From Methylophilus sp. Leaf416 (GTDB taxonomy: Bacteria; Pseudomonadota; Gammaproteobacteria; Burkholderiales; Methylophilaceae), in contig NZ_LMQS01000005.1 in the NCBI RefSeq assembly GCF_001424665.1, forward strand, positions 248,322-312,321: a stretch of DNA of 64,000 bases, in the 5' to 3' direction. The translations under genes were made by a program, and so were the position numbers. A model generated the notes under the pieces. The model did not search any database. It was not told the DNA's origin and saw only the letters and a list, made by a program, of their open reading frames with translations. This document shows, piece after piece, positions 1-64,000 of the stretch. The stretch's first letter is position 1. The number at the start of each line of letters is the position of its first letter.

Positions 1-1
1 C

Positions 2-397
2 ATTCTGCTTATCAGTTTAATTTTGGGTTTTTATTTATTATCATGTTTAGAAACATATTTGCTTGTTAATTGGTTTCACAAACCAACTGCAAATAAATTA
101 TCTTCATTTTTTTATGCTTTTAGCCTCATCGTTTATCTCTTTAAAAATAAAGATTTATTCAGAACGAATGTGTTAAAAGAATTAGGTAGATTATCCTTTG
201 GAATTTACTTGGTCCACATGCTTGTGCTCGATCTTGAATCTCGTGCTTTACATAAACTAATTCCAATGGTCGAACAAGATTCATTGATTCATCTAGTGCT
301 TTTGTCTGCGCTTGTAGTTGCGACATGTGCAATAGCCATTAAAGTTGCAAATAAAATGTTATCCAGCAAAGTAAGCTTATTAATTGGGTTTAAATAG
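2..397 (+). CDS. Acyltransferase family 3 protein, C-terminal part (cut by window edge)
   Basis: The reading frame is open to the left edge, so only the C-terminal ~131 residues are present. It is hydrophobic with several membrane segments and contains LGRLSFGIYLVHML, the late transmembrane motif typical of acyltransferase-3 (OafA/NodX-like) membrane proteins. Such proteins O-acetylate or otherwise acylate surface glycans. It ends 15 bases before the convergent stop of the sugar-phosphate transferase, with no terminator hairpin between them. A TTG at 23 is in frame but is very unlikely to be a start. The family call rests on the C-terminal motif only. Confidence 0.75.
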   Translation: MLLISLILGFYLLSCLETYLLVNWFHKPTANKLSSFFYAFSLIVYLFKNKDLFRTNVLKELGRLSFGIYLVHMLVLDLESRALHKLIPMVEQDSLIHLVLLSALVVATCAIAIKVANKMLSSKVSLLIGFK

Positions 398-412
398 GTG
401 GTATTCATCGGT

Positions 413-1819
413 CTAATATGCACTATCTTGGCCGACAACAGTTAGCCATACTGTCTTAGCAACAATCAGCATATCCAGGCGAGGACTCCAGTTACGCAAA
501 TATTCAAGGTCATAGTGCACACGCTGTTCCATCTTCTCAAGCGTATCAGTTTCACCTCGGAAACCGTTCACCTGCGCCCAACCCGTAATGCCTGGCTTCA
601 CCTTATGGCGCACCATATAGCCTTTGATCAGCTTGCGATATTCTTCGTTATGGGCTACGGCATGAGGACGAGGGCCTACTACACTCATACGGCCTTGCAA
701 TACATTAATAAACTGCGGCAATTCATCTAAAGACGTTTTACGCAGAAATGCGCCCAGTGGCGTAATCCGCTGATCATTCTTTGTCGCCTGTGTCACCTTG
801 CCACCATCTTCAGTCACCGTCATTGAACGGAATTTGTAGACCAATATCTCTTGTCCATCTAAACCATAACGACGCTGCTTGAAAATGATCGCGCCAGGAG
901 AGGTAAGTTTTATTCCAATAGCAATAATCAATAAAATCGGTGAAATCAGAATTAAAACAAACAATGAAAACAACACGTCAGCGGTGCGTTTAGTGAACCC
1001 ATCCATACCTGTGAACGGAGTGTCGCATACAGACACAACTGGAATACCATTTACCTCAGATACGCGTCCCTGGATCAAATCCGTGACAAAAATATCCGGT
1101 ACAAAATAGATTGAAGTTGTGGTGTCTTTTAAATCATCCAGCATTTTTAAAATACGTGGGTGACTGGACATTGGCAAAGCGATATACAATTTATGTACTG
1201 TGTGTAGACGTAGATAAGTACTCAGCTCGTTCAAGCTCCCAAGTACAGGATAGTCTGCCTGTTCTTCTAAACGGGCTGGAGAGCGATCCTCAAAAAAACC
1301 AAGCACATTAATTCGCTGGTAATAATCTTCTTTAAGATTATCAGCCAACAAAATACCTTGCTCATTCAAACCAACAATCAAAGTATTTTGCGGCGGCCCT
1401 TGCCATTCAATCAGCTTGGGGCTTGCCCATTTTAATAATTGCAAGGCTGCAATTTGCGCCAAAGGCGTAATAATTAACCACGCAAGAATCATTTGCTCAC
1501 TATAGAGTGTGATGTATCGGGTGACGTAAGCAAAAATTAAAACAAAAAAAGCGATTAATAGCCATTGTGCGATGACATCCCTGCACATGGAAAAAAATGA
1601 CTTGCGAATTTTTGCGCCACTAGGAAAGGTGATCGAAAACAGAACAATCGAAACGATAAATATCGACATGGGAATCTGGTTTTCAGTGTAAATGAAAAGT
1701 CCCCACAATACGAACACCATTACCAGAGGCTCAACAATAGATTCTAAAAGGTAAAGGGGACTGTTCGCACTGGCTGAGAGGCCGGAGAGGGTTCGGATGG
1801 GAGGTTTTTTAGTGGCCAT
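413..1819 (-). CDS. Undecaprenyl-phosphate sugar-1-phosphate transferase (WcaJ/EpsB-type initiating enzyme)
   Basis: Polyprenyl-phosphate hexose-1-phosphate transferase, 468 aa, which starts repeat-unit assembly on undecaprenyl phosphate at the inner membrane. The N-terminal third has about four membrane helices, followed by a CoA-binding-like Rossmann region ([11 protein letters not shown], ~145-155). A fifth helix (~285-307) precedes the catalytic domain. That domain shows the family motifs [32 protein letters not shown] and [12 protein letters not shown]. Length and layout match the UDP-glucose:undecaprenyl-phosphate glucose-1-phosphate transferase family. It is divergent from epsL, so the 263-bp gap between them probably holds promoters for both sides. 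Sugar specificity (glucose or galactose) cannot be read from sequence. Confidence 0.93.
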
Positions 1820-2082
1820 AAATTTCTTGTATATTACTTTAGGTAGAGTTTAACGCATCCTAATACGGTTGCAGAAATTTTTTGTTCAAGCGCTGCCCTT
1901 TCGGGTAGGTGCAAGACAGGCGCTAACATGATAATCTGTCACAAAAGTATCATCGCATGCTTGCATCATTACAGGCCTAAAAAAATTACTATAATTTTTT
2001 TTTAGGCTGCTCTAATCTATCAGCAGCTATTGCTTTTAATAGTAGAATAAAGCAAAAGATTTACACAATTCAGGGTGGCTTC
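1820..2082. promoter_or_regulatory. Divergent intergenic region between initiating transferase and epsL
   Basis: 263 bp separating two divergent exopolysaccharide genes, so it should hold promoters in both directions. The clearest element is an AT-rich inverted repeat at 1975-2007. A ribosome-binding site AGGGTGG (2072-2078) precedes the epsL ATG. I could not assign -35/-10 boxes confidently in either direction. Confidence 0.55.
1975..2007. repeat. AT-rich inverted repeat upstream of epsL
   Basis: Arm GCCTAAAAAAATT (1975-1987) is mirrored by AATTTTTTTTTAGGC (1993-2007) around ACTAT. The arms are complementary except for two extra T in the right arm. It could be an operator, or a factor-independent terminator for a short transcript started near the minus-strand gene. 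The stem has few GC pairs, so a terminator role is doubtful. Confidence 0.55.
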
Positions 2083-3282
2083 ATGCTTTCAAAGCATAAT
2101 AGTAAAAAGTTTTTAACTCACGCACATCAGCTTCTGTGGGTCTATTGTTTCGTAAATTTGTCATCTACTCAAATAATGGCAGATGAATTGGATACCCTAC
2201 AGTTTCGTGCCTCAATTAATAAAGCGTATGACGACAATTTGTTTAGAAGATCCACTAATGAAACAACTGAGCAAATTACAAGATCTACTTTGGGAGTTAA
2301 AATCGATAAGTCTTACTCTTTACAGCGTGTCATTGTAGATGTTTGGGTAATAGATAACAAATACCAAAAAAATGATTACCTTGATTTTGTAGGTAAAAAT
2401 TATTCAGCTACATATTTATGGACTCTAACGCCAAGCTTTACTGGTACACTAAGTTCTCGCCAAACAGAGGCAATGAATAATTTTGGTGATTTTTTAAACA
2501 ATCAACAAAACGTTAGAACAATAATCAATAATGAGTTCACTGCAAAATATTCGCCCCATAAGGTATGGGGCTTGATTTTTGGTGTAAGTCAAACTAAGGT
2601 CGAAAACAGTCAAGTATTTACTGCAATTACGGATTTTGATGCGAAAGGTGTAGATTATGGAATCAGTTATGATTTTGCATCAGGGGCATACATCAAATTT
2701 CTAGCTCACAATCGTAATGGCGGCTTAAGTCAACGACCACTTGATCCAATCAATGCATTTGATAACGGATATAAAGAAAATGAATATGAGTTAGATTTAT
2801 TTACTCAAGAACCAGGTAAGAGTAGTTTGAGTGCAAAAGTAGGGCACTTGTCCAGAGAGTACGATAATTTCAAAGTCCGTGATTTTGAATCCTTTATTGG
2901 TAATGTGAGCTACAACTTGATAATTACTGGCAAGATCAAAGGCAACTTAATCATGACTCGTACAGCTACCCCTTTTGAAACAATAAATTCCACCTACTCA
3001 ATAACAGATACTCTAAGTTCTCGTTTGACATATGATTTTTCATCAAAAATTGAAGCTGGATTGAATCTACGTTATTCAGAGCGTGATTTTGAAGGGCGAG
3101 CGCGTTTTGATACTAGTGGCCGTAATGATAAAGAACATTCTTATGGTGGGTTTATCACTTGGAATCCAACAAAAAATGTTGGTTTGTCTTTAAATAGCGT
3201 TAAGTCGTATCGCGACTCGACTATATCAAGATTCGATTATGAAGACACCTTAACCTCTGTCAATCTTGAACTCAAGATTTAA
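2083..3282 (+). CDS. epsL: Exopolysaccharide operon outer-membrane protein EpsL
   Basis: 399 aa. A basic start and a short hydrophobic stretch (QLLWVYCFVNLSS) act as a probable signal peptide. The rest is rich in alternating polar/aromatic strands without internal hydrophobic helices, as in an outer-membrane beta-barrel. Composition, length and position directly before epsE-epsF-epsG-xrtB match the EpsL family of exosortase-B-type loci. The likely role is passage of the polymer across the outer membrane, though the family has little direct biochemistry. The start has a good ribosome-binding site 4 bases upstream. The terminal residues NLELKI fit a closing barrel strand. Base composition is AT-rich, like the neighbouring eps genes. 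Confidence 0.8.
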   Translation: MLSKHNSKKFLTHAHQLLWVYCFVNLSSTQIMADELDTLQFRASINKAYDDNLFRRSTNETTEQITRSTLGVKIDKSYSLQRVIVDVWVIDNKYQKNDYLDFVGKNYSATYLWTLTPSFTGTLSSRQTEAMNNFGDFLNNQQNVRTIINNEFTAKYSPHKVWGLIFGVSQTKVENSQVFTAITDFDAKGVDYGISYDFASGAYIKFLAHNRNGGLSQRPLDPINAFDNGYKENEYELDLFTQEPGKSSLSAKVGHLSREYDNFKVRDFESFIGNVSYNLIITGKIKGNLIMTRTATPFETINSTYSITDTLSSRLTYDFSSKIEAGLNLRYSERDFEGRARFDTSGRNDKEHSYGGFITWNPTKNVGLSLNSVKSYRDSTISRFDYEDTLTSVNLELKI

Positions 3283-3486
3283 ACGTTAGATTTAATATAT
3301 TGCTTGTAGAATTACTTAAGTTGCACTTAAGCCTTTTTATAACAACTACTAGCTTATATGGATATGTTAATTTAAAAATACGCTGACTAATGTACAAAAT
3401 AACTATTGTTGACTTTGATCCATGTTAGGCTTACTCAAAGTCCTCCTTAAATAAGATTATTTTAAAATTACAGAAGAGAAAAGAGC
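3283..3486. promoter_or_regulatory. epsL-epsE intergenic region with ACTTAAG repeats
   Basis: 204 bp. It contains two ACTTAAG copies (3314-3331 region) that form a 6-bp stem over a TTGCA loop, followed by CC and a short T run at 3333-3338. This could be a weak terminator for epsL or a regulator site. A TTGACT hexamer near 3410 is a possible -35 for epsE, with no convincing -10. The 10-mer TGCACTTAAG recurs upstream of the PEP-CTERM gene. Confidence 0.35.
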
Positions 3487-4515
3487 ATGCCTCGCTACAT
3501 TAAATACTTATTAACCAGTCTTATTATTTTATTTAGTTCCTTTGCTAACGCTGACTATACATTAGGTGCAGGGGATTTTGTGCGAGTTATAGTCTATGGA
3601 GATGCTGATTTAACGCGTGAAATTAGAGTGGCCGAAGGTGGATTAATTACTCTGCCTTTGATCAGCGAAGTTGAGGTTGGTGGGTTAACTACAATTCAGG
3701 CGGAAAAGCGTATTGCTGAGCAATTAAAACGCGGTGGATTTATTGCTAATCCACAAGTCTCTTTATTGATTTTAGAGTTTAAAAGTAAAACTGTTTCGGT
3801 ACTTGGAGGTGTACTAAAGCCAGGGAGGTACCCTATCATGCATCCGACAGATGTTAAGGATATAATTGCTGAGGCGGGAGGCCTGACTCAAGAAGCTTCA
3901 GAAATAATTACTGTTGTCCGAAATGATAAACAAAGTGAATATGATCTATATGAGGTTATTGAGCATCGTAATTTGAATGCACAAGATACTCGATTGATAG
4001 GCGGTGAAACTATATACATTAGTGTACGTGATGTAGCAGTAGCAGGTCAGGTTCAGCGCCCAGGTAAGTATGGTATACAAGGAAGAACACGCAAAATCAG
4101 CGACTTTGTTGCTCTTGCCGGTGGTGCTAATGAAGTAGCTGGTGAATCGCTCTTTTTTACTACCTCACGTTCTGGAACACCTGAAACAAAAGAAATTAAT
4201 ATTGATGAACTTTTCCGTTCGCCGGCAGCAGCCGGTAATAAAGAGCTTGTTCCAGGAGATGTGATATATATTCCTAAAGCACCTCAAGTCTATATTTATG
4301 GTGAAGTGCAACGTCCTGGAATGTATAAAATTGATAAAAACATGACAATAATGCAGGCTATCGCTAAAGCTGGTGGTATCACAATTCGTGGCACGCAACG
4401 TTCCGTTAAACTACATCGGAAAAACGCAGACGGTAAGTTGGTAAAAGAAACCCCAGAGCTAACTGGCACTTTAATAGATGAAGATGTTTTATTCATTGAA
4501 GAAAGTTTGCTTTAA
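3487..4515 (+). CDS. epsE: Polysaccharide export protein EpsE (Wza family, SLBB domains)
   Basis: 342 aa. A signal peptide (hydrophobic LLTSLIILFSSFANA) is followed at once by the Poly_export domain beginning YTLGAGDFVRVIVYGD (~24-100). Then come SLBB-type repeats: VSVLGGVLKPGRYP (~105), VAVAGQVQRPGKYG (~185) and VYIYGEVQRPGMY (~265). It forms the outer-membrane/periplasmic export channel paired with EpsF. Unlike classical Wza, I see no lipobox cysteine at the signal cleavage site, so it appears to be a non-lipidated export protein, as in EpsE-type families. First gene of a tight series with epsF (15 bp), epsG, xrtB and epsI. Confidence 0.93.
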   Translation: MPRYIKYLLTSLIILFSSFANADYTLGAGDFVRVIVYGDADLTREIRVAEGGLITLPLISEVEVGGLTTIQAEKRIAEQLKRGGFIANPQVSLLILEFKSKTVSVLGGVLKPGRYPIMHPTDVKDIIAEAGGLTQEASEIITVVRNDKQSEYDLYEVIEHRNLNAQDTRLIGGETIYISVRDVAVAGQVQRPGKYGIQGRTRKISDFVALAGGANEVAGESLFFTTSRSGTPETKEINIDELFRSPAAAGNKELVPGDVIYIPKAPQVYIYGEVQRPGMYKIDKNMTIMQAIAKAGGITIRGTQRSVKLHRKNADGKLVKETPELTGTLIDEDVLFIEESLL

Positions 4516-4530
4516 TTTTTAGGTAAAGTC

Positions 4531-5880
4531 ATGAATTTTTTACAATTTATTATCATTCTTAAAGCGCGTAAGAAAATTATTATTCTTGTGGCACTTCTTA
4601 CAATGGCTACCGCAGTTCTAGTGAGTATGCTGTTGCCAAAGAACTATTTGGCAACAGCAAAAGTTTTATTGAATTACAAAGGGGTTGATCCTGTCACTGG
4701 TACAGCTATCCCAGCCCAACTTATGCCAGGATTTCTGGGAACGCAAGCTGAGATTATTCAAAGTAAAAGTGTCGCAGTCGATGTGGTAAAAAAATTAAAG
4801 CTTGTTGAAATACCATCCATAAGGGAAGATTTTGATAAATCGAATAAAGATAATAATGTAGATATAAATCAATGGCTTGCTGAAAAGCTTTTAAAGAATC
4901 TGGATGTCACACCTTCTAGAGAAAGTAGTGTTATTCAGATCGGATATAAGGGGATAGAGCCCTCTTTCGCAGCTACGTTGGCGAATTCCTTTGCAGAATC
5001 ATATATAGCGATTACCCTCAAACTTAAAATGGATCCGGCAATTAAAGCATCACAATATTTATCTGAACAAACGAAGGTTTTAAGAGAGAGCCTTCAAAAA
5101 TCTCAAGAAAAATTATCTCAATATCAAAAAGATCATGGTTTGACTAGTATTCAAGAGGCTTATGATGTTGAAGGATCCAAGCTTAGAGATTTATCAGCGC
5201 AATATGGCATGATGCAATCTCAGTCTATCGAAGCCAATTCAAGAAGAAATGATGCAGCAAAAAATACCAGTGATTCTCCGGATGTGGCTCAAAATCCTGT
5301 GATTCAGAATTTACGCATGAGCTTAGTAACCGCAGAATCAAAATTAGCAGAATTAGGCCAACGTTATAGCAAAAACCATCCTCAATATATTTCAACAGAG
5401 GCTGAAGTTTCTAAATTAAGAAGTCAGTTGGAAACTGAGATTGATCGCACTGTGGTGAGCCTAGGTAATAGTGCCAACATAAACTCTCAAAGACTAGGTG
5501 ATGTGCGATCTCAACTTGAAAAGCAGAAACAAAAGGTTTTGGATTTGAACCGGTCTCGCTCTGAGCTTATGATTCTTGAGAAGGATATTGAGATCGCCCA
5601 AAACGCCCTAGCATCTGTTAATAACAGGTTTAGTCAGACTGCGTTGGAAGGGCAATCTAATCAAGCGGATATTTCTATCTTGGAAGCTGCAACTCCTCCA
5701 TCCTCTCCAAGTAATCCCAGGTTAATTTTGATTGTTCCATTTTCTTTGATTATTGGAACGATGCTAGGCTGCTTTTTTGCCTTGATTGGAGAGTTGCTTG
5801 ACCGTCGCGTGCGGAGCAAAGACGATATTGTTGGTTTGGCAGAAATTCCTGTCTATGAGTACAGTGTCATCAGAGCGTAG
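4531..5880 (+). CDS. epsF: Chain length determinant protein EpsF (Wzz/PCP family)
   Basis: 449 aa polysaccharide co-polymerase. An N-terminal membrane helix (~16-35) is followed by the Wzz domain. The long periplasmic part has heptad-like coiled coils (~180-360). A second helix (~400-425) follows the proline-rich PPSSPSNPRL typical just before the last helix of PCP proteins. A short cytoplasmic tail ends ~449. There is no kinase domain in this chain; the BY-kinase-like partner is the separate epsG. It controls polymer length and links Wzy polymerisation to EpsE export. Start ATG with TTTTTAGG upstream. Confidence 0.92.
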   Translation: MNFLQFIIILKARKKIIILVALLTMATAVLVSMLLPKNYLATAKVLLNYKGVDPVTGTAIPAQLMPGFLGTQAEIIQSKSVAVDVVKKLKLVEIPSIREDFDKSNKDNNVDINQWLAEKLLKNLDVTPSRESSVIQIGYKGIEPSFAATLANSFAESYIAITLKLKMDPAIKASQYLSEQTKVLRESLQKSQEKLSQYQKDHGLTSIQEAYDVEGSKLRDLSAQYGMMQSQSIEANSRRNDAAKNTSDSPDVAQNPVIQNLRMSLVTAESKLAELGQRYSKNHPQYISTEAEVSKLRSQLETEIDRTVVSLGNSANINSQRLGDVRSQLEKQKQKVLDLNRSRSELMILEKDIEIAQNALASVNNRFSQTALEGQSNQADISILEAATPPSSPSNPRLILIVPFSLIIGTMLGCFFALIGELLDRRVRSKDDIVGLAEIPVYEYSVIRA

Positions 5881-5921
5881 ATCTCTTAATTTTACATTTT
5901 ATGAAGTAAGCGACATTCCGT

Positions 5922-6791
5922 ATGAATATTATAGAAACTGACACTCACCCACCCGTTAAAACGGTTTCCTCCAGTATTGGGCACCTATTGCTGGATATGG
6001 GGAAAATTACTGAAAAGGATGCTGAGCGTATCCTGAAGTTTCAGAAAGAAAAGTCTATGCGATTTGGCGAGGCAGCATTAGCGCTAGGTTTTGTGACAAT
6101 GGAAGATATTAATAAAGCATTGTCTTTTCAATTTGATTATCCCTATTTGACCACTGATAAATCATCTTTTAGCAGTAGCCTAGTTGCTGCATTCGATCCA
6201 TTTTCAAAACAAGTAGAATCTTTACGGTCTTTGCGCACTCAGCTAATGTTGCGCTGGTTTGAATGCGGTCATAAGGCAATTGCAATTTCTTCATCTAAAG
6301 AAGTTGATGGAAGCAGTGAGCTAGCTGCGAATCTTGCTGTTGTTTTTTCACAGTTAGGGGAGCGAACGTTATTGATTGACGCTAATTTGCGTGATCCATC
6401 TCAACATAAATTATTCAGGTTGAATAACAATGCTGGTTTATCGGATATTCTTGCAGGTAGGGCCTCAACAGATGTTTTAGTAAGAATTCCTTCGCTTTTA
6501 AATCTCAGTATATTGACAGCAGGAACTATTCCTCCAAATCCGCAGGAGCTTCTAAATAAAGAAACATTTGAACAACTGCTCACAGTTTTTTCTGAGCAAT
6601 TTGATGTCATCATCATCAATACTTCACCGATTTTGCAATCATCTGATGCACAAATACTCGCCAAAAAAATTGGTGGTGTTCTGATTGCAACCGAGCAGCA
6701 TAAAACGGGCCTCAATGATACTCAGGCTGCTATTCAAGCTTGCCGCGCTTTAGGTATAGAAGTTCAAGTTGCATTAAATGTGGTAGCCTAA
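5922..6791 (+). CDS. epsG: EpsG, BY-kinase-like chain-length partner with degenerate Walker A
   Basis: 289 aa. N-terminal ~70 residues resemble the MshEN/GspE-N fold (LLDMGKITEKDAERIL, LGFVTMEDINKAL). They are followed by a MinD/CpsD-like P-loop ATPase domain. The region before it (SKQVESLRSLRTQLMLRW) matches the EpsG lead-in. Where the family has GEGKS, this protein reads SKEVDGSSELAANLAV, with serine 131 in the place of the Walker A lysine. Walker A' (LLIDANLRDPSQH) is kept. No C-terminal tyrosine cluster is visible. It stands between epsF and xrtB and is the expected EpsF cytoplasmic partner, but kinase activity is doubtful from these residues. Confidence 0.85.
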   Translation: MNIIETDTHPPVKTVSSSIGHLLLDMGKITEKDAERILKFQKEKSMRFGEAALALGFVTMEDINKALSFQFDYPYLTTDKSSFSSSLVAAFDPFSKQVESLRSLRTQLMLRWFECGHKAIAISSSKEVDGSSELAANLAVVFSQLGERTLLIDANLRDPSQHKLFRLNNNAGLSDILAGRASTDVLVRIPSLLNLSILTAGTIPPNPQELLNKETFEQLLTVFSEQFDVIIINTSPILQSSDAQILAKKIGGVLIATEQHKTGLNDTQAAIQACRALGIEVQVALNVVA

Positions 6792-6792
6792 A

Positions 6793-7689
6793 ATGAATTC
6801 TCAAGCTTTAACGATGGATTCGCTACCACAGCGAAAAATTTCGGTATATGTTTTATTGTTGGCATCAGTACTGGTTTTATTTGTTCCGGTTTTTTATGAT
6901 CTTTTCTTGAATGTATGGAATAACGATACACAATCGCATGGTCCTATCGTTTTGGGAATTGCCATTTGGTTTTTTTATTTCAAAACCAAACAAATTCTTG
7001 ATAAAAAATATTTATTCAAACCAGCACCTTTCTTGGGCTGGTTTTTTATTTTTATTGGGGCCTGTATATATCTGATAGGATATTCACAAAGCGTTTATAT
7101 TCTTTCAGTACTGTCGCTTGTATTGATTTTATGTGGTTTGATATGCATTGTTTTTGGACTCAACACGGTATTCAAATACTGGTTTGCATTGTTCTTTTTC
7201 ATTTTCTTAATGCCTTGGCCAGCCTCCGTCATTGATGCAGTCACACAGCCAATGAAGATCGCAGTTTCATTTGCATCAGAACATTTGTTGTACTGGCTCG
7301 ACTATCCGATTGCTCGTTCAGGTGTCATTCTCCAAATTGGTCAATATAAATTATTGGTTGCTGATGCCTGTGCCGGGTTAAACTCTTTATTCACATTGGA
7401 AGCAATCGGATTGTTATATATTAATGTGATTAATCACCAAGCATTTTGGCGTAACGTGTTACTCGCAATTCTGATTGTGCCGATCTCATTTACCTCGAAT
7501 GTATTACGCGTTTGCACACTTGCACTGATTACCTATCATTTTGGCGATGAGGCTGGACAAGGCTTTTTGCATAATTTTTCAGGCATGATTTTATTTATGA
7601 CCGCACTCGTTTTGATAATTGTCATGGATACAGTTATACAAAAGTTTGCTGAACATTTTAAGATCAAGGCTTTGCTCAGTCAGGATTAA
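6793..7689 (+). CDS. xrtB: Exosortase B (polytopic membrane cysteine peptidase-like enzyme)
   Basis: 298 aa, about eight membrane helices. The exosortase catalytic set is intact. Cys193 lies in ADACAGLNSLFTLEAIGLLY, Arg239 in SNVLRVC and His260 in GFLHNFSG. Length and the position next to epsG and epsI fit the exosortase-B/EpsH class of exopolysaccharide loci. Exosortases cut PEP-CTERM tails at the inner membrane and are thought to transfer the protein onward. A candidate substrate is encoded at 38592. One base separates the start from the epsG stop, suggesting co-translation. Confidence 0.93.
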   Translation: MNSQALTMDSLPQRKISVYVLLLASVLVLFVPVFYDLFLNVWNNDTQSHGPIVLGIAIWFFYFKTKQILDKKYLFKPAPFLGWFFIFIGACIYLIGYSQSVYILSVLSLVLILCGLICIVFGLNTVFKYWFALFFFIFLMPWPASVIDAVTQPMKIAVSFASEHLLYWLDYPIARSGVILQIGQYKLLVADACAGLNSLFTLEAIGLLYINVINHQAFWRNVLLAILIVPISFTSNVLRVCTLALITYHFGDEAGQGFLHNFSGMILFMTALVLIIVMDTVIQKFAEHFKIKALLSQD

Positions 7690-7701
7690 CAAGGTCATAC
7701 A

Positions 7702-8421
7702 ATGAAGGATTTAATCCATAAACTTCCCGCTGTAAAAATGCTGCCGGCGATTGTTTTATTTGTGATCAGTATTTGCGTGCTTATTATTGCGCATGGTATG
7801 AAGCCGGCATGGAACTATGCAACTTATTCAAGTGACCTTGAAAATAATATTCCGCAAGAGTTTAAAGATTGGAAATTAGTCCCTCAATTAACTCAACAAG
7901 TAAGTTTGGTAAGTGACAATAATATGCAAAATCAGATTTATGATGATGTGTTAATGCGCACTTATGTCAATAAAGAGGGTGAAAAAGTAATGCTTGCATT
8001 AGCTTATGCAAAAGAACAGCGCCAAGATGTAAAAATCCATCAGCCAGATATTTGCTATCCTGCACAAGGTTATCAGATGCTGAAGTCAACGTTAGCAAGT
8101 TTTGCTATTTCGGCAAATGCATCACCAATTGTAGGTAAAAATCAGGTATACACAAGCTCTTCACACTTAGAAGCAGTTAGTTACTGGGTAAGAGTCGGTG
8201 ACGGCACGTTTTTATCCGGACTCCAAATGCGTTTAAAAATCATCGAGGATGGATTATTTAAACAACGATTCGACGATGGCATACTTGTTAGGGTTTCTTC
8301 AATAGCACAAAACGATTCTGAAACAGAAAAGCTTTTTAAATTGCATGAAAGATTTTTAAATGATTTGACAGCTTCTGTTACAGGTAATAACCGCAAATTG
8401 TTAGTGCCTCACGCAATTTAA
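7702..8421 (+). CDS. epsI: EpsI-family protein (exosortase-associated periplasmic protein)
   Basis: 239 aa with one N-terminal membrane anchor (AIVLFVISICVLIIAHGM, ~17-35) and a periplasmic domain. Family hallmarks are the Pro/Gly-containing HQPDICYPAQGYQML block (Cys ~119), the start of the domain at PQEFKDWKL, and SYWVRVGD. EpsI proteins are encoded next to or fused to exosortases; their exact role is not known. It lies 12 bp after xrtB and is the last gene of the tight epsE-epsI run. A 92-bp gap follows. Confidence 0.9.
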   Translation: MKDLIHKLPAVKMLPAIVLFVISICVLIIAHGMKPAWNYATYSSDLENNIPQEFKDWKLVPQLTQQVSLVSDNNMQNQIYDDVLMRTYVNKEGEKVMLALAYAKEQRQDVKIHQPDICYPAQGYQMLKSTLASFAISANASPIVGKNQVYTSSSHLEAVSYWVRVGDGTFLSGLQMRLKIIEDGLFKQRFDDGILVRVSSIAQNDSETEKLFKLHERFLNDLTASVTGNNRKLLVPHAI

Positions 8422-8513
8422 ATTCCCACATATTCAAATCCACTTTTTTCTGTTTACAAGAGACAATTTTGATTTAAGTGTCTTTATAAGTTTTAACTAA
8501 GCAAAGAACCAAT

Positions 8514-9362
8514 ATGAAAGTCACTATATACATTCCTACAAAAGATCGTAAAGATATTTTGGCTAAAGCTGTGGACTCGGTATTGAATCAAACATATCAA
8601 GACATCGAAGTGATAGTAGTCAGTGATGGTTCCACCGACGAAACAGAGAACTATCTAAAACAAAAGTCAGCTATTGATAATAGATTAAAGTTTTTTATTA
8701 AGACTAAATCGGAGGGCGCTCCGGCAGCCCGGAATCTGGCAATTAAACATGCATCTGGCGAATTTATAACTGGGCTTGATGATGATGATGAGTTTTTACC
8801 CAACAGAATTGAATTATTCATAGACTACTGGACTTTTTTAAAAGAGCATCGTATCACCCCATCATGTTTATATACGCCAGACTTGATTTACAGAAATGGT
8901 GAACAGATTGCAATATCCAAAAAGTTGGGGCATGTTGGACATGAGCAAATTTTTGAATTTAATCATATTGGAAATCAGATGTTTGCTCCCAAATCTGTGT
9001 TCATTGAAGCGGGACTTTTTGATGAACAAATGCCAGCCTGGCAAGATATGGAGTTTTTTTACAGAGTTTTGAAGTTATTTGGTAAAGCATCGTTACTGGA
9101 TATACCAACCCAAATTATGGACGATACCCCTAGAACTGACAGGATATCTATAAAAGCTAAAAATAGGCTAAAGGGTGCCTACAGTCGATTTGTTTTGCAA
9201 CATTGCCAGAATTCACCTCGTGATGCCCAACTTTTATATTTACAAATGTTTTCTAGATATTATGGTATTCGTCCTGATCTATCGGATTGGGTTAAATTCA
9301 TCCGACTAGGATTCTGGCCTAAAGGAATACTGGCACTTTTTGTAGCGACCTTACGTTTCTAA
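8514..9362 (+). CDS. Glycosyltransferase family 2
   Basis: 282 aa soluble GT-A glycosyltransferase. It starts with the nucleotide-binding strand TIYIPTKDRKDIL and has VVSDGSTDET (~37-46), GAPAARNLAI and the DDDDEF metal-binding acidic run (~92-97) in place of the usual DxD. WQDMEFFYRVL (~182) is the catalytic-base region of family 2. It adds a sugar to the lipid-linked repeat unit at the cytoplasmic face. Donor and linkage are not readable. The C-terminal FWPKGILALFVATLRF is amphipathic and may associate with the membrane. Confidence 0.88.
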   Translation: MKVTIYIPTKDRKDILAKAVDSVLNQTYQDIEVIVVSDGSTDETENYLKQKSAIDNRLKFFIKTKSEGAPAARNLAIKHASGEFITGLDDDDEFLPNRIELFIDYWTFLKEHRITPSCLYTPDLIYRNGEQIAISKKLGHVGHEQIFEFNHIGNQMFAPKSVFIEAGLFDEQMPAWQDMEFFYRVLKLFGKASLLDIPTQIMDDTPRTDRISIKAKNRLKGAYSRFVLQHCQNSPRDAQLLYLQMFSRYYGIRPDLSDWVKFIRLGFWPKGILALFVATLRF

Positions 9363-9385
9363 TTCAACTCTATCTGGTAAAACAA

Positions 9386-10801
9386 GTGTCCAAATCCAGC
9401 TTCAATAAATCAAATTTTATATTGGTCTCCCTGGCAATAGTGTCAGCACTTTTTTTTGGCCTGGTAACGTTGTTTTTAACTCAAGCTTTTGGTCATAGAT
9501 ATCTATATTTTTTAGGCTTACCTGCTGCAATGCTCATTGGGCTATTATTCATTTTTAACAGGTATATATTCTTTTTCTTGGTCGTCCTAAGTAGATCCTC
9601 TTTAGATGTTGCATTTAATGCAATAAAGGTTGGAAGTTTCGGCCTCGGTGCTGTATTAAATGCGTTAGTAATTTTGATCGCTTTGCTAACGCTGATTGAA
9701 AAGCCAGTAAAGATTACTGTAAATTTGAACTCAATAAAGTGGGCTTGGCTAGTTTTTCTCGGACTATCGTGCTTATCACTTGCATATGCTCCAAGTTTTG
9801 TTGCGAGCCTTAAAATATTTTTGATTTATGTGTCTTATGCAGCAATGTTTGTATTGGGCCTGACCTTAGTGAAGTCCGAAGAGGATTTCGGTAAGTGGAT
9901 AAAAGCTATCATTCTGTCATCTATTATTCCTGTTGTTTATGGAATATTTTCATTGTTTTTAGGCGGGAAAGGAGTGCGCTTTAGTATTCAAGAAGGATTG
10001 AGATTACAAAGCACTTTTCCGCATCCTAATACATTGGCACCTTATCTAGTTTTAGTAATCACAATTTGTTTTTATTCATATAAAACAAAAAACAAATTTA
10101 TTTCCTCAGGATTTCTAAAAATTTTCCCCATTTATATGGCTATACTTTTAGGCCTTGTTCTGATGACAAAAACTAGATCGGCTTGGGCTGCCTGCTACCT
10201 ATTTTTTGGGCTTTACGCATTATTATATGAACGAAAACTATTGATTTTGATGATACTAGCTCCTTTCTTTGCATTGCTGATACCAGATGTGCAAGATCGT
10301 GTAATGGATCTTGCGCGAGATAATGATTTTGGAGCTAATGGCTATGGACGTTTAAATTCATACGCTTGGCGTAAGCAAATTTGGGCGAATGCGATTACTT
10401 GGATGTCTGAAACCAGATATCTGTTTGGTTATGGAGTCTCTAGTTTTATTCACTATTCCACAGAGTTCGGGATGGCTAATGCCTTTGAGAGACAGAAATT
10501 TGAAATCAATGCACACAACGTTTATGTTCAAATGTTTTTCGAATTAGGGTTGTTTGGAGTTATATCTTTTATTTATCTAATTTTTGCACACCTTCGTACG
10601 TTGGCAAGTTTGTACAGCCATAATAAACTGTTGATTTTTACGGTCATCGTATTACTTGTTGAATTTTTATTTGAATCTTATTCAGATAACATGATGGATT
10701 ATCTGATTTTTAACTGGTATTTATGGTTCGTTGTAGGTTTGACATTGAGCTATGTGAGTCGACTAGTGCCAACTTCATCACAAGTAATCCAAAAACGCTG
10801 A
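9386..10801 (+). CDS. O-antigen ligase/polymerase-like membrane protein (Wzy candidate)
   Basis: 471 aa, 11-12 membrane helices, starting at GTG. The large loop between helices has the Wzy_C (O-antigen ligase) pattern: TFPHPNTLAPYL (~208), LVLMTKTRSAWAACY (~257), then a hydrophilic region with GYGRLNSYAWRKQIWANAI and NAHNVYVQMFFELGLFG (~374). It is the only polymerase-like gene in the locus, so the inferred role is polymerising flipped repeat units in the periplasm. It could instead be a ligase. It sits between two glycosyltransferases. Confidence 0.85.
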   Translation: MSKSSFNKSNFILVSLAIVSALFFGLVTLFLTQAFGHRYLYFLGLPAAMLIGLLFIFNRYIFFFLVVLSRSSLDVAFNAIKVGSFGLGAVLNALVILIALLTLIEKPVKITVNLNSIKWAWLVFLGLSCLSLAYAPSFVASLKIFLIYVSYAAMFVLGLTLVKSEEDFGKWIKAIILSSIIPVVYGIFSLFLGGKGVRFSIQEGLRLQSTFPHPNTLAPYLVLVITICFYSYKTKNKFISSGFLKIFPIYMAILLGLVLMTKTRSAWAACYLFFGLYALLYERKLLILMILAPFFALLIPDVQDRVMDLARDNDFGANGYGRLNSYAWRKQIWANAITWMSETRYLFGYGVSSFIHYSTEFGMANAFERQKFEINAHNVYVQMFFELGLFGVISFIYLIFAHLRTLASLYSHNKLLIFTVIVLLVEFLFESYSDNMMDYLIFNWYLWFVVGLTLSYVSRLVPTSSQVIQKR

Positions 10802-10839
10802 AATCACATTTTTGGTTTAAAAATAATTAATGGACTAGC

Positions 10840-12060
10840 ATGCGTATTTCTTATTTCACCAGCAGTTATCCCCGAGCCACAGATACGTTCATTCAACGAG
10901 AAGTAGTAGGTCTTAGAGAAGCAGGACACGAAGTATTCACCAGTGCGTTGCGCAGGCCTGAAGGTGCGAATAATGTCAGTGAACTGATTCGTAGCGAGCG
11001 AGAAAATACGGCTTATTTTTTGCCAGCGAATGTTTTAGCATTAATCACTTTGAATTTAACCACTTTATTTAAAACACCTGCCATTTACTTCAAAACGTTA
11101 TGCCTGGCTTTCAGAACAAGGAAACCCGGCATCAAGGGGTCGTTGTATCAGCTTTTTTATTTACAAGAAGCCTTATTACTTTCCAACTATCTGCTCCAGA
11201 ATAAAATCCAGCACATACATAACCATTTCGGTGACAGTAGTGGCACTGTGACTATGTTGGCAAGCCAGCTAAGTGGAGTCGGGTACAGCATCACTTTTCA
11301 TGGTCCGCATATTTTCTTTGAACCTACGTTATTGGCGTTGCGTGAAAAAGTCAGATTCGCAAAGTTTATCGTCTGCATCAGTAATTATTGCCGAAGCCAG
11401 ATGATGCTTTTTTCCGATGCTGAAGACTGGCACAAGTTACATATCGTTCACTGTGGTGTTGATGTTGCTGCTTACTCCACTGGCGAACCCCTAGCGAAAA
11501 TACTGGTAAACGATGCGTTTAAATTGCTTTATGTAGGGAGGCTTGCTGCTGAAAAAGGTGTTCCAGTCTTATTAAACAGTTTAATCGCACTGAAAAACGA
11601 AGGACACAACTTTCATCTGACATTGCTAGGGGACGGTCCAGAGCGCGCTGATCTTGAACTTAAGGTGAAGCAGCATGGACTGCAGGAGCATGTGTATTTT
11701 GGAGGGTTTGCCAGTCAGGAAACAGTGAGGAAAACACTACAAAACAGTGATGTGTTTATTCTGCCCAGCTTCGCTGAAGGCGTCCCGGTTTCCCTGATGG
11801 AAGCGATGGCATGTGGCGTTCCTGTGATTGGAACCAACGTAGGCGGGGTCACCGAATTGATACAACATGGCATATCAGGGCTGGTGGTTTCTCCCTCGGA
11901 TGAAGTCTCACTGAAACAAGCGATCGTGAGTTATATGGAAAATGAGCAGTTACGTGAAAATGTGAAACGTGAAGCAAGGCAAACGATTGAGGCGCAATTC
12001 AATTTAAACCTTGAAATAGCGAAATTAGGAAAATTGATCGAGAAATATCAGGAAAGCTAA
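10840..12060 (+). CDS. Glycosyltransferase family 4 (GT-B)
   Basis: 406 aa. The N-terminal domain begins ISYFTSSYPRATDTFIQREV and carries HIHNHFGDSSG (~126) and ITFHGPHIFFEP. The C-terminal Glycos_transf_1 domain shows LLYVGRLAAEKGVPVLL (~230) and the E-x7-E signature in FAEGVPVSLMEAMACGVPVI (~319-338). It is a retaining cytoplasmic glycosyltransferase for repeat-unit assembly, sugar unknown. The stop codon abuts the ATG of the next gene without a spacer, indicating a translationally coupled operon. Confidence 0.9.
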   Translation: MRISYFTSSYPRATDTFIQREVVGLREAGHEVFTSALRRPEGANNVSELIRSERENTAYFLPANVLALITLNLTTLFKTPAIYFKTLCLAFRTRKPGIKGSLYQLFYLQEALLLSNYLLQNKIQHIHNHFGDSSGTVTMLASQLSGVGYSITFHGPHIFFEPTLLALREKVRFAKFIVCISNYCRSQMMLFSDAEDWHKLHIVHCGVDVAAYSTGEPLAKILVNDAFKLLYVGRLAAEKGVPVLLNSLIALKNEGHNFHLTLLGDGPERADLELKVKQHGLQEHVYFGGFASQETVRKTLQNSDVFILPSFAEGVPVSLMEAMACGVPVIGTNVGGVTELIQHGISGLVVSPSDEVSLKQAIVSYMENEQLRENVKREARQTIEAQFNLNLEIAKLGKLIEKYQES

Positions 12061-13716
12061 ATGATTGGTTACCTTAAAGATGCGGATACACTGGCTCTTG
12101 AAAGCTTCCCTATTTGCATCATAGGCGCCGGTGCAGCTGGAATCAGTCTAGCCGTTAAGCTTTCCCGGCTAGGGCAGCGTGTCTTGTTGATCGAAGGCGG
12201 GGGGTGGAACGAGACTCCCGATATTCTGGATGCCTATGTCGGAAAGGCCACATCTCCACACCCGCAAACGACAGAGTTCAGGTATCAGCGTTTTGGCGGA
12301 ACGACCCATCTTTGGGGCGGACGTTGTGTACCTTTCGATAGCCATGACTTTGAAAAAAGAGACCATGTGCCGGAAAGCGGGTGGCCTTCAGGTGCTACGG
12401 AAATAGCGAGCTATTACCAAGAGGCACTGGATTTTTGTGATGCCGGCAATAATGACTTTGCGATTTCAGCATTTGGTCCTAAAACAAAACCTATTTTCAG
12501 CGAGATCACGCAGCTCACGCCTGAATTAAATGAATACATAGAGCGTTACAGCTTGCCAACTGATTTCGGCAAGAAATTCCGTCAGGAACTAACAGTTTCC
12601 AGAAATGTTCAGGTCTTGCTGCAGACACGCTGTACCAGCCTCAACTGCCTGCCGGAAGAGCCGCATAAGATAGCATCTATTACTCTGCATGATGGAAACC
12701 AGCCTGTTACATTAAAAATAAATCAAGTCGTGCTCGCGGGAGGATGTATAGATGTCACCCGCCTGATGCTTGTGAGCCGTAAGAACAATCCAGTCTGGAG
12801 TTTCATGGATAGTAGCCTGGGTAAATATTATGCATGCCATTATGATTTGATTTTTGGCGCTTTACGTTTTACTGGGGAGAAACCGGTTTTCGATTTCCAG
12901 AAAACGTTAGAAGGTGTCTATGCAAGACGCAAGCTACAATTTTCCCCCCAGTTTCAGGCACAGCATGGTTTGTTGAATGCAGCTTTCCGCTTGCATTTCC
13001 CTGCCTATGCGGACCCATCCCACGGCAGTGGTGTGCTTTCCACAATTTTCCTCGCTAAATCCATACTCAAACCTGAGTACCAGACAATTTTGAACCATGG
13101 CACGAATCAAGCTGACCAAAATCGTCAGCTTTTAAAGCATATAAGAAATGTTTTTCTGGATATTGGATCGGTAGCAGCCTTCACATATCAATGGTTATTC
13201 AAAATAAAACTCGCTAAAAGAAAGGTACCATATACTCTAATTGCTAACAAGAATGGAACGTATCCCCTTGAATTTAATAGTGAACAAGTGCAAGACATCA
13301 ACAACCGCATAGAACTGATGAATGAAGTAGACAGGTTCGGAATGCCCAGAGTGAGTATTCATTGGAAACTCACTGGCCTGGATATTGCTTCTGGAATTAA
13401 GTACTTCAATCTGCTCAAGGAATTATTTGAAAAAACCAAGTCTTGTCGACTTGAATTTGATCAACATGAGTTAGAAAAAAGTATGAAAAATGCTTTACCA
13501 GTAGGCGGCCATCACATGGGAACAACGAGGATGGGAAACAATCCAAGTGAAAGTGTGGTTGATGCGAATTGCAGAGTTCATGGTTTAACGAACTTACATA
13601 TCGCTAGCTCCTCAGTCTTTACCACTAACAGTCATGCAAATCCTACCCTCACTATTGTTGCGTTGGCTTTGCGGCTGGCAGATCATTTAAATCGAACTGT
13701 TGCTCTAAAGGAGTAA
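12061..13716 (+). CDS. GMC-family FAD oxidoreductase
   Basis: 551 aa. FAD-binding N-terminus ICIIGAGAAGISLAVKLS (~19-36). A conserved RFGGTTHLWGGRCVPFD (~80) is the GMC-type flavin loop. The C-terminal GMC domain has GGHHMGTTRMG (~481) and the closing NPTLTIVALALRLADHL. The histidine of GHHMGT is the likely catalytic base. GMC enzymes oxidise alcohols or sugars. Placement between a glycosyltransferase and a secreted protein with zero-length spacers on both sides ties it to polysaccharide synthesis or modification. There is no signal peptide, so it is cytoplasmic. A paralogue with the same motifs lies at 19914-21593. The substrate is unknown. Confidence 0.88.
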   Translation: MIGYLKDADTLALESFPICIIGAGAAGISLAVKLSRLGQRVLLIEGGGWNETPDILDAYVGKATSPHPQTTEFRYQRFGGTTHLWGGRCVPFDSHDFEKRDHVPESGWPSGATEIASYYQEALDFCDAGNNDFAISAFGPKTKPIFSEITQLTPELNEYIERYSLPTDFGKKFRQELTVSRNVQVLLQTRCTSLNCLPEEPHKIASITLHDGNQPVTLKINQVVLAGGCIDVTRLMLVSRKNNPVWSFMDSSLGKYYACHYDLIFGALRFTGEKPVFDFQKTLEGVYARRKLQFSPQFQAQHGLLNAAFRLHFPAYADPSHGSGVLSTIFLAKSILKPEYQTILNHGTNQADQNRQLLKHIRNVFLDIGSVAAFTYQWLFKIKLAKRKVPYTLIANKNGTYPLEFNSEQVQDINNRIELMNEVDRFGMPRVSIHWKLTGLDIASGIKYFNLLKELFEKTKSCRLEFDQHELEKSMKNALPVGGHHMGTTRMGNNPSESVVDANCRVHGLTNLHIASSSVFTTNSHANPTLTIVALALRLADHLNRTVALKE

Positions 13717-15183
13717 ATGATGACGGGATTAACAAAAGGGCGCTTGATGATACCAGCGTCCTTATTTTCTATTTCTCTATGTATATCAATGGCGGCGTGT
13801 GCTGCAGATCCGAACGTAAGAACTGCCCCAGCTAAGAATCTTAGTCAGACAAGTCAGACAGACCCAAATCGATACACAAAGCCATTTGAAGAAAACTCAT
13901 TATGGAAAAGTCGCCCAGTATCTCCTACTTTTTCCAATTTTGTTATTCCAACATCAGCATATGCTCCAAGCATCCATCAGGGCCAATTCTCTACCGGATG
14001 TTTTTTTGCAGACCAAAATAATCCTCCATTAATTGTAAAGCCGAATCCTGGTCAAAAAGGTGTATATGACGCTGATGCAGAAGCTTTTCTGCCACAAGTT
14101 GAAATACCTCATTGGCCTGCAGACTTAAAACCAGCCTCTGGTGGAGATGGTCATGCAGATATCTTTGACATGGATAATGGAGTAATCCATTCTTTTTGGA
14201 AGCTTAAGAACACCAATGGTCAATGGACAGCCAATCTTTACGCATGGTCTCCCATGAATGGAAGTGGATGGCCTGATCCTGCTCATTACTATCATGGAGC
14301 CAGAGCTGTCGGCCTTCCTGCGTGCGCTGGTATCATTCGCAAAAGCGAATTTCAAAGCAGCGATACAATATATCCACACGCGCTAGCAATGTCCCTCACC
14401 AAAAATGGTATGGCGCCAGATTATGTTTACCCAGCCACATCAGCAGACAGCTTTAGTAAATTTAACAGAGGTCAAATTCCGGAAGGTTCTTTGCTTATGC
14501 TTCCACCTGACTTTGATCTATCAAGATTGAAAACACCAGAGTTAATAAAGATTGCAAACACTCTGAAGGTTTATGGAGCATATATCGTAGATTGGAATGA
14601 AGGTACTCCTTTCGTTATTTACGCCGAAATTGGTTCAGGTCTTGACTTAAACAAGAATGGCTATGATAAGAAAGCGATTGAAGAACTGCATCTGATCAGA
14701 CAGTCATTACGCATGGTAACCTCAGTTAAATCTTGGGTGAATGAACAAAATCAGCCATTTATGCCAGAAAAGAACTTGAATATTTTGTCTATGCGAGGCC
14801 CTTGGTGTGTATATAAAGGTTCAGCTTGCGTTAATGACCCATCTGGCAAATTCAATACATGGAAGCAGGCATTTGTTTTTGGCAAGACAACTGCGGTAGT
14901 TTCACAGACGAATCAATCAGGTAGAAATATTAGTCAAGTAGCCTGGGCTAAACCTAAGGCCGGTGAAAAATTCAAGCTCACAGCAAAAACTACAGGCGGT
15001 GGAAAACTACGTGTAGTCATACGTGATGCAAAATGGAATACCAAACTTGACACTTATCAGCTTGTAAATGATCAGTCTATAACTTTCCAATGGCCTCAAG
15101 GCGAAGTGAAAACATTTCTTTACGCTGCTAGCGGTATTGGAGACAGTTCAAGTGTAAGTGGTACTTTAGTACGTGTTAAGTAA
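13717..15183 (+). CDS. Secreted protein of unknown function in exopolysaccharide operon
   Basis: 488 aa. A signal peptide ends near SMAACAADP, and Cys ~28 may be a lipobox cysteine, though the -3 residue (Met) is not ideal. The mature protein is soluble, rich in aromatic residues, with HADIFDMDNGVIHSFWK (~147-163), YYHGARAVGLPACAGIIRKS (~192-211) and YGAYIVDWNEGTPFVIY (~287). A beta-rich C-terminal region (~370-488) ends VSGTLVRVK like a sandwich domain. I recognise similar blocks in uncharacterised secreted proteins but cannot name a family. It starts at the base after the GMC stop. A polysaccharide-modifying or binding enzyme is possible; this is inference from context. Confidence 0.75.
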   Translation: MMTGLTKGRLMIPASLFSISLCISMAACAADPNVRTAPAKNLSQTSQTDPNRYTKPFEENSLWKSRPVSPTFSNFVIPTSAYAPSIHQGQFSTGCFFADQNNPPLIVKPNPGQKGVYDADAEAFLPQVEIPHWPADLKPASGGDGHADIFDMDNGVIHSFWKLKNTNGQWTANLYAWSPMNGSGWPDPAHYYHGARAVGLPACAGIIRKSEFQSSDTIYPHALAMSLTKNGMAPDYVYPATSADSFSKFNRGQIPEGSLLMLPPDFDLSRLKTPELIKIANTLKVYGAYIVDWNEGTPFVIYAEIGSGLDLNKNGYDKKAIEELHLIRQSLRMVTSVKSWVNEQNQPFMPEKNLNILSMRGPWCVYKGSACVNDPSGKFNTWKQAFVFGKTTAVVSQTNQSGRNISQVAWAKPKAGEKFKLTAKTTGGGKLRVVIRDAKWNTKLDTYQLVNDQSITFQWPQGEVKTFLYAASGIGDSSSVSGTLVRVK

Positions 15184-15224
15184 TTGATGTTAAACTACAC
15201 TCAAATTTAATTGAAGTTGAGTGT

Positions 15225-16409
15225 ATGTTGATTGTTTTTGAAGTGATTTATTATGTATTGCTGGTTTTTTTGGCAATCCCGGTATTAACTTTTTGTATCC
15301 AGATTCTTGTTGCAGTATTACCTGGATATCGTAATCAAAAAATCAATCTACAAACAGCATCGGTCGCATTGCTGATTCCGGCCCATAATGAAGCTGCCGG
15401 AATCAGTGATACGTTAAACTCTATTAAAAAAGCGGCAACTCCAAATACCAGAATTGTTGTCATTGCGGACAATTGTACTGACAATACTGCTGAAATAGCC
15501 CGTAGCCACGGTGCAGAGGTAACAGCGCGATCGCATGAAACTTTACGTGGCAAAGGCTATGCTTTAGATTTCGGCATTAAATATTTATCTGATAACCCAC
15601 CAGAAATCGTGATTGTTTTCGATGCGGATTGTTTGGTTCATCAAGATACGATTAATGCATTAGTCCAGTCAGTAATTAAAGACGGGCGTGCAGTTCAAGG
15701 ATTGTATTTGATACAATCCAAGCCTACTTCTCCGGTAAAAACAAAACTCTCAGAATTTGCCTATGTTGTTAAAAGCTGGACACGCCCCTTAGGTTTTTAC
15801 CGTTTAGGTCTGCCTATGCAACTCATGGGATCTGGCATGGCTTTTCCTTGGAGTCAGATTGCGCAAGCAGACTTTTCACATGGAAGTATTGTAGAAGATA
15901 TGAAGCTTGGGATTGATTTGGCAGGGCAAAAAATGGCTCCTAAATTTTGTCCAGAAGCATTCGTCTCCAGCATTTTCCCTGAACATCAGGAAGGTGAGAA
16001 AACGCAACGAAAGCGGTGGGAGCATGGTCATTTGGGAATGATCATTCAAGAAGGGCTCCCTTTATTGGGTAGGGGAATTAAATCATTTGATTTTGAAATG
16101 ATTGCAATGGCCTTGGACCTATGCGTGCCGCCTGTCGCACTTTTATTCTTGATAAGTGGATTGTTTAGTTTCCTGTCATTGATTGTATATGTCTCGGGAC
16201 ACTACACCTTCCCCTGGGTACTGGGTATCATGCAATTCTTATTACTATCTGTATTCGTTTTAATAGCATGGTTAAAGCATGGTACAAAAATTATTTCGCT
16301 TACTGCGTTGCTAGCTTTTGCCCCGGTTTACGCGTTTAGTAAAATCAAGATGTACATCAGCTTTTTTGGAAATAGACAAACTGAATGGGTTAAATCGCGC
16401 AAAGATTAA
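15225..16409 (+). CDS. Membrane glycosyltransferase family 2 (processive-synthase-like)
   Basis: 394 aa. One N-terminal helix (~3-27), a GT-A domain, then three C-terminal helices (~290-385). Motifs: ALLIPAHNEAAGISDTL (~48), IADNCTDNT (~86), the metal-binding FDADCLVH (~137-144) and TQRKRWEHGH (~262), the Q-x-x-RW motif of cellulose/hyaluronan-synthase-like enzymes. It is shorter than true processive synthases and lacks a PilZ domain, so it may add single residues to a lipid-linked intermediate. It lies 41 bp after the secreted protein and 18 bp before the acyltransferase. Confidence 0.88.
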   Translation: MLIVFEVIYYVLLVFLAIPVLTFCIQILVAVLPGYRNQKINLQTASVALLIPAHNEAAGISDTLNSIKKAATPNTRIVVIADNCTDNTAEIARSHGAEVTARSHETLRGKGYALDFGIKYLSDNPPEIVIVFDADCLVHQDTINALVQSVIKDGRAVQGLYLIQSKPTSPVKTKLSEFAYVVKSWTRPLGFYRLGLPMQLMGSGMAFPWSQIAQADFSHGSIVEDMKLGIDLAGQKMAPKFCPEAFVSSIFPEHQEGEKTQRKRWEHGHLGMIIQEGLPLLGRGIKSFDFEMIAMALDLCVPPVALLFLISGLFSFLSLIVYVSGHYTFPWVLGIMQFLLLSVFVLIAWLKHGTKIISLTALLAFAPVYAFSKIKMYISFFGNRQTEWVKSRKD

Positions 16410-16427
16410 GGGGCGAATTATCAACGT

Positions 16428-17597
16428 GTGTATAGAATGAATCAAACGATCAATAGTAGAAATAAAATAGATGAACTAGAAAGTATCCGAGGCCTCGCAG
16501 CATTAGTTGTTGTGCTTTACCACATTCCAGGCTGGCATCCATTTTTGCACCATATCTCTTTTATTAGGGGTGGTGGCCTGATGGTGGATTTGTTCTTTGT
16601 GTTATCTGGCTTTGTGATTTTTTCAGCGTATGGAAATCGGTTAAATTCTGGTGCTGCTTTTATTAAGTTTCAGTTTTTAAGGTTTGGTCGCTTATATCCA
16701 GTACATCTTGTTTTCTTATTGGTTTATCTCGCCATTGAAACTTTAAAGTATGTTCTTCAAACCCACTATGGTATTCAAAGCCACAGTAAAGCACCTTTCG
16801 TGCAAAATGATTTCGCAGCTTTTATACGTGAAGTATTATTAATTAAAGCCTTTTGGCCGAATGAGACGGCAATGGCGTTCAATAGCCCTGCATGGTCAAT
16901 CAGCGCGGAGTTCTATACTTATATTCTCTTCGGATTAATTGTCTTATATCTGAATAAATTCAAGCTTTTGATTTTTACTATTATTTCCATAGTTTGTATT
17001 GCTACCTTAATGCTATACAAACCAGAGGAATATAATTTTATGTTGCGCTGCCTATCTGGGTTTTTTATAGGCTGTATAACAGCGCATGTAGTTAAAACAA
17101 CTAATGAGCGGTCGGGTTCTAGTTATTATGGCTTAACGCTAAATGCATGGTTAATCCCCTTGTCAATTTTCCTAATAGTGTGGATTACCAGTCAGTCTAA
17201 AGGGTATTTTGGAGTTTCGCTTTTGATCTACCCGTTAACTGCATTGCTGATTGCATCCATTACACTCTCTAAGCAGAATATTTTCAAAAAGTTACTGGCA
17301 CACAAATCGTTGGTGTGGTTAGGCACAGTTTCTTATTCACTATATATGTCTCACGGAGCAGTTCTGTGGTGCTTCCAACAGTTTCTCAGAGTTGTATTTC
17401 ACCGTCCGGAACTCATGGTGAGGGATATCTCAACACCTCAATTCCATACTGCTGAAGCCGGATTCTTGATGTTAGCATTTATGGCTATATGCTTAGTAGT
17501 TTCGCAACTCACCTTTATGTACATTGAGAAGCCATTTAGAGAGAAGTCACGTGAATTTGTGAACGCTGGTAAAATTCAAACCATTAAATCGAAGTGA
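16428..17597 (+). CDS. Acyltransferase family 3 membrane protein
   Basis: 389 aa from GTG (an ATG three codons in, at 16437, is equally possible). About ten membrane helices. The N-terminus ELESIRGLAALVVVLYHIPG has the family histidine, LFFVLSGFVIF (~61) and FGRLYPVH (~87) are diagnostic, and SYSLYMSH (~304) marks a late helix. It transfers acyl groups, commonly acetyl, to sugars of surface polysaccharides. It ends the plus-strand run of the first half of the locus. A second family member lies on the opposite strand 235 bp away. Confidence 0.9.
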   Translation: MYRMNQTINSRNKIDELESIRGLAALVVVLYHIPGWHPFLHHISFIRGGGLMVDLFFVLSGFVIFSAYGNRLNSGAAFIKFQFLRFGRLYPVHLVFLLVYLAIETLKYVLQTHYGIQSHSKAPFVQNDFAAFIREVLLIKAFWPNETAMAFNSPAWSISAEFYTYILFGLIVLYLNKFKLLIFTIISIVCIATLMLYKPEEYNFMLRCLSGFFIGCITAHVVKTTNERSGSSYYGLTLNAWLIPLSIFLIVWITSQSKGYFGVSLLIYPLTALLIASITLSKQNIFKKLLAHKSLVWLGTVSYSLYMSHGAVLWCFQQFLRVVFHRPELMVRDISTPQFHTAEAGFLMLAFMAICLVVSQLTFMYIEKPFREKSREFVNAGKIQTIKSK

Positions 17598-17832
17598 TTT
17601 TTGAGACTAATAATCCAATCGAACTTTTTTTACTATCCAAAGCAGGTACTTTTACTGCTTCACGACTTTCTCTTTGCAGAAAATTGGTCTTAGCCTAATT
17701 CTTTTTAGCCCCAGGTTTAGTTCAACGCTGGCGCTGGACAGTAAAGGATGAAGAACTTGTGATGAGCATTAAAATGATTTAATAACGCGTCCTTGCAAGC
17801 CGAAAAGCATTTGATTTGTTTGATTACCTTAT
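17598..17832. other. Convergent intergenic region, no gene recognised
   Basis: 235 bp between two convergent acyltransferase genes. I see a weak 6-bp stem AAGCAG/CTGCTT at about 17639-17660 without a clean T tract, and no persuasive terminator. A short open stretch near 17705-17790 has no start or recognisable product. Confidence 0.4.
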
Positions 17833-18906
17833 CTAGTATTTTATTTTTTGGCTCATTCTGATAACAGGTTTTTCAATAATCACATACATCCAATATGCAA
17901 ATAGAAGGCAAGCTGCAAGACAGGTAATTAGAACGACAATATCTGCCAAAACTCCTGAAGAGAGAAACTTCCTGACCACTCTTGCTACTATGCCTAACAA
18001 AATATTATGGATAAGGTACAAACTGTATGAAATTAACCCAAGTAATTGTAAGTACCTAAAATTTAACCAACTATCCATCTTATTAAGTTGCAATGCAATA
18101 TGAATTGATAATGCTGTAATGCCCGCTGTAATAGCAAATGGATCAGATTTCAATATGCCAGCCAATAGTGTTAGTACATAGAAAGCTATGGCATATGTTT
18201 GAAATGCGTGGTGTGTTCTTGTAATCGCCCACCCGGCTAATGCTCCTGCACAGAATGCGTACCAATAACGAAGAAACAATTTATGGCTATTCACGAATGC
18301 ATCCAATGCTCCTGCATATTGATGAAAAATAAACCATAGCAGCCCTAGCAAAGTAAATCCTACTATTACTAAATAGTGCCCTAAAGACTTTTGATTGAAG
18401 TTTGAGGCTAAGAAAAGAATTAGACTGAATACTAAATAGAACTGTATTTCATAGCACAGAGTCCAGAAAACGATATTGATTTCTTTGTAACCTAAAAACT
18501 CTTGCAAATAAAAAAAATGAGAAATAATATTTGCAAAATTTGGAAATTCAATCGAATTGTCCACGAAACGCAATTTTACATATATAGCGATTAATGAAAG
18601 AAGGATGCTGAAATAGTAGGGTGGAGATAACCTGACTAGCCTTCTGAGCATGAATTTTGAAGACTGGGATAAACCCATAGTTTTAGAATTGGTTGTCACA
18701 GCCATCACAAAACCACTCAATACAAAAAAAACAGGCACACCAAGATTACCGTACTCAAAAAGAATCGCTGTTAACGAATGGCCTATAAAGTTGCTTAGTT
18801 GAGTAACATGATCTCCATGCAGAAGATGATATAAAACCACCCATAAAGCTGCCAAACCCCTCAAGCCATCAGCAAAGGCATATCGATTTTTTGTATCTAG
18901 TTTCAT
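17833..18906 (-). CDS. Acyltransferase family 3 membrane protein
   Basis: 357 aa, about ten membrane helices. Opens with NRYAFADGLRGLAALWVVLYHLLHG (key Arg-Gly and His), then LGVPVFFVLSGFVMAV (~54-69), RRLVRLSPPYYFSI (~88) and ISYSLYLIHNILLG (~290). An O-acyltransferase for glycans or lipids. It is the last gene of a three-gene minus-strand block with the epimerase and GMC oxidoreductase. It is not a simple copy of the acyltransferase at 16428, since the sequences differ throughout apart from family motifs. Confidence 0.9.
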   Translation of the reverse strand: MKLDTKNRYAFADGLRGLAALWVVLYHLLHGDHVTQLSNFIGHSLTAILFEYGNLGVPVFFVLSGFVMAVTTNSKTMGLSQSSKFMLRRLVRLSPPYYFSILLSLIAIYVKLRFVDNSIEFPNFANIISHFFYLQEFLGYKEINIVFWTLCYEIQFYLVFSLILFLASNFNQKSLGHYLVIVGFTLLGLLWFIFHQYAGALDAFVNSHKLFLRYWYAFCAGALAGWAITRTHHAFQTYAIAFYVLTLLAGILKSDPFAITAGITALSIHIALQLNKMDSWLNFRYLQLLGLISYSLYLIHNILLGIVARVVRKFLSSGVLADIVVLITCLAACLLFAYWMYVIIEKPVIRMSQKIKY

Positions 18907-18934
18907 GAAAGTTCAGATTTTTTATATTGGGTTG

Positions 18935-19903
18935 TTATAGCTTTTGATACCAGTTAAGCGAGTCTTGCAGGCTCTGAGTATAAGTTTGATATGCAAAGTC
19001 ATACTTCTTACTAAATTTCTCGGAGTTTAAATAGATCTGCTGATCAAAAAGCCTTACTAAGCTCGGCGGCAACGGCTCAGGCAGCCACTTTGAGTTCAGC
19101 TTTAGCTTGTTGCATGCGATTTGTGCTATTTTGATTGCGGGGCTCAACACCTTTGAGTCCAGTAAGAGCTGCTGCCGGCTGAGACGCTTGATTGGTGTAG
19201 CTCCGATAGCTTCAGCCAGATCAAATAAATATTGATTCCATCTTGGACTATCAGGGGAGGACAAATTGTAGTGCACAGATTCACCGGCTTGAGCAGGCGC
19301 GCTCAAACCTAGCTCGATAGCTTTTACGACATCATCGACATGCACCAGATTACTCCAGCCATCCCCTGCATCACCCAAATCCCCTAGCCGATAGCTTTTC
19401 AAAAGGTTAGCTGGCCTGCTGACCCATAGATGGCTCCCTGGACCATGAACACAGCCTGGACGGAATGTCACAACCTGTCCTCCAGCGGCTGCATATTTCT
19501 CCATGTGCGATTCAGCTTCACATTTAGCCGATGCATACCAGCCATAGTTCGGATCAAACGCATGTGTCTCTGTGATATTCCCCTGATGTCCACCATATAC
19601 GGACATGGTACTAAGATGGATGATTTTAGGCAGACCAGCGGCAATGGCGGCCTGAACTAGTATTTCAGCACCTTTGGCAATTGAATCTTTGTTACCCGCG
19701 ACGCAGTTAACTACCGCATCCACTTGTTTCAGGGTATGGGTTAAACCTTCCAGATCAAGGCTATCCAGCTTGATTTGCCCAGGGGTATTCGCGGATAAGC
19801 GACCTCTAGAGGCTGCATTCACTTCATAATCTTTTCTATGTAAATAACTGACTAACCGGCTACCTACATGCCCCGTAGCACCTAGGACTAATACTTTCAT
19901 CAT
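18935..19903 (-). CDS. NAD-dependent epimerase/dehydratase (extended SDR)
   Basis: 322 aa. The Rossmann motif KVLVLGATGHVGSRLVSYL (~3-21) is of the GxxGxxG type. The catalytic serine and YxxxK analogue are seen in HLSTMSVYGG (~95) and GWYASAKCEAE (~121-131). HPGCVHGPGS-like text reads FRPGCVHGPGSHLW (~146). Substrate may be a nucleotide sugar or a lipid-linked intermediate. The start ATG lies 10 bp after the upstream GMC oxidoreductase stop, so the two are in one transcript. Further specificity cannot be assigned. Confidence 0.85.
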   Translation of the reverse strand: MMKVLVLGATGHVGSRLVSYLHRKDYEVNAASRGRLSANTPGQIKLDSLDLEGLTHTLKQVDAVVNCVAGNKDSIAKGAEILVQAAIAAGLPKIIHLSTMSVYGGHQGNITETHAFDPNYGWYASAKCEAESHMEKYAAAGGQVVTFRPGCVHGPGSHLWVSRPANLLKSYRLGDLGDAGDGWSNLVHVDDVVKAIELGLSAPAQAGESVHYNLSSPDSPRWNQYLFDLAEAIGATPIKRLSRQQLLLDSKVLSPAIKIAQIACNKLKLNSKWLPEPLPPSLVRLFDQQIYLNSEKFSKKYDFAYQTYTQSLQDSLNWYQKL

Positions 19904-19913
19904 GTAAAAACCT

Positions 19914-21593
19914 CTAAATACGTGAGTGATTTAACTGCGAAGGTGCGCTGAGTTTCTGCGCGATGTGATCGGCTAATCTTAAACTCAGTGCTGTAATAGT
20001 AAGGGTAGGGTTTGCTTGTCCACTGGTAGGGAACACAGCCGAACTTGCAATATAAAGGTTATGGACATGATGGACTTTGCAATTGGCATCTACGACTGAG
20101 CTTTCTGGATCAGTACCCATCCTTGTTGTGCCAATATGGTGACCACCATAAGCGCCAAAGCGGGTTAAGTCCTCTTCAAGTTGTGTTGAATCAAACTCAA
20201 AAGTGCCGATTCCACTATTCCTGAACTCTTCTGAAAGCACATTGAGAGAACGACGTATTGACTCAATATCTTCCGGCATGTATTGCCAATCTACTTTGGT
20301 TTTTGGCATACCAAGTGTGTCTTTCTCATCAAGCAGAGAAATGCGACTGTTAGGATTTGGATATTGTTCACCATGAATTTCAAGGGTGAATTGGTTGATT
20401 TTGTTGCGTAAAATCACTGATGGAAATTTGCGCTTTGCCAATGTTCTTTTGGTAAGCCAGTGATATAGAAATTTAACTGTATCAATGGGGTCAAGAATAA
20501 TGTTCTTAAAATGCTTTAAGTACGTAGTGAGACTAGCATGGCCATCTTTCAGACGTTTTCCGTATTCATAGCTGATGAAATTTTTAGCCAGAAACAGGCC
20601 TGACAACACCCCAATCTTGTGCGAAGGATCCACGATTTTTGGGAAATGCAGCCTTGCCACCATATTGCCAGCCTTAATCTTACGCTGTGTTTCTTCAGTC
20701 AGCGAAATGCGTCGGCGACAATAAATACCTTCGGCGGAAACCTCATAGCCATGTCTGACATTGGAAGTTGGGCCAAAGATAGTTAACTTGCCGAGATTGC
20801 CAGCGATATGGCATTGATAAAAACGGCCTACCAGATCATGCTCGTTACCGATACCTGTCTTGCAGACATCATTTGAAGCCAGCAGTAAACGTGCTGCCTC
20901 GATACCGCCAGTGGCAATGATCACTTCTTTAGCAACTACCTTGATTTTTATGCCATCCAGGCTGGAAATGTCCAGATGCGTGACATGTGCTCCTGTAGCA
21001 TCAAGCCTGATCCCAGTACAGTTAGCACCAAGAATAACCTCAATGTCCTCTGCCAGTTCCAACCGACGCCGATATCGACTGCCCACATTAGTTGGGCATG
21101 AAAATCTTTCCATGTTATTGGTCAGTACGTTATCGCTTCTGAACCCCTTGAACAGTGGCTTGTCCATCCCAAACACGTCGTCAGCATCATAGCGATACTG
21201 GCCCGCCTCAAGTAATTGATTGGCTTTAGGAAAGTAGGACGCCAAATCTTGAAAAGTAATTGGCCAGCCACTTCCTGGAATGTAGTCGCGCTTTTCAAAA
21301 TCAATCGGATCAAAAGGCATGCATCGGCCACCCCAGATGGCGGTCGATCCCCCGAAACGGCGATGGCGATATTTATCAGGTGGACTATGCAGCCTCTCAT
21401 CTACAACAGTTCCGGCATAGAGTGCCTGTGTATTCTTGTCCAGTTTATCTGTGCCAGACTCAAGTAAAGTGATTTTCAGACCACGGCCAGTCAGAGAGAG
21501 TGCAGCAGCAGTACCGGCAGCGCCTGACCCTATAATGCAAATATCTGTTTGAATAATTGAGTCTGAAGGGATAGAAGAGATATTTTTAATCAT
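19914..21593 (-). CDS. GMC-family FAD oxidoreductase (second copy)
   Basis: 559 aa. FAD motif ICIIGSGAAGTAAALSL (~19), GMC loop RRFGGSTAIWGGRCMPFDP (~78), and C-terminal GGHHIGTTRMGTDPESSVVD (~487) with the catalytic histidine. The protein shares these blocks and many between them (FEKRDYIPGSGWP here, FEKRDHVPESGWP in the other) with the gene at 12061, so the two are clear paralogues. First gene of the reversed acyltransferase-epimerase-GMC block. No signal peptide. Its substrate is unknown; sugar or alcohol oxidation is inferred from the family. Confidence 0.88.
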   Translation of the reverse strand: MIKNISSIPSDSIIQTDICIIGSGAAGTAAALSLTGRGLKITLLESGTDKLDKNTQALYAGTVVDERLHSPPDKYRHRRFGGSTAIWGGRCMPFDPIDFEKRDYIPGSGWPITFQDLASYFPKANQLLEAGQYRYDADDVFGMDKPLFKGFRSDNVLTNNMERFSCPTNVGSRYRRRLELAEDIEVILGANCTGIRLDATGAHVTHLDISSLDGIKIKVVAKEVIIATGGIEAARLLLASNDVCKTGIGNEHDLVGRFYQCHIAGNLGKLTIFGPTSNVRHGYEVSAEGIYCRRRISLTEETQRKIKAGNMVARLHFPKIVDPSHKIGVLSGLFLAKNFISYEYGKRLKDGHASLTTYLKHFKNIILDPIDTVKFLYHWLTKRTLAKRKFPSVILRNKINQFTLEIHGEQYPNPNSRISLLDEKDTLGMPKTKVDWQYMPEDIESIRRSLNVLSEEFRNSGIGTFEFDSTQLEEDLTRFGAYGGHHIGTTRMGTDPESSVVDANCKVHHVHNLYIASSAVFPTSGQANPTLTITALSLRLADHIAQKLSAPSQLNHSRI

Positions 21594-21894
21594 TTACATA
21601 CAATTCCAAAGGTAGCCTGTGAAATCAGGTACCGGACTAATGCATAAAGCATACAACATATTCAATCAACTGTATTTCCCCACTGAGACTTTTTCTAGTA
21701 CTTTTTAGTGTGAAAATCGCTTAAGCATTTTTTCAGTGGATTCATAAATGCAATGACGAGATTAATATTTTCTGGTGTAGAATCAAACTAAACAAAATAA
21801 TAATAAGCTCATCAGATTTATAAATGAGTACAAAAATTATAAGGGGTGGTGGCCTTATGCCATCTTGTATTGACCAACTGCCCGAGATCGCCTC
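21594..21894. promoter_or_regulatory. Divergent intergenic region between GMC oxidoreductase and WecG-type gene
   Basis: 301 bp, AT-rich, between divergent genes, so promoters on both strands are expected. I could not place clear -35/-10 boxes. The right end holds a strong ribosome-binding site AAGGGG (21841-21846) that serves a short leader frame rather than the annotated gene. Confidence 0.4.
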
Positions 21895-21898
21895 ATGA
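21857..21898 (+). CDS. Possible 13-codon leader peptide coupled to WecG-type gene
   Basis: An ATG at 21857 lies 10 bases after AAGGGG and opens a 13-codon frame, MPSCIDQLPEIAS. Its TGA overlaps the ATG of the next gene in an ATGA arrangement. The downstream gene itself has only a weak GAG upstream, so its translation may depend on coupling from this frame. The frame is short enough to occur by chance. Confidence 0.35.
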   Translation: MPSCIDQLPEIAS

Positions 21899-22662
21899 AA
21901 TATGATCATAGTGAGATAGAAAAATCTTTAACTCACCTTGAAATTGCTGGAATTCGCATATTAGACACAACATCCAAAACTCTGGCTGATGTTTTATACC
22001 GACGTCATCAGCACTCGCTTAAATCTATACTCTTTTTTGCCAATAGCAATTTTATTGTGAATGGGCGAGGGATGTTTCAAGAATCATCGTCAGATTTGAC
22101 AAATGTATTTATTGCCAACGATGGCGTGGCATTGAATATTGCCTCAAAATTGGTGCATGGTAAAAGTTTTAGCGACAATTTGAATGGTACAGATTTTTCA
22201 CCTTACTTTTTGAAGAATTCCCCTGACAAATTAAAGATATTCCTTTTAGGAGCCCAGCCGGAAGTTGTGGTGAAAGCAAAAGAATATCTTTCTGTAAATT
22301 TTCCCAATCATGTGGTTGTCGGAATTAAAGACGGTTATTTTGATCGTCGCCAAAGCATCTCTATTATAGATACCATCAATCATGCACAAGCAGATATATT
22401 GTTTGTCGCCATGGGTAACCCAGTACAGGAAAAATGGATTCTCGATCATCAAGATGTAATAAACGCAAGCTATATATTCGCGGTTGGTGCTTTGTTTGAT
22501 TTTTGGTCGGGTAATAAAATCCGAGCTCCCAAGCTGGTGCAAAAGTTGCGTTTGGAATGGTTATTCCGATTATGCCAAGAGCCAAGGCGACTGATTAAAA
22601 GGTATAGCGTGGATATATTAAGATTTTTGTATATCAGTATTAAATATACAAAAAGAACATAA
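21895..22662 (+). CDS. WecG/TagA/CpsF-family glycosyltransferase
   Basis: 255 aa soluble glycosyltransferase (family 26). Recognisable blocks: FANSNFIVNGRG (~46), FIANDGVALNIASKLVHG (~69-86), NGTDFSPYFL (~94), KIFLLGAQPEVV (~107), DILFVAMGNPVQEKWI (~165-180) and the basic C-terminal RLEWLFRLCQEPRRLIKRY. Such enzymes add the second sugar (ManNAc, ManNAcA or similar) to an undecaprenyl-linked primer at the membrane. The only in-frame extension upstream is closed by a TGA at 21871, so this ATG is the start. Confidence 0.92.
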   Translation: MKYDHSEIEKSLTHLEIAGIRILDTTSKTLADVLYRRHQHSLKSILFFANSNFIVNGRGMFQESSSDLTNVFIANDGVALNIASKLVHGKSFSDNLNGTDFSPYFLKNSPDKLKIFLLGAQPEVVVKAKEYLSVNFPNHVVVGIKDGYFDRRQSISIIDTINHAQADILFVAMGNPVQEKWILDHQDVINASYIFAVGALFDFWSGNKIRAPKLVQKLRLEWLFRLCQEPRRLIKRYSVDILRFLYISIKYTKRT

Positions 22663-22701
22663 ATCGATGAAGGTTTTGTATTTAAGAAATAAGGAGTTCT
22701 T

Positions 22702-23868
22702 GTGAAGATTGCAATTGCAGGTACTGGATATGTTGGTTTGTCGCTAGCTGTCTTATTAGCTCAGAAAAATGAAGTGGTCGCGCTGGATATTGTGCCAGAA
22801 AAAGTAGAGTTATTGAATCGGAAAAAGTCTCCAATCGTTGATCATGAAATTGAAGATTTTTTAGCTAACAAGCCACTAAATCTTAAAGCTACCACTGATA
22901 AAAACGAAGCGTATCAGAATGCTGAATTTGTAGTGATTGCAACGCCCACTGATTACGATGCAGAAACGAATTACTTCAATACCAAATCTGTTGAAGCAGT
23001 GATCAAAGATGTCATGGCGATTAATCCTGATGCCGTGATGATCATTAAATCGACAATTCCAGTAGGCTATACTGAGAAAATCCGCACGGAACTTAACTGC
23101 CAAAACCTGATATTTTCTCCTGAGTTTTTACGCGAAGGTAAAGCGCTCTACGATAACCTTTATCCATCACGTATTGTGGTTGGTGAGGTATCGGACCGGG
23201 CGAAAAAATTTGCCAATCTGCTTAAAGATAACTGTTTAAAACCCGATGTGCCCGTGCTGTTGACAGATAGCTCAGAGGCCGAAGCAATCAAACTTTTTGC
23301 AAATACCTTCCTGGCAATGCGCGTGGCCTACTTTAATGAACTGGATACCTATGCCGAGTCACACGGATTGAATACGCGCCAGATCATCGAAGGTGTATGT
23401 ATGGATCCTCGCATTGGCAATCATTACAACAACCCTTCATTTGGCTATGGCGGTTATTGCCTGCCTAAAGACACTAAGCAGTTGCTTGCGAACTACTCGA
23501 AAGTGCCTCAGAACCTTATTAATGCGATTGTGGACGCTAACACCACGCGCAAAGACTTTGTGGCCATGAGCGTCATCAAGAAAAACCCAAAAGTGGTAGG
23601 TATTTTCCGTCTGATTATGAAAGCCGGCTCAGATAACTTCAGGGCTTCTTCAATCCAGGGCATCATGAAGCGAATAAAAGCTCGAGGGATTGAAGTCATT
23701 GTCTATGAGCCGGTATTGCAGGAATCGGAATTTTTCAACTCCAAGGTTGTGAATGATATTGAACAGTTCAAAAAGATGTCCGATGTCATTATTGCAAATA
23801 GACAAAGTAACGAGTTAGCTGATGTGTTAGGTAAAGTTTACACCAGAGATTTATTCGGAAATGATTGA
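22702..23868 (+). CDS. ugd: UDP-glucose 6-dehydrogenase
   Basis: 388 aa, same length as enterobacterial Ugd. Starts at GTG with AAGGAG five bases upstream. NAD motif [18 protein letters not shown] (~3-20), [11 protein letters not shown] (~76), [15 protein letters not shown] (~136) and the catalytic Cys253 in [14 protein letters not shown]. It oxidises UDP-glucose to UDP-glucuronate in the cytoplasm, giving an acidic sugar donor for the polymer. The stop codon overlaps the first possible start of the FrhB-like gene. Confidence 0.93.
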
Positions 23869-25310
23869 GTAAGAAAGTGAATTACGTGACTAATTTACTA
23901 AAAGCAAAGAGTGCTGAGCGCAATGGTTCTAATGCCGTATTTACAATTAATGATGTAGTTGAACGAGGTATTTGTGTTGGATGTGGGGCATGTTCTATTG
24001 TGGATAACAGTATCCAAATTGAACGCAACGAATTTGGCTCAATGCACGCCTCTATTAAATCTGGAAGACTTGAGCCTGCCTCGATAGCAGACAAGGTTTG
24101 TCCGTTCTCGGACAATAGTCTCAATGAAGACGATTTAGCCATAAAGTTATACGATAAGTCTAAGAGCTTTGATCCGAGAACTGGTTATTTCAATGATTTA
24201 TTTTATGGAAGAAGATCAGATGATGATGATATTTTAAATAGTAGCTCGGGCGGACTCACCAGTTTTGTAGCTATCGAGCTTTTAAAGCAAAATTTCGTTG
24301 ATGGGATTATTCACGTTGGCCGCGATCAATCGAATCAGCGAGAGGCTTTGTTTAAATTCGTCACATCTTATTCTGAAGATGATGCCAACCAAAATAAGAA
24401 GTCTCAATATTATTCGCTTAGTTTCGATGATGTCTTGAAGAGCATTAGAGGAAATGGTAAACGCTACGTCTTTGTTGGTGTACCTTGCTTCATCAAAGCG
24501 TTACGAAATATATGTATAAATGACAAGGTCCTCAATAATCAAGTCATATTTACTTTGGGATTAGTGTGTGGACATTTGAAGTCATCTAGATTTGCAGAGT
24601 TACTCTCATGGCAATTGAGTGTAACTCCTGAGCGGATCCAAACGGTTGATTTCAGAAAGAAGAATAGGGATTCGACTGTTAATGCCTACGACTTCAAAGT
24701 GGTAGATGTAGATAGTAGAGAATATTATAAAACCTCATCTTCACTCCTAGGCGGGAATTGGGGGCATGCGGCGTTTCAATTACAAGCGTGTGACTATTGT
24801 GATGATATCTTTGCAGAAACAGCAGATGCAGTTTTCGGGGATGCATGGTTACCCCAGTTTTCAACATACTGGCAAGGAACAAATATAGTTTTGGTCAGAA
24901 ACAATGTGATAACTGACATACTAAGGGCTGCAAAGGATGCAGGCCGTATCACATTAGGAACTCTATCTATCGATGATCTCTGCAAATCTCAGGAGGGAAA
25001 TTTCAGACATAGGAAAGAGGGGCTTGTTGTTCGGCTGAGTGATGATTTAAAAGCAGGAAAAAAAATACCTTTAAAAAGAGTCAACTTGAATGGCATAGCA
25101 GAAATTTCCTCTAAAAGGAAAAAAATTGTCAGGCTCCGTAAGAAAATGGCAATGAAGAGCCATGAGTATTTTTTGATAGCAAAGCGTAATAACAATTTAA
25201 ATTTATACATGGATCCAATGCGCCGATTAGCCCTAAAAATGCAAAGGTTATACTTTAAAGATCCTTTTCTTATGAGGGTGGTAAGAAAACTTCGTAATTT
25301 ATTGCAATAA
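23865..25310 (+). CDS. FrhB/FdhB-like iron-sulfur flavoprotein of polysaccharide clusters
   Basis: 481 aa. Cys-rich [12 protein letters not shown] (~36-47) and VCPF (~78) make a ferredoxin-like 4Fe-4S site. They are followed by coenzyme-F420-hydrogenase beta-subunit N and C domains with [21 protein letters not shown]-type text, [11 protein letters not shown] (~205), [10 protein letters not shown] (~232) and [20 protein letters not shown] (~308). Proteins of this kind occur next to WcaK-like pyruvyl transferases in capsule loci, as here. Their reaction is not established; they may modify a sugar reductively. Start is uncertain: TTG 23865 overlaps the ugd stop, and GTG 23877 is in frame. Confidence 0.82.
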
Positions 25311-25318
25311 TATTGCAA
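25302..25318. repeat. Short perfect inverted repeat at 3' end of FrhB-like gene
   Basis: TTGCAATA and TATTGCAA flank a single A and overlap the TAA stop. The stem is AT-rich with no T tract after it, so it is not a convincing terminator. The 169 bp up to the flippase gene otherwise show nothing I can name. Confidence 0.4.
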
Positions 25319-25479
25319 ATTACTTTTATGGTTTTTCCGGCTGATAGAGTTGAACAAACTACATGAGGCTTTCCGAAAATATGATGTATTTTTTTAAGAA
25401 TATATTTTAATTTCTAAAAGTTAAGCTTAGGGAAAAACCTTAGTGGTTTATTGAGAGAGTCGGTATCTTTAGAGTTTTT

Positions 25480-26955
25480 ATGAGTAAACAAAATACACCT
25501 AGTCATGAGTCAATTAAAGATGCTGTTAAGCACGGGATATTATGGTCTGTGATTCAAAGCTGGGGGGGCAAGTTAATTACATTTGCCACTTCAATTATTC
25601 TTGCAAGGCTACTTGGCCCTGAAGAGTACGGGATTGTAGGAGTTGCATTTCTCGTACTTACATTTATCCCAATGATTGCAGATTTTGGATTCGGGGTAGC
25701 AATTATCCAGAAAAAAAATCTCTCTGATGAGGATTTAAATTTTCCTTTTTACATTTCCTTAACTCTGGGCATTGTTCTCTTATTTTTTCTCTTATTTTTT
25801 GCAAGTTTTATCGAGGATTATCTTAAAGCTCCAGGGCTGTCTAATTACCTCTATGCAATTGCTGGCATTTCCCTGGTAACTATACCATCGTGCTTTCAAG
25901 AATCATTGTATGTAAGGAATATGCTGTTTCGTCCATTAGCATATCGCAGGCTGTTTATTGATTTTGGAGCCGGTATTATTGCAGTCATACTCGCATTCAA
26001 AGGTTTTGGTGTTTGGTCATTAATCATTCAAGCGGCTATTTCTAGCGTTTTTGGCTTTATTTGGCTTTGGGCAAAGCCGCAATGGCTTCCAACTTTTGCA
26101 ATCAGTACAAAATCTTTTAATGACTTATTAAAAGTTGGATTACCAATTTTTCTAGAAAGAATTCGGGAGTTTTTTTCCACTAAACTTGTGGATTTTTTGA
26201 TTGTTAGCTTAATTGGCTTTGCTGCGTATGGCATCTACGTCGTTGCCAGTAGACTTTATACAATATTAATGCAACTCTTGCATGGTGCGATGTTCAATGC
26301 CTTGCTGACATCATTGTCTAAAATTTCTCATGACTTAGTTCGATTGAGATCCATTTATATAAAAACGATTGCATTTTGCTCTACGGTAACTTCCCCTTTT
26401 TTCGTTCTTTTAGCTGCAATAAGTCCAGAGGTCATGGATGTCTTATTTGGTACTAAATGGGTGGGTATTGATAAAGTGTCAGTTCCTTTAATGTTAATGG
26501 GGGCTATTCATACGATTCAACATGTAAATGGTGCATTTTTAACCTCAATTGCTAAGTCTGGACTAACCCTTTTAGTAGGATTAACTAAAACGCTTTCCAC
26601 AGTATTGATTCTTTATTTTTTTGGGAACGCTGATTTGGTTTCACTCACGTGGCTCTTTGCAATAAGCCAATTGACTGTAACGCCGCTATCTTTTTATGCC
26701 GTTTGGAGTCAAATACGCTTTCCCATTCGTGATTTTTTAAAGTTAATTTTGGAGTCAACGGTTGGAAGCATCTTAGCTTTTTTTATAGTGACTTATCTTA
26801 GAGACGAAGTATCCGCTTTTGTTTCAATGAGTTTCTTGAAGGGGTTAATCCTAGCGCTAGTTTTTGCCATAGTTCATTTAGTTTATATATTGATAGTCAA
26901 TCCTAAAAGGATTGATTTGATTTATGAGTTTGTAAAGGATAAGAAAAGAAAATGA
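25480..26955 (+). CDS. Wzx-type polysaccharide flippase (MOP superfamily)
   Basis: 491 aa with 12-14 membrane helices. The start, DAVKHGILWSVIQSWGGKLI, then ILARLLGPEEYGIVGVAFLV (~41-60), DFGFGVAIIQKK and WVGIDKVSVPLMLMGAIHTI are typical of lipopolysaccharide-type O-unit translocases. It moves undecaprenyl-linked repeat units across the inner membrane for polymerisation by the Wzy candidate at 9386. It is the only flippase in the window, which supports a Wzx/Wzy-dependent pathway. Start ATG is 169 bp beyond the previous gene. Confidence 0.92.
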   Translation: MSKQNTPSHESIKDAVKHGILWSVIQSWGGKLITFATSIILARLLGPEEYGIVGVAFLVLTFIPMIADFGFGVAIIQKKNLSDEDLNFPFYISLTLGIVLLFFLLFFASFIEDYLKAPGLSNYLYAIAGISLVTIPSCFQESLYVRNMLFRPLAYRRLFIDFGAGIIAVILAFKGFGVWSLIIQAAISSVFGFIWLWAKPQWLPTFAISTKSFNDLLKVGLPIFLERIREFFSTKLVDFLIVSLIGFAAYGIYVVASRLYTILMQLLHGAMFNALLTSLSKISHDLVRLRSIYIKTIAFCSTVTSPFFVLLAAISPEVMDVLFGTKWVGIDKVSVPLMLMGAIHTIQHVNGAFLTSIAKSGLTLLVGLTKTLSTVLILYFFGNADLVSLTWLFAISQLTVTPLSFYAVWSQIRFPIRDFLKLILESTVGSILAFFIVTYLRDEVSAFVSMSFLKGLILALVFAIVHLVYILIVNPKRIDLIYEFVKDKKRK

Positions 26956-26988
26956 TCCAACTGTTAATCATTGAGCTAGGTAGCTAGT

Positions 26989-28284
26989 ATGAAAAAAACA
27001 TTAAAAAAAATATATCATGCGATAAAACATAAATTCAGATTAACTCTAGCCATTCGCAATTGGCAACAGGCTAAAGTTGAGCTGGTGTCGAATCAGGTTA
27101 AACGATCTATCACAGAAGCTAGTGCAGCTTCGGCAAAAAAAGTTCTAATTTATCCTAGTGATTTGAGTACGATCATTGGTGCTTTGGGTGATGATGCCAT
27201 GATCTCAGCATCGCTTGATCAGCTCAAAAAAACACATCCGGATCTTGACGTATACATGTTATGTAAACCCACATCAAAAGAAGTTGTTGAAAGTTTGGGA
27301 TACAAATCAATCGCTTTTCCAAGCCTGGATTTAGATGCTCATCCAATGTTTTTTAAAAGTTTGTACGAGAGCCTATCCATTGACTATTTGATTGTTTTAG
27401 GTGCAGATATTATGGATGGTTATTATGGCTTAACCCATCCAGCATCAGCTTTGATCGCTGCAGATCTAGCCGCAGCTAATGGTATAAAGCCAATCGTTTT
27501 AGGATTCAGCTTTAATAAAGCACCTAATAAAGATCTAGCTAATTTCTACAAACGCTTAGATCAAAGATTGATATTGAATGTCAGAGATGATATTTCGCTG
27601 GGAAGGATACGGGACTTTACAACTGCAAATTCTGAGCTTGTGGCTGATGTAGCCTTTTGCCTTATTCCAACAACCGTCCCAGCTGATGTGAAAAAGTGGA
27701 TTGAAGAACAGAAAAATAATGGCAATCAGATCGTTGGATTCAATGTTCACCCGATGCTACTAAAGTCTGCATCAGAAGAGAACATACAAAATATTGTTGA
27801 ATCGGCTGTTTATAGTATAAAAAATCTATCAGAGAATTTAAAAGTGAGTTTTTTACTACTTCCACATGATTACCGTGGAAAAAATGGCGATTCCATTTGC
27901 TTGGAGCCTATCTACGAACGCATAAAAAATGTTAGCGAAATAAATGCTTTTTTCCTTGAGGGTAAGCATAGGGCATCAGTCTTAAAAGCGATTGCGGGTA
28001 TGCTTGATGGAGTAGTGACGGGCCGCATGCATCTTGCAATTGCCAGTCTGGGAATGGAAACTCCGACGATGTGTATTACTTACCAAGATAAATTTGAAGG
28101 GTTGTACCGACATTTCTCATTGCCTAATAAGCTCTTACTTTCTCCACAGACAATGATGGATAAAGACACGTTTACTAAAGAGCTAACAGACTTTGTGAGT
28201 GAGTTATCTTCCTTAAAATCAATTGTCAGTTCAAAAGCTCCAACTGTCAGATCTCTTTCTGAAAAGAATTTTATTAATCTTTAA
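26989..28284 (+). CDS. Polysaccharide pyruvyl transferase family protein (WcaK-like)
   Basis: 431 aa. A basic N-terminal extension (~1-55) precedes the domain. PS_pyruv_trans features include STIIGALGDDAMISASLDQL (~65), DYLIVLGADIMDGYYG (~130), PIVLGFSFNKAP (~170), LNVRDDISLGRI (~196) and the diagnostic TGRMHLAIASLG (~344). It transfers a ketal pyruvate from phosphoenolpyruvate onto a sugar, giving negative charge. Placed between the flippase and glycosyltransferases, with the FrhB-like protein upstream. It overlaps an extended frame of the next gene, but that gene's likely start is after this stop. Confidence 0.88.
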   Translation: MKKTLKKIYHAIKHKFRLTLAIRNWQQAKVELVSNQVKRSITEASAASAKKVLIYPSDLSTIIGALGDDAMISASLDQLKKTHPDLDVYMLCKPTSKEVVESLGYKSIAFPSLDLDAHPMFFKSLYESLSIDYLIVLGADIMDGYYGLTHPASALIAADLAAANGIKPIVLGFSFNKAPNKDLANFYKRLDQRLILNVRDDISLGRIRDFTTANSELVADVAFCLIPTTVPADVKKWIEEQKNNGNQIVGFNVHPMLLKSASEENIQNIVESAVYSIKNLSENLKVSFLLLPHDYRGKNGDSICLEPIYERIKNVSEINAFFLEGKHRASVLKAIAGMLDGVVTGRMHLAIASLGMETPTMCITYQDKFEGLYRHFSLPNKLLLSPQTMMDKDTFTKELTDFVSELSSLKSIVSSKAPTVRSLSEKNFINL

Positions 28285-28315
28285 TTACCTTGATAATGAA
28301 TTTATTGGTGACGAA

Positions 28316-29497
28316 TTGAAAAAAGTACTTATTGCTAGCCCTGTTGTTTGCTCGCCTGCATATTCAGGAAATTCCGTGCGCATCAAGCAATTTGTAAATG
28401 CGTTACACGAAAAAGGGATTGAAGTTTACTTCGTTTTATTTTCTATACGTGAAATTGCGGATAGAAAACAAGCCAATCATATGGAGTCAGAATTTGGAGA
28501 GAAATTTTACTACTTGAATGAAGGCCATAAGATAAAAGGTACATTGATTAACCGGGCTTTAAACTACCTTAAAAGACTAGGTCTGAACAAAACAAAATTT
28601 GGTCAGGATACAGTCTTACCGTGGAGCATATTTACAAACGAAACCTTAAATGAATTTAGTAGTATTGTTGACCTAGTGAAGCCCGATCTTGTTATTGGTG
28701 AATATGCCCTTTCAGCACCATTAATAAAATACCTGAATGGTAAATATCCTACAGCTATCGATACACATGACTGTTTCACTTTACGAAATAAGAAAATAAG
28801 GCAATCTAAGGGTGTTGGCCTTTGGTGGTCTCTTTCAGAAAAACAAGAGCGAGATTTGCTCTCATGCTTCGATACTGTAATCGCTATTCAAGAAAGTGAA
28901 AAAGTTTTTTTTACAAAGCTTCTGGATAAAAAGTTTACTAAAGTTACCAAAATAGATGTGCTTGAATTACCTGTTGAATGGGGTAGCAAAGTTGAGCAAA
29001 GCATTCCTTCAATAGGGTTTATAGGTTCCAACAATGCTCATAATCGCGAGGGTTTGGCTAAATTTATTAATTTACATTGGCCTCATATCTTAAAGAAAAT
29101 ACCAAATGCAAAACTTCTTATTGCTGGCGATGTGGAAGTAGAAACCTCTTTATCCGGAGTAACAGTATTAGGTCGCGTTGATTCTTTATATCTTGATTTT
29201 TATTCAAAATGTAGCGTAACGGTAAATCCATGTGGAAGCGGTAGCGGATTAAAAATTAAAACCATAGAATCTATGTCTTATGGAGTCCCAATTATAACGA
29301 CAAAAGAAGGATTGTCCGGTATAGAACAAGCGATTGGAGAGGGTGCATATTGTTGTGACCTTGATCAAGATGAATTCTTTTTAACTTGCCTAGACATTCT
29401 TGCTTCAAAAAACCTGCCTTCAGAAGGCGTCAAAGCTAGAAAATTTATAGAATTATGCAAAGCAGAGTCCATGAACAAAATTGAAAAGTTGTTTTGA
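28316..29497 (+). CDS. Glycosyltransferase family 4
   Basis: 393 aa from TTG 28316 (residues LKKVLIASPVVCSPAYSGNS), with GGTG five bases upstream. A longer frame opens at TTG 28223 but overlaps the pyruvyl transferase by 62 bases and adds residues unlike the family, so I reject it. GT-B fold: SIGFIGSNNAHNREGL (~234) and a late block NPCGSGSGLKIKTIESMSYG (~313-332), typical of family 4 enzymes lacking the classic E-x7-E. It transfers a sugar in the repeat unit; the donor is unknown. Confidence 0.82.
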   Translation: MKKVLIASPVVCSPAYSGNSVRIKQFVNALHEKGIEVYFVLFSIREIADRKQANHMESEFGEKFYYLNEGHKIKGTLINRALNYLKRLGLNKTKFGQDTVLPWSIFTNETLNEFSSIVDLVKPDLVIGEYALSAPLIKYLNGKYPTAIDTHDCFTLRNKKIRQSKGVGLWWSLSEKQERDLLSCFDTVIAIQESEKVFFTKLLDKKFTKVTKIDVLELPVEWGSKVEQSIPSIGFIGSNNAHNREGLAKFINLHWPHILKKIPNAKLLIAGDVEVETSLSGVTVLGRVDSLYLDFYSKCSVTVNPCGSGSGLKIKTIESMSYGVPIITTKEGLSGIEQAIGEGAYCCDLDQDEFFLTCLDILASKNLPSEGVKARKFIELCKAESMNKIEKLF

Positions 29498-29540
29498 TCA
29501 ATGCAAATCTTTACTTTAGTTGGTAATTTTGGAGACTTTG

Positions 29541-30539
29541 TTGAGTAACATAAAAATCATATTTGCTCCTGACTTTGACCAAAATCAATACATCGAAAAT
29601 ATTTACAATATCATTAAAAGCATTGATTCTGTTGAGCTGACGAAGGTCAAACACATTGTCCCAGGGTTGATTAAGTCCGGAGTTAATCATTATGATGTAA
29701 GCATAGTACATTGGCTGGAAAACTGGCTGGTAAACGATGTAAATGACAAGCGTCTTACTTTACGCTCAAGCATGAGATTTTTATTAAGGCTTTGTGTACT
29801 TAAGATAATCTCAAAAAAAGTGATTTATGTCAGACATAATGTATATCCACATTCACTTAATGGCCGGGATGCAAAAATTGCCGAATGGCTAACAAATTTG
29901 GCCTGTAAGATATCTGATGTGTGCGTTCTTCATTCCGGACATCTAGGTAAAAGCTATACATACATCCCTCATCCACTCTATAGATTTGAGAATCAAATTG
30001 ATGGCAATGAAGCGGATAAGATAAAAAAATTTGTGGTGTTTGGCCGGATTGTTGAATATAAAGCAATAGATAAACTGTTAAATGTTTGGTCAGATGTTCC
30101 ATTGTTGATTGCTGGCTCGGTAGGCTCAAAACCTTATGCTGAGCAATTAATAACCATAAAAGCAAATAGACACTTAACCAATGTTGATATTGACGCAAGA
30201 TTTCTATCAAATGAAGAAGCGCAATCAATTGTTTCGAATTCAAGAGGTCTTGTTCTAGCCCACTGTGAAGACGATATGATTGTGAGTGGTAGCTTTTTCT
30301 TTGCGGCAAGTCTGGGTGTACCGGTTTATGCAGTTAAAACCCCATTTTTAAGCTGGTTGAAATCAGAGTTTAATTATAAAGGACTACATATCTACGATAA
30401 CCTGCCTGAAATGGTAAATGCACTCGGCTCAAGTAAGCTAGAGGAAGCAGACGTTAGTCAGGTTTCTCTGGAAGCAAAAAACTTATTTGGTGACCAGATC
30501 ATTAAACAGGCATTTGAGAAAATCTTATTGCACTCGTGA
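29541..30539 (+). CDS. Glycosyltransferase (GT-B, family 4-like)
   Basis: 332 aa when started at TTG 29541, with GGAG about seven bases upstream. TTG 29520 would add seven residues. GT-B features: VIYVRHNVYPH (~93), KKFVVFGRIVEYKAIDKLL (~161-179), PLLIAGSVGSKP (~188) and GSFFFAASLGVPVYAVKTPF (~255-274). No E-x7-E motif, so activity is inferred from fold and context. It ends the run of assembly genes before the sugar-nucleotide genes. Start codon unusual in both options, so expression may be low. Confidence 0.75.
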   Translation: MSNIKIIFAPDFDQNQYIENIYNIIKSIDSVELTKVKHIVPGLIKSGVNHYDVSIVHWLENWLVNDVNDKRLTLRSSMRFLLRLCVLKIISKKVIYVRHNVYPHSLNGRDAKIAEWLTNLACKISDVCVLHSGHLGKSYTYIPHPLYRFENQIDGNEADKIKKFVVFGRIVEYKAIDKLLNVWSDVPLLIAGSVGSKPYAEQLITIKANRHLTNVDIDARFLSNEEAQSIVSNSRGLVLAHCEDDMIVSGSFFFAASLGVPVYAVKTPFLSWLKSEFNYKGLHIYDNLPEMVNALGSSKLEEADVSQVSLEAKNLFGDQIIKQAFEKILLHS

Positions 30540-30627
30540 TAATTCGAGTATTAGAAAGTTTTGAAAATATGTAATGGCGATTGCATTGCCAGTTGAAAAA
30601 TTAATTGACAGGATATTGTTTAAATTC

Positions 30628-31602
30628 ATGCGTATTTTAGTGGTTGGCGGGGCCGGATATATTGGCTCTCATATGGTAAAAATGTTGTTAGATGCTGGTC
30701 ATGAAGTGATCACATTGGACAATCTATCCAGCGGGCATCGTGATGCTGTCTTGGGTGGTACCTTTATTGAAGGTGATCTGGCCGACACAGCATGCCTTAA
30801 TCAACTTTTCGGCAGCTATCAGCCTGAAGCAGTGATGCACTTTGCTTCATATATCCAGGTGGGTGAATCTGTACGTAAGCCGGATATTTATTACCGTAAT
30901 AATGTGACCAACACGCTAAATTTATTAGATACTATGCTCGAGTTTGGTGTGAAGAAATTTATTTTCTCCTCCACCGCAGCTGTGTTTGGTGAACCGGACT
31001 ATGTGCCGATTGATGAGGCGCATCCCAATCGTCCTTTGAATCCTTACGGGCGCTCTAAATGGATGATTGAACAGGTGCTGGCAGATTATGACAAAGCATT
31101 CGATTTTCGCTCTGTGTGCTTACGCTACTTCAATGCTGCCGGCGCAGATCCTGAGGGTAGATTAGGCGAGCGTCATGATCCGGAAACACACTTGATTCCT
31201 TTGATATTACAAGCAGCTTCCGGACGACGTGAAAATATACAGGTTTTTGGTAGGGACTATGACACGCCAGATGGTACCTGTATAAGAGATTATATCCATA
31301 TAGTTGATTTGTGTTCTGCACACCTTGCTGCTCTTGAATACCTTAATAAAGGTGGGAGCAGTGACCGTTTCAATCTTGGCAATGGGTCAGGATTTTCCGT
31401 GCAGGAAGTGATCGACGCCGTGGAAAATGTATCAGGCAAACAAGTAACCGTGATAGATGGGCCGAGGCGGGAAGGCGATCCTGCTAGGTTGGTGGCAGAT
31501 GCCAAACGTGCTAAAAACATTCTAGCATGGCATCCTGAGTACACGTCACTTGAAACCATAGTGCGCCATGCATGGCAATGGGAAAGCAAGCAGTCAAATT
31601 AA
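30628..31602 (+). CDS. galE: UDP-glucose 4-epimerase
   Basis: 324 aa from ATG 30628, which gives the canonical N-terminus MRILVVGGAGYIGSHMVKML. An in-frame ATG at 30574 would add 18 unlike residues. Motifs: NAD-binding GGAGYIG (~7), LDNLSSGH (~35), active-site FSSTAAVFG (~114) and YGRSKWMIEQ (~142-151; the Y-x3-K pair), and RYFNAAGADPEGRLGE (~168). It interconverts UDP-glucose and UDP-galactose, supplying galactose or, after dehydrogenation, galacturonate. First gene of the precursor-synthesis segment. Confidence 0.92.
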   Translation: MRILVVGGAGYIGSHMVKMLLDAGHEVITLDNLSSGHRDAVLGGTFIEGDLADTACLNQLFGSYQPEAVMHFASYIQVGESVRKPDIYYRNNVTNTLNLLDTMLEFGVKKFIFSSTAAVFGEPDYVPIDEAHPNRPLNPYGRSKWMIEQVLADYDKAFDFRSVCLRYFNAAGADPEGRLGERHDPETHLIPLILQAASGRRENIQVFGRDYDTPDGTCIRDYIHIVDLCSAHLAALEYLNKGGSSDRFNLGNGSGFSVQEVIDAVENVSGKQVTVIDGPRREGDPARLVADAKRAKNILAWHPEYTSLETIVRHAWQWESKQSN

Positions 31603-31635
31603 CGAATTCAAAATGTAGGCATAAGGTTGATGAAG

Positions 31636-33048
31636 ATGAAAATTGTTCCAGTGATACTTTCCGGTGGCTCGGGTACCCGTTTGTGGCCACTTTCTCGCGC
31701 TGTACTCCCTAAGCAATTATTACCCCTGGTGACTGAAAATACAATGTTGCAGGAAACTCTCCTGCGCCTTTCGAGCTGGGCCGAGGTCGCTGCTCCTGTA
31801 GTCGTGTGCGGAAACGACCATAGATTCCTGGTGGCTGAACAGTTACGCCTGATTAACCTGAGCCCAGAAGCGATTTTACTTGAACCAGTCGCACGCAATA
31901 CTGCGCCGGCAATTGCTGCGGCTGCTATTGCACTGCAGGATAAAGATGTATTGATGCTGGTGTTGCCTGCGGATCATGTGATTACCGATGTAACCGCCTT
32001 TGAAGCAGCCGTGAGACGAGCCAGTGTGGCAGCGGAGCAAGGTAAACTTGTCACTTTTGGGATTGAACCCACACATCCTGAAACTGGATACGGTTACATC
32101 CAGTCCGACAATGCCTCTAAGTTTGCAGATAATTGTTATGAAGTGGCTCGCTTTGTAGAAAAGCCGAATGCGGCAACCGCTCAAGAGTATATGGATGCTG
32201 GTAATTTTTACTGGAATAGCGGTATGTTCTTGTTTAAACCAGCCGTGTTTCTATCAGAGTTAAAGCAATATGCACCTGCAATAGTGGACTCAGTCTCCAA
32301 AGCTGTCGAGCAAAGTTATAAAGATCTGGATTTTGTGCGTTTACATGAGGCTTCTTTTGCCGAGTCACCTTCGGATTCGATTGATTATGCGGTGATGGAA
32401 AAAACAAAACTGGCAGCGGTTGTGCCTGCGAGCATGGGTTGGAACGATGTTGGCTCATGGACTGCGCTTAAAGAAGTACAAACGCAGGACGCCAATGGCA
32501 ATGCAATACGTGGCGATGTCTATCTCAAAGATGTAAACAATACTCTTGTTCGTGCCGAAAATCGTTTTGTAGCTGCCGTGGGCGTGGAAGATTTGCTGAT
32601 TGTGGAAACCAGTGATGCGGTTCTTGTGGCGCATCGCGATTGTGCGCAGGATGTAAAAAACATTGTTGATCATCTAAAAGCCAGCGGTCGTTCAGAACAC
32701 AAAATGCATCCTCGTGTATATCGCCCGTGGGGCTGGTACGAAGGCATTGATATCGGCGAGCGTTTCCAGGTGAAGCGTATTATGGTGAAACCTGGCGAAC
32801 GGCTTTCTCTACAAATGCATCATCATCGCGCCGAGCACTGGGTGGTCGTAAGTGGATCCGCGATGATAACGATTGATGATGTGACCAAGTTGTATACCGA
32901 AAACGAGTCTACTTATATCCCGATCGGTTCCACACATCGTTTGGAGAACCCCGGCAAATTACCACTGCATTTGATTGAGGTGCAATCAGGTAGCTATCTG
33001 GGCGAGGACGACATCGTGCGTTACGAAGATACTTATGGCCGTAGTTAA
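31636..33048 (+). CDS. manC: Mannose-1-phosphate guanylyltransferase / mannose-6-phosphate isomerase
   Basis: 470 aa from ATG 31636, nine bases after AAGG; ATG 31630 or TTG 31627 would add 2-3 residues. N-terminal nucleotidyltransferase: VPVILSGGSGTRLWPLSR (~3) with the pyrophosphorylase signature, FVEKPNAATAQEYM (~175). C-terminal cupin isomerase domain (~345-470): RPWGWYEGIDIGERFQVKRI and LSLQMHHHRAEHWVVVSG with the metal-binding histidines. Bifunctional type II enzyme making GDP-mannose. Its stop overlaps the ribosome-binding site of manB. Confidence 0.93.
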   Translation: MKIVPVILSGGSGTRLWPLSRAVLPKQLLPLVTENTMLQETLLRLSSWAEVAAPVVVCGNDHRFLVAEQLRLINLSPEAILLEPVARNTAPAIAAAAIALQDKDVLMLVLPADHVITDVTAFEAAVRRASVAAEQGKLVTFGIEPTHPETGYGYIQSDNASKFADNCYEVARFVEKPNAATAQEYMDAGNFYWNSGMFLFKPAVFLSELKQYAPAIVDSVSKAVEQSYKDLDFVRLHEASFAESPSDSIDYAVMEKTKLAAVVPASMGWNDVGSWTALKEVQTQDANGNAIRGDVYLKDVNNTLVRAENRFVAAVGVEDLLIVETSDAVLVAHRDCAQDVKNIVDHLKASGRSEHKMHPRVYRPWGWYEGIDIGERFQVKRIMVKPGERLSLQMHHHRAEHWVVVSGSAMITIDDVTKLYTENESTYIPIGSTHRLENPGKLPLHLIEVQSGSYLGEDDIVRYEDTYGRS

Positions 33049-33058
33049 GGTGGCCGAT

Positions 33059-34483
33059 ATGCCGGTACTACAAACTGTAATGCAGCAGAGCGGGGTGGCA
33101 TTTGGTACCAGTGGTGCACGCGGCCTGGTGGATGCCATGACAGATGAAGTTTGTGCTGCTTATACACAGGCTTTTGTAAAAACAGTCCAAGGTTCGTTTG
33201 CCTTTAAACAAGTAGCCATTGCTGTAGATCTCCGGCCAAGCAGCCCACGCATTGCAGAAGCATGTGCAAAGATGTTGCGTCAGCTTGGGCTAGAAGTCAT
33301 TTTTTGTGGTGCGATCCCCACACCTGCTTTGGCTTTATTCGCTCAAACACGCAGTATTCCTGGGATTATGGTCACTGGTAGTCATATCCCTTTTGACCGC
33401 AATGGCCTCAAATTCTATCGCCCGGATGGTGAAATCACTAAGTCTGATGAATCCTCTATGTTGGCAAGTGAACTTCAGGAATTGTCTGAAACTGTGACAA
33501 CGTTGCCTGAAGAAAATCCCCAAGCCAAAGCGGAGTACATCAAGCGGTATAAAGATTTATTAGGCGCACAAGCGCTGACAGGATTAAAGCTGGCCATCTA
33601 CCAGCACTCGAGCGTGGCGCGCGATGTATTGCATAGTCTATTGAGTGACTTGGGAGCCGAAGTTGTTTGCCTGGAACGGTCAGACATTTTTGTGCCGATT
33701 GATACTGAAGCGGTGTCTGCTGAAGATACACAACGCGGCCTTAATTGGGCAGCGCAATATCAGGTAGATGCGATCATTTCTACTGATGGTGATGGTGATC
33801 GGCCATTAATCAGTGATGAACAAGGCAACTGGTTGCGTGGCGATATCGTAGGTTTATTAACAGCAAAGGCTTTACATATCAAACATTTAGCTGTGCCGGT
33901 GAGCTGTAATACCGCAATTGAAGCCAGTGGCTTTTTTCAGCAAGTAGCACGTACACGCATTGGGTCACCATTTGTGATTGCAGGTATGCAAGCATTGCAA
34001 AAAGAAGGTGTAGCCAGTGTGGCAGGGTTTGAGGCCAATGGTGGATTTTTGTTAGGCAGCCGTATACCTCAGGCCCCTTCATTACAACCACTACCTACAC
34101 GCGATGCAGTATTGCCGGTAGTGACTTTGCTGGCGCAGGTAAAAACGCAAGGCAAGCCTCTGTCACAACTAGTAGCCGCCTTACCTCAGCGTTTTACAGC
34201 CAGTGACCGCCTGCAAAATTTCCCCACGGAAAAAAGTAAGGCACTGCTGTCTGGCTGGACTAACAATCCCTCAGATATGTTGGAATCGCTGAAGATTAAA
34301 GAGCAAGTGTCTAAAATAGATACCACCGATGGTTTGAGGGCAACGTTGCAATCTGGGAGCGTGGTGCATTTACGGCCATCCGGCAATGCGCCTGAGTTCA
34401 GATGTTATATTGAAGAAACTAGTCAGTTGGCGGCGCAATCATTGCTGGCTAGCGTCATGGGGCAGCTTAAGCAGTTTGCATAA
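33059..34483 (+). CDS. manB: Phosphomannomutase/phosphoglucomutase family
   Basis: 474 aa from ATG 33059, with AAGG (33047-33050) eight bases upstream. The open frame extends to 32975 inside manC, but that extension is not family-like. Alpha-phosphohexomutase motifs: AFGTSGARGLVDAM (~13), the phosphoserine loop MVTGSHIPFDRNGLKF (~104), the metal-binding STDGDGDRPL (~240) and the phosphate-binding LRPSGNAPEF (~437), which departs from the usual RPSGTEP. It converts mannose-6-phosphate to mannose-1-phosphate for manC directly upstream; glucose activity is possible. Confidence 0.88.
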   Translation: MPVLQTVMQQSGVAFGTSGARGLVDAMTDEVCAAYTQAFVKTVQGSFAFKQVAIAVDLRPSSPRIAEACAKMLRQLGLEVIFCGAIPTPALALFAQTRSIPGIMVTGSHIPFDRNGLKFYRPDGEITKSDESSMLASELQELSETVTTLPEENPQAKAEYIKRYKDLLGAQALTGLKLAIYQHSSVARDVLHSLLSDLGAEVVCLERSDIFVPIDTEAVSAEDTQRGLNWAAQYQVDAIISTDGDGDRPLISDEQGNWLRGDIVGLLTAKALHIKHLAVPVSCNTAIEASGFFQQVARTRIGSPFVIAGMQALQKEGVASVAGFEANGGFLLGSRIPQAPSLQPLPTRDAVLPVVTLLAQVKTQGKPLSQLVAALPQRFTASDRLQNFPTEKSKALLSGWTNNPSDMLESLKIKEQVSKIDTTDGLRATLQSGSVVHLRPSGNAPEFRCYIEETSQLAAQSLLASVMGQLKQFA

Positions 34484-34602
34484 TCCAGGTTTTCAAATCT
34501 GATCAGATTGGCAGTTAACATTCATACTAAAATTGTCGTCATCGCAAAAACGTTCTAATATGCCTTTTTGGTATCTGAACACTTAAAAAGGTTATTGATT
34601 AC

Positions 34603-35658
34603 ATGATTTTTGTTACTGGCGGCGCCGGGTTTATCGGCAGCAATTTCGTATTGGACTGGCTGGAGCAATCCGATGAGCCTGTGTTGAATCTGGATAAACT
34701 TACTTACGCAGGCAACCTGGATAACCTGACATCGCTTAACAATGATCAACGCCATATTTTTGTCAAAGGCGATATTGGCGACTTTGAATTAGTCAGAAGA
34801 TTACTGGCTGAATACAAACCAAGAGCAATCTTGAATTTTGCGGCTGAGTCACATGTAGATCGTTCTATCCATGGGCCGGAAGACTTTATTCAAACCAATG
34901 TGGTCGGCACTTTCCATTTACTGGAGGCGGTACGCGCTTACTGGACCGTGCTGGAAGGCGATGCAAAAGCTGACTTTAGGTTTTTGCATGTGTCTACAGA
35001 CGAAGTGTATGGTTCTTTAGAAAAAGAGGCCCCACCTTTCAATGAGCATAATCGTTATGAACCGAATAGTCCTTATTCCGCTTCCAAAGCTGCTTCTGAT
35101 CATTTAGTGCGTGCCTACCACCATACTTATGGTTTACCTGTGCTAACGACCAATTGCTCAAACAATTATGGTCCTTATCATTTCCCCGAAAAACTAATCC
35201 CGCTGGTTATTCATAATGCGCTCAATGGCAAACCACTTCCTATCTATGGCGATGGCCAGCAAATTCGTGACTGGTTGTTTGTGAAAGATCACTGTACTGC
35301 TATTCGCAGGGTCTTAGTTGAGGGGGAATTGGGAGAGACTTACAACGTCGGTGGATGGAACGAGAAACCCAATATAGAAGTGGTAAATACTATCTGTGCA
35401 ATATTAGATGAACTGAAGCCAATGGCAGATGGGCGCTCTTATAAAAACCAGATTACCTACGTAAAAGACCGTCCAGGTCATGATAGACGCTATGCAATTG
35501 ATGCCACAAAACTGGAAAAAGAATTAGGGTGGAAACCAGCCGAGACATTTGAAAGCGGCATCCGGAAAACGGTACAGTGGTATCTGGATAACGCTTCGTG
35601 GGTTGAAAACATTACCAGTGGTCAATACCGGCAGTGGGTAGAAAAACAATATCAATGA
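34603..35658 (+). CDS. rfbB: dTDP-glucose 4,6-dehydratase
   Basis: 351 aa. NAD motif [20 protein letters not shown] (~1-20), [19 protein letters not shown] (~79), [13 protein letters not shown] (~130), [20 protein letters not shown] (~161; Y-x3-K pair) and [17 protein letters not shown] (~188) are all diagnostic of RmlB. Catalytic Asp-Glu pair is in STDEVYG. Second step of dTDP-L-rhamnose synthesis. First gene of a compact rfbBDAC set; its stop overlaps the rfbD start. A 119-bp gap to manB may hold a promoter; I saw no clear boxes. Confidence 0.95.
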
Positions 35659-36542
35659 GGCTATTACTTACGGGATGTACTGGGCAAGTAGGTTTTGAGC
35701 TGCAACGCAGCTTGGCCGCGCTGGCTGAGGTGATCGCCATTGGCAGGGATGATTGTGATTTATCCGATGAGTCCGCATTACGCTCGCTTATCCGGGAGAT
35801 TACACCTGACGGGATTATCAACCCTGCCGCTTATACCGCGGTGGATAAAGCTGAATCAGACCCCGGATCAGCCAGGAAAATAAACTGCGATGCACCCAGA
35901 ATCATGGGTGAAGAAGCATCAGCGTGTGGCGCTTTTGTTTTTCACTATTCGACTGACTATGTATTTGAAGGGGTGGGCAACCAGTTTTATAAAGAAACTG
36001 ATGCGACCAACCCGCAAAATGTATATGGGCAAACCAAACTCGCCGGTGAGCGGGCTTTACTTTCTGCTTGCCAGCGTAGTTTGATCATGAGAACAAGCTG
36101 GGTGGTCGGCGCACATGGTGCGAATTTTGCAAAAACCATGCTAAAACTTGCCAGTGAGCGTGATGCGCTGAGTGTGGTTGCTGATCAGTTTGGCGCACCG
36201 ACCTCAGCGGCGCTGCTGGCAGATATTACAGCGCAATTGATAGGTCGTATCAAACATCAGGGTGATGAAACATTCCCTTATGGTTTGTATCATGTCGTCG
36301 CTGCCGGCGTGACTAACTGGCATGAATATGCCAGGTTTGTCATTGCAGAAGCAATCAAAGCAGGTAAGGCAATGAAAGTATCGGCAGATATGGTGAAACC
36401 AATCACCACTTCAGATTACCCGGTACCGGCTAAACGTCCGGCGAACTCCAGGCTAGATACTACATTGTTTCAAGACACATTTGATTTACGCCTGCCTGAC
36501 TGGAAACAGGGTGTTTCTCATGTGTTGCAGCAAATTTTATAA
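35655..36542 (+). CDS. rfbD: dTDP-4-dehydrorhamnose reductase
   Basis: 295 aa from ATG 35655, which overlaps the rfbB stop as ATGA. An earlier in-frame GTG (35634) gives an unlike N-terminus. RmlD features: [18 protein letters not shown] (~3), [15 protein letters not shown] (~62), STDYVFEG (~101; Thr/Tyr active site), YGQTKLAGE (~124; Y-x3-K) and MRTSWVVG (~146). It reduces the 4-keto sugar to dTDP-L-rhamnose using NADPH. Confidence 0.95.
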
Positions 36543-36550
36543 GGCACATT

Positions 36551-37438
36551 ATGGCAAAAAATAGAAAAGGCATTATTCTGGCAGGAGGATCTGGCACACG
36601 CCTGTATCCGGCTACGCAAGCGGTTTCCAAGCAATTGATCCCTGTGTATGACAAACCTATGGTGTATTACCCACTGACTACGCTGATGTTGTCTGGCGTT
36701 GAAGATATTCTGTTGATTTCTACGCCTCAAGATACACCCAGGTTTGAGCAGTTACTAGGCGATGGTTCACAGTGGGGCATCAATATTCAATATGCCGTGC
36801 AGCCTACACCGGACGGCTTGGCACAGGCCTTTATTATTGGTGAATCATTTATCAGCAACTCGCCAAGCGCGCTAGTCTTGGGCGACAATATTTTTTACGG
36901 CCATGATTTGGCGACGACCTTGCAGCAGGCAAATCATTCTGAAAGTGGAGCGACAGTGTTTGCCTACCCAGTCAATGATCCCGAACGTTATGGTGTCGTT
37001 GAGTTTGATGGACAGGGTAAAGCCATCAGCCTGGAAGAAAAACCGACCAAACCTAAATCCCGTTATGCCGTGACCGGTTTGTATTTTTACGATAATAAGG
37101 TCTGTGATATTGCGGCAAACTTGAAGCCTTCTCCAAGAGGCGAGTTGGAAATCACCGATGTGAACAAGCATTATCTTGCAAAGCAGCAACTGAATGTCGA
37201 AGTCATGGGCCGTGGACACGCTTGGCTGGATACTGGTACACACGAATCTCTACTGGAAGCATCGCTTTTTATTCAAACCATTGAAAATCGCCAGGGCCTG
37301 AAAATTGCCTGTCCTGAAGAAATCGCTTATCGCATGGGATACATCACCTCTGAGATGTTATTAAAACAAGCTGAAATTTATAAGAAAAATAGCTACGGCC
37401 AATATTTAATGCAAGTTGTGAACGAGAAGGTGTTTTAG
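36551..37438 (+). CDS. rfbA: Glucose-1-phosphate thymidylyltransferase
   Basis: 295 aa. [20 protein letters not shown] (~6-25) is the nucleotide-binding signature; [16 protein letters not shown] (~28), [15 protein letters not shown] (~80), [13 protein letters not shown] (~107, metal-binding Asp) and VSLEEKPT-like [12 protein letters not shown] (~157) are RmlA hallmarks. It makes dTDP-glucose from dTTP and glucose-1-phosphate, first step of the rhamnose branch. The start lies 8 bp after rfbD, and the last base of its stop is the first base of the rfbC GTG. Confidence 0.96.
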
Positions 37439-37980
37439 TGATTGCGTATCAAACAGCGATTCCTGATGTTTTGGTTTTTCAACCCAAGGTATTTGGCGAC
37501 AACAGAGGCTTCTTTTTTGAAAGCTTCAATGAGAATATATTTGCTGAAACTACCGGGCTTCGCCCACGTTTTGTACAGGACAATCACTCTAAATCAGCAA
37601 AAAATGTATTAAGAGGTTTGCATTACCAGATTAAACAACCTCAGGGAAAATTGGTTCGAGTGACCCAGGGTGCGGTGTTTGATGTTGCTGTAGATCTGCG
37701 TTCACAGTCACCCACTTTTGGCAAATGGGTAGGAGAGGTTTTGAGTGATGAAAATAAAAAAATGCTTTGGGTTCCTGAAGGATTTGCTCACGGATTTCTA
37801 GTACTTTCAGAATTAGCCGAGTTTTTATATAAAACTACAAATTTTTATGCGCCTGAGCACGAGCGCTGTATTATATGGAATGACCAGACCTTAAATATTG
37901 AGTGGCCTATTGCCCAAAAGCCCTCGTTATCTACAAAAGATGCGCTTGGTCTTAGCTTCGCTGAAGCCGATAAGTTCTAA
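37438..37980 (+). CDS. rfbC: dTDP-4-dehydrorhamnose 3,5-epimerase
   Basis: 180 aa from GTG, sharing one base with the rfbA stop. RmlC cupin motifs: PKVFGDNRGFFFESFNE (~19), FVQDNHSKSAKNVLRGLHYQ (~44-63, with the active-site His of RGLHYQ), QGKLVRVTQGAVFDVAVDLR (~68) and VPEGFAHGFLVLSE (~110). It epimerises the 4-keto-6-deoxy sugar at C3 and C5 for rfbD. Last gene of the precursor set; a 611-bp gap follows. Confidence 0.95.
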   Translation: MIAYQTAIPDVLVFQPKVFGDNRGFFFESFNENIFAETTGLRPRFVQDNHSKSAKNVLRGLHYQIKQPQGKLVRVTQGAVFDVAVDLRSQSPTFGKWVGEVLSDENKKMLWVPEGFAHGFLVLSELAEFLYKTTNFYAPEHERCIIWNDQTLNIEWPIAQKPSLSTKDALGLSFAEADKF

Positions 37981-38114
37981 CACAGCCCGTCATAATTCAG
38001 TCACAGAATAAATCAACTTAAATCATGCATTTTGCGTTTGACAAAAGCCATTGTTAAATGTAATAAAAAATTCACAATAAATCATTTTTTATGTGTAAAA
38101 TGCAAATCGTTTAG

Positions 38115-38148
38115 TGCACTTAAGTGGTGCATGCGCATCAATGGTGCA
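38115..38148. promoter_or_regulatory. Candidate enhancer-binding site upstream of sigma-54 promoter
   Basis: A perfect palindrome CACTTAAGTG (38117-38126) is followed by two TGGTGCA copies 17 bp apart (38125-38131 and 38142-38148). The cluster lies about 120-155 bp upstream of the predicted start site, the usual distance for a sigma-54 activator site. The protein that would bind is not in this window. Confidence 0.45.
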
Positions 38149-38243
38149 GAAAACTTGTATTTTTGATGCATTTAATTCAGCAGTTAAACAATCAACCTTT
38201 AAAATAATCAAATTAAATCAATAGGTTAAATGTTTTAAAAAGC

Positions 38244-38259
38244 TGGAACGCTTTTTGCA
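38244..38259 (+). promoter_or_regulatory. Sigma-54 (RpoN) promoter of the PEP-CTERM gene
   Basis: TGGAACGCTTTTTGCA matches the -24/-12 consensus TGGCACG-N4-TTGCA at all fixed bases except one (A for C at position 4). GG to GC spacing is the required 12 bases (38245 to 38257). Transcription is predicted near 38271, leaving a leader of about 320 bases. Confidence 0.8.
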
Positions 38260-38288
38260 TTCCTTAACTTTGAAAATAAATAACGCGA

Positions 38289-38349
38289 TAACAATATTTG
38301 AATAGCCCGAATGGGTAATGTCGCAAGATAAAATATTAAGTTATTGTTA
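38289..38349 (+). other. Structured segment of the PEP-CTERM mRNA leader
   Basis: TAACAATA (38289-38296) pairs with TATTGTTA (38342-38349), closing a loop that contains a small hairpin CCC-GAAT-GGG (38306-38315). The pairs are AT-rich. The conserved cores of cyclic-di-GMP riboswitches are not present, so I give no ligand. Confidence 0.35.
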
Positions 38350-38591
38350 GAAAAAGAGGAGAATTATAAGGAAACGCTCGATGGCGCGTATTGTTGGGTG
38401 AATGCTGCAGTAATTGGCTGGCAATACCAACAAACCTTTAATCTCCCCGATTTACCTGGATGTCTCAGCTCCACGTAGTAATGTTATTGGTATGAACTTA
38501 GTCTGCTTCTGTTTAGTTTGAGTGCTTTAAGTTTGCCTTTTGTAATTAGTTTGTTTTTTAGTTATTTCTTTTAATTTTCTTAAGGATATAT

Positions 38592-39113
38592 ATGTTAAAT
38601 ATAAAAAAATCTTTGGCAGCAATGGCAATTGGTTCGGCAATGTTATTGCCTATGACCTCTTTTGCTACAGTCACTAATTTTGGTGATATCACAAATTCCA
38701 CTAGCGCAACTGGCTTGTTTAGTACTGTGGTCATTGGTGGTTTGGTTTTTGATGGTGGTGACACTTTCAATTTCAGCCTAAATGCTGCAGACAAATCAAA
38801 TATCTCTATTGATATTACTCAATTATTTGGTATCAACATTGGTAACTCTTATTTCAGCCTGAAACAAGGTGCTACCGAGATTAGCCAGATTGCACTTGAT
38901 CCATTGATTCTTTTGAAAACTGAAAGTTACACTTTTAACAGCCTGGTTAACGGTAACTATTCCTTGTCATTGATTCCTTCAAACATCCTTGCTTTGAATT
39001 TTGGCGGTAAAGTGAGTATTACAGCTATTCCAGTTCCAGAGCCAGAAACTAACGCTTTGATGTTCCTGGGCCTTGGCATCATTGGTATGATCGCTCGCAG
39101 AAAATTCGTTTAA
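38592..39113 (+). CDS. PEP-CTERM sorting domain protein (exosortase substrate)
   Basis: 173 aa. A signal peptide (KKSLAAMAIGSAMLLPMTSFA, cleaved near 26) is followed by a soluble beta-rich region with FDGGDTFNFSL (~54), resembling small FxDxF-type PEP-CTERM proteins. The tail (148-173) has VPEPET, a hydrophobic helix LMFLGLGIIGMI and the basic end ARRKFV, the tripartite exosortase signal. It should be cut and exported via an exosortase such as xrtB at 6793. The gene lies just beyond the exopolysaccharide locus, consistent with a matrix protein. Good AAGGA ribosome-binding site. Confidence 0.93.
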   Translation: MLNIKKSLAAMAIGSAMLLPMTSFATVTNFGDITNSTSATGLFSTVVIGGLVFDGGDTFNFSLNAADKSNISIDITQLFGINIGNSYFSLKQGATEISQIALDPLILLKTESYTFNSLVNGNYSLSLIPSNILALNFGGKVSITAIPVPEPETNALMFLGLGIIGMIARRKFV

Positions 39114-39129
39114 GTTTTTTCTAGCTATA

Positions 39130-39165
39130 AAAAAGCCGGCTGCATCTGCAACCGGCTTTTTGTTT
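39130..39165. terminator. Bidirectional rho-independent terminator
   Basis: Arms AAAAAGCCGG (39130-39139) and CCGGCTTTTT (39152-39161) are perfectly complementary around a 12-base loop, followed by TGTTTT. With A and T tracts on both sides it can stop the PEP-CTERM transcript and the convergent dapC transcript. Confidence 0.93.
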
Positions 39166-39179
39166 TATGGATTTGGTAT

Positions 39180-40370
39180 TTAGCTAAGGTTAGTTTGAAT
39201 TCTCAATGCAGCTTCGATGGTTTCTTCATTAGAAGCAACAAGGGCCATACGAATAAAACCTTTACCTGGATTGTGTCCATGCGCCTCGCGTGCCAGAAAT
39301 GAGCCAGGCAGCACAGTAATATTGAGATCTTGGTAAAGTTGTTTGGCTATGACAGCATCATCTTGTTGTGTGTCTATCCATAAATAGAAGGCAGCATCAG
39401 GAAGTTTTGTTTTTGACCATACCTGCTGGAGTATCGGTGTCACTGACTGGAATTTCTCGTTATACAGTTTACGGTTTTCGATCACATGTGCTTCATCATT
39501 CCAAGCCACGATACTCGCTGCCTGCACGGCAGGATTCATGGCACATCCATGATACGTACGATACAAAGCAAACTTTTCAATAATCGCTGCATCACCTGCT
39601 ACAAAGCCTGATCGCATACCTGGGACGTTGGAGCGTTTGGATAGTGAACTGAACATGACGATCCGGCTAAAATCACGTCCTAACTTATACGCTGCTTCCA
39701 AAGCGCCTACTGGTGCATTCATTTCATCAAAGTAAATTTCTGAATAGCATTCATCTGAAGCAATTACAAAACCGTACCGATCAGACAACTCAAATAAGGT
39801 TTTCCAGGCCTCCAAATCAATCACTTTGCCTGAAGGGTTGCCCGGACTACAGACATACACTAATTGTGTACGCTTGAGAATATCTGCCGGAACCTGTGTC
39901 AGGTCCATGACATAATCATTCTCTTGGGTAGTATTGATAAAGTAAGGCGTGGCACCAGCAAGGAAAGCAGCGCCTTCATAAATCTGGTAAAACGGGTTTG
40001 GTGAGATCACAACGGGTTGCTGCGGAACGCTGGTGTCAATCACGGCTTGTGCAAAGGCAAACAAGGCTTCACGGCTGCCATTTACCGGCAAAATGGCTTT
40101 ATCGATATTCAATGCAGGGATCTTGTAACGACGTTGCAGCCATTGATTGATGGCTTCGCGCAAGGCGGGTACACCGATTGTGGTAGGATAGCTGGCTAGC
40201 CCGCCCAGGTTTGCCCTCAAGGCTTCAATAATGATTTCAGGCGTCGCATGTTTGGGTTCACCTATAGATAAATTGACAGGCGCAAAGTCTGGATTAGGCG
40301 TTAGCCCATCAAACAGGTCACGCAAACGCTGAAAAGGGTAGGGCTGGAGTAAATTTAAATGTGGATTCAT
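39180..40370 (-). CDS. dapC: Succinyldiaminopimelate aminotransferase
   Basis: 396 aa fold-type-I PLP aminotransferase. The N-terminus NPHLNLLQPYPFQRLRDLF, then VNLSIGEPKHATPE (~32), SYPTTIGVPALREAINQWL (~60) and LPVNGSREALFAFAQAV (~92) match the DapC subgroup. The PLP lysine is in MFSSLSKRSNVPGMRSGF (~240). SPGNPSGKVIDLEAW (~165) is the usual aminotransferase loop. It makes succinyl-diaminopimelate in lysine and peptidoglycan precursor synthesis. The ATG is 15 bp from the divergent EamA transporter start, so the promoters must overlap coding sequence. Confidence 0.88.
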   Translation of the reverse strand: MNPHLNLLQPYPFQRLRDLFDGLTPNPDFAPVNLSIGEPKHATPEIIIEALRANLGGLASYPTTIGVPALREAINQWLQRRYKIPALNIDKAILPVNGSREALFAFAQAVIDTSVPQQPVVISPNPFYQIYEGAAFLAGATPYFINTTQENDYVMDLTQVPADILKRTQLVYVCSPGNPSGKVIDLEAWKTLFELSDRYGFVIASDECYSEIYFDEMNAPVGALEAAYKLGRDFSRIVMFSSLSKRSNVPGMRSGFVAGDAAIIEKFALYRTYHGCAMNPAVQAASIVAWNDEAHVIENRKLYNEKFQSVTPILQQVWSKTKLPDAAFYLWIDTQQDDAVIAKQLYQDLNITVLPGSFLAREAHGHNPGKGFIRMALVASNEETIEAALRIQTNLS

Positions 40371-40385
40371 AGGGTTGTATTATAA

Positions 40386-41318
40386 GTGAGCCTTGCGCAT
40401 AAGCAAAAAGCCCATCAGCAAAAATATTTTGCTTTGGCAGCATTGATCTACGGTGCCATTTCCTGGGGGGTGATCTGGTACCCATATCGACTACTAAATG
40501 ACAGTGGCATCTCTGGTGTGCAATCCAGTTTTTTGAGCTATTGGCTGGCCTTGTTAATAGGCGGAATTATATTCTGGCGCCGCTACCCGCACATTTCCAA
40601 AGTACCTAAATCTGCATACTGGCTGAGCCTGGTAGCCGGCTGGACCAATCTTGCTTATGTGCTGGCTGTGATTGATGGTGAAGTCATGCGGGTGATGCTG
40701 CTGTTTTATCTCTCGCCTTTATGGACGTTGTTACTGGCGAAAATCTGGCTGCATGAACGTTGGCATAAACCGCAACTATTAGCCATCGCCTTATCGTTGT
40801 TAGGGGCTGATTTAATGCTGACAGATGGTCAATTCGCATGGCCGTGGCCGCAATCATCTTCTGATTGGCTGGCATTATCAGCTGGCATTGGCTTTTCGAT
40901 TACCAACGTCATAACCCGTTTCTCCACTCACCTCACTATCGCAGCCAAAGGCATGCTGGTGTGGTTGGGCGTGTTTGGATTGTCGTTGCTGGTGCTGCTC
41001 TGGCAAGATGGTTTATCCGGCCTCGCTTTTGCCAGCTCATTGACTTCGCGCACTATGGTTTTGATGCTGCTGATAGCATTTATGCTTATTTCCGCAACTT
41101 TGCTGGTGCAATATGGCATTACCAAAACACCCGCCATTCAGGCGTCTGTATTATTCATGTTTGAATTGATTGTCGCTGCGGTAGCTGCCTACTTTCTGGC
41201 ACAAGAGAGTATGTCACTGATAGAAATGGTCGGCGGCTTTTGCATCGTCGCTGCAGGCCTGTTATCTGTGTACTATAGTGAAAGCAGTGAAGTCAGCGAA
41301 AAAAGCAGTGCAAGGTAG
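40386..41318 (+). CDS. EamA/DMT-family membrane transporter
   Basis: 310 aa from GTG, ten membrane helices in two EamA repeats (~17-145 and ~160-300). ALIYGAISWGVIWYPYRLL (~17), MRVMLLFYLSPLWTLLLAKI (~99) and QASVLFMFELIVAAVAAYFL (~250) are typical of drug/metabolite transporters, with the usual helix-end proline and glutamate. Substrate unknown; amino-acid or metabolite export is common in the family. It ends four bases before the convergent TPR protein. Confidence 0.88.
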   Translation: MSLAHKQKAHQQKYFALAALIYGAISWGVIWYPYRLLNDSGISGVQSSFLSYWLALLIGGIIFWRRYPHISKVPKSAYWLSLVAGWTNLAYVLAVIDGEVMRVMLLFYLSPLWTLLLAKIWLHERWHKPQLLAIALSLLGADLMLTDGQFAWPWPQSSSDWLALSAGIGFSITNVITRFSTHLTIAAKGMLVWLGVFGLSLLVLLWQDGLSGLAFASSLTSRTMVLMLLIAFMLISATLLVQYGITKTPAIQASVLFMFELIVAAVAAYFLAQESMSLIEMVGGFCIVAAGLLSVYYSESSEVSEKSSAR

Positions 41319-41321
41319 TGG

Positions 41322-43094
41322 TTATGGCAAAAGTTCTCGATAAACTTGTTCTAGCTGGCGACAAAACGTTAAGGGATCAAATAGCACTTGTGCCTGCTGT
41401 TTAACCTTTTTCTTCAGCGTCTGCAATGCGGCAGGGTTATTTGCTAAAGTCACTGCCTGTTTTACCAAGTTCTCCCAATCACTACAAACACACTCCTGCA
41501 AACCGCTACGTTTAAGCAAACTGGCACTCACCCGTGCCGGGAATGTAACTCCTTCCACCGTCAGCAAAGGGACGCCTTGCCACAGCGCATCACTGGCCGT
41601 GGTATGGGCATTGTACGGGGTGGTATCCAGCATCAAATCAGCATGTTGCTGCCTGGCAATATGCAGCTCGGCGCTAGTGCGCGGCGCGAATACAAGTCGG
41701 GCAGGATTGATGCCTGCCAGGTGCGCAGTTTGTTTGAGATTGTTGGTCGCCCATCGATTGCACTCCTGCAACCATAAAACACTATCAGGGACCTGCTCAA
41801 GTATGCGCATCCAGTAAGCAAAGACATCGGCTGTAATTTTAAAGCTTTGGTTAAAGCTGCAAAATACAAAACCGTGCTCGGGTAAGCCATGCTGGGATCT
41901 ACTGCCAGCATCAGCCTGTGGTCGCTGTGCATTGTTCGGCTGGTAACAAGGTAATGCAATTGGCTGCTCAACTAAGCAATTACTTTTTACCGTGCTATCC
42001 ACCAGAATCACATCGAACAAGAGGCGATTATTTACTTTGCCCATTGTGCCAGGGTAACCTAGCCAGTTGATATGACAGCGTGCCGGACGATAGGCGGCCA
42101 CGCCGCTGCGACTATTCTGGGTGAATCCGGTCAAGTCTATCAGGCAATCAATATCTGCAGCCCGCATATGGGCAGCCACTTGTGCGTCAGTCAGCGTAGC
42201 AATCTCAATCCAGTGATCCGCAGCCGCAATAAATGCGTTTCTTTCAACCGATTGATCATCTTTAGCCTGACTATACAAGCTCACTTCAAACTGATCGCGA
42301 TTATGGGCGGCAATCACATCAGTGACCAGATATGCCAGCGGGTGTTTGCGAAAATCGGAGGAAATATAAGCTAGCCTGATTTTTCGGCGGTCTGGTACGG
42401 GAGAGGGGGCTGGTAATGGCTGTATGGATCCATAGTGCTGTTGAGCCCATGAACTGGCGCATAGCAGTTGCTCCGCATCGCTAGTGCCTGGCATGGCGAG
42501 GAACGCAAATGGAGGAATTTGTGCATTTGGTTGCTGCTTTAGTGCTGCGCGGACTTCGTTAATGGCATCGTCCAAGCCTTGCCAGTCCGCCATATGCTGT
42601 TTCTGATGTATCCAGTGTACTTTGGCATGTAGCAACTGTGGATTGCATTTAAGTGCCTGCTCATAGGCCTTAATCGCTAAATCCAGTTGCCCGGTTTCGC
42701 GATAGGCATTACCCAGATTGTTTTGGATATCGGCATCGGCTGGATTGAATAACAATGCTTGCTGATAATGCTGAATGGCTTCCGGATTTAGCCCAAGCTT
42801 ACGCAGGCTGTTGGCCAAATTAAAGTGAACATCTGCCTGTTGAGGATCTTGTTGTAAAGATTTTCTGAAAGCTTCCGCTGCGCGCAGTTCATCGCCTTGC
42901 CGGCTGGCAACATTGCCTAACTGCATTAAGATTTGCGGATGATCAGGCGCCAGGCGCAACGCTGCAGAAAAGGACTTCTGGGCCAGGTCTAATTGTTTTT
43001 GCGCCAGGTAGCATCGTCCCAGCTCGTAATGCAGGCCCGGGTCATGTGGCATCTTGACAAGCTGCTGCTGCAAATTGACTATTTCCGGCGTCAT
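41322..43094 (-). CDS. TPR protein with O-GlcNAc transferase-like (SPINDLY) domain
   Basis: 590 aa. Five or so TPR repeats (~1-180: LHYELGRCYLAQKQLDLAQK, VHFNLANSLRKLGLNPEAIQ, IQNNLGNAYRETGQLDLAIK) lead into a family-41 glycosyltransferase domain. Key blocks: RLAYISSDFRKHPLAYLVTD (~244, His in HPLAYL), INWLGYPGTMG (~342), FVFCSFNQSFKITADVFAYW (~405, Lys of FKIT) and DTTPYNAHTTASDALWQGVP (~490). It would add a sugar to protein Ser/Thr in the cytoplasm; target unknown. The start overlaps the mnmC stop by four bases. Confidence 0.9.
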   Translation of the reverse strand: MTPEIVNLQQQLVKMPHDPGLHYELGRCYLAQKQLDLAQKSFSAALRLAPDHPQILMQLGNVASRQGDELRAAEAFRKSLQQDPQQADVHFNLANSLRKLGLNPEAIQHYQQALLFNPADADIQNNLGNAYRETGQLDLAIKAYEQALKCNPQLLHAKVHWIHQKQHMADWQGLDDAINEVRAALKQQPNAQIPPFAFLAMPGTSDAEQLLCASSWAQQHYGSIQPLPAPSPVPDRRKIRLAYISSDFRKHPLAYLVTDVIAAHNRDQFEVSLYSQAKDDQSVERNAFIAAADHWIEIATLTDAQVAAHMRAADIDCLIDLTGFTQNSRSGVAAYRPARCHINWLGYPGTMGKVNNRLLFDVILVDSTVKSNCLVEQPIALPCYQPNNAQRPQADAGSRSQHGLPEHGFVFCSFNQSFKITADVFAYWMRILEQVPDSVLWLQECNRWATNNLKQTAHLAGINPARLVFAPRTSAELHIARQQHADLMLDTTPYNAHTTASDALWQGVPLLTVEGVTFPARVSASLLKRSGLQECVCSDWENLVKQAVTLANNPAALQTLKKKVKQQAQVLFDPLTFCRQLEQVYRELLP

Positions 43095-45046
43095 CCTGTC
43101 ACCTTAAATGGCTTTAGTAGTTTTTTCCAGCCCAGTTGTTTAAATAGCAGGCGCTGTGGATGCAGGCCATTCCAGAAACTATCCTCGGTCAACTGTGGCA
43201 AAGCTATTGAAAAATCCTTCAACAGCCGTCTGGCCATTACAGCAGCGCAATAGGGTGCCGTCATTAAGCCTTTGCTGCCATGTGCGATATGTATATACAA
43301 ACCTTGTGGCGCGGGCAAGTCTTCATAATCGGTAATGCTGATAGAGGTGGGCTTGAGGTTGTCTGTAGAAAGTAATGGCCCAACATAAGGTAAATAGTCG
43401 GGGGAGCCGCAGCGCATTGAAGCCCTGGCATAAGTAATTTCTGCTGAAGAAACTGCATTAAATTGCGGACTTAAGTGACTGACCATATTGAGGTTACTTG
43501 CATTATCTGCATCCCTTACATCAGTATCTAAATCGCCATGCGCGAAAGTGGCACCCATGGCGTGCATGCCGCCCTGCAACGGTGTCAGGTAACCAATGCC
43601 GCACAGTATCATTTTTAAATCTTGCATGGCAGGTTGTCCGGCAATCATCCCCATTTGCCCGCGCACCGGGTTTAGCCACATGCTGCTGTCTGGTAATAAT
43701 TCGGCAGCATTTGCTGCGTTAGCTACAATCACTGCATCGAATCCCTGGTGCAAATCAGTACTGGATTGTAATTGCCAGCCATCCTGGCTGGATAGTCCAG
43801 TGATATTCTGCTGCAAATGCACATGAATATTCACATGCTTAAGCATGGCAATACACGCTTCACGAGGATTCACCCAGGCCGCGTCGGCAAAATACAAGCA
43901 ATCTGATGTCAGAGGCACGCCTGCAAGTTCAGTGGCTTGAGCTGCATCCACTTGCTGCAATAATCCTAAATGGGCATAACGCGCTGCGACTTTATGTACG
44001 CGCTTCTGTTCGCGCGCAGCACCACCTAATTGCAATAAGCCATTGTGTTTGAAAGCATCTTCAGCCAAACCTAAATTGGCAAAGTGGCGCAGGCTAAAGC
44101 TATAGCTGCGCAAAGCTAATTCATCATTCAGGAGTTCTTCGGTATTTAAGCGTGGATACAGCATGCCGCGTGGATTACCGGATGCCCCGCTAGCGATGGT
44201 TTCAGCCCGGTCAAACACGTGTACTTCGCAACCCATAGAGGCTAAAAACCACGCACTACTGCAACCGGCGATTCCGGCACCGATGATGGCAATTTTTGGC
44301 ATGTCTGGCACAGGTGTAATTGCTAGAGACGGCCACTCACCGCATAACATTTCACGCTTTGCTCCATAACCTGCGGTTTTTTTAGGTTGAAAACCTGCTT
44401 CTTGCAACTGGCGACGGACGAAGCCGGCACTGGTAAATGTGGCGAAAGTAGTGCCGGCTTTGGCGCACTTCGCCATACATTCAAACAGGGGCGCCTGCCA
44501 CATTTCAGGGTTTTTTGAGGGGGCGAAACCATCCAGGAACCAGGCATCTGCTTTTAAATCCAGTTCAGGCAACACGCTGGCAGCATCAGCAATGTGTAAG
44601 GTAAGGCTGGTAGAAAAGTTCTGTAGCTCCAACTGATTAATGCCAGGCTGCAAAAAACGATATTGCTCGCACAAAGCCTGGCTGTACTCGGCCAGTTCAG
44701 GAAAGTGTGCATGCGCCTGTTGCAAGTCCTGCAAGGAAAAAGGTGCAATTTCGATACTGATAAAGTGTAAGTGGGCAGAGACAGGCGCTGTTTCGCGCCA
44801 CAATTGCAAGGTTGCCAGAAAGTTCAGGCCGCTGCCGAAACCGGTTTCAACAATGACAAAGTGACTGGGCTTATCAGCAGGAAGGTTTTGCCAGCGCTGT
44901 TGCAAATGATTTTGTTGCAAAAACACATGACGCGTTTCAGCCAGCCCATGTTGCGGATGGTCTGGGCTAACGGAAAAATAGGTATCATCAAACGTGGTGG
45001 AGTAGGGCAAACCATCGCGCCATTCCAGTGCTGCATGGGTAGTCAT
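43091..45046 (-). CDS. mnmC: Bifunctional tRNA mnm5s2U34 methyltransferase / FAD oxidoreductase MnmC
   Basis: 651 aa, the usual fused length. N-terminal methyltransferase (~1-240): FVIVETGFGSGLNFLATLQL (~62) SAM site and DAWFLDGFAPSKNPEMW (~165-181), the MnmC2 signature. C-terminal FAD domain: KIAIIGAGIAGCSSAWFLAS (~251) and SGASGNPRGMLYPRLN (~289). It finishes the 5-methylaminomethyl modification of tRNA wobble uridine. It is the only housekeeping-type gene between the lipid genes and the OGT-like gene; a 33-bp gap separates it from cfa. Confidence 0.95.
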   Translation of the reverse strand: MTTHAALEWRDGLPYSTTFDDTYFSVSPDHPQHGLAETRHVFLQQNHLQQRWQNLPADKPSHFVIVETGFGSGLNFLATLQLWRETAPVSAHLHFISIEIAPFSLQDLQQAHAHFPELAEYSQALCEQYRFLQPGINQLELQNFSTSLTLHIADAASVLPELDLKADAWFLDGFAPSKNPEMWQAPLFECMAKCAKAGTTFATFTSAGFVRRQLQEAGFQPKKTAGYGAKREMLCGEWPSLAITPVPDMPKIAIIGAGIAGCSSAWFLASMGCEVHVFDRAETIASGASGNPRGMLYPRLNTEELLNDELALRSYSFSLRHFANLGLAEDAFKHNGLLQLGGAAREQKRVHKVAARYAHLGLLQQVDAAQATELAGVPLTSDCLYFADAAWVNPREACIAMLKHVNIHVHLQQNITGLSSQDGWQLQSSTDLHQGFDAVIVANAANAAELLPDSSMWLNPVRGQMGMIAGQPAMQDLKMILCGIGYLTPLQGGMHAMGATFAHGDLDTDVRDADNASNLNMVSHLSPQFNAVSSAEITYARASMRCGSPDYLPYVGPLLSTDNLKPTSISITDYEDLPAPQGLYIHIAHGSKGLMTAPYCAAVMARRLLKDFSIALPQLTEDSFWNGLHPQRLLFKQLGWKKLLKPFKVTG

Positions 45047-45079
45047 AGGCTGGCAAGTGTATCATGCCTGATTTACCGC

Positions 45080-46393
45080 TTACACCCGTTTAAGCGCTCG
45101 GTAGCCCGGTTTTGCCAGCAATAAATGCACATCGCCTAGCGCGCATTCGGCAAATCCGCCTTCGCAATAACTCAGGTAGAAATCCCACATGCGAATAAAA
45201 GTATCGCGATAACCTAACTGTTTCACCTGATCGAGATTGGCAAAGAAGTTCTCGCGCCACAAACGCAGGGTGGTCGCGTAATCCTGGCCAATATCCTGCA
45301 GATCTATTAAACGTAAATCACTCGCACGTGTCAGGCTAGTCAACATGGCGGTATTGGAAGGGATATTAGAGCCAGGGAAGATATAGCGCTGGATAAAATC
45401 CACCGAGCGAATAGCGCTTTTGTAGCGCTGATCCATAATCGTAATAGCTTGTATCAACGCAACCCCGTTTGGTTTCAGCAAATGGCTCACTTTATTGAAA
45501 TAGGTGTCGTAGTATTGATGACCCACTGCTTCTATCATTTCAATAGACACCAGCTTGTCGTATTGACCTTGCAAGTGACGATAATCCTGCTTGAGTAATA
45601 CGATTTTATCCTGCAAGCCTTCCGCTGCAACCCGCTCTTTTGCCAGCACAAACTGTTGCTGCGATATTGTGGTCGTGGTGACACGGCAACCATAATGCTT
45701 AGCGGCATAAATGGCGAATCCTCCCCAGCCAGTGCCTATCTCAATCACATGGTCTGCCGGCGACAGCTGCAATTTGTCACAAATCACTTTTAGCTTGCGT
45801 TCAGAAGCCGCCTGCAAGCGGCTGATATCCGCACTGGGCCTGTCTTCAGCATCGAACATGGCGGACGAGTACATCATGGTTGGGTCCAGAAACAACTTGA
45901 ATAAATCATTGCCCAGGTCGTAATGCGCGGCTATGTTTTTCTGACTGCCCGCTTCACTATTGCTGTTTAACCAGTGAAAAGCCTTAAGCATCGGTTTACT
46001 CAAATACTGGTAACCACCTTCAAGCGTATCCATCACAGACTGATTGAGCACCATCAGTCGCACCACATTGGTTAATGTGTCCGCCTGCCAATAACCGAGC
46101 ATATAGGCTTCGCCTGCCCCGATGCTGCCGCCGAACGCGATTTCGCCATAAAAACGCGGATCATAGACGGTGATACTGGCCTGGATTGCTTCTACATTGC
46201 TTTGGTGGGGAAGATGTCCGAAAACATGGCTTTCGTTACCATCAATAATAGTCAGCTGGCCGACTTTCAGTCCGGCCAACCGTTTGAGCACCTGCTTTTT
46301 TGCCAGTTGCGCGACCCATTTGGCACGACTTTTAGATTTTAAGGGTTTGGTCAGCGTGTCAGTGGAAAGGGCGTTTGAAGGCATTGAGTTCAT
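45080..46393 (-). CDS. cfa: Cyclopropane-fatty-acyl-phospholipid synthase
   Basis: 437 aa, matching long-form CFA synthases. N-terminal accessory domain (~1-140, with FYGEIAFGGSIGAGEAYMLG, ~91) then a SAM methyltransferase domain. HYDLGNDLFKLFLDPTMMYS (~158), DHVIEIGTGWGGFAIYAAKH (~215, SAM loop), YDKLVSIEMIEAVGHQYYDT (~287) and RYIFPGSNIPS (~340). It adds a methylene across the double bond of phospholipid acyl chains at the inner membrane. Works downstream of the desaturase in the same gene series; 2 bp from DUF1365. Confidence 0.93.
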   Translation of the reverse strand: MNSMPSNALSTDTLTKPLKSKSRAKWVAQLAKKQVLKRLAGLKVGQLTIIDGNESHVFGHLPHQSNVEAIQASITVYDPRFYGEIAFGGSIGAGEAYMLGYWQADTLTNVVRLMVLNQSVMDTLEGGYQYLSKPMLKAFHWLNSNSEAGSQKNIAAHYDLGNDLFKLFLDPTMMYSSAMFDAEDRPSADISRLQAASERKLKVICDKLQLSPADHVIEIGTGWGGFAIYAAKHYGCRVTTTTISQQQFVLAKERVAAEGLQDKIVLLKQDYRHLQGQYDKLVSIEMIEAVGHQYYDTYFNKVSHLLKPNGVALIQAITIMDQRYKSAIRSVDFIQRYIFPGSNIPSNTAMLTSLTRASDLRLIDLQDIGQDYATTLRLWRENFFANLDQVKQLGYRDTFIRMWDFYLSYCEGGFAECALGDVHLLLAKPGYRALKRV

Positions 46394-46395
46394 GA

Positions 46396-47184
46396 TTAAT
46401 CACCAAGTTTGGCGTGTTGTTTGGGGTGAGTGTAGAAAGGAATTCTTTTGAGCCATAGCCGCAGGGCTTGCCAGTAAATGGCTGCGATGACTTTGACAGT
46501 CATCCATGGATAGCTTAATAACATGCGATTTAAAGTACTTGCTTGCCAGGGATGTCTTTGTAATTTCAAGGTAGCGAAAAACGTAGCTTGCTCATGGTGC
46601 CAGTTTTGCATATGCACACTCAGTGCATCACCGGGTGCTGAAAATTGCCATTGATAATCGATATCCATGGGCATAAATGGCGAGACATGGAAATCTTTTT
46701 CCAGTTTGAACAGCATGGAAGTGGCCTGCTTTACTTCATGTACATAAGCAAACTGTTCTTTCCAGGGTGTGTTGGTAATATGGCTGACGATCGCCTGTAA
46801 CTCACCCTTAGGGTTGTAGCAATAGTAAAAACTGACCGGGTTAAAGCAGACGCCCCAGTAACGACAATGGGTGAGTAGACCAATTCTGCCGAGAGGGCGT
46901 TGGCAGGTATGTTTTTCAACCAGGTCACGTACACATTGGTCCAAAGGTTGATCTGGCGGGCCCAGATAGTCTTCGCGCTTAAAATAAGCCAGGTTAGGCT
47001 TAAGGTAAGACCACAAGCGATTGCTTTTAAATAGTAAAGGCAGCTCATCTAAATCCAGGTACAGCATAAAAAGCTGGTAACGGAAGCCATGAGCTTTCGG
47101 TTGCAATCTCTGATGGCTTATCCATCCAGTGTAGATAGCACTATGCAACTTTTCATTCTGATTTGACGCAGATGCCGCATTCAT
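46396..47184 (-). CDS. DUF1365 family protein
   Basis: 262 aa. Family motifs HSAIYTGWISHQRLQPKAHG-type opening (~14), LLTHCRYWGVCFNPVSFYYC (~103), TNTPWKEQFAYV (~137) and FHVSPFMPMDIDYQWQF (~164). Function unknown; members are nearly always beside a CFA-like methyltransferase and an FAD amine-oxidase-like protein, which is also the case here. The start overlaps the stop of the FAD gene by four bases, so the two are co-translated. No signal peptide. Confidence 0.9.
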   Translation of the reverse strand: MNAASASNQNEKLHSAIYTGWISHQRLQPKAHGFRYQLFMLYLDLDELPLLFKSNRLWSYLKPNLAYFKREDYLGPPDQPLDQCVRDLVEKHTCQRPLGRIGLLTHCRYWGVCFNPVSFYYCYNPKGELQAIVSHITNTPWKEQFAYVHEVKQATSMLFKLEKDFHVSPFMPMDIDYQWQFSAPGDALSVHMQNWHHEQATFFATLKLQRHPWQASTLNRMLLSYPWMTVKVIAAIYWQALRLWLKRIPFYTHPKQHAKLGD

Positions 47185-48434
47185 CGCATGGCTGCCTCAA
47201 AGTGTTTGATAGCGGCCAGCGCACTGACCACTCCATCCTCGTGGAAACCATTCTTCCAGTAAGCGCCAGCATAGCCTGTGCGATGGTGACCACTGATATC
47301 AGCATGCTGTAACTGTGCCTGGGCGCCGGCCAGGGTATAAAGCGGATGGCGGTATTGCAGCTTTTTAATCACTTTGGCCGGGTTAATCGCATTGGTGTAG
47401 TTAAGCGTCACCAGCAAAGGCTCTGTTGAGCGTATGCCTTGCAGGATATTCATATTGTAAGTGACTTGTACTTTGTCAGTGGGCTGCGCTGCGACGTGAT
47501 AATTCCAGGCCGCCCACGCCAGTTTGCGCTTGGGCATTAAGCTCGCGTCAGTATGTAAAAAAACCGTATTGTCCTGATAGGGAATTGCACCGAGTACTTC
47601 AAGTTCACTATCCGTTGCTTCAGTGCCAAGAATGGTTAAGGCTTCGTCACTATGGCAGGCAAAAAACACATAATCAAATCGTTGAGGCTGTTTGTTGGTA
47701 AACGTAAGCGTGACGCCAGCACTGTCTCTTTCAACGGTTTTTACGGGAGAATTCAGATGGATACGATCACGATAACCGGCAGTCACTTTTTCAACATAAC
47801 TTGCTGAACCACCGATAATCGTGCGCCATTGCGGCCTGTCATCGATACTCAACATGCCATGGTGATGAAAGAAGCGCACAAAAAAGCGGGCAGGGAACTG
47901 CAACATTTGCTGTGCATCGGTTGACCAGATTGCAGCCCCCATCGGTACTATGTAGTCACGAATAAACTGTGGCGAGTAACCATTCAGCGATAAATATTCC
48001 CCTAACGGAATTTCATTGCCTTCTGCCAGCAAAGCCAAAGATTGTTTGTTGAAGCGCAGAATATCGCGAATCATACGGTAAAACTTTGGCGATAGCAGGT
48101 TACGCCGCTGCGCAAACAGGCTATTAAGAGAAGTGCCATTGTATTCAAGATGCGTGACTTCATTACGTACGCTAAAGCTCATGTCGCTGTTGCGCCAGGC
48201 CACACCTGCTTCAATCAATATGCGTTCGAACTCAGGATAAGTTTTATCGTTAAATACAATAAAACCGGTATCAACCGCATGTGTTTCTCCGGCGATTTCT
48301 ACATGGTGGGTATGGGTGTGGCCGCCAATGTAGTCATTGGCCTCAAACACAGTGACCTTATGCTGTTTATGCAGGTGATAGGCGAGGGTGTTTCCAGCAA
48401 TACCACTGCCGATAATGGCAATATTCAAGCCCAT
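47181..48434 (-). CDS. FAD-dependent amine-oxidase-like oxidoreductase (lipid cluster)
   Basis: 417 aa. FAD site NIAIIGSGIAGNTLAYHL (~4), VFEANDYIGGHTHTH (~30), VDTGFIVFNDKTYPEF (~55) and the C-terminal GYAGAYWKNGFHEDGVVSAL (~392) match the NAD(P)/FAD-dependent proteins linked to DUF1365 and CFA genes. Related genes have been associated with bacterial acyl-chain desaturation or furan-fatty-acid formation; whether this one acts so is inference. It is sandwiched between desaturase (2 bp) and DUF1365 (4-bp overlap). Confidence 0.88.
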   Translation of the reverse strand: MGLNIAIIGSGIAGNTLAYHLHKQHKVTVFEANDYIGGHTHTHHVEIAGETHAVDTGFIVFNDKTYPEFERILIEAGVAWRNSDMSFSVRNEVTHLEYNGTSLNSLFAQRRNLLSPKFYRMIRDILRFNKQSLALLAEGNEIPLGEYLSLNGYSPQFIRDYIVPMGAAIWSTDAQQMLQFPARFFVRFFHHHGMLSIDDRPQWRTIIGGSASYVEKVTAGYRDRIHLNSPVKTVERDSAGVTLTFTNKQPQRFDYVFFACHSDEALTILGTEATDSELEVLGAIPYQDNTVFLHTDASLMPKRKLAWAAWNYHVAAQPTDKVQVTYNMNILQGIRSTEPLLVTLNYTNAINPAKVIKKLQYRHPLYTLAGAQAQLQHADISGHHRTGYAGAYWKNGFHEDGVVSALAAIKHFEAAMR

Positions 48435-48436
48435 TG

Positions 48437-49378
48437 TTAATCGCCCTTCACAGCATGCTGGTTGCGTACATCTATGGGTACTTGCTTGAGATTCCAGATC
48501 AGACCCAATGCGGCCAACACTTTAAGACCGTAATAGGTAAAGTCTATCTCCCACCAGTAAAATCCTTGCTTTACTGAACCAGGATAGTGATGATGGTTGT
48601 TATGCCAGCCTTCGCCAAGTGTGAGCAGTGCTAGCAACCAGTTATTACGGCTGTGGTCGCGAGTGGCATATCTGCGGCTACCCCAGACATGGGCTAATGA
48701 GTTAATACAAAACGTGGCGTGATAGAGAACGATAGTAGAAACGACAAACCCCCAAACCAGCAACTGCCAGCCATTGGTATGCAGTTGCGGGACGTAAACA
48801 CGAAGCAATTCCCCTAATGCAAAAATAGCGGCCGCGAACCCAATAGGAACGATGCTATCAAAACGATCAAGCCAGCATAGCTCGCGAAAACGGGTAAGTT
48901 CACGCACCCGATCAAGCTGGGTCTTGAAACTGGCATGACTCAGAAACCAACCCAAATGGCTCCATAAAAAGCCTTGTTGATAGGGAGAGTGAATATCTTG
49001 TGGTTGATCGGCATGCACATGATGGTTGCGGTGATGGGCTGCCCACCACAATGGTCCACGTTGAACGGCGGTGGCACCAATGAGGGCAAACAGAAACTGC
49101 CCTGCGCGAGAAGTTTGAAAAGTTTTATGCGCAAAATAGCGATGATAAAAGCCGGTAATGGCAAACATGCGTGACACATACATGACCACGGCAAAGACAA
49201 CCGCAAACGGGCTCCAGCCAACCCAGAATAAAGCCACCAACGCCAGGTGCAAGGCTACAAATGGCACTACCCGCCACCAGTCGATACTCTCGGCACTGGC
49301 ATTGGCTGGTGGCTGATAACGCTGGTTATCCAGCCAGCCTACCAGCCTGCCAAATAGCCCCCAAATGCGGTAATGCAT
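48437..49378 (-). CDS. Fatty-acid (acyl-CoA type) desaturase
   Basis: 313 aa integral-membrane di-iron desaturase. The three histidine boxes are intact: HRYFAHKTF (~99), HRNHHVHAD (~136) and HNNHHHYPG (~269). Four membrane helices in the usual two pairs. It inserts a double bond (probably delta-9) into acyl chains, giving the substrate that CFA-type enzymes in the same cluster act on. Downstream of the lipocalin gene by 33 bp. Electron donor not encoded here. Confidence 0.92.
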   Translation of the reverse strand: MHYRIWGLFGRLVGWLDNQRYQPPANASAESIDWWRVVPFVALHLALVALFWVGWSPFAVVFAVVMYVSRMFAITGFYHRYFAHKTFQTSRAGQFLFALIGATAVQRGPLWWAAHHRNHHVHADQPQDIHSPYQQGFLWSHLGWFLSHASFKTQLDRVRELTRFRELCWLDRFDSIVPIGFAAAIFALGELLRVYVPQLHTNGWQLLVWGFVVSTIVLYHATFCINSLAHVWGSRRYATRDHSRNNWLLALLTLGEGWHNNHHHYPGSVKQGFYWWEIDFTYYGLKVLAALGLIWNLKQVPIDVRNQHAVKGD

Positions 49379-49411
49379 GTCACTTCCTTTTAAATAGCAA
49401 GCTTGATTAAA

Positions 49412-49975
49412 TTACAGGGGCGGTTTTGATGGTGCTTTTGCATTCAGGTGCGGGAAAATTTCCAGCTTGTTGATGTCATATCCCAACGCTTTGATTTTTG
49501 CCACCAGTTCGTTATAAGTCGCCTGATCTATCGCTGGCTTACGTGACATTAGCCAAACGTAATCGCGTTTGTTTCTGGCAACAATGGTGTGCTGGTAGTC
49601 ATCACTTAAATAAGTAATCAGGTATTCGGATTTGAAGGGCCACAGAAACTGCATTTTCCACTCAGCATTGCCACTATCCGGCACCACAAAACCTGTCGGA
49701 TGATAAACCTTAAGCTTGCCATCAAACCCACCCTGGTTGTACGTAAAGGTAGTCGCAATAGTGCCATCCGGATTTTTTTCATAATGCTCGACCGGGTTAT
49801 AGGGATCACGCTCCATAAAAGTGGGGATCGCCGCAATCACATACCAGTCACCCATAAAGCGATCAACATCGACTTTCTCGACCGTTTTGACCGGTGGTAA
49901 ATTTTGACAAGCACTCAGTCCGAATATACTCATTATACAAATCACTTTAATTAAATTTTTTAACATATTGATCAA
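49412..49975 (-). CDS. blc: Bacterial lipocalin (Blc-type lipoprotein)
   Basis: 187 aa. Signal peptide with lipobox GLSAC (Cys ~23), so membrane-anchored. Lipocalin motif DRFMGDWYVIAAIPTFMERD (~38) is the GxW signature; YLITYLSDDYQHTIVARNKR (~117) and VWLMSRKP (~139) complete the family. Blc binds fatty acids or lysophospholipids and is thought to serve membrane repair, which fits the neighbouring acyl-modifying genes. ATG at codon 4 is an alternative start. Confidence 0.9.
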   Translation of the reverse strand: MINMLKNLIKVICIMSIFGLSACQNLPPVKTVEKVDVDRFMGDWYVIAAIPTFMERDPYNPVEHYEKNPDGTIATTFTYNQGGFDGKLKVYHPTGFVVPDSGNAEWKMQFLWPFKSEYLITYLSDDYQHTIVARNKRDYVWLMSRKPAIDQATYNELVAKIKALGYDINKLEIFPHLNAKAPSKPPL

Positions 49976-49983
49976 ATAGCCTT

Positions 49984-50643
49984 TTAGACTAGTTTATAAA
50001 CGATTTTGTAACCCTCTGGCGTAATGGATTCAAGAGCAACCCACGCTTGTTGCTGGTCATACCAGAGTGTAATCTTTAACTTATCCTTGCCATTCAGGCG
50101 ACCATTCAGGCGATATTGACGGGTCTGTGTGCTTTGGCCTTTAACCATAATTGTTTTAGGACCTTCATCCGTTACCGTCACATCCAGATATTCAGCATTT
50201 TGCGGATTAAGCAGTCGCGGCTGTTTGAGGATTTCAGGGTTCCAGTAAGCAAAAGTCATGGTGCATGCGGGTAAAGTTTGCTGGTCAGAGTTTTTCGCGC
50301 TGTGTTTATCGACCACAAATTGTTTGTCTTGCAGCTGCCCATTTACGTCTGTGACGACTTTATTTTCTTCGGTGTGCGCCTTTAAACTGTTCAGGCATGC
50401 ACCTTGCCATGTTTCATCTGCCTGATGTGTGTAGCGATACGCGTTAATAAATAACACTTTTACATTGAAATCAGCACGGCTTTGCAACTGGTTGTTATTA
50501 AACGCAAAGGTATGGGTACCAATTTTTTGTTTATCCAGCCAAACCTCAAACGTCCAGTCTTTCGCTTGGGCGGTCGACAACATACCTAGACTTAAGGCAG
50601 TAAAAGCCAAAAACTGTTTTGCTTTATTAATCAAATTGATCAC
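49984..50643 (-). CDS. DUF6134-like secreted protein
   Basis: 219 aa from GTG 50643, five bases after the DUF1295 stop. The frame stays open to 50706, but that extension overlaps DUF1295 coding sequence. Signal peptide QFLAFTALSLGMLSTAQA, then DWTFEVWLDKQKIGTHTFAF, the opening of the DUF6134 family. Remaining strands (ADFNVKVLFINAYRYTHQAD) fit a soluble periplasmic beta-rich protein. Function unknown; the family is found in CFA/DUF1365/DUF2878 clusters. Family assignment from motif memory, so moderately sure. Confidence 0.75.
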   Translation of the reverse strand: MINLINKAKQFLAFTALSLGMLSTAQAKDWTFEVWLDKQKIGTHTFAFNNNQLQSRADFNVKVLFINAYRYTHQADETWQGACLNSLKAHTEENKVVTDVNGQLQDKQFVVDKHSAKNSDQQTLPACTMTFAYWNPEILKQPRLLNPQNAEYLDVTVTDEGPKTIMVKGQSTQTRQYRLNGRLNGKDKLKITLWYDQQQAWVALESITPEGYKIVYKLV

Positions 50644-50647
50644 GCAT

Positions 50648-51409
50648 CTACTCGCTTTTTGGAATGCCAGGAATAAAAGCATTGGTATTTTTGACGTAAG
50701 CAGCATAACCGGGACGGCGGCTATGGATAGTTTTCTCCATCAAGCTGACACCACTCACTTTCAATAGTAATAAGGTCATGATGATGGGCGATAGCCATAC
50801 CCAGGGATTGCCGGTAGCGGCGCCAAATAAAGCGAAACCCCACCAGATCAGGCTCTCACCAAAGTAATTGGGGTGGCGGCTGTAGCGCCAAAGGCCGGTG
50901 TTTAATACGGCATTTTCGTTTTCAGCTTGATTGCGGAAGCGCATTAACTGGATATCAGCCACGACTTCCCAGTAAAAACCAATCAAAAACAACGCAACAC
51001 CGGCGTAATCCAACCAGAGTAAAGGTGCTTGATCATGGATGGCAGCATATAAAGGATAAGAAATGATCCAGGCCAGCACTGCCTGAAATGCAAAAATGAT
51101 ATAAACGCTTTTAAACCAGAAGTGTGGTTCGTTATTTTTACGGATAGTTTCATAGCGGTGGTCTTCCTTGCCCCAGTTGCGCCAGGTAAGAAAGATACTC
51201 AATCTAAGTGACCACAATGTGACTGCTGCCAATACCAGGCAGGCGCGCAAAGATAGATCATAGGTAAAGATGGCAGTAATAAAGGCGGTGATTGCCATAA
51301 ACAGGCTCCACATACTGTCGACATGGCTGTAATGGCGGGTAGCGAAGCTTAAAAGCCAGCCGCTCAGGGCAAACATCAAAATCGCAATCAATGCATAAAA
51401 GTAGATCAT
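50648..51409 (-). CDS. DUF1295 membrane protein (steroid 5-alpha-reductase-like fold)
   Basis: 253 aa from ATG 51409, which overlaps the DUF2878 stop (ATGA). A longer frame to 51496 lies within the DUF2878 coding sequence. About seven membrane helices. LRLSIFLTWRNWGKEDHRYE (~84), TGLWRYSRHPNYFGESLIWW (~181-200) and SRRPGYAAYVKNTNAFIPGI (~230) are DUF1295/isoprenylcysteine-methyltransferase-like motifs. It is probably a NADPH-dependent reductase or methyltransferase acting on a lipid. Confidence 0.9.
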   Translation of the reverse strand: MIYFYALIAILMFALSGWLLSFATRHYSHVDSMWSLFMAITAFITAIFTYDLSLRACLVLAAVTLWSLRLSIFLTWRNWGKEDHRYETIRKNNEPHFWFKSVYIIFAFQAVLAWIISYPLYAAIHDQAPLLWLDYAGVALFLIGFYWEVVADIQLMRFRNQAENENAVLNTGLWRYSRHPNYFGESLIWWGFALFGAATGNPWVWLSPIIMTLLLLKVSGVSLMEKTIHSRRPGYAAYVKNTNAFIPGIPKSE

Positions 51410-51942
51410 GCGGGTTTCCCGAGAATGGTTTGAGAGAACTGCCGGCGTATCCAAAACATTAATGGCATGGCGATTGCCCATTCCAGCGCTACCCACGCCA
51501 GGCTAAGCGTGGGATGGGGCAGGTGTATCACCTGTAATTTTGCGGAGCCAAGATAAGCCAGAGGGCCAAAAATGCCACCCAGTATTGCTGCAAGCATAGG
51601 TTTAGGCTGTAACCAGCGCATGCTGACGTTTAAGGTACAGGCAAATGCCAGCCATAATGCAATCATCCAGAGTGGAATATAACTTGTCCAGAATTCCGGG
51701 TATTCAAAACTGATCAATCCCATGTAATAGCCTATCTGGTCAAGCAAGCAGCCAATCAAAGCGGTGATGATGAGCGGTAAAGCTTGCTGCCAGCCTTCAA
51801 CCCACTCTAAATGGGCTAGAGTAAAAATGATGACCAGCAGGAAAACAGCAAAACCCAATCCTGGTTTAGCTGATAGCACACACGCCCACCAAAGAATTTG
51901 GAACGAGATAAAATTAAATATAATCAATTTATTAGAGTTCAT
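51406..51942 (-). CDS. DUF2878 membrane protein
   Basis: 178 aa with five membrane helices. Opening IIFNFISFQILWWACVLSA and WTSYIPLWMIALWLAFACTL (~84) with a conserved aromatic pattern match DUF2878. No known function; occurs with DUF1295, DUF1365 and CFA-family genes in a lipid-modification cluster. The ATG lies 17 bp after the stop of the CFA-like methyltransferase, and its stop overlaps the DUF1295 start. Confidence 0.88.
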   Translation of the reverse strand: MNSNKLIIFNFISFQILWWACVLSAKPGLGFAVFLLVIIFTLAHLEWVEGWQQALPLIITALIGCLLDQIGYYMGLISFEYPEFWTSYIPLWMIALWLAFACTLNVSMRWLQPKPMLAAILGGIFGPLAYLGSAKLQVIHLPHPTLSLAWVALEWAIAMPLMFWIRRQFSQTILGKPA

Positions 51943-51959
51943 ATTTAATGTTTAACTTC

Positions 51960-53066
51960 TCATTTTTTCGAGAACAAATAATGACTTACCCACCAGGTTT
52001 GTCCTTGGTTATAGCCGAATAGCTCGGCACATGCCATATAGAATATTCGCCAGCGCTGCCGCCACAGTTCAGCGTCATCTGTACCATATATAGATTGCAG
52101 CACCGGGGTAAGCAAAGCATGATTTTGGTCCATATTTTCCAGCCATGCATTGGCAGTTTTTTCGTAGTGAGTGCCGTCCCAGCGCCATTTTTCGATGATT
52201 TTCAAATCATCCTGGAAATATAGTGGCAGATCGTCACTGGGCATCATGCCGCCACTAAAAAAATACTGACTCATCCAGTCATCATCCGCCTTGACATCAA
52301 ATGTATAAGGCACGTGACGATGCACAAAAATATGCTTGAAAAACAATCCATCAGACTTTAACCAGCGCGCTACTTTGGCATATAAAACCTGGTAATTCCG
52401 CATGTGCTCGAACATCTCTACCGATACTATGCGGTCAAACGTTTGATCGGTATCGAACACATTCATATCCGCGGTAATGATGTTGATATTAGAAAGCCCA
52501 CGCAGGTTGGCCTGCTGCAAAATATATTCCCGCTGTGAGGCGGAATTAGAAACACCAGTGATTCGGGCATTCGGGTAATGACTGGCCATCCAGAACGTTA
52601 ATGAACCCCACCCGCAGCCTAATTCCAATATCTGTTGACCATCTTGTAGCAGTGCATGCGCACAGGTCTGTGAAAGTGCTAATTGCTCTGCTTCATCCAA
52701 AGTTTTTGTTTCAGGTGACCAGTAGCAACTGCTGTATTTACGATTAACGCCCAGGCAATAGTTATAAAATATGGCGGGGACTTCGTAATGCTGCGCATTT
52801 GCCTTTTCCGGTAGGGGAGCAATCTCAGAACTTTGCATCTGCTCTATAAATTTGATAAGTGCAGATTGCGCGCGTTCGCAATTTTCTTCATTGATTTCAA
52901 TTAACCTGTCCTTGCATAGCTTTTGTATTCCTTTCCGGATAAGTGCATCAGGTATCAGGCCTTTTTCGGCAAGTTTTAGCGCTGCAGTTGCAATTGAACT
53001 CATATTTATTATCGCACTAACTATTTCGTTGTTGTTAAGTCCATCATAAACTGAGTTTAGTTTCAT
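51960..53066 (-). CDS. CFA/coclaurine N-methyltransferase-like SAM methyltransferase
   Basis: 368 aa. Lacks the N-terminal accessory domain of the cfa product at 45080 and differs in motifs. HYEVPAIFYNYCLGVNRKYS (~92), ILELGCGWGSLTFWMASHYP (~145, SAM loop), VSVEMFEHMRNYQVLYAKVA (~213), DDDWMSQYFFSGGMMPSDDL (~260) and GTHYEKTANAWLENMD (~303). The blocks FEHMRNY and YFFSGGMMPS resemble plant coclaurine N-methyltransferase-type CFA-like proteins. Likely methylates an unsaturated fatty acyl chain. First gene of the minus-strand lipid series; its promoter should be in 53067-53184. Confidence 0.87.
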   Translation of the reverse strand: MKLNSVYDGLNNNEIVSAIINMSSIATAALKLAEKGLIPDALIRKGIQKLCKDRLIEINEENCERAQSALIKFIEQMQSSEIAPLPEKANAQHYEVPAIFYNYCLGVNRKYSSCYWSPETKTLDEAEQLALSQTCAHALLQDGQQILELGCGWGSLTFWMASHYPNARITGVSNSASQREYILQQANLRGLSNINIITADMNVFDTDQTFDRIVSVEMFEHMRNYQVLYAKVARWLKSDGLFFKHIFVHRHVPYTFDVKADDDWMSQYFFSGGMMPSDDLPLYFQDDLKIIEKWRWDGTHYEKTANAWLENMDQNHALLTPVLQSIYGTDDAELWRQRWRIFYMACAELFGYNQGQTWWVSHYLFSKK

Positions 53067-53184
53067 CGTGCAAAAAATTTTTAAATGGCCGCCTTGGGGT
53101 AGTGGCGTTTACTTGGAGACTTAACTGTTTCAAGTTTATATTTAACATGTATACTAATCTGTATAGTTTACTAGATATTTTGAG
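53067..53184. promoter_or_regulatory. Divergent promoter region of lipid cluster and PQQ dehydrogenase
   Basis: 118 bp between divergent genes. On the plus strand TATACT near 53151 could be a -10 for the dehydrogenase, with only a weak TTTCAA as -35. I cannot assign minus-strand boxes. Confidence 0.35.
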
Positions 53185-54984
53185 ATGAAACCCTCTATGA
53201 CGCGTACACTTTTTCGTTATTTAAGCTTGGCATCTATCACAGCCTTAATGGCTTGCACACAAGTTTCCAAGCCGACTTCAAGCAATACCGGCAATGTAGA
53301 TTGGCCAAGTTATGGCTTAGATCTGAAGTCGCAGCGGTTTTCAAATCTGTCACAAATAAATCAGCATAATGTCTCAACATTAAAAACAGCCTGGAAAGTG
53401 GAAACTGGCGTCAAAGCGACATTCCAGGCCACACCCATCGTGGTGAATGGCATCATGTATGTCAGCCTGCCTTTTAATCATGTATTGGCGCTAGATGCAG
53501 CAACGGGTAAACAACTCTGGAAATATTCGCATGATCGCAAAGCAGATTGGGCCATGTGTTGCGGACCTGCCAATCGCGGCGTCGCAGTGGCTCAAGACAA
53601 GGTATATATTGGTACCGTAGATGCAAGATTAATCGCGCTAGATGCTAAAACCGGACAAAAACTTTGGGATATTGATGTAGCAGCCAGCCAGGTGACTACA
53701 GAGCAGCAAGGTACATTAAATAGCAGCGACCCTAATAAAACCCGAAAAATCACTGGTGGCACCGGCGTAGGCATTGCCATGGCGCCGGTCGTGTTTAACA
53801 ACAAGGTCATCATCGGCATTACCGGCGTAGGTTATGGATTACATATTGATAATCCTCGCAGCGATGCGCCATTGGGTGCCGTGATTGGCGTCACTGGGCG
53901 CTATGGTCGTCCTGGCTTTCTGGCTGCATTTGATGCGAACGATGGGCATCGTGTCTGGCAGTTTGATACTATCCCGACCAAAGGATGGGAAGGCAACTTT
54001 ACGACGCAAACCTCTGATGGCAGCCATTTTGAACGTGATGTTGCAGAAGAGAAAGCGGCGCTTAAAACATATCCTGATGCTGCCACTTTTGGTGGAGGAT
54101 CAGCGTGGAGCACGCCTGCCATTGATGCCAATACCAATACCTTGTATTTCGGAACCGGCAATCCATCGCCGCAAATGAATGATGTTTCAAGACCCGGAGA
54201 TAATTTATATACCGTCTCATTGGTCGCACTGGATACCGAGACCGGTAAATATAAGTGGCATTATCAGCAAGTGCCACATGACTTGTGGGGATACGATTTA
54301 GCAAGCCCGCCTGTCCTGTTTCAATACAATCATCATGGCAAAAATATTGCTGCTGTGGGGCAAGCCAGCAAAACAGGATGGTTCTATATTCATGATCGGG
54401 TCACTGGTGAATTTTTAGCCAAATCGGAAGCGTTTGTGCCGCAACATAACCTGTTTAAAAAACCTAGCATAGAAGGGACAGTCGTTTATCCTGGGATACT
54501 TGGCGGTTCAAACTGGTCGCCTGCCAGCGTAGATGAGCAACAACAAAAAGTGTTCGTCGCTGCTATGCATAGCCCGATCAAGTACACCATCCATGAAACA
54601 GATAACGATGATGGCAAGCATTCTATGCGCTATACATCCAGCGAACCTACCGATGATGCGCGTTGGGGTTTGTTAAGCGCGATTGATTTGAATTCCGGAA
54701 AAATCGCCTGGCAGCAAAAAACGGCACAACCCCTGGTAGGCGGCGTGTTATCGACAGCAGGGGGCTTGTTATTTTCAGGTGAAGGCAATGGCATGTTTAC
54801 AGCTTATGCCAGCCAAACAGGTAAACCCTTATGGCATTATCAATCGGAATATGGTGTGAATGCGCCACCTATTACTTACCAGGTAAATGGCGAGCAATAT
54901 ATTGCAGTCGTAAGCGGCGGTAACTCATTATTTGGTTTTAAACAAGGCGATAGCGTTCTCACATTTAAGCTGCCAAAACCTTAG
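53185..54984 (+). CDS. PQQ-dependent dehydrogenase family lipoprotein, divergent active site
   Basis: 599 aa eight-bladed propeller protein. Signal peptide with lipobox ALMAC (Cys ~24). PQQ-binding blade motifs throughout (DAATGKQLWKY, DAKTGQKLWDI, DTETGKYKWHY) and the vicinal disulfide Cys125-Cys126 (MCCGPANRG) of methanol/alcohol dehydrogenases. AWSTPAIDANTNTLYFGTGN (~310) has the metal-ligand Asn. The catalytic-aspartate block HDLWGYD has Gly369 where HDxWDYD has Asp, while Asp371 is kept. No methanol-dehydrogenase partner genes or cytochrome are near. Substrate unknown; activity uncertain. Confidence 0.85.
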   Translation: MKPSMTRTLFRYLSLASITALMACTQVSKPTSSNTGNVDWPSYGLDLKSQRFSNLSQINQHNVSTLKTAWKVETGVKATFQATPIVVNGIMYVSLPFNHVLALDAATGKQLWKYSHDRKADWAMCCGPANRGVAVAQDKVYIGTVDARLIALDAKTGQKLWDIDVAASQVTTEQQGTLNSSDPNKTRKITGGTGVGIAMAPVVFNNKVIIGITGVGYGLHIDNPRSDAPLGAVIGVTGRYGRPGFLAAFDANDGHRVWQFDTIPTKGWEGNFTTQTSDGSHFERDVAEEKAALKTYPDAATFGGGSAWSTPAIDANTNTLYFGTGNPSPQMNDVSRPGDNLYTVSLVALDTETGKYKWHYQQVPHDLWGYDLASPPVLFQYNHHGKNIAAVGQASKTGWFYIHDRVTGEFLAKSEAFVPQHNLFKKPSIEGTVVYPGILGGSNWSPASVDEQQQKVFVAAMHSPIKYTIHETDNDDGKHSMRYTSSEPTDDARWGLLSAIDLNSGKIAWQQKTAQPLVGGVLSTAGGLLFSGEGNGMFTAYASQTGKPLWHYQSEYGVNAPPITYQVNGEQYIAVVSGGNSLFGFKQGDSVLTFKLPKP

Positions 54985-55308
54985 ACATATTTTTAACTTA
55001 AAGCCAGAGAAGCCAATATTAAACACGGTAATAAGAAACGATTTTCAATCAGTTATTGTAATAATTAATTTAAGTAAAAATAATAATTGACATGTAAATA
55101 CACTACGAATAGATTAGCGTAAATATGTATTTACTTACTGCTTCTGAGCACTTGATTGCCCATGCAAAAAAATGCTCGATTATTTTTTTAAATCAAAAAC
55201 TTACAAATAGTAAATGATGGTTGAACGTTGTCGAACCATAAACGTCAAACATCGACTTAAAAGCAATACAGACTTATCCTTGAAATTAAAAAAAAGATAG
55301 GAATCGCA
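54985..55308 (+). promoter_or_regulatory. Intergenic region upstream of hybrid histidine kinase
   Basis: 324 bp, AT-rich. It holds the sigma-70-like promoter at 55087-55115 and an imperfect hairpin ATGGTT/AACCAT (55217-55239) in the leader. I see no terminator for the dehydrogenase and no gene. Confidence 0.5.
55087..55115 (+). promoter_or_regulatory. Sigma-70 type promoter for the histidine kinase gene
   Basis: TTGACA (55087-55092), 17-base spacer, TAGATT (55110-55115). The -35 is perfect; the -10 matches TATAAT at four positions. It would give a leader of about 190 bases before the ATG at 55309. Confidence 0.5.
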
Positions 55309-58300
55309 ATGCTTAGTGGGGTGGTACCGGGGAATTCGCAACGTAAAGAGCTTTGGGCTTTAGAATCCATCATTATTTATGGGTTTATCAGCTTTTTTGC
55401 GCTGTTAGTGATTCTGGGTATTACCAGCATCATTTATTTGCAGCGCTTTTCTGAGAACAATCGCTGGGTCACCCATACCAATGAAGTCATCTCAAAACTG
55501 GATAGAGGTTTAGGGCTATTCAATCAACTTGAAGTCTCTCAACGCGGTTTTTTATTGACCGGTGATGAGAGTGCTATTAATCGACGTGACATTGCGCTGG
55601 CCGAGTTGCAAAAAGATATTACTGAACTTGCGGTGCTTACCAAAGATAATAGCTTCCAGCAAAAACAAATTACCCAACTTAGAAAGCTTATCGATAGGCG
55701 CCTGATTTACTTTAATCAGGTTGCAGATTTTGCCCGCACAGCATCAGTAGACAAATTAAAGGAATTCCTGCGTAAAGATTCTATTCGCAGGGAAGATATG
55801 CTCGAGATTCGAGGTGTATTCAGTGCCATGTCACTTGAAGAGCAGAACCTGCTGGATGATCGTACCAGGTTAGAGCAGGATCACGCTAAAGACTTGCTGG
55901 TGCTGTTTACTGTCATGTCTGTGGCCATTCTGATTTTCTTCCCTTTACTCATCTGGCGGATTCAACGCGATCTTAACATCCGCAAACTCGCGTCTGCTGA
56001 ACAAAAACGGCTCACGGATATTCTGGATGCTTCCCCTGACCTCATTGCAAACGCTAACCTTCAAGGCGATTATTTTTACCTTAACCGGGGAGGGCGCAAA
56101 CTACTGGGGATAGGTGAAAATGAAGATATCGCCTCACAAGCCATCTCGCGCATGCGCCCTGCATGGGCGATTGATCTGATTCATAACAAAGCCATTCCTG
56201 CAGCACTCAACACGGGAGTGTGGAGCGGCGAAACCGCTTTTATCAGCCGGGGAGGGGTGGATATCCCGGTATCCCAGGTAGTGGTGGCACATAAAAATGC
56301 GGATGGCATCCCTACGCATTTATCCACCGTTGCGCGCAATGTGAGCGAGTTCAAGCAAATTGAATTTGACCTTAAACATGCGGCCATCTATGACCAGACG
56401 CATACCGAAATATTAAGGCTGTTCAATGCCAATTACGATCGTCCGAACATCCTGCAAAGCATGTTGGAGACGCTGGCCAGAAACCATGCATTTCCGGTAT
56501 CTGCAATTTATGGCTACGATGAATGGGCTGGATTATATCGTCTGGAAAGCACGCATGCTGCGCCGACGGATATCCTTACTGAATTTAAACTTGGCCACGG
56601 AATAATAGGGGAGGCGATTCAAAATAATCAGACACTCATATTGCGTGATGTCGACCAGTTTCCGTCCCTCAGCCTGGAAACAGGCTTACTTTCCATCAAG
56701 CCGGCAGGTATCATCATTTGCCCGGTTACCTATCAGGATAAATGTCTCGCCGTGCTGGTGCTGGCCGCCAGCCAACCGATTTCAGACCGTGATCAGACCT
56801 TTATTGAACGGCTTTCTGCGCAATTGGGCGTAGCCCTGCATAACATTGAACAGTATGGTGACCTCAAGCTGCTGGCCGAGCAATTGCATTTACGCAGTGA
56901 AGAAATCAGCTCAAAAAACGAACAGCTATTGGAAGCAGATAAGATGAAATCTGAATTCCTGGCCACAATGTCTCATGAACTGCGCACACCGCTGAATGCC
57001 ATTATTGGATTCTCGGAAATACTTCGCGATGGCTTGATTGGCGACCTCGCAGACAAGCAGAAAGTTTACGTCAATGATATTTTTGAAAGCGGGCAACACC
57101 TGCTTTCATTGATCAATGATGTGCTTGATCTATCAAAGATTGAAGCCGGTCGTATGGAGCTTGAAGGTGAAGTCATTGACGTTCAGAGTTTGCTGCAAAA
57201 CAGCCTTTCTATCATTAAAGAAAAAGCATCTACCCAACGTATTAAATTACAGGCCGATTTATCAGATGCATTAGGCAATGCCTGGCTGGATGCCCGTAAA
57301 GTTAAACAGATCGTTTATAACCTGCTCTCCAACGCAGTTAAATTTACACCTGAAGGCGGACAGATCACTTTACAGGCCAGCCTGGTTTCGCGTGAATACG
57401 TGCTTGAACAGACTAGAGATATACCGAAGAGCCATTATTCACCGATCGGTAATGCTGAACAGTTTATTCAGATCGCGATTACCGATACCGGAATAGGGAT
57501 TGAAGCACAAGATATTACCCGCCTTTTCCAACCTTTCGTGCAAGTTGAAAGCACGCTTTCAAGGCGCTTTGAAGGCACCGGCCTGGGCTTGGCACTGGTA
57601 AGAAAACTTGCGGAATTGCATAGCGGTGCGGTGGCTGTGACCAGCACACCGGGTGAGGGCAGTACATTTACGGTATGGCTGCAATACAAAACCAACCTGG
57701 TAGACGCAGCGTTGGCAACCACACAAACCGGCGAAAGTATCCGGCAATTGGTTCTGTCGGATTCCCCACATGTATTGGTGCTGGAAGATGATGACCGGGC
57801 CGCGGATTTAATCAGGTTACAGCTTGAATCAGATAACTGTCGTGTGACGCGTGCGACTACGGCCGAAGTAGCCCTGGCTCTCTTGGCTGACAATAGCCCT
57901 CCTGATTTAATTACGCTGGATATTCTTCTTCCCGGCATGGATGGCTGGGAATTCCTGACTACCTTAAAAGCCAACCCCAAGCTTGCGCATATCCCGGTAG
58001 TGATTCTTTCGATTGTGGCTGATAGTAATCGTGGCCTGTCTTTAGGTGCCGCCCAGGTATTACAAAAACCTGTATGTGCGGATGATTTGCAAACGGCATT
58101 AAGCAAGCTTGGCTTTACCAAACCCGAGCACAATCAGCCAGGCGCAAAAATTTTAGTGGTGGATGACGACCCTAAAGCAGTAGAAATCATCTCATCTCAT
58201 CTTGAGCATACAAAGCACACTGTGCTACGCGCTTATGGCGGCAATGAAGCTACCCATATCGCCAAATTACAACAGCCTGACTTGATCGTACTAGATTTAA

Positions 58301-58539
58301 TGATGCCGGAAATCAATGGCTTTGAAGTAGTTGAAAACCTTAAACTGGATCCGCGCACAGCCAAGATCCCAATCATTATTGTGACGTCCAAATTCCTGTC
58401 GCCGCAAGAACAGCAAACGCTTAAAGGGCACGTGTTGGCGGTACTTGAGAAATCTGAATTTAATCATGGCAACTTCCTCAGTGAAGTGCACCGTGCACTG
58501 GCCGGCAATAAAAAACACTCCTCAGGATCTAAAGCATAG
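55309..58539 (+). CDS. Hybrid sensor histidine kinase (CHASE3-PAS-GAF-HisKA-HATPase-REC-REC)
   Basis: 1076 aa. Membrane helix ~22-44, CHASE3-type periplasmic sensor (LFNQLEVSQRGFLLTGDES), second helix ~196-215, PAS ~235-350, GAF ~375-520. HisKA carries phospho-acceptor His556 in MSHELRTPLNAIIGFSEIL; ATPase has NLLSNAVKFTPEGG, ITDTGIGI and GTGLGLALVRKLAELHSG. Two C-terminal receivers have Asp871 (TLDILLPGMDGW) and Asp996 (VLDLMMPEINGF), with lysines in LQKPV and LEKSEF. It likely passes phosphate to the next two gene products; the stop is 8 bases before the single-receiver gene start. Signal not known. Confidence 0.93.
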   Translation: MLSGVVPGNSQRKELWALESIIIYGFISFFALLVILGITSIIYLQRFSENNRWVTHTNEVISKLDRGLGLFNQLEVSQRGFLLTGDESAINRRDIALAELQKDITELAVLTKDNSFQQKQITQLRKLIDRRLIYFNQVADFARTASVDKLKEFLRKDSIRREDMLEIRGVFSAMSLEEQNLLDDRTRLEQDHAKDLLVLFTVMSVAILIFFPLLIWRIQRDLNIRKLASAEQKRLTDILDASPDLIANANLQGDYFYLNRGGRKLLGIGENEDIASQAISRMRPAWAIDLIHNKAIPAALNTGVWSGETAFISRGGVDIPVSQVVVAHKNADGIPTHLSTVARNVSEFKQIEFDLKHAAIYDQTHTEILRLFNANYDRPNILQSMLETLARNHAFPVSAIYGYDEWAGLYRLESTHAAPTDILTEFKLGHGIIGEAIQNNQTLILRDVDQFPSLSLETGLLSIKPAGIIICPVTYQDKCLAVLVLAASQPISDRDQTFIERLSAQLGVALHNIEQYGDLKLLAEQLHLRSEEISSKNEQLLEADKMKSEFLATMSHELRTPLNAIIGFSEILRDGLIGDLADKQKVYVNDIFESGQHLLSLINDVLDLSKIEAGRMELEGEVIDVQSLLQNSLSIIKEKASTQRIKLQADLSDALGNAWLDARKVKQIVYNLLSNAVKFTPEGGQITLQASLVSREYVLEQTRDIPKSHYSPIGNAEQFIQIAITDTGIGIEAQDITRLFQPFVQVESTLSRRFEGTGLGLALVRKLAELHSGAVAVTSTPGEGSTFTVWLQYKTNLVDAALATTQTGESIRQLVLSDSPHVLVLEDDDRAADLIRLQLESDNCRVTRATTAEVALALLADNSPPDLITLDILLPGMDGWEFLTTLKANPKLAHIPVVILSIVADSNRGLSLGAAQVLQKPVCADDLQTALSKLGFTKPEHNQPGAKILVVDDDPKAVEIISSHLEHTKHTVLRAYGGNEATHIAKLQQPDLIVLDLMMPEINGFEVVENLKLDPRTAKIPIIIVTSKFLSPQEQQTLKGHVLAVLEKSEFNHGNFLSEVHRALAGNKKHSSGSKA

Positions 58540-58547
58540 AGGTGAAT

Positions 58548-58907
58548 ATGGCAAAAATCCTGATTGTTGAAGATAACCCAACCAATATGAAACTCGCACA
58601 ACTGCTGTTAGAAACCTCCGGGCACGAAGTACTGCAAGCGGTAAACGCCGTTGATGGCTTGGATATTGCGCGCAAGCAGTTACCGGAAGTTATCCTGATG
58701 GATATTCAGTTGCCAGGCATGGATGGCCTCACTGCAGCGCGTTTACTAAAGGAAGATAGTAAAACCAGCAAGATTAAAATTATTGCGCTGACTGCATTTG
58801 CCATGAAAGGCGATGAAGAAAAAATGCGTCACGCAGGCTGTGATGGGTATATTGCCAAACCGATCCGTTATAAAGAATTTCTGGAAACAGTCGATGCGGT
58901 ACTTTAA
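58548..58907 (+). CDS. Single-domain response regulator
   Basis: 119 aa from ATG 58548 with AGAGG five bases upstream; GTG 58542 is in frame but too near the ribosome-binding site. Receiver domain only: ILIVEDNPTNMKLAQLLLE (~4), phospho-acceptor Asp52 in LMDIQLPGMDG, Thr in ALTAFAMKGDEE (~80) and Lys in YIAKPIRYKEF (~101). DivK-like. No output domain, so it relays phosphate or binds partners. Probably phosphorylated by the adjacent hybrid kinase. Confidence 0.92.
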   Translation: MAKILIVEDNPTNMKLAQLLLETSGHEVLQAVNAVDGLDIARKQLPEVILMDIQLPGMDGLTAARLLKEDSKTSKIKIIALTAFAMKGDEEKMRHAGCDGYIAKPIRYKEFLETVDAVL

Positions 58908-59014
58908 AAAAACTCCAGCAAAGTTTAAAGCTAATCCAGCCATTTTTCAGGCGTGCTTAAGCTACCTTATGGCAAATTCCTACATTGAAATTAGCTTGCG
59001 GGGAGATAAATAAC

Positions 59015-60091
59015 ATGGATATGAAAGTCACGCGCAAGACCATTCTCATAGCAGATGATGAGGAAAAAAACCGCACATACCTTGATGCCATATTGACCTC
59101 TGAGGGCTATGCCACCTTGCATGCACATGACGGGAAAATGGCATTCGAGCTCATCAAAGAGCATCAGCCGGATCTGATTCTATTGGATGCAATGATGCCG
59201 GTGCTGAATGGGTTTGAGTTAGCCGAGAAGTTGAAAAGTAATGAAGCAACAAAAGTGATCCCTATCATCATGATCACAGCGCTGGTTGACCGAAACTCCA
59301 GAATGCGCGCTTTACAATGTGGGGTAGAGGAGTTTGTGACCAAACCGGTAGACCGTGCCGAGCTGTGGATTCGGGTTAGAAACCTGTTACGTCTGAAGGA
59401 ATACAACGACTTTTTAACTAATTACAGCCGTACACTTGAGGTACAAGTTGAAGAGCGTACAGAACAACTGTTAACCAGTTATTTTGATTCCATGTTCAGC
59501 ATACTGCGGGCGGCAGAATTCCGTGATAAAGAAACTGGCGATCACATCCACCGTATTGCTTTTTTCTGTAAAGAGCTGGCCGCAAATATTGGCATGGGTT
59601 CCGAATTTTGTGACACCATTTACCATGCCAGCCCTCTGCATGATGTTGGCAAAATTGGGATCCCCGATCGTATTTTGCTTAAACCTGGCCCACATACGCC
59701 TGATGAATGGGAAATCATGAAAACCCATGCAGCATTAGGGTACAGTATTCTTGGCAACGGAAACAGTACATCACCGTTTACCATGATGGGCGCTGAAATT
59801 GCCCTTAACCATCATGAGCGCTGGAATGGGACTGGTTACCCAAATGGGATAAAAGGTGAAGCTATTCCTTTAGCTGCACGGATCATGGTGATTAGTGATG
59901 TATATGATGCATTACGCAGCAAGCGCCCTTACAAGCCTGCGTATACACATGAGCATGCATTACAAATCATGCTAAAAGGTGACGGTCGTACACGTCCAGA
60001 ACATTTTGACCCAATGTTACTCAACGCATTCGAAAAGCTCGCTGAGCGCTTCAGGGAAATATTCGAAGAGCACGAGGATTTGCCTGAATAG
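59015..60091 (+). CDS. Response regulator with HD-GYP domain (cyclic-di-GMP phosphodiesterase)
   Basis: 358 aa from ATG 59015 with GGGGAG nine bases upstream; an in-frame TTG at 58985 is unlikely. Receiver ~8-125 (ILIADDEEKNRTYLD, Asp58 in LLDAMMPVLNGF), a short coiled linker (TLEVQVEERTEQLLTSYF), then HD-GYP. His209-Asp210 in PLHDVGKIGIPD, HHERWNGTGYP with Gly274-Tyr275-Pro276, and SDVYDALRSKRPYK are all present. The catalytic set is intact, so it should degrade cyclic-di-GMP when phosphorylated. Links this signalling set to biofilm/exopolysaccharide control. Confidence 0.93.
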   Translation: MDMKVTRKTILIADDEEKNRTYLDAILTSEGYATLHAHDGKMAFELIKEHQPDLILLDAMMPVLNGFELAEKLKSNEATKVIPIIMITALVDRNSRMRALQCGVEEFVTKPVDRAELWIRVRNLLRLKEYNDFLTNYSRTLEVQVEERTEQLLTSYFDSMFSILRAAEFRDKETGDHIHRIAFFCKELAANIGMGSEFCDTIYHASPLHDVGKIGIPDRILLKPGPHTPDEWEIMKTHAALGYSILGNGNSTSPFTMMGAEIALNHHERWNGTGYPNGIKGEAIPLAARIMVISDVYDALRSKRPYKPAYTHEHALQIMLKGDGRTRPEHFDPMLLNAFEKLAERFREIFEEHEDLPE

Positions 60092-60153
60092 TTTCTTTGC
60101 TGCTATCGAATTTTAAATGTGTTTATCCAAGATAAATTCGAATAGGGTGCTGA

Positions 60154-60555
60154 TTAGTATTTACGGTTTTTCCTGGTTTGCATCACCAAGGTCGTTGCGC
60201 GTTCGCTATTAATAAAAACCTCGCAGCTTAATTCCGCCGTTTCTAAACCGGTAGGTCTCGAATTGCAGCTGCTCGAAACACGTTTATCCTGGTAACTTAT
60301 CCCTGGTAATTCGCCAAAACCATAGCGATCCAATTTACCTTGAACATGCAACACATTATCAAAGTAAATGTATACGGTGCTCGTCACACTTCTACCAAGA
60401 ATTCCGCTTTTCAACTCCTGATCAACCTTGCCGGTTATTTGTACCGGTTTAGTCAAGGCGTTGGAACGATCCAATTGGTGTGCAGTGATATGACTATGCT
60501 GCGCAGTACAGCTGACAATGAATACAGAAGCAACACAAAGATAAATGTTTTTCAT
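60154..60555 (-). CDS. Small hypothetical lipoprotein
   Basis: 133 aa. Signal peptide IYLCVASVFIVSC with lipobox cysteine at ~16, followed by a short polar linker. The rest is beta-rich (VTSTVYIYFDNVLHVQGKLD) with CNSRP and LSCEVFIN cysteines that may pair. No family recognised. It stands alone on the minus strand between the phosphodiesterase and the CheX-like gene, and is well separated from both. Confidence 0.65.
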   Translation of the reverse strand: MKNIYLCVASVFIVSCTAQHSHITAHQLDRSNALTKPVQITGKVDQELKSGILGRSVTSTVYIYFDNVLHVQGKLDRYGFGELPGISYQDKRVSSSCNSRPTGLETAELSCEVFINSERATTLVMQTRKNRKY

Positions 60556-60786
60556 CCTTGGTACCTTTTAACAGAGGAGTTTAGATAATAACTTAAATCC
60601 AACAGCAGTAATATGGCTCCAAGTACTATTTAACATAATATACATTATGCGAATAATAATATTTAAATATCAACGCAAAGAGCATTGATAATAATACAAA
60701 TAATTAATGGGGTTTTCCTGCACTCATTCAACATTTATTATCGCATTAACCCTGTAGCATCTTAACTCTACATTGGGAGATACCAA
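60556..60786. promoter_or_regulatory. Divergent region upstream of small lipoprotein and CheX-like operon
   Basis: 231 bp, very AT-rich around 60640-60710. It must carry promoters for both flanking transcripts. A GGGAGA ribosome-binding site (60776-60781) precedes the CheX-like ATG. I could not assign promoter boxes. Confidence 0.4.
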
Positions 60787-61284
60787 ATGCAGTTGTTATC
60801 GACAACAGACATGGTGAAAAGAATTTCTGAGTCATGGTCATTTGTGAGCGGCACCTCTTTCGCATTTAAGGAGAGCGATCACCGTTCGACGATTGATGAT
60901 CATGAAAGCCTGATGGCAGTGATTTTGCCTATGTATATTGATAGCTTGCCACAGCGTGAATCAATCGCAATTGGTTTGATATTGGATGACGCAGAAGCAG
61001 TCAAGGTGGCCTCGCATATGTTTGGCCTTACCCCTGAAACGCTATCAGCGGCAGATATACAGGATGCAAAAAAAGAGACCTGTAACATCCTCGGCGGTAA
61101 CCTCGTTGTGGGTGAAAATAGCAAATTAGGACTCCCCAGAGAAATTCCGCTGGCTGAGTTTCTTGAGTTGCAAAAAAATGCGACATTCAGCATGCTGTTT
61201 GTCAGCGATAAACCGAATGAGGACCTGGTTAATCTGGTGATCTTCAACGTAAATAATGAATCTTCCGGGGAATTTTTATCATGA
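60787..61284 (+). CDS. CheX-like phosphatase domain protein
   Basis: 165 aa. The helix DAKKETCNILGGNLVVG (93-109) carries the D-x3-E-x2-N-x2-G signature of CheC/CheX/FliY phosphatases, with Glu97 and Asn100 as the catalytic pair. The remainder has the beta-alpha pattern of that fold (LMAVILPMYI, SIAIGLILDD, FSMLFVSDKPNEDLVNLVIF). It should remove phosphate from a receiver, probably that of the next gene, with which it overlaps by four bases (ATGA). No chemotaxis genes are near. Only one E/N signature is visible, as in CheX. Confidence 0.75.
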   Translation: MQLLSTTDMVKRISESWSFVSGTSFAFKESDHRSTIDDHESLMAVILPMYIDSLPQRESIAIGLILDDAEAVKVASHMFGLTPETLSAADIQDAKKETCNILGGNLVVGENSKLGLPREIPLAEFLELQKNATFSMLFVSDKPNEDLVNLVIFNVNNESSGEFLS

Positions 61285-62168
61285 GTACAGTGGCGAAATT
61301 TTTGATTGTCGATGACAGTCGAGCTATTCAAAGTATTATTAAAAGAGTCATTGAATCTTGTAATTATCCAAACCTGGAAATTCGAAGTGCGAGCGACGCA
61401 GAAGCTGCAATGGAAATTCTGGAAAAATATACACCGGATTTAATCATCACTGACTGGCATATGCCTAAAATCAGTGGCCTGGAATTTTGTCAGCATGTAT
61501 GCCAAACCTATAACAATCGTATTCCAATCGGCTTTATTACGACCGAATCCAACATGGATAAAATCGAATCGGCTTATAAAAGCGGTGCTAAATTTGTGAT
61601 TAACAAACCATTCCAAGATGCTGATTTAAAAACATATTTAACGAAATTTGTACCCTTTTCTTCTAATGAACAATCATCGGGTAAAGCCAGTGAAGAGCTT
61701 GCAAACGTAATGACTGTGCTCTCCAGCATGTTTAAAGGACAAGCATTCACACTGGAGCCCTGCCCTGAATTAAAGCTTGCAGATTACAGCGAGAATAATT
61801 TAATTGGCTTGTTTGGAGAAAATGGAAAAACGCCGCCAGTGAATGCCCTTGCTATTATGGAAATGAGTGCAGTAGGCATATTGTGGGCACTGAATAATGA
61901 CCAGCCTGCCATGGTGCAATCGTTTATCAAAAATGGTACTGCTTCAAATGATCAACTGGACGAGGCACGTAAATTTATGGATGAGTTTGGTGCAGGCATG
62001 TCACTTAGCAATAAAAATGGCCCACTTAAACTTGCACGCTCCAGCATCGTCAGCAGACAGTTTCCACGCCTGGAAATGTCGTTAAAAACCAATGAAGGCC
62101 GTGCTGACTATAAATTAAATGTACCTGGTATCGGTGCAGGTTATATCACTTACATCAAATTGATTTAG
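61281..62168 (+). CDS. Response regulator with uncharacterised C-terminal domain
   Basis: 295 aa. Receiver ~1-125: FLIVDDSRAIQSIIKRVIES (~7), Asp58 in IITDWHMPKISGLEF, Thr in GFITTESNMDK (~93) and Lys in VINKPFQDAD (~113), all typical of CheY-like domains. Residues ~135-295 form a second domain I cannot name: SEELANVMTVLSSMFKGQAF and LDEARKFMDEFGAGMSL suggest a CheX-like or FliM-like fold, but the catalytic E/N pair is absent. Translationally coupled to the upstream CheX-like gene, so the two are likely a phospho-switch pair. Confidence 0.8.
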   Translation: MSTVAKFLIVDDSRAIQSIIKRVIESCNYPNLEIRSASDAEAAMEILEKYTPDLIITDWHMPKISGLEFCQHVCQTYNNRIPIGFITTESNMDKIESAYKSGAKFVINKPFQDADLKTYLTKFVPFSSNEQSSGKASEELANVMTVLSSMFKGQAFTLEPCPELKLADYSENNLIGLFGENGKTPPVNALAIMEMSAVGILWALNNDQPAMVQSFIKNGTASNDQLDEARKFMDEFGAGMSLSNKNGPLKLARSSIVSRQFPRLEMSLKTNEGRADYKLNVPGIGAGYITYIKLI

Positions 62169-62194
62169 GTATCAAATTGATCTAGGAGTATTTT

Positions 62195-62962
62195 ATGGCT
62201 TATACCTTTAATGAAATTTTTGGCAGCGTTGCACTGTTAATAAGTTGCGGCGCAGCTGTTTTGCTCGTTAAGTTGCTATTAAGCAATACCGTGCAACAAG
62301 AAAAATTTTTCAATTCACTGGGAAGGTGTAATGCCGAATTGCAAAATTCATCAAAGAATCTTGAAACGCTGTGCGCGATACTGGATAGACGTTTCTCCAA
62401 TATGGAAGAGAATTCCAAACAGCCAGATCCATTATTAATCAATACCTTGCAGAGATTTGATAAAGTATCAAAAGAAATACATGAACGCTTGGATGAAATG
62501 TTTATCACTAGCTCCTTAAGTAGTAATGATAAACAGGCCAGTGATATGCCCAGTGAAGCTGTGGTCAATGAAATAAGCAAATTGCAAAGCAGCATGGCAG
62601 AAATCGCCAACCAGCTACGCAAAAGTAACTATCTCTCCATGGATGAAAACGCTGAGCTTGCTGCCATGCGTAAACGGATTGAGAGCTATCAATCCATGGT
62701 CATGAAGGCGCGTTCAGAAGCTAAAGACTCGGAAACCATTATGTCTGAACTCAGGTTAGAGATAAAACAGCTACAAACTGCCAAAAAAACCAATCCGACG
62801 GCCGAAACCAGTGCTGAAAATCAGCGTTTGCAAGAGCAATTGGAAGACGCAGAGCGCGAGAAAAAAGCGCTAGAAGACAAAATCAAAGCACTCGACAATG
62901 AAATGCAACGCAACAATATTGAAAAGAAATTTATCGAAGACCGGTTTATCGAACTTTCATGA
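62195..62962 (+). CDS. Membrane-anchored coiled-coil protein
   Basis: 255 aa. One N-terminal helix (SVALLISCGAAVLLVKLLLS, ~11-30) then a long cytoplasmic coiled coil (~40-250) rich in Glu/Gln/Lys heptads, for example LQEQLEDAEREKKALEDKIK (~210). No enzymatic motif. Third gene of the CheX-receiver operon, 26 bp after the receiver gene, so it may be its membrane scaffold or output. I recognise no family; similarity to chemoreceptor-like or RmuC-like coiled coils would be low-complexity only. Confidence 0.7.
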   Translation: MAYTFNEIFGSVALLISCGAAVLLVKLLLSNTVQQEKFFNSLGRCNAELQNSSKNLETLCAILDRRFSNMEENSKQPDPLLINTLQRFDKVSKEIHERLDEMFITSSLSSNDKQASDMPSEAVVNEISKLQSSMAEIANQLRKSNYLSMDENAELAAMRKRIESYQSMVMKARSEAKDSETIMSELRLEIKQLQTAKKTNPTAETSAENQRLQEQLEDAEREKKALEDKIKALDNEMQRNNIEKKFIEDRFIELS

Positions 62963-62972
62963 TTGTTTTCCT

Positions 62973-63000
62973 CAGGCCACCGAAGGTGGCCTGGTTTTAT
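62973..63000. terminator. Rho-independent terminator between convergent genes
   Basis: Perfect 9-bp stem CAGGCCACC (62973-62981) and GGTGGCCTG (62985-62993) with a GAA loop, then GTTTTATTT. It ends the CheX-receiver-coiled-coil transcript; upstream TTTTCC on the other strand gives only a weak tract, so reverse termination is less certain. Confidence 0.9.
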
Positions 63001-63920
63001 TTGATCAAAGGCTTTTTTTTCTCAATCTGTTTTAGCTTGTTTGAAGCTACCAACTGCTGTCGTTGTGATTCTTTTAACTGCCCTTTTATCATGCCAACAT
63101 TTTCACGCAACTCATTCACCAGTTTCTGATTTTTGGCGGCCTGGCTTTTGGTGACTGCATGCTCTTTCAGGAGTGCCTTCTTTAATTCGCTGATTTCAGA
63201 TTCCAGCTTATAGGCCCGCTGGCGTTCTCGATCAACTTCTATAAATGACCTTGCTTCCAGCTTTCTGAATTTGTCTTCTGATAATTTCAAGGCTGCATGC
63301 AGCTTATTAAATTCTGCTGAAAATTCATTATTGACGCTTTTTAGCGAGCCCTCCAACGCAGATTTTTCATTTTGCAACGTTTTTACAGCTTCTTTCTGAG
63401 TGGCCGACACCTGATGGTCAATCAGGAATCTTTTTTCACTTTCCTGCAACTGCTTTCTGAGCATGGTTAATTCTGAATGCTGTTCAGCGCTCAGGCTCTC
63501 CATTTTTTTAAGCTGGGCTTTCAGGTTTTCCAACTCAAGCTTGTTGTTGCTTTCCAGGTTATAAATAACAGAATGTTTTTCCTTCACGTTCTGCTTGGCG
63601 ACTTCAAGCGCGGATTTCCATAAAGTACTCAGCGCTTCGCCAGCAAATTCACGCAAAGTATCTGGCAACCCCGAATACTCAACATCCACCCTGTTTTTAA
63701 GCCTGAGTTCGTTCCAAAAATTATTCACCGTTTGAACCGGCGTTGACATCGTCCCTTTGCGCACAAGCTGATACAGCTTATTGGCAGTGGGTTGAATCCC
63801 ATAGCGAAAGAACATCAAGCGACATACTTCACGGTATAAATCTTTTACTTGTGGAAACTGGCTGCGAAGCACTTCAACATCCTGGACAAGCTTGGCTTCA
63901 TTGATATGTACAGAGGTCAT
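62997..63920 (-). CDS. KfrA-type N-terminal DNA-binding protein with long coiled coil
   Basis: 307 aa. N-terminal ~110 residues match the KfrA_N pattern: VCRLMFFRYGIQPTANKLYQ (~32) followed by VQTVNNFWNELR (~62) and FAGEALSTLWKSALEVAKQN (~92). The rest (~115-300) is a continuous coiled coil. KfrA proteins are transcription regulators or nucleoid-like proteins best known from plasmids, but chromosomal copies exist. No replication or partition gene is seen in the window, so a plasmid origin is not supported. The 80 bp upstream (63921-64000) shows no second gene. Confidence 0.75.
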   Translation of the reverse strand: MTSVHINEAKLVQDVEVLRSQFPQVKDLYREVCRLMFFRYGIQPTANKLYQLVRKGTMSTPVQTVNNFWNELRLKNRVDVEYSGLPDTLREFAGEALSTLWKSALEVAKQNVKEKHSVIYNLESNNKLELENLKAQLKKMESLSAEQHSELTMLRKQLQESEKRFLIDHQVSATQKEAVKTLQNEKSALEGSLKSVNNEFSAEFNKLHAALKLSEDKFRKLEARSFIEVDRERQRAYKLESEISELKKALLKEHAVTKSQAAKNQKLVNELRENVGMIKGQLKESQRQQLVASNKLKQIEKKKPLIK

Positions 63921-64000
63921 ATTTCAAATAATCAAATTGCTTAACTTGTTTTGTGACAAAAATATGTACTAAATAGTTTGCGAAAAATTTGGCTCGGCTA

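Follow-up and report, generated by a model that had tools for sequence, protein, structure and literature searches.

Nine consecutive genes on the minus strand of the Methylophilus sp. Leaf416 genome, two of them coding for methyltransferases of the CFA type, raise the question of which lipid their products form. The original prediction was an unusual methylated or furan acyl lipid. Furan fatty acids are natural antioxidant lipids, and to our knowledge only few organisms that make them are known. Certain plants, fish and microbes contain them, and they have been linked to protection from membrane damage; UfaM, UfaD, UfaO and FufM are the four enzymes known for the formation of mono- and dimethyl furan fatty acids, and Lemke et al. 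demonstrated the steps using R. sphaeroides and R. palustris CGA009 genes (PMC7380195, in excerpt). Since counterparts of all four proven enzymes are encoded here, the furan suggestion is well supported by homology, and the product of the operon is very probably a furan fatty acid carried by the phospholipids of the membrane. What the sequence itself shows is that the four enzymes have homologues here, that their genes are linked, and that UfaM carries the active-site signature.

Gene organization and conservation

The genes of the operon and a neighboring palindrome are located as follows (positions refer to the window, i.e., the whole 64-kb stretch of DNA that was analysed).

45080..46393, minus strand: ufaM-type phospholipid fatty-acyl methyltransferase (CMAS domain), predicted first step
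46396..47184, minus strand: ufaO (DUF1365), predicted furan-forming oxygenase (PF07103, E 2.7e-84)
47181..48434, minus strand: ufaD (FAD, amine-oxidase family), predicted methylated-chain desaturase (PF01593, E 6.1e-19)
48437..49378, minus strand: membrane fatty-acyl desaturase, predicted supplier of monounsaturated substrate (PF00487)
49412..49975, minus strand: Blc-like lipocalin, apparent lipoprotein (PF08212, E 1.8e-40; LSAC-Q in translation)
49984..50706, minus strand: DUF6134 protein, apparent signal peptide, start codon uncertain (PF19630, E 2.2e-45)
50648..51409, minus strand: DUF1295 membrane protein, predicted reductase or third methyltransferase (PF06966)
51406..51942, minus strand: DUF2878 protein (PF11086, E 6.7e-39)
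51960..53003, minus strand: fufM-type methyltransferase, predicted second methylation of the furan ring (46% identity to R. palustris JSC-3b)
53150..53165, minus strand: palindromic operator-like site TATACAGATTAGTATA, between the operon and a divergent PQQ gene

All nine genes are intact and, as had been predicted, follow each other on one strand within 45080–53066 with overlaps or small gaps. Intergenic spacing is 2–33 bp, and 4-bp overlaps occur between ufaD and ufaO and, with the DUF1295 start at 51409, between the DUF2878 and DUF1295 genes; the overlap of the DUF6134 and DUF1295 genes amounts to 59 bp, provided that 50706 is the true DUF6134 start. The DUF1295 gene probably starts with the ATG at 51409, not with the GTG at 51496. 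The start of the last gene had been placed at 53066. The match to this gene begins at a residue number of at least 20 in 41 of 52 relatives, and six of the eleven relatives with an earlier-beginning match read through a stop codon, which argues that fufM probably starts at 53003. Each of the nine genes has a top Pfam match above cut-off, the families being, in gene order, CMAS, DUF1365, Amino_oxidase, FA_desaturase, Lipocalin_2, DUF6134, DUF1295, DUF2878, and CMAS.

Of 52 related loci, 35 contain all nine genes, complete, on one strand and identically ordered; the gene order is therefore not due to chance, and the five genes besides those of the four furan enzymes probably belong to the set. 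The lipocalin, DUF6134 and DUF2878 genes are complete in 44, 40 and 48 of the 52 loci, respectively, and three genomes with a size of only 1.3 Mb still keep eight of the genes. The desaturase and the lipocalin, which had been regarded as added extras, both recur in relatives, in two loci (L268 and L273) from the same class but from other families, and on an Acinetobacter plasmid. In a scan that used a Rhodopseudomonas query, 48 of the 80 best-scoring named FufM loci have UfaO within about 6 kb of FufM, and 59 have DUF1295 within this distance.

Methyltransferases of the CMAS family

The description of the cluster as containing two different CFA-type methyltransferases holds at the Pfam level, as both proteins match PF02353 above cut-off, but is misleading with respect to function. 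Taken literally, it would suit a cyclopropane fatty acid or membrane-stress cluster in which two true CFA synthases lie among unrelated neighbors, a view that we regard as extremely improbable. The conserved order of nine genes counts against unrelated neighbors, and a canonical Cfa, encoded separately elsewhere in the genome, scores 593 bits against the Cfa equivalog cut-off of 400 bits, which is reached neither by UfaM (278.3 bits) nor by FufM (153.7 bits). Residues His266, His240 and Cys139 of E. coli CFA correspond to Gln, Ala and Ser in UfaM; His266, described as a bicarbonate ligand of the E. coli enzyme (PMC11387697, in excerpt), is retained by the genome's own Cfa. Gln also stands at this position in every one of the 78 UfaM genes found together with UfaO in a fetched locus. 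The five alphaproteobacterial CMAS genes not located beside DUF1365 have His in four cases and Gln in one, and this exception, from Caulobacter OR37, clusters with UfaM. In FufM, the three bicarbonate-ligand positions are still Glu, His and Tyr, yet its score stays below the cut-off. Neither methyltransferase thus combines the equivalog score with the three ligands, and in sequence neither resembles a cyclopropane synthase. The His266→Gln and His240→Ala signature and the clustering with UfaM rows that include Rhodopseudomonas palustris UfaM (group support 98/89) point to a UfaM-type rather than a CFA-type enzyme, which shares 40% identity over 389 amino acids with the R. palustris JSC-3b UfaM encoded next to UfaO. 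The His266→Gln exchange provides a simple sequence test by which UfaM can be told apart from genes that carry a cyclopropane synthase annotation.

Alternatively, the last product of the pathway might be a methylated lipid, a conjugated-diene lipid or a monomethyl furan, with the FufM-like protein acting elsewhere, e.g. on a lipid head-group amine. We consider this quite unlikely, even though the closest solved relatives of FufM are N-methyltransferases (coclaurine N-methyltransferase 6gkv, E 2.3e-76, as compared to E 9.1e-31 for the E. coli CFA structure) and one genome of the same genus (G013, locus L059) contains an open FufM frame with 65% identity but lacks a DUF1365 match; FufM of this strain may have another substrate, or may be a relic. 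In three further genomes (L080–L082), FufM-DUF2878-DUF1295 is located 69–78 kb away from the DUF1365 gene. Nevertheless, DUF1365 is present in 52 of 53 FufM genomes, as opposed to 20 of 67 genomes without FufM, and FufM of the operon is 46% identical over 346 amino acids to the R. palustris JSC-3b gene, which falls into the same group with support of 100/100, as expected of an orthologue for the dimethyl product. Coclaurine-N-methyltransferase-like proteins presumably include the plant protein AT4G33110. R. palustris FufM shares 37.87% identity with AT4G33110 (PMC10940516, in excerpt) and is a proven furan C-methylase (PMC7380195). The JSC-3b sequences used for these comparisons are presumably orthologous to RPA0924 and RPA2569–2571 of strain CGA009.

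Predicted pathway of furan fatty acid formation

The furan fatty acid pathway would also involve UfaD and UfaO, and the operon indeed contains both a full-length DUF1365 protein and an FAD oxidoreductase. UfaD is 44% identical over 417 amino acids, and UfaO only 33% identical over 242 amino acids, to the R. palustris JSC-3b proteins. UfaO is the sole DUF1365 match in the genome and covers positions 1–235 of the 235 positions of PF07103. A search among solved structures gave no sequence match to UfaO up to E 1. Its structure model (pLDDT 92.4) is a β-barrel that weakly resembles the barrels of spirocyclase, nitrobindin and fatty-acid-binding-protein-like folds (best VIA-align Z 7.3; best Foldseek E 6.7e-3), a similarity too weak to name a cofactor.

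A monounsaturated acyl chain would be supplied by the desaturase of the operon, or as FabA-made lipid. The desaturase, whose nearest solved relative is acyl-CoA desaturase 1 (E 4.5e-30), is the sole PF00487 match in the genome; fabA is present elsewhere. UfaM would use SAM to convert the monounsaturated chain to a methyl-branched trans-ene, from which UfaD would form a methylated conjugated diene. Introduction of O2-derived oxygen into the diene by UfaO would close the furan ring, and a second methylation of the ring, by FufM, would yield the dimethyl furan. With 16:1Δ9 instead of 18:1Δ11 as substrate, the product would be a C16-derived 7M5/7D5 furan fatty acid. We infer the substrate, the product, what the remaining five genes do, and a likely function of the furan lipid as membrane antioxidant.

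The DUF1295 protein

The DUF1295 gene lies beside fufM in most loci seen. Its structure model (pLDDT 95.6) has the overall fold of steroid 5α-reductase and sterol reductase, with Foldseek E values of 7.9e-4 (best hit, PbSRD5A 7c83) and 1.2e-3, and with most of the chain aligned by VIA-align to Δ14-sterol reductase 4quv (Z 15.6) and 7c83 (Z 14.8). The fold is also common to ICMT, a methyltransferase (Z 12.6 to 5v7p), and an RHPNY motif, invariant in all 61 aligned DUF1295 proteins, can likewise be aligned to the RHP motif in ICMT 4a2n. The protein is predicted to be a reductase or a third methyltransferase. Membership in the operon proves no role, because in R. sphaeroides the ufaD-ufaO operon has three further genes, and these are dispensable for furan acid (PMC7380195). 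It is conceivable, albeit rather doubtful, that the DUF1295 protein catalyzes an undescribed step of the dimethyl-furan pathway, as an enone reductase of the membrane by which the reactive ene-dione arising from furan oxidation would be cleared. If so, the reductase would make the furan lipid a renewable, or at least a safe, antioxidant, and together with its own desaturase for substrate supply the operon would be a self-contained furan-lipid module needing no ChrR-type regulator.

Comparison with known systems

The pathway of R. sphaeroides (RSP2144; RSP1091–1087) and R. palustris (RPA2569–2571, RPA0924) (PMC7380195, in excerpt) involves the same UfaM, UfaD, UfaO and FufM relatives, but here all four are encoded in one operon together with the desaturase, lipocalin, DUF6134, DUF2878 and DUF1295 genes. 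In the R. palustris JSC-3b record, UfaD-UfaO-UfaM lie together (L278), as they do in the operon, and DUF1295 directly adjoins fufM (L169). Plasmid pYH12207-1 of Acinetobacter piscicola likewise carries lipocalin-desaturase-UfaD-UfaO-UfaM-DUF1295-FufM on one strand, with no sigma/anti-sigma pair among the listed features of its incomplete gene table; it differs in the location of DUF1295-FufM at the opposite end, in a photolyase-family gene nearby, and in lacking DUF2878 and DUF6134 matches. Plasmid clusters of Burkholderia anthina and Mesorhizobium terrae share UfaD-UfaO-UfaM, DUF1295-FufM and the lipocalin, but contain a sigma/anti-sigma pair and no match to the operon desaturase. The light-inducible, LitR-controlled cluster of Pseudomonas also comprises ufaM and a gene for an FAD-dependent oxidoreductase, whereas no FufM is seen in the excerpted description of that cluster (PMC9758184).

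What is new is the combination of the four furan enzymes in one operon with the only PF00487 desaturase of the genome, and the presence beside FufM, in most loci seen, of a DUF1295 protein with a sterol-reductase-like fold. Within open-licence PubMed Central, no paper was found on furan fatty acids in Methylophilaceae, and none among the matches listed treated furan fatty acids and DUF1295 together. A nine-gene operon conserved in one bacterial family offers concrete candidate producers of dimethyl furan acids, and names five further genes, DUF1295 foremost, that may hold missing steps of the pathway.

Regulation and an upstream palindrome

In a search for ChrR in the rest of the genome, as proposed with the original prediction, TIGR02451 gave 0 matches genome-wide, while a Caulobacter control was positive; the locus differs in this respect from the R. 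sphaeroides and R. palustris furan systems, and an ECF11/ChrR singlet-oxygen regulon, which would have ChrR in the genome, is not indicated. Neither is a LitR/CarH light regulon with an operator by the promoter: in contrast to the Pseudomonas cluster, no LitR-type site, T(G/A)TACA-N12-TGTA(C/T)A, occurs near the operon, the sole match in the window (1183–1206, 1 mismatch) being far away. Around the operon, sequences resembling promoters and terminators occurred no more often than in shuffles.

The palindrome upstream of fufM resembled a shared regulator site of fabA and the operon. Of the 53 loci scanned, 18 have an exact TATACMGNNNNGTATA in the roughly 400 bp upstream of fufM, and these 18 are the same-genus loci of the set. 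As an operator of the operon the palindrome was rejected, since in relatives it tracks the divergent PQQ gene: where the gap is longer, in the four loci L054, L057, L064 and L072, it lies 24–39 bp from the PQQ gene and >1.2 kb from fufM, and in L318 it precedes a PQQ-type gene although that genome (G019, 82% complete) has neither a FufM nor a DUF1365 match. In 22 same-genus genomes, the palindrome pattern gave 103 matches, compared to 42 for a reversed control, both strands being summed and self-complementary sites counted twice.

A probable furan fatty acid biosynthesis operon

The original prediction of nine consecutive genes on one strand at 45080–53066, separated by small gaps or overlaps, was confirmed; all are intact on the minus strand, and each matches the family named for it. 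The start of fufM, placed there at 53066, should be shifted to 53003 and that of DUF1295 to 51409, while the start codon of the DUF6134 gene is uncertain. According to the excerpts of Lemke et al. (PMC7380195), which draw on deletion, expression and in vitro work, cis-vaccenoyl chains are converted to the monomethyl furan 9M5-FuFA by UfaM, UfaD and UfaO, and the dimethyl 9D5-FuFA is made by FufM. By sequence comparison, all four furan fatty acid (FuFA) enzymes have counterparts in the window, with identities to Rhodopseudomonas palustris JSC-3b of 40% (UfaM), 33% (UfaO), 44% (UfaD) and 46% (FufM, over 346 aa). The comparison strain was JSC-3b rather than the source of the tested genes (CGA009 or R. 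sphaeroides), so that orthology with the latter is deduced from family and position. The operon is very probably a complete FuFA operon, extended by further genes and conserved among relatives, and the furan acyl lipid suggested originally is predicted from these counterparts. A cyclopropane cluster was rejected: neither methyltransferase resembles a cyclopropane synthase. No paper on furan fatty acids in Methylophilaceae was found in the open-licence literature.

The two methyltransferases

The first methyltransferase gene, originally termed cfa, reached 278 bits against the Cfa equivalog model (cut-off 400); a canonical Cfa with 593 bits is encoded elsewhere in the genome (contig 2, L008). 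In an alignment with E. coli CFA, His266, His240 and Cys139 are replaced in the window protein by Gln, Ala and Ser, respectively; the genome's own Cfa retains all three residues. Among 78 UfaM genes sharing a fetched locus with UfaO (complete genes of 330–480 aa), Gln at position 266 occurred in all, Ala at 240 in 77, and Ser or Ala at 139 in 74. Glu239, His266 and Tyr317 are described as the bicarbonate ligands of CFA (PMC11387697, in part). In a sample of eight Cfa/UfaM-kind proteins with the CMAS domain from four named genomes, Gln was found in 3/3 DUF1365-adjacent proteins, as compared to His in 4/5 and Gln in 1/5 (the Caulobacter copy) of those located elsewhere. In a tree of 46 rows, in which R. 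palustris UfaM is present twice in the UfaM group, the window gene, 26 linked UfaM rows and the four Gln-bearing named-genome rows formed one group (support 98/89) apart from canonical Cfa proteins; the label test gave five changes because these four rows were labelled "other". A third, very divergent CMAS protein of the genome (453 aa; contig 1, 723982–724785, L009) aligns with Gly at Glu239 and Gln at Tyr317 of CFA, and may lack cyclopropane synthase activity.

The second methyltransferase, FufM, had been regarded as CFA-like. As judged from a solved-structure search, it is distant from Cfa: coclaurine and related N-methyltransferases rank first (E 2.5e-76), with a value of 9.1e-31 for E. 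coli CFA. It shares 27% identity with UfaM of JSC-3b, where the FufM homologue adjoins DUF1295, and the FufM group in the tree has support of 100/100. R. palustris FufM, described as adding the second methyl group to the furan ring, has 26% identity to UfaM (PMC7380195, in part) and 37.87% to Arabidopsis AT4G33110 (PMC10940516, in part).

Conservation of the operon

Among 120 genomes of relatives, including the window's own, FufM (E < 1e-100) was present in 53, DUF1365 in 72 and both in 52; DUF1365 thus occurred in 52/53 genomes with FufM versus 20/67 without. In 35 of the 52 fetched loci, all nine genes are complete, on one strand and in the same order. Complete copies numbered 52 (FufM), 50 (DUF1295), 48 (DUF2878), 44 (lipocalin, desaturase and UfaD each), 43 (UfaO), 41 (UfaM) and 40 (DUF6134), five loci (L068, L072, L077, L092, L093) being cut by contig ends. 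Three genomes of 1.3 Mb (L084, L087, L089) keep eight genes. FufM was detected in 33/398 genomes of a phylum sample, the window's own counted, and in 57/198 of the family around G446, which has genomes close to Rhodopseudomonas. In a scan of 585 relatives with Rhodopseudomonas FufM, UfaO lay within about 6 kb in 48 and DUF1295 in 59 of the best 80 named loci among the matches listed. Against the furan-operon reading count the genome G013, which keeps FufM but gave no match to DUF1365, and three genomes in which FufM and DUF1365 are 69–78 kb apart. In G013 (locus L059), an open fufM frame stands alone beside mnmC, the other eight genes missing between the two.

The four enzymes are likewise found with both the desaturase and the lipocalin at two loci from other families of the class (L268, L273) and on an Acinetobacter piscicola plasmid; plasmids of Burkholderia anthina and Mesorhizobium terrae add a sigma and an anti-sigma factor. 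Locus L264 (G132), from another family of the phylum, has eight of the nine genes, without the desaturase. Its preserved gene order and a FufM 64% identical to that of the window, as high as inside the window's family, suggest horizontal transfer.

Accessory genes

PF00487 has a single match in the genome, the desaturase of the operon, whose closest solved relative is acyl-CoA desaturase 1. Since fabA is present, the cell may make ordinary unsaturated lipid without this desaturase, and supplying the operon would be its simplest role. Lipocalin, DUF6134 and DUF2878 might, as a guess, serve lipid export or placement. The excerpts of PMC7380195 report that R. sphaeroides makes FuFA without the three other genes of its ufaD-ufaO operon, and include a deletion of RPA0923, the fufM neighbour in R. 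palustris, in the strain list. The model of UfaO (DUF1365, 46396–47184) shows, with good confidence, a beta-barrel and two C-terminal helices, weakly resembling spirocyclase, nitrobindin and lipid-binding barrels.

DUF1295 lies near FufM in 50/52 related loci. Foldseek with its model (pLDDT 95.6) retrieved PbSRD5A (E 7.9e-4) and the delta(14)-sterol reductase MaSR1 (E 1.2e-3), and a sequence profile search returned the same families (PbSRD5A, E 3.8e-7). VIA-align gave Z 15.6 (rmsd 3.5, 225 aligned) for MaSR1, 14.8 (3.6, 201) for PbSRD5A and 12.6 (3.7, 167) for the methyltransferase ICMT, rows of unrelated fold beginning at Z 6.9, and chance can give helical models high Z. D31, W34, R85, Y86 and RHPNY (178–182), among others, are invariant in 61/61 aligned sequences. 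Fold and motif fit both activities; a reductase is predicted as more likely than a methyltransferase.

Upstream region

The ChrR model found no match in the whole genome. Light induction and a link to LitR regulators are described for Pseudomonas ufaM (PMC9758184, in part), whereas no LitR-type site was found near the operon. One conserved element lies upstream:

53150–53165, palindrome TATACMGNNNNGTATA, before the PQQ-type gene

Because several relatives have it close to the divergent PQQ gene and away from fufM, it was rejected as an operon element. Sites also occur at loci L288, L289, L308, L313, L319, L303 and L314. In the window's genome the palindrome also stands before fabA and a secreted cupin gene. 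In relatives it precedes a TetR-family gene whose divergent neighbour is polyketide-cyclase-like, and in five a fabA-like ATG follows 79 bp downstream of it. The sites may form a small TetR regulon including fabA; no such divergent TetR gene was found in the examined parts of the window's genome. The PQQ-type beta-propeller protein (53185–54984) has an apparent lipoprotein signal and scores under the cut-off of alcohol dehydrogenase models; its gene is the divergent operon neighbour in 30/52 related loci.
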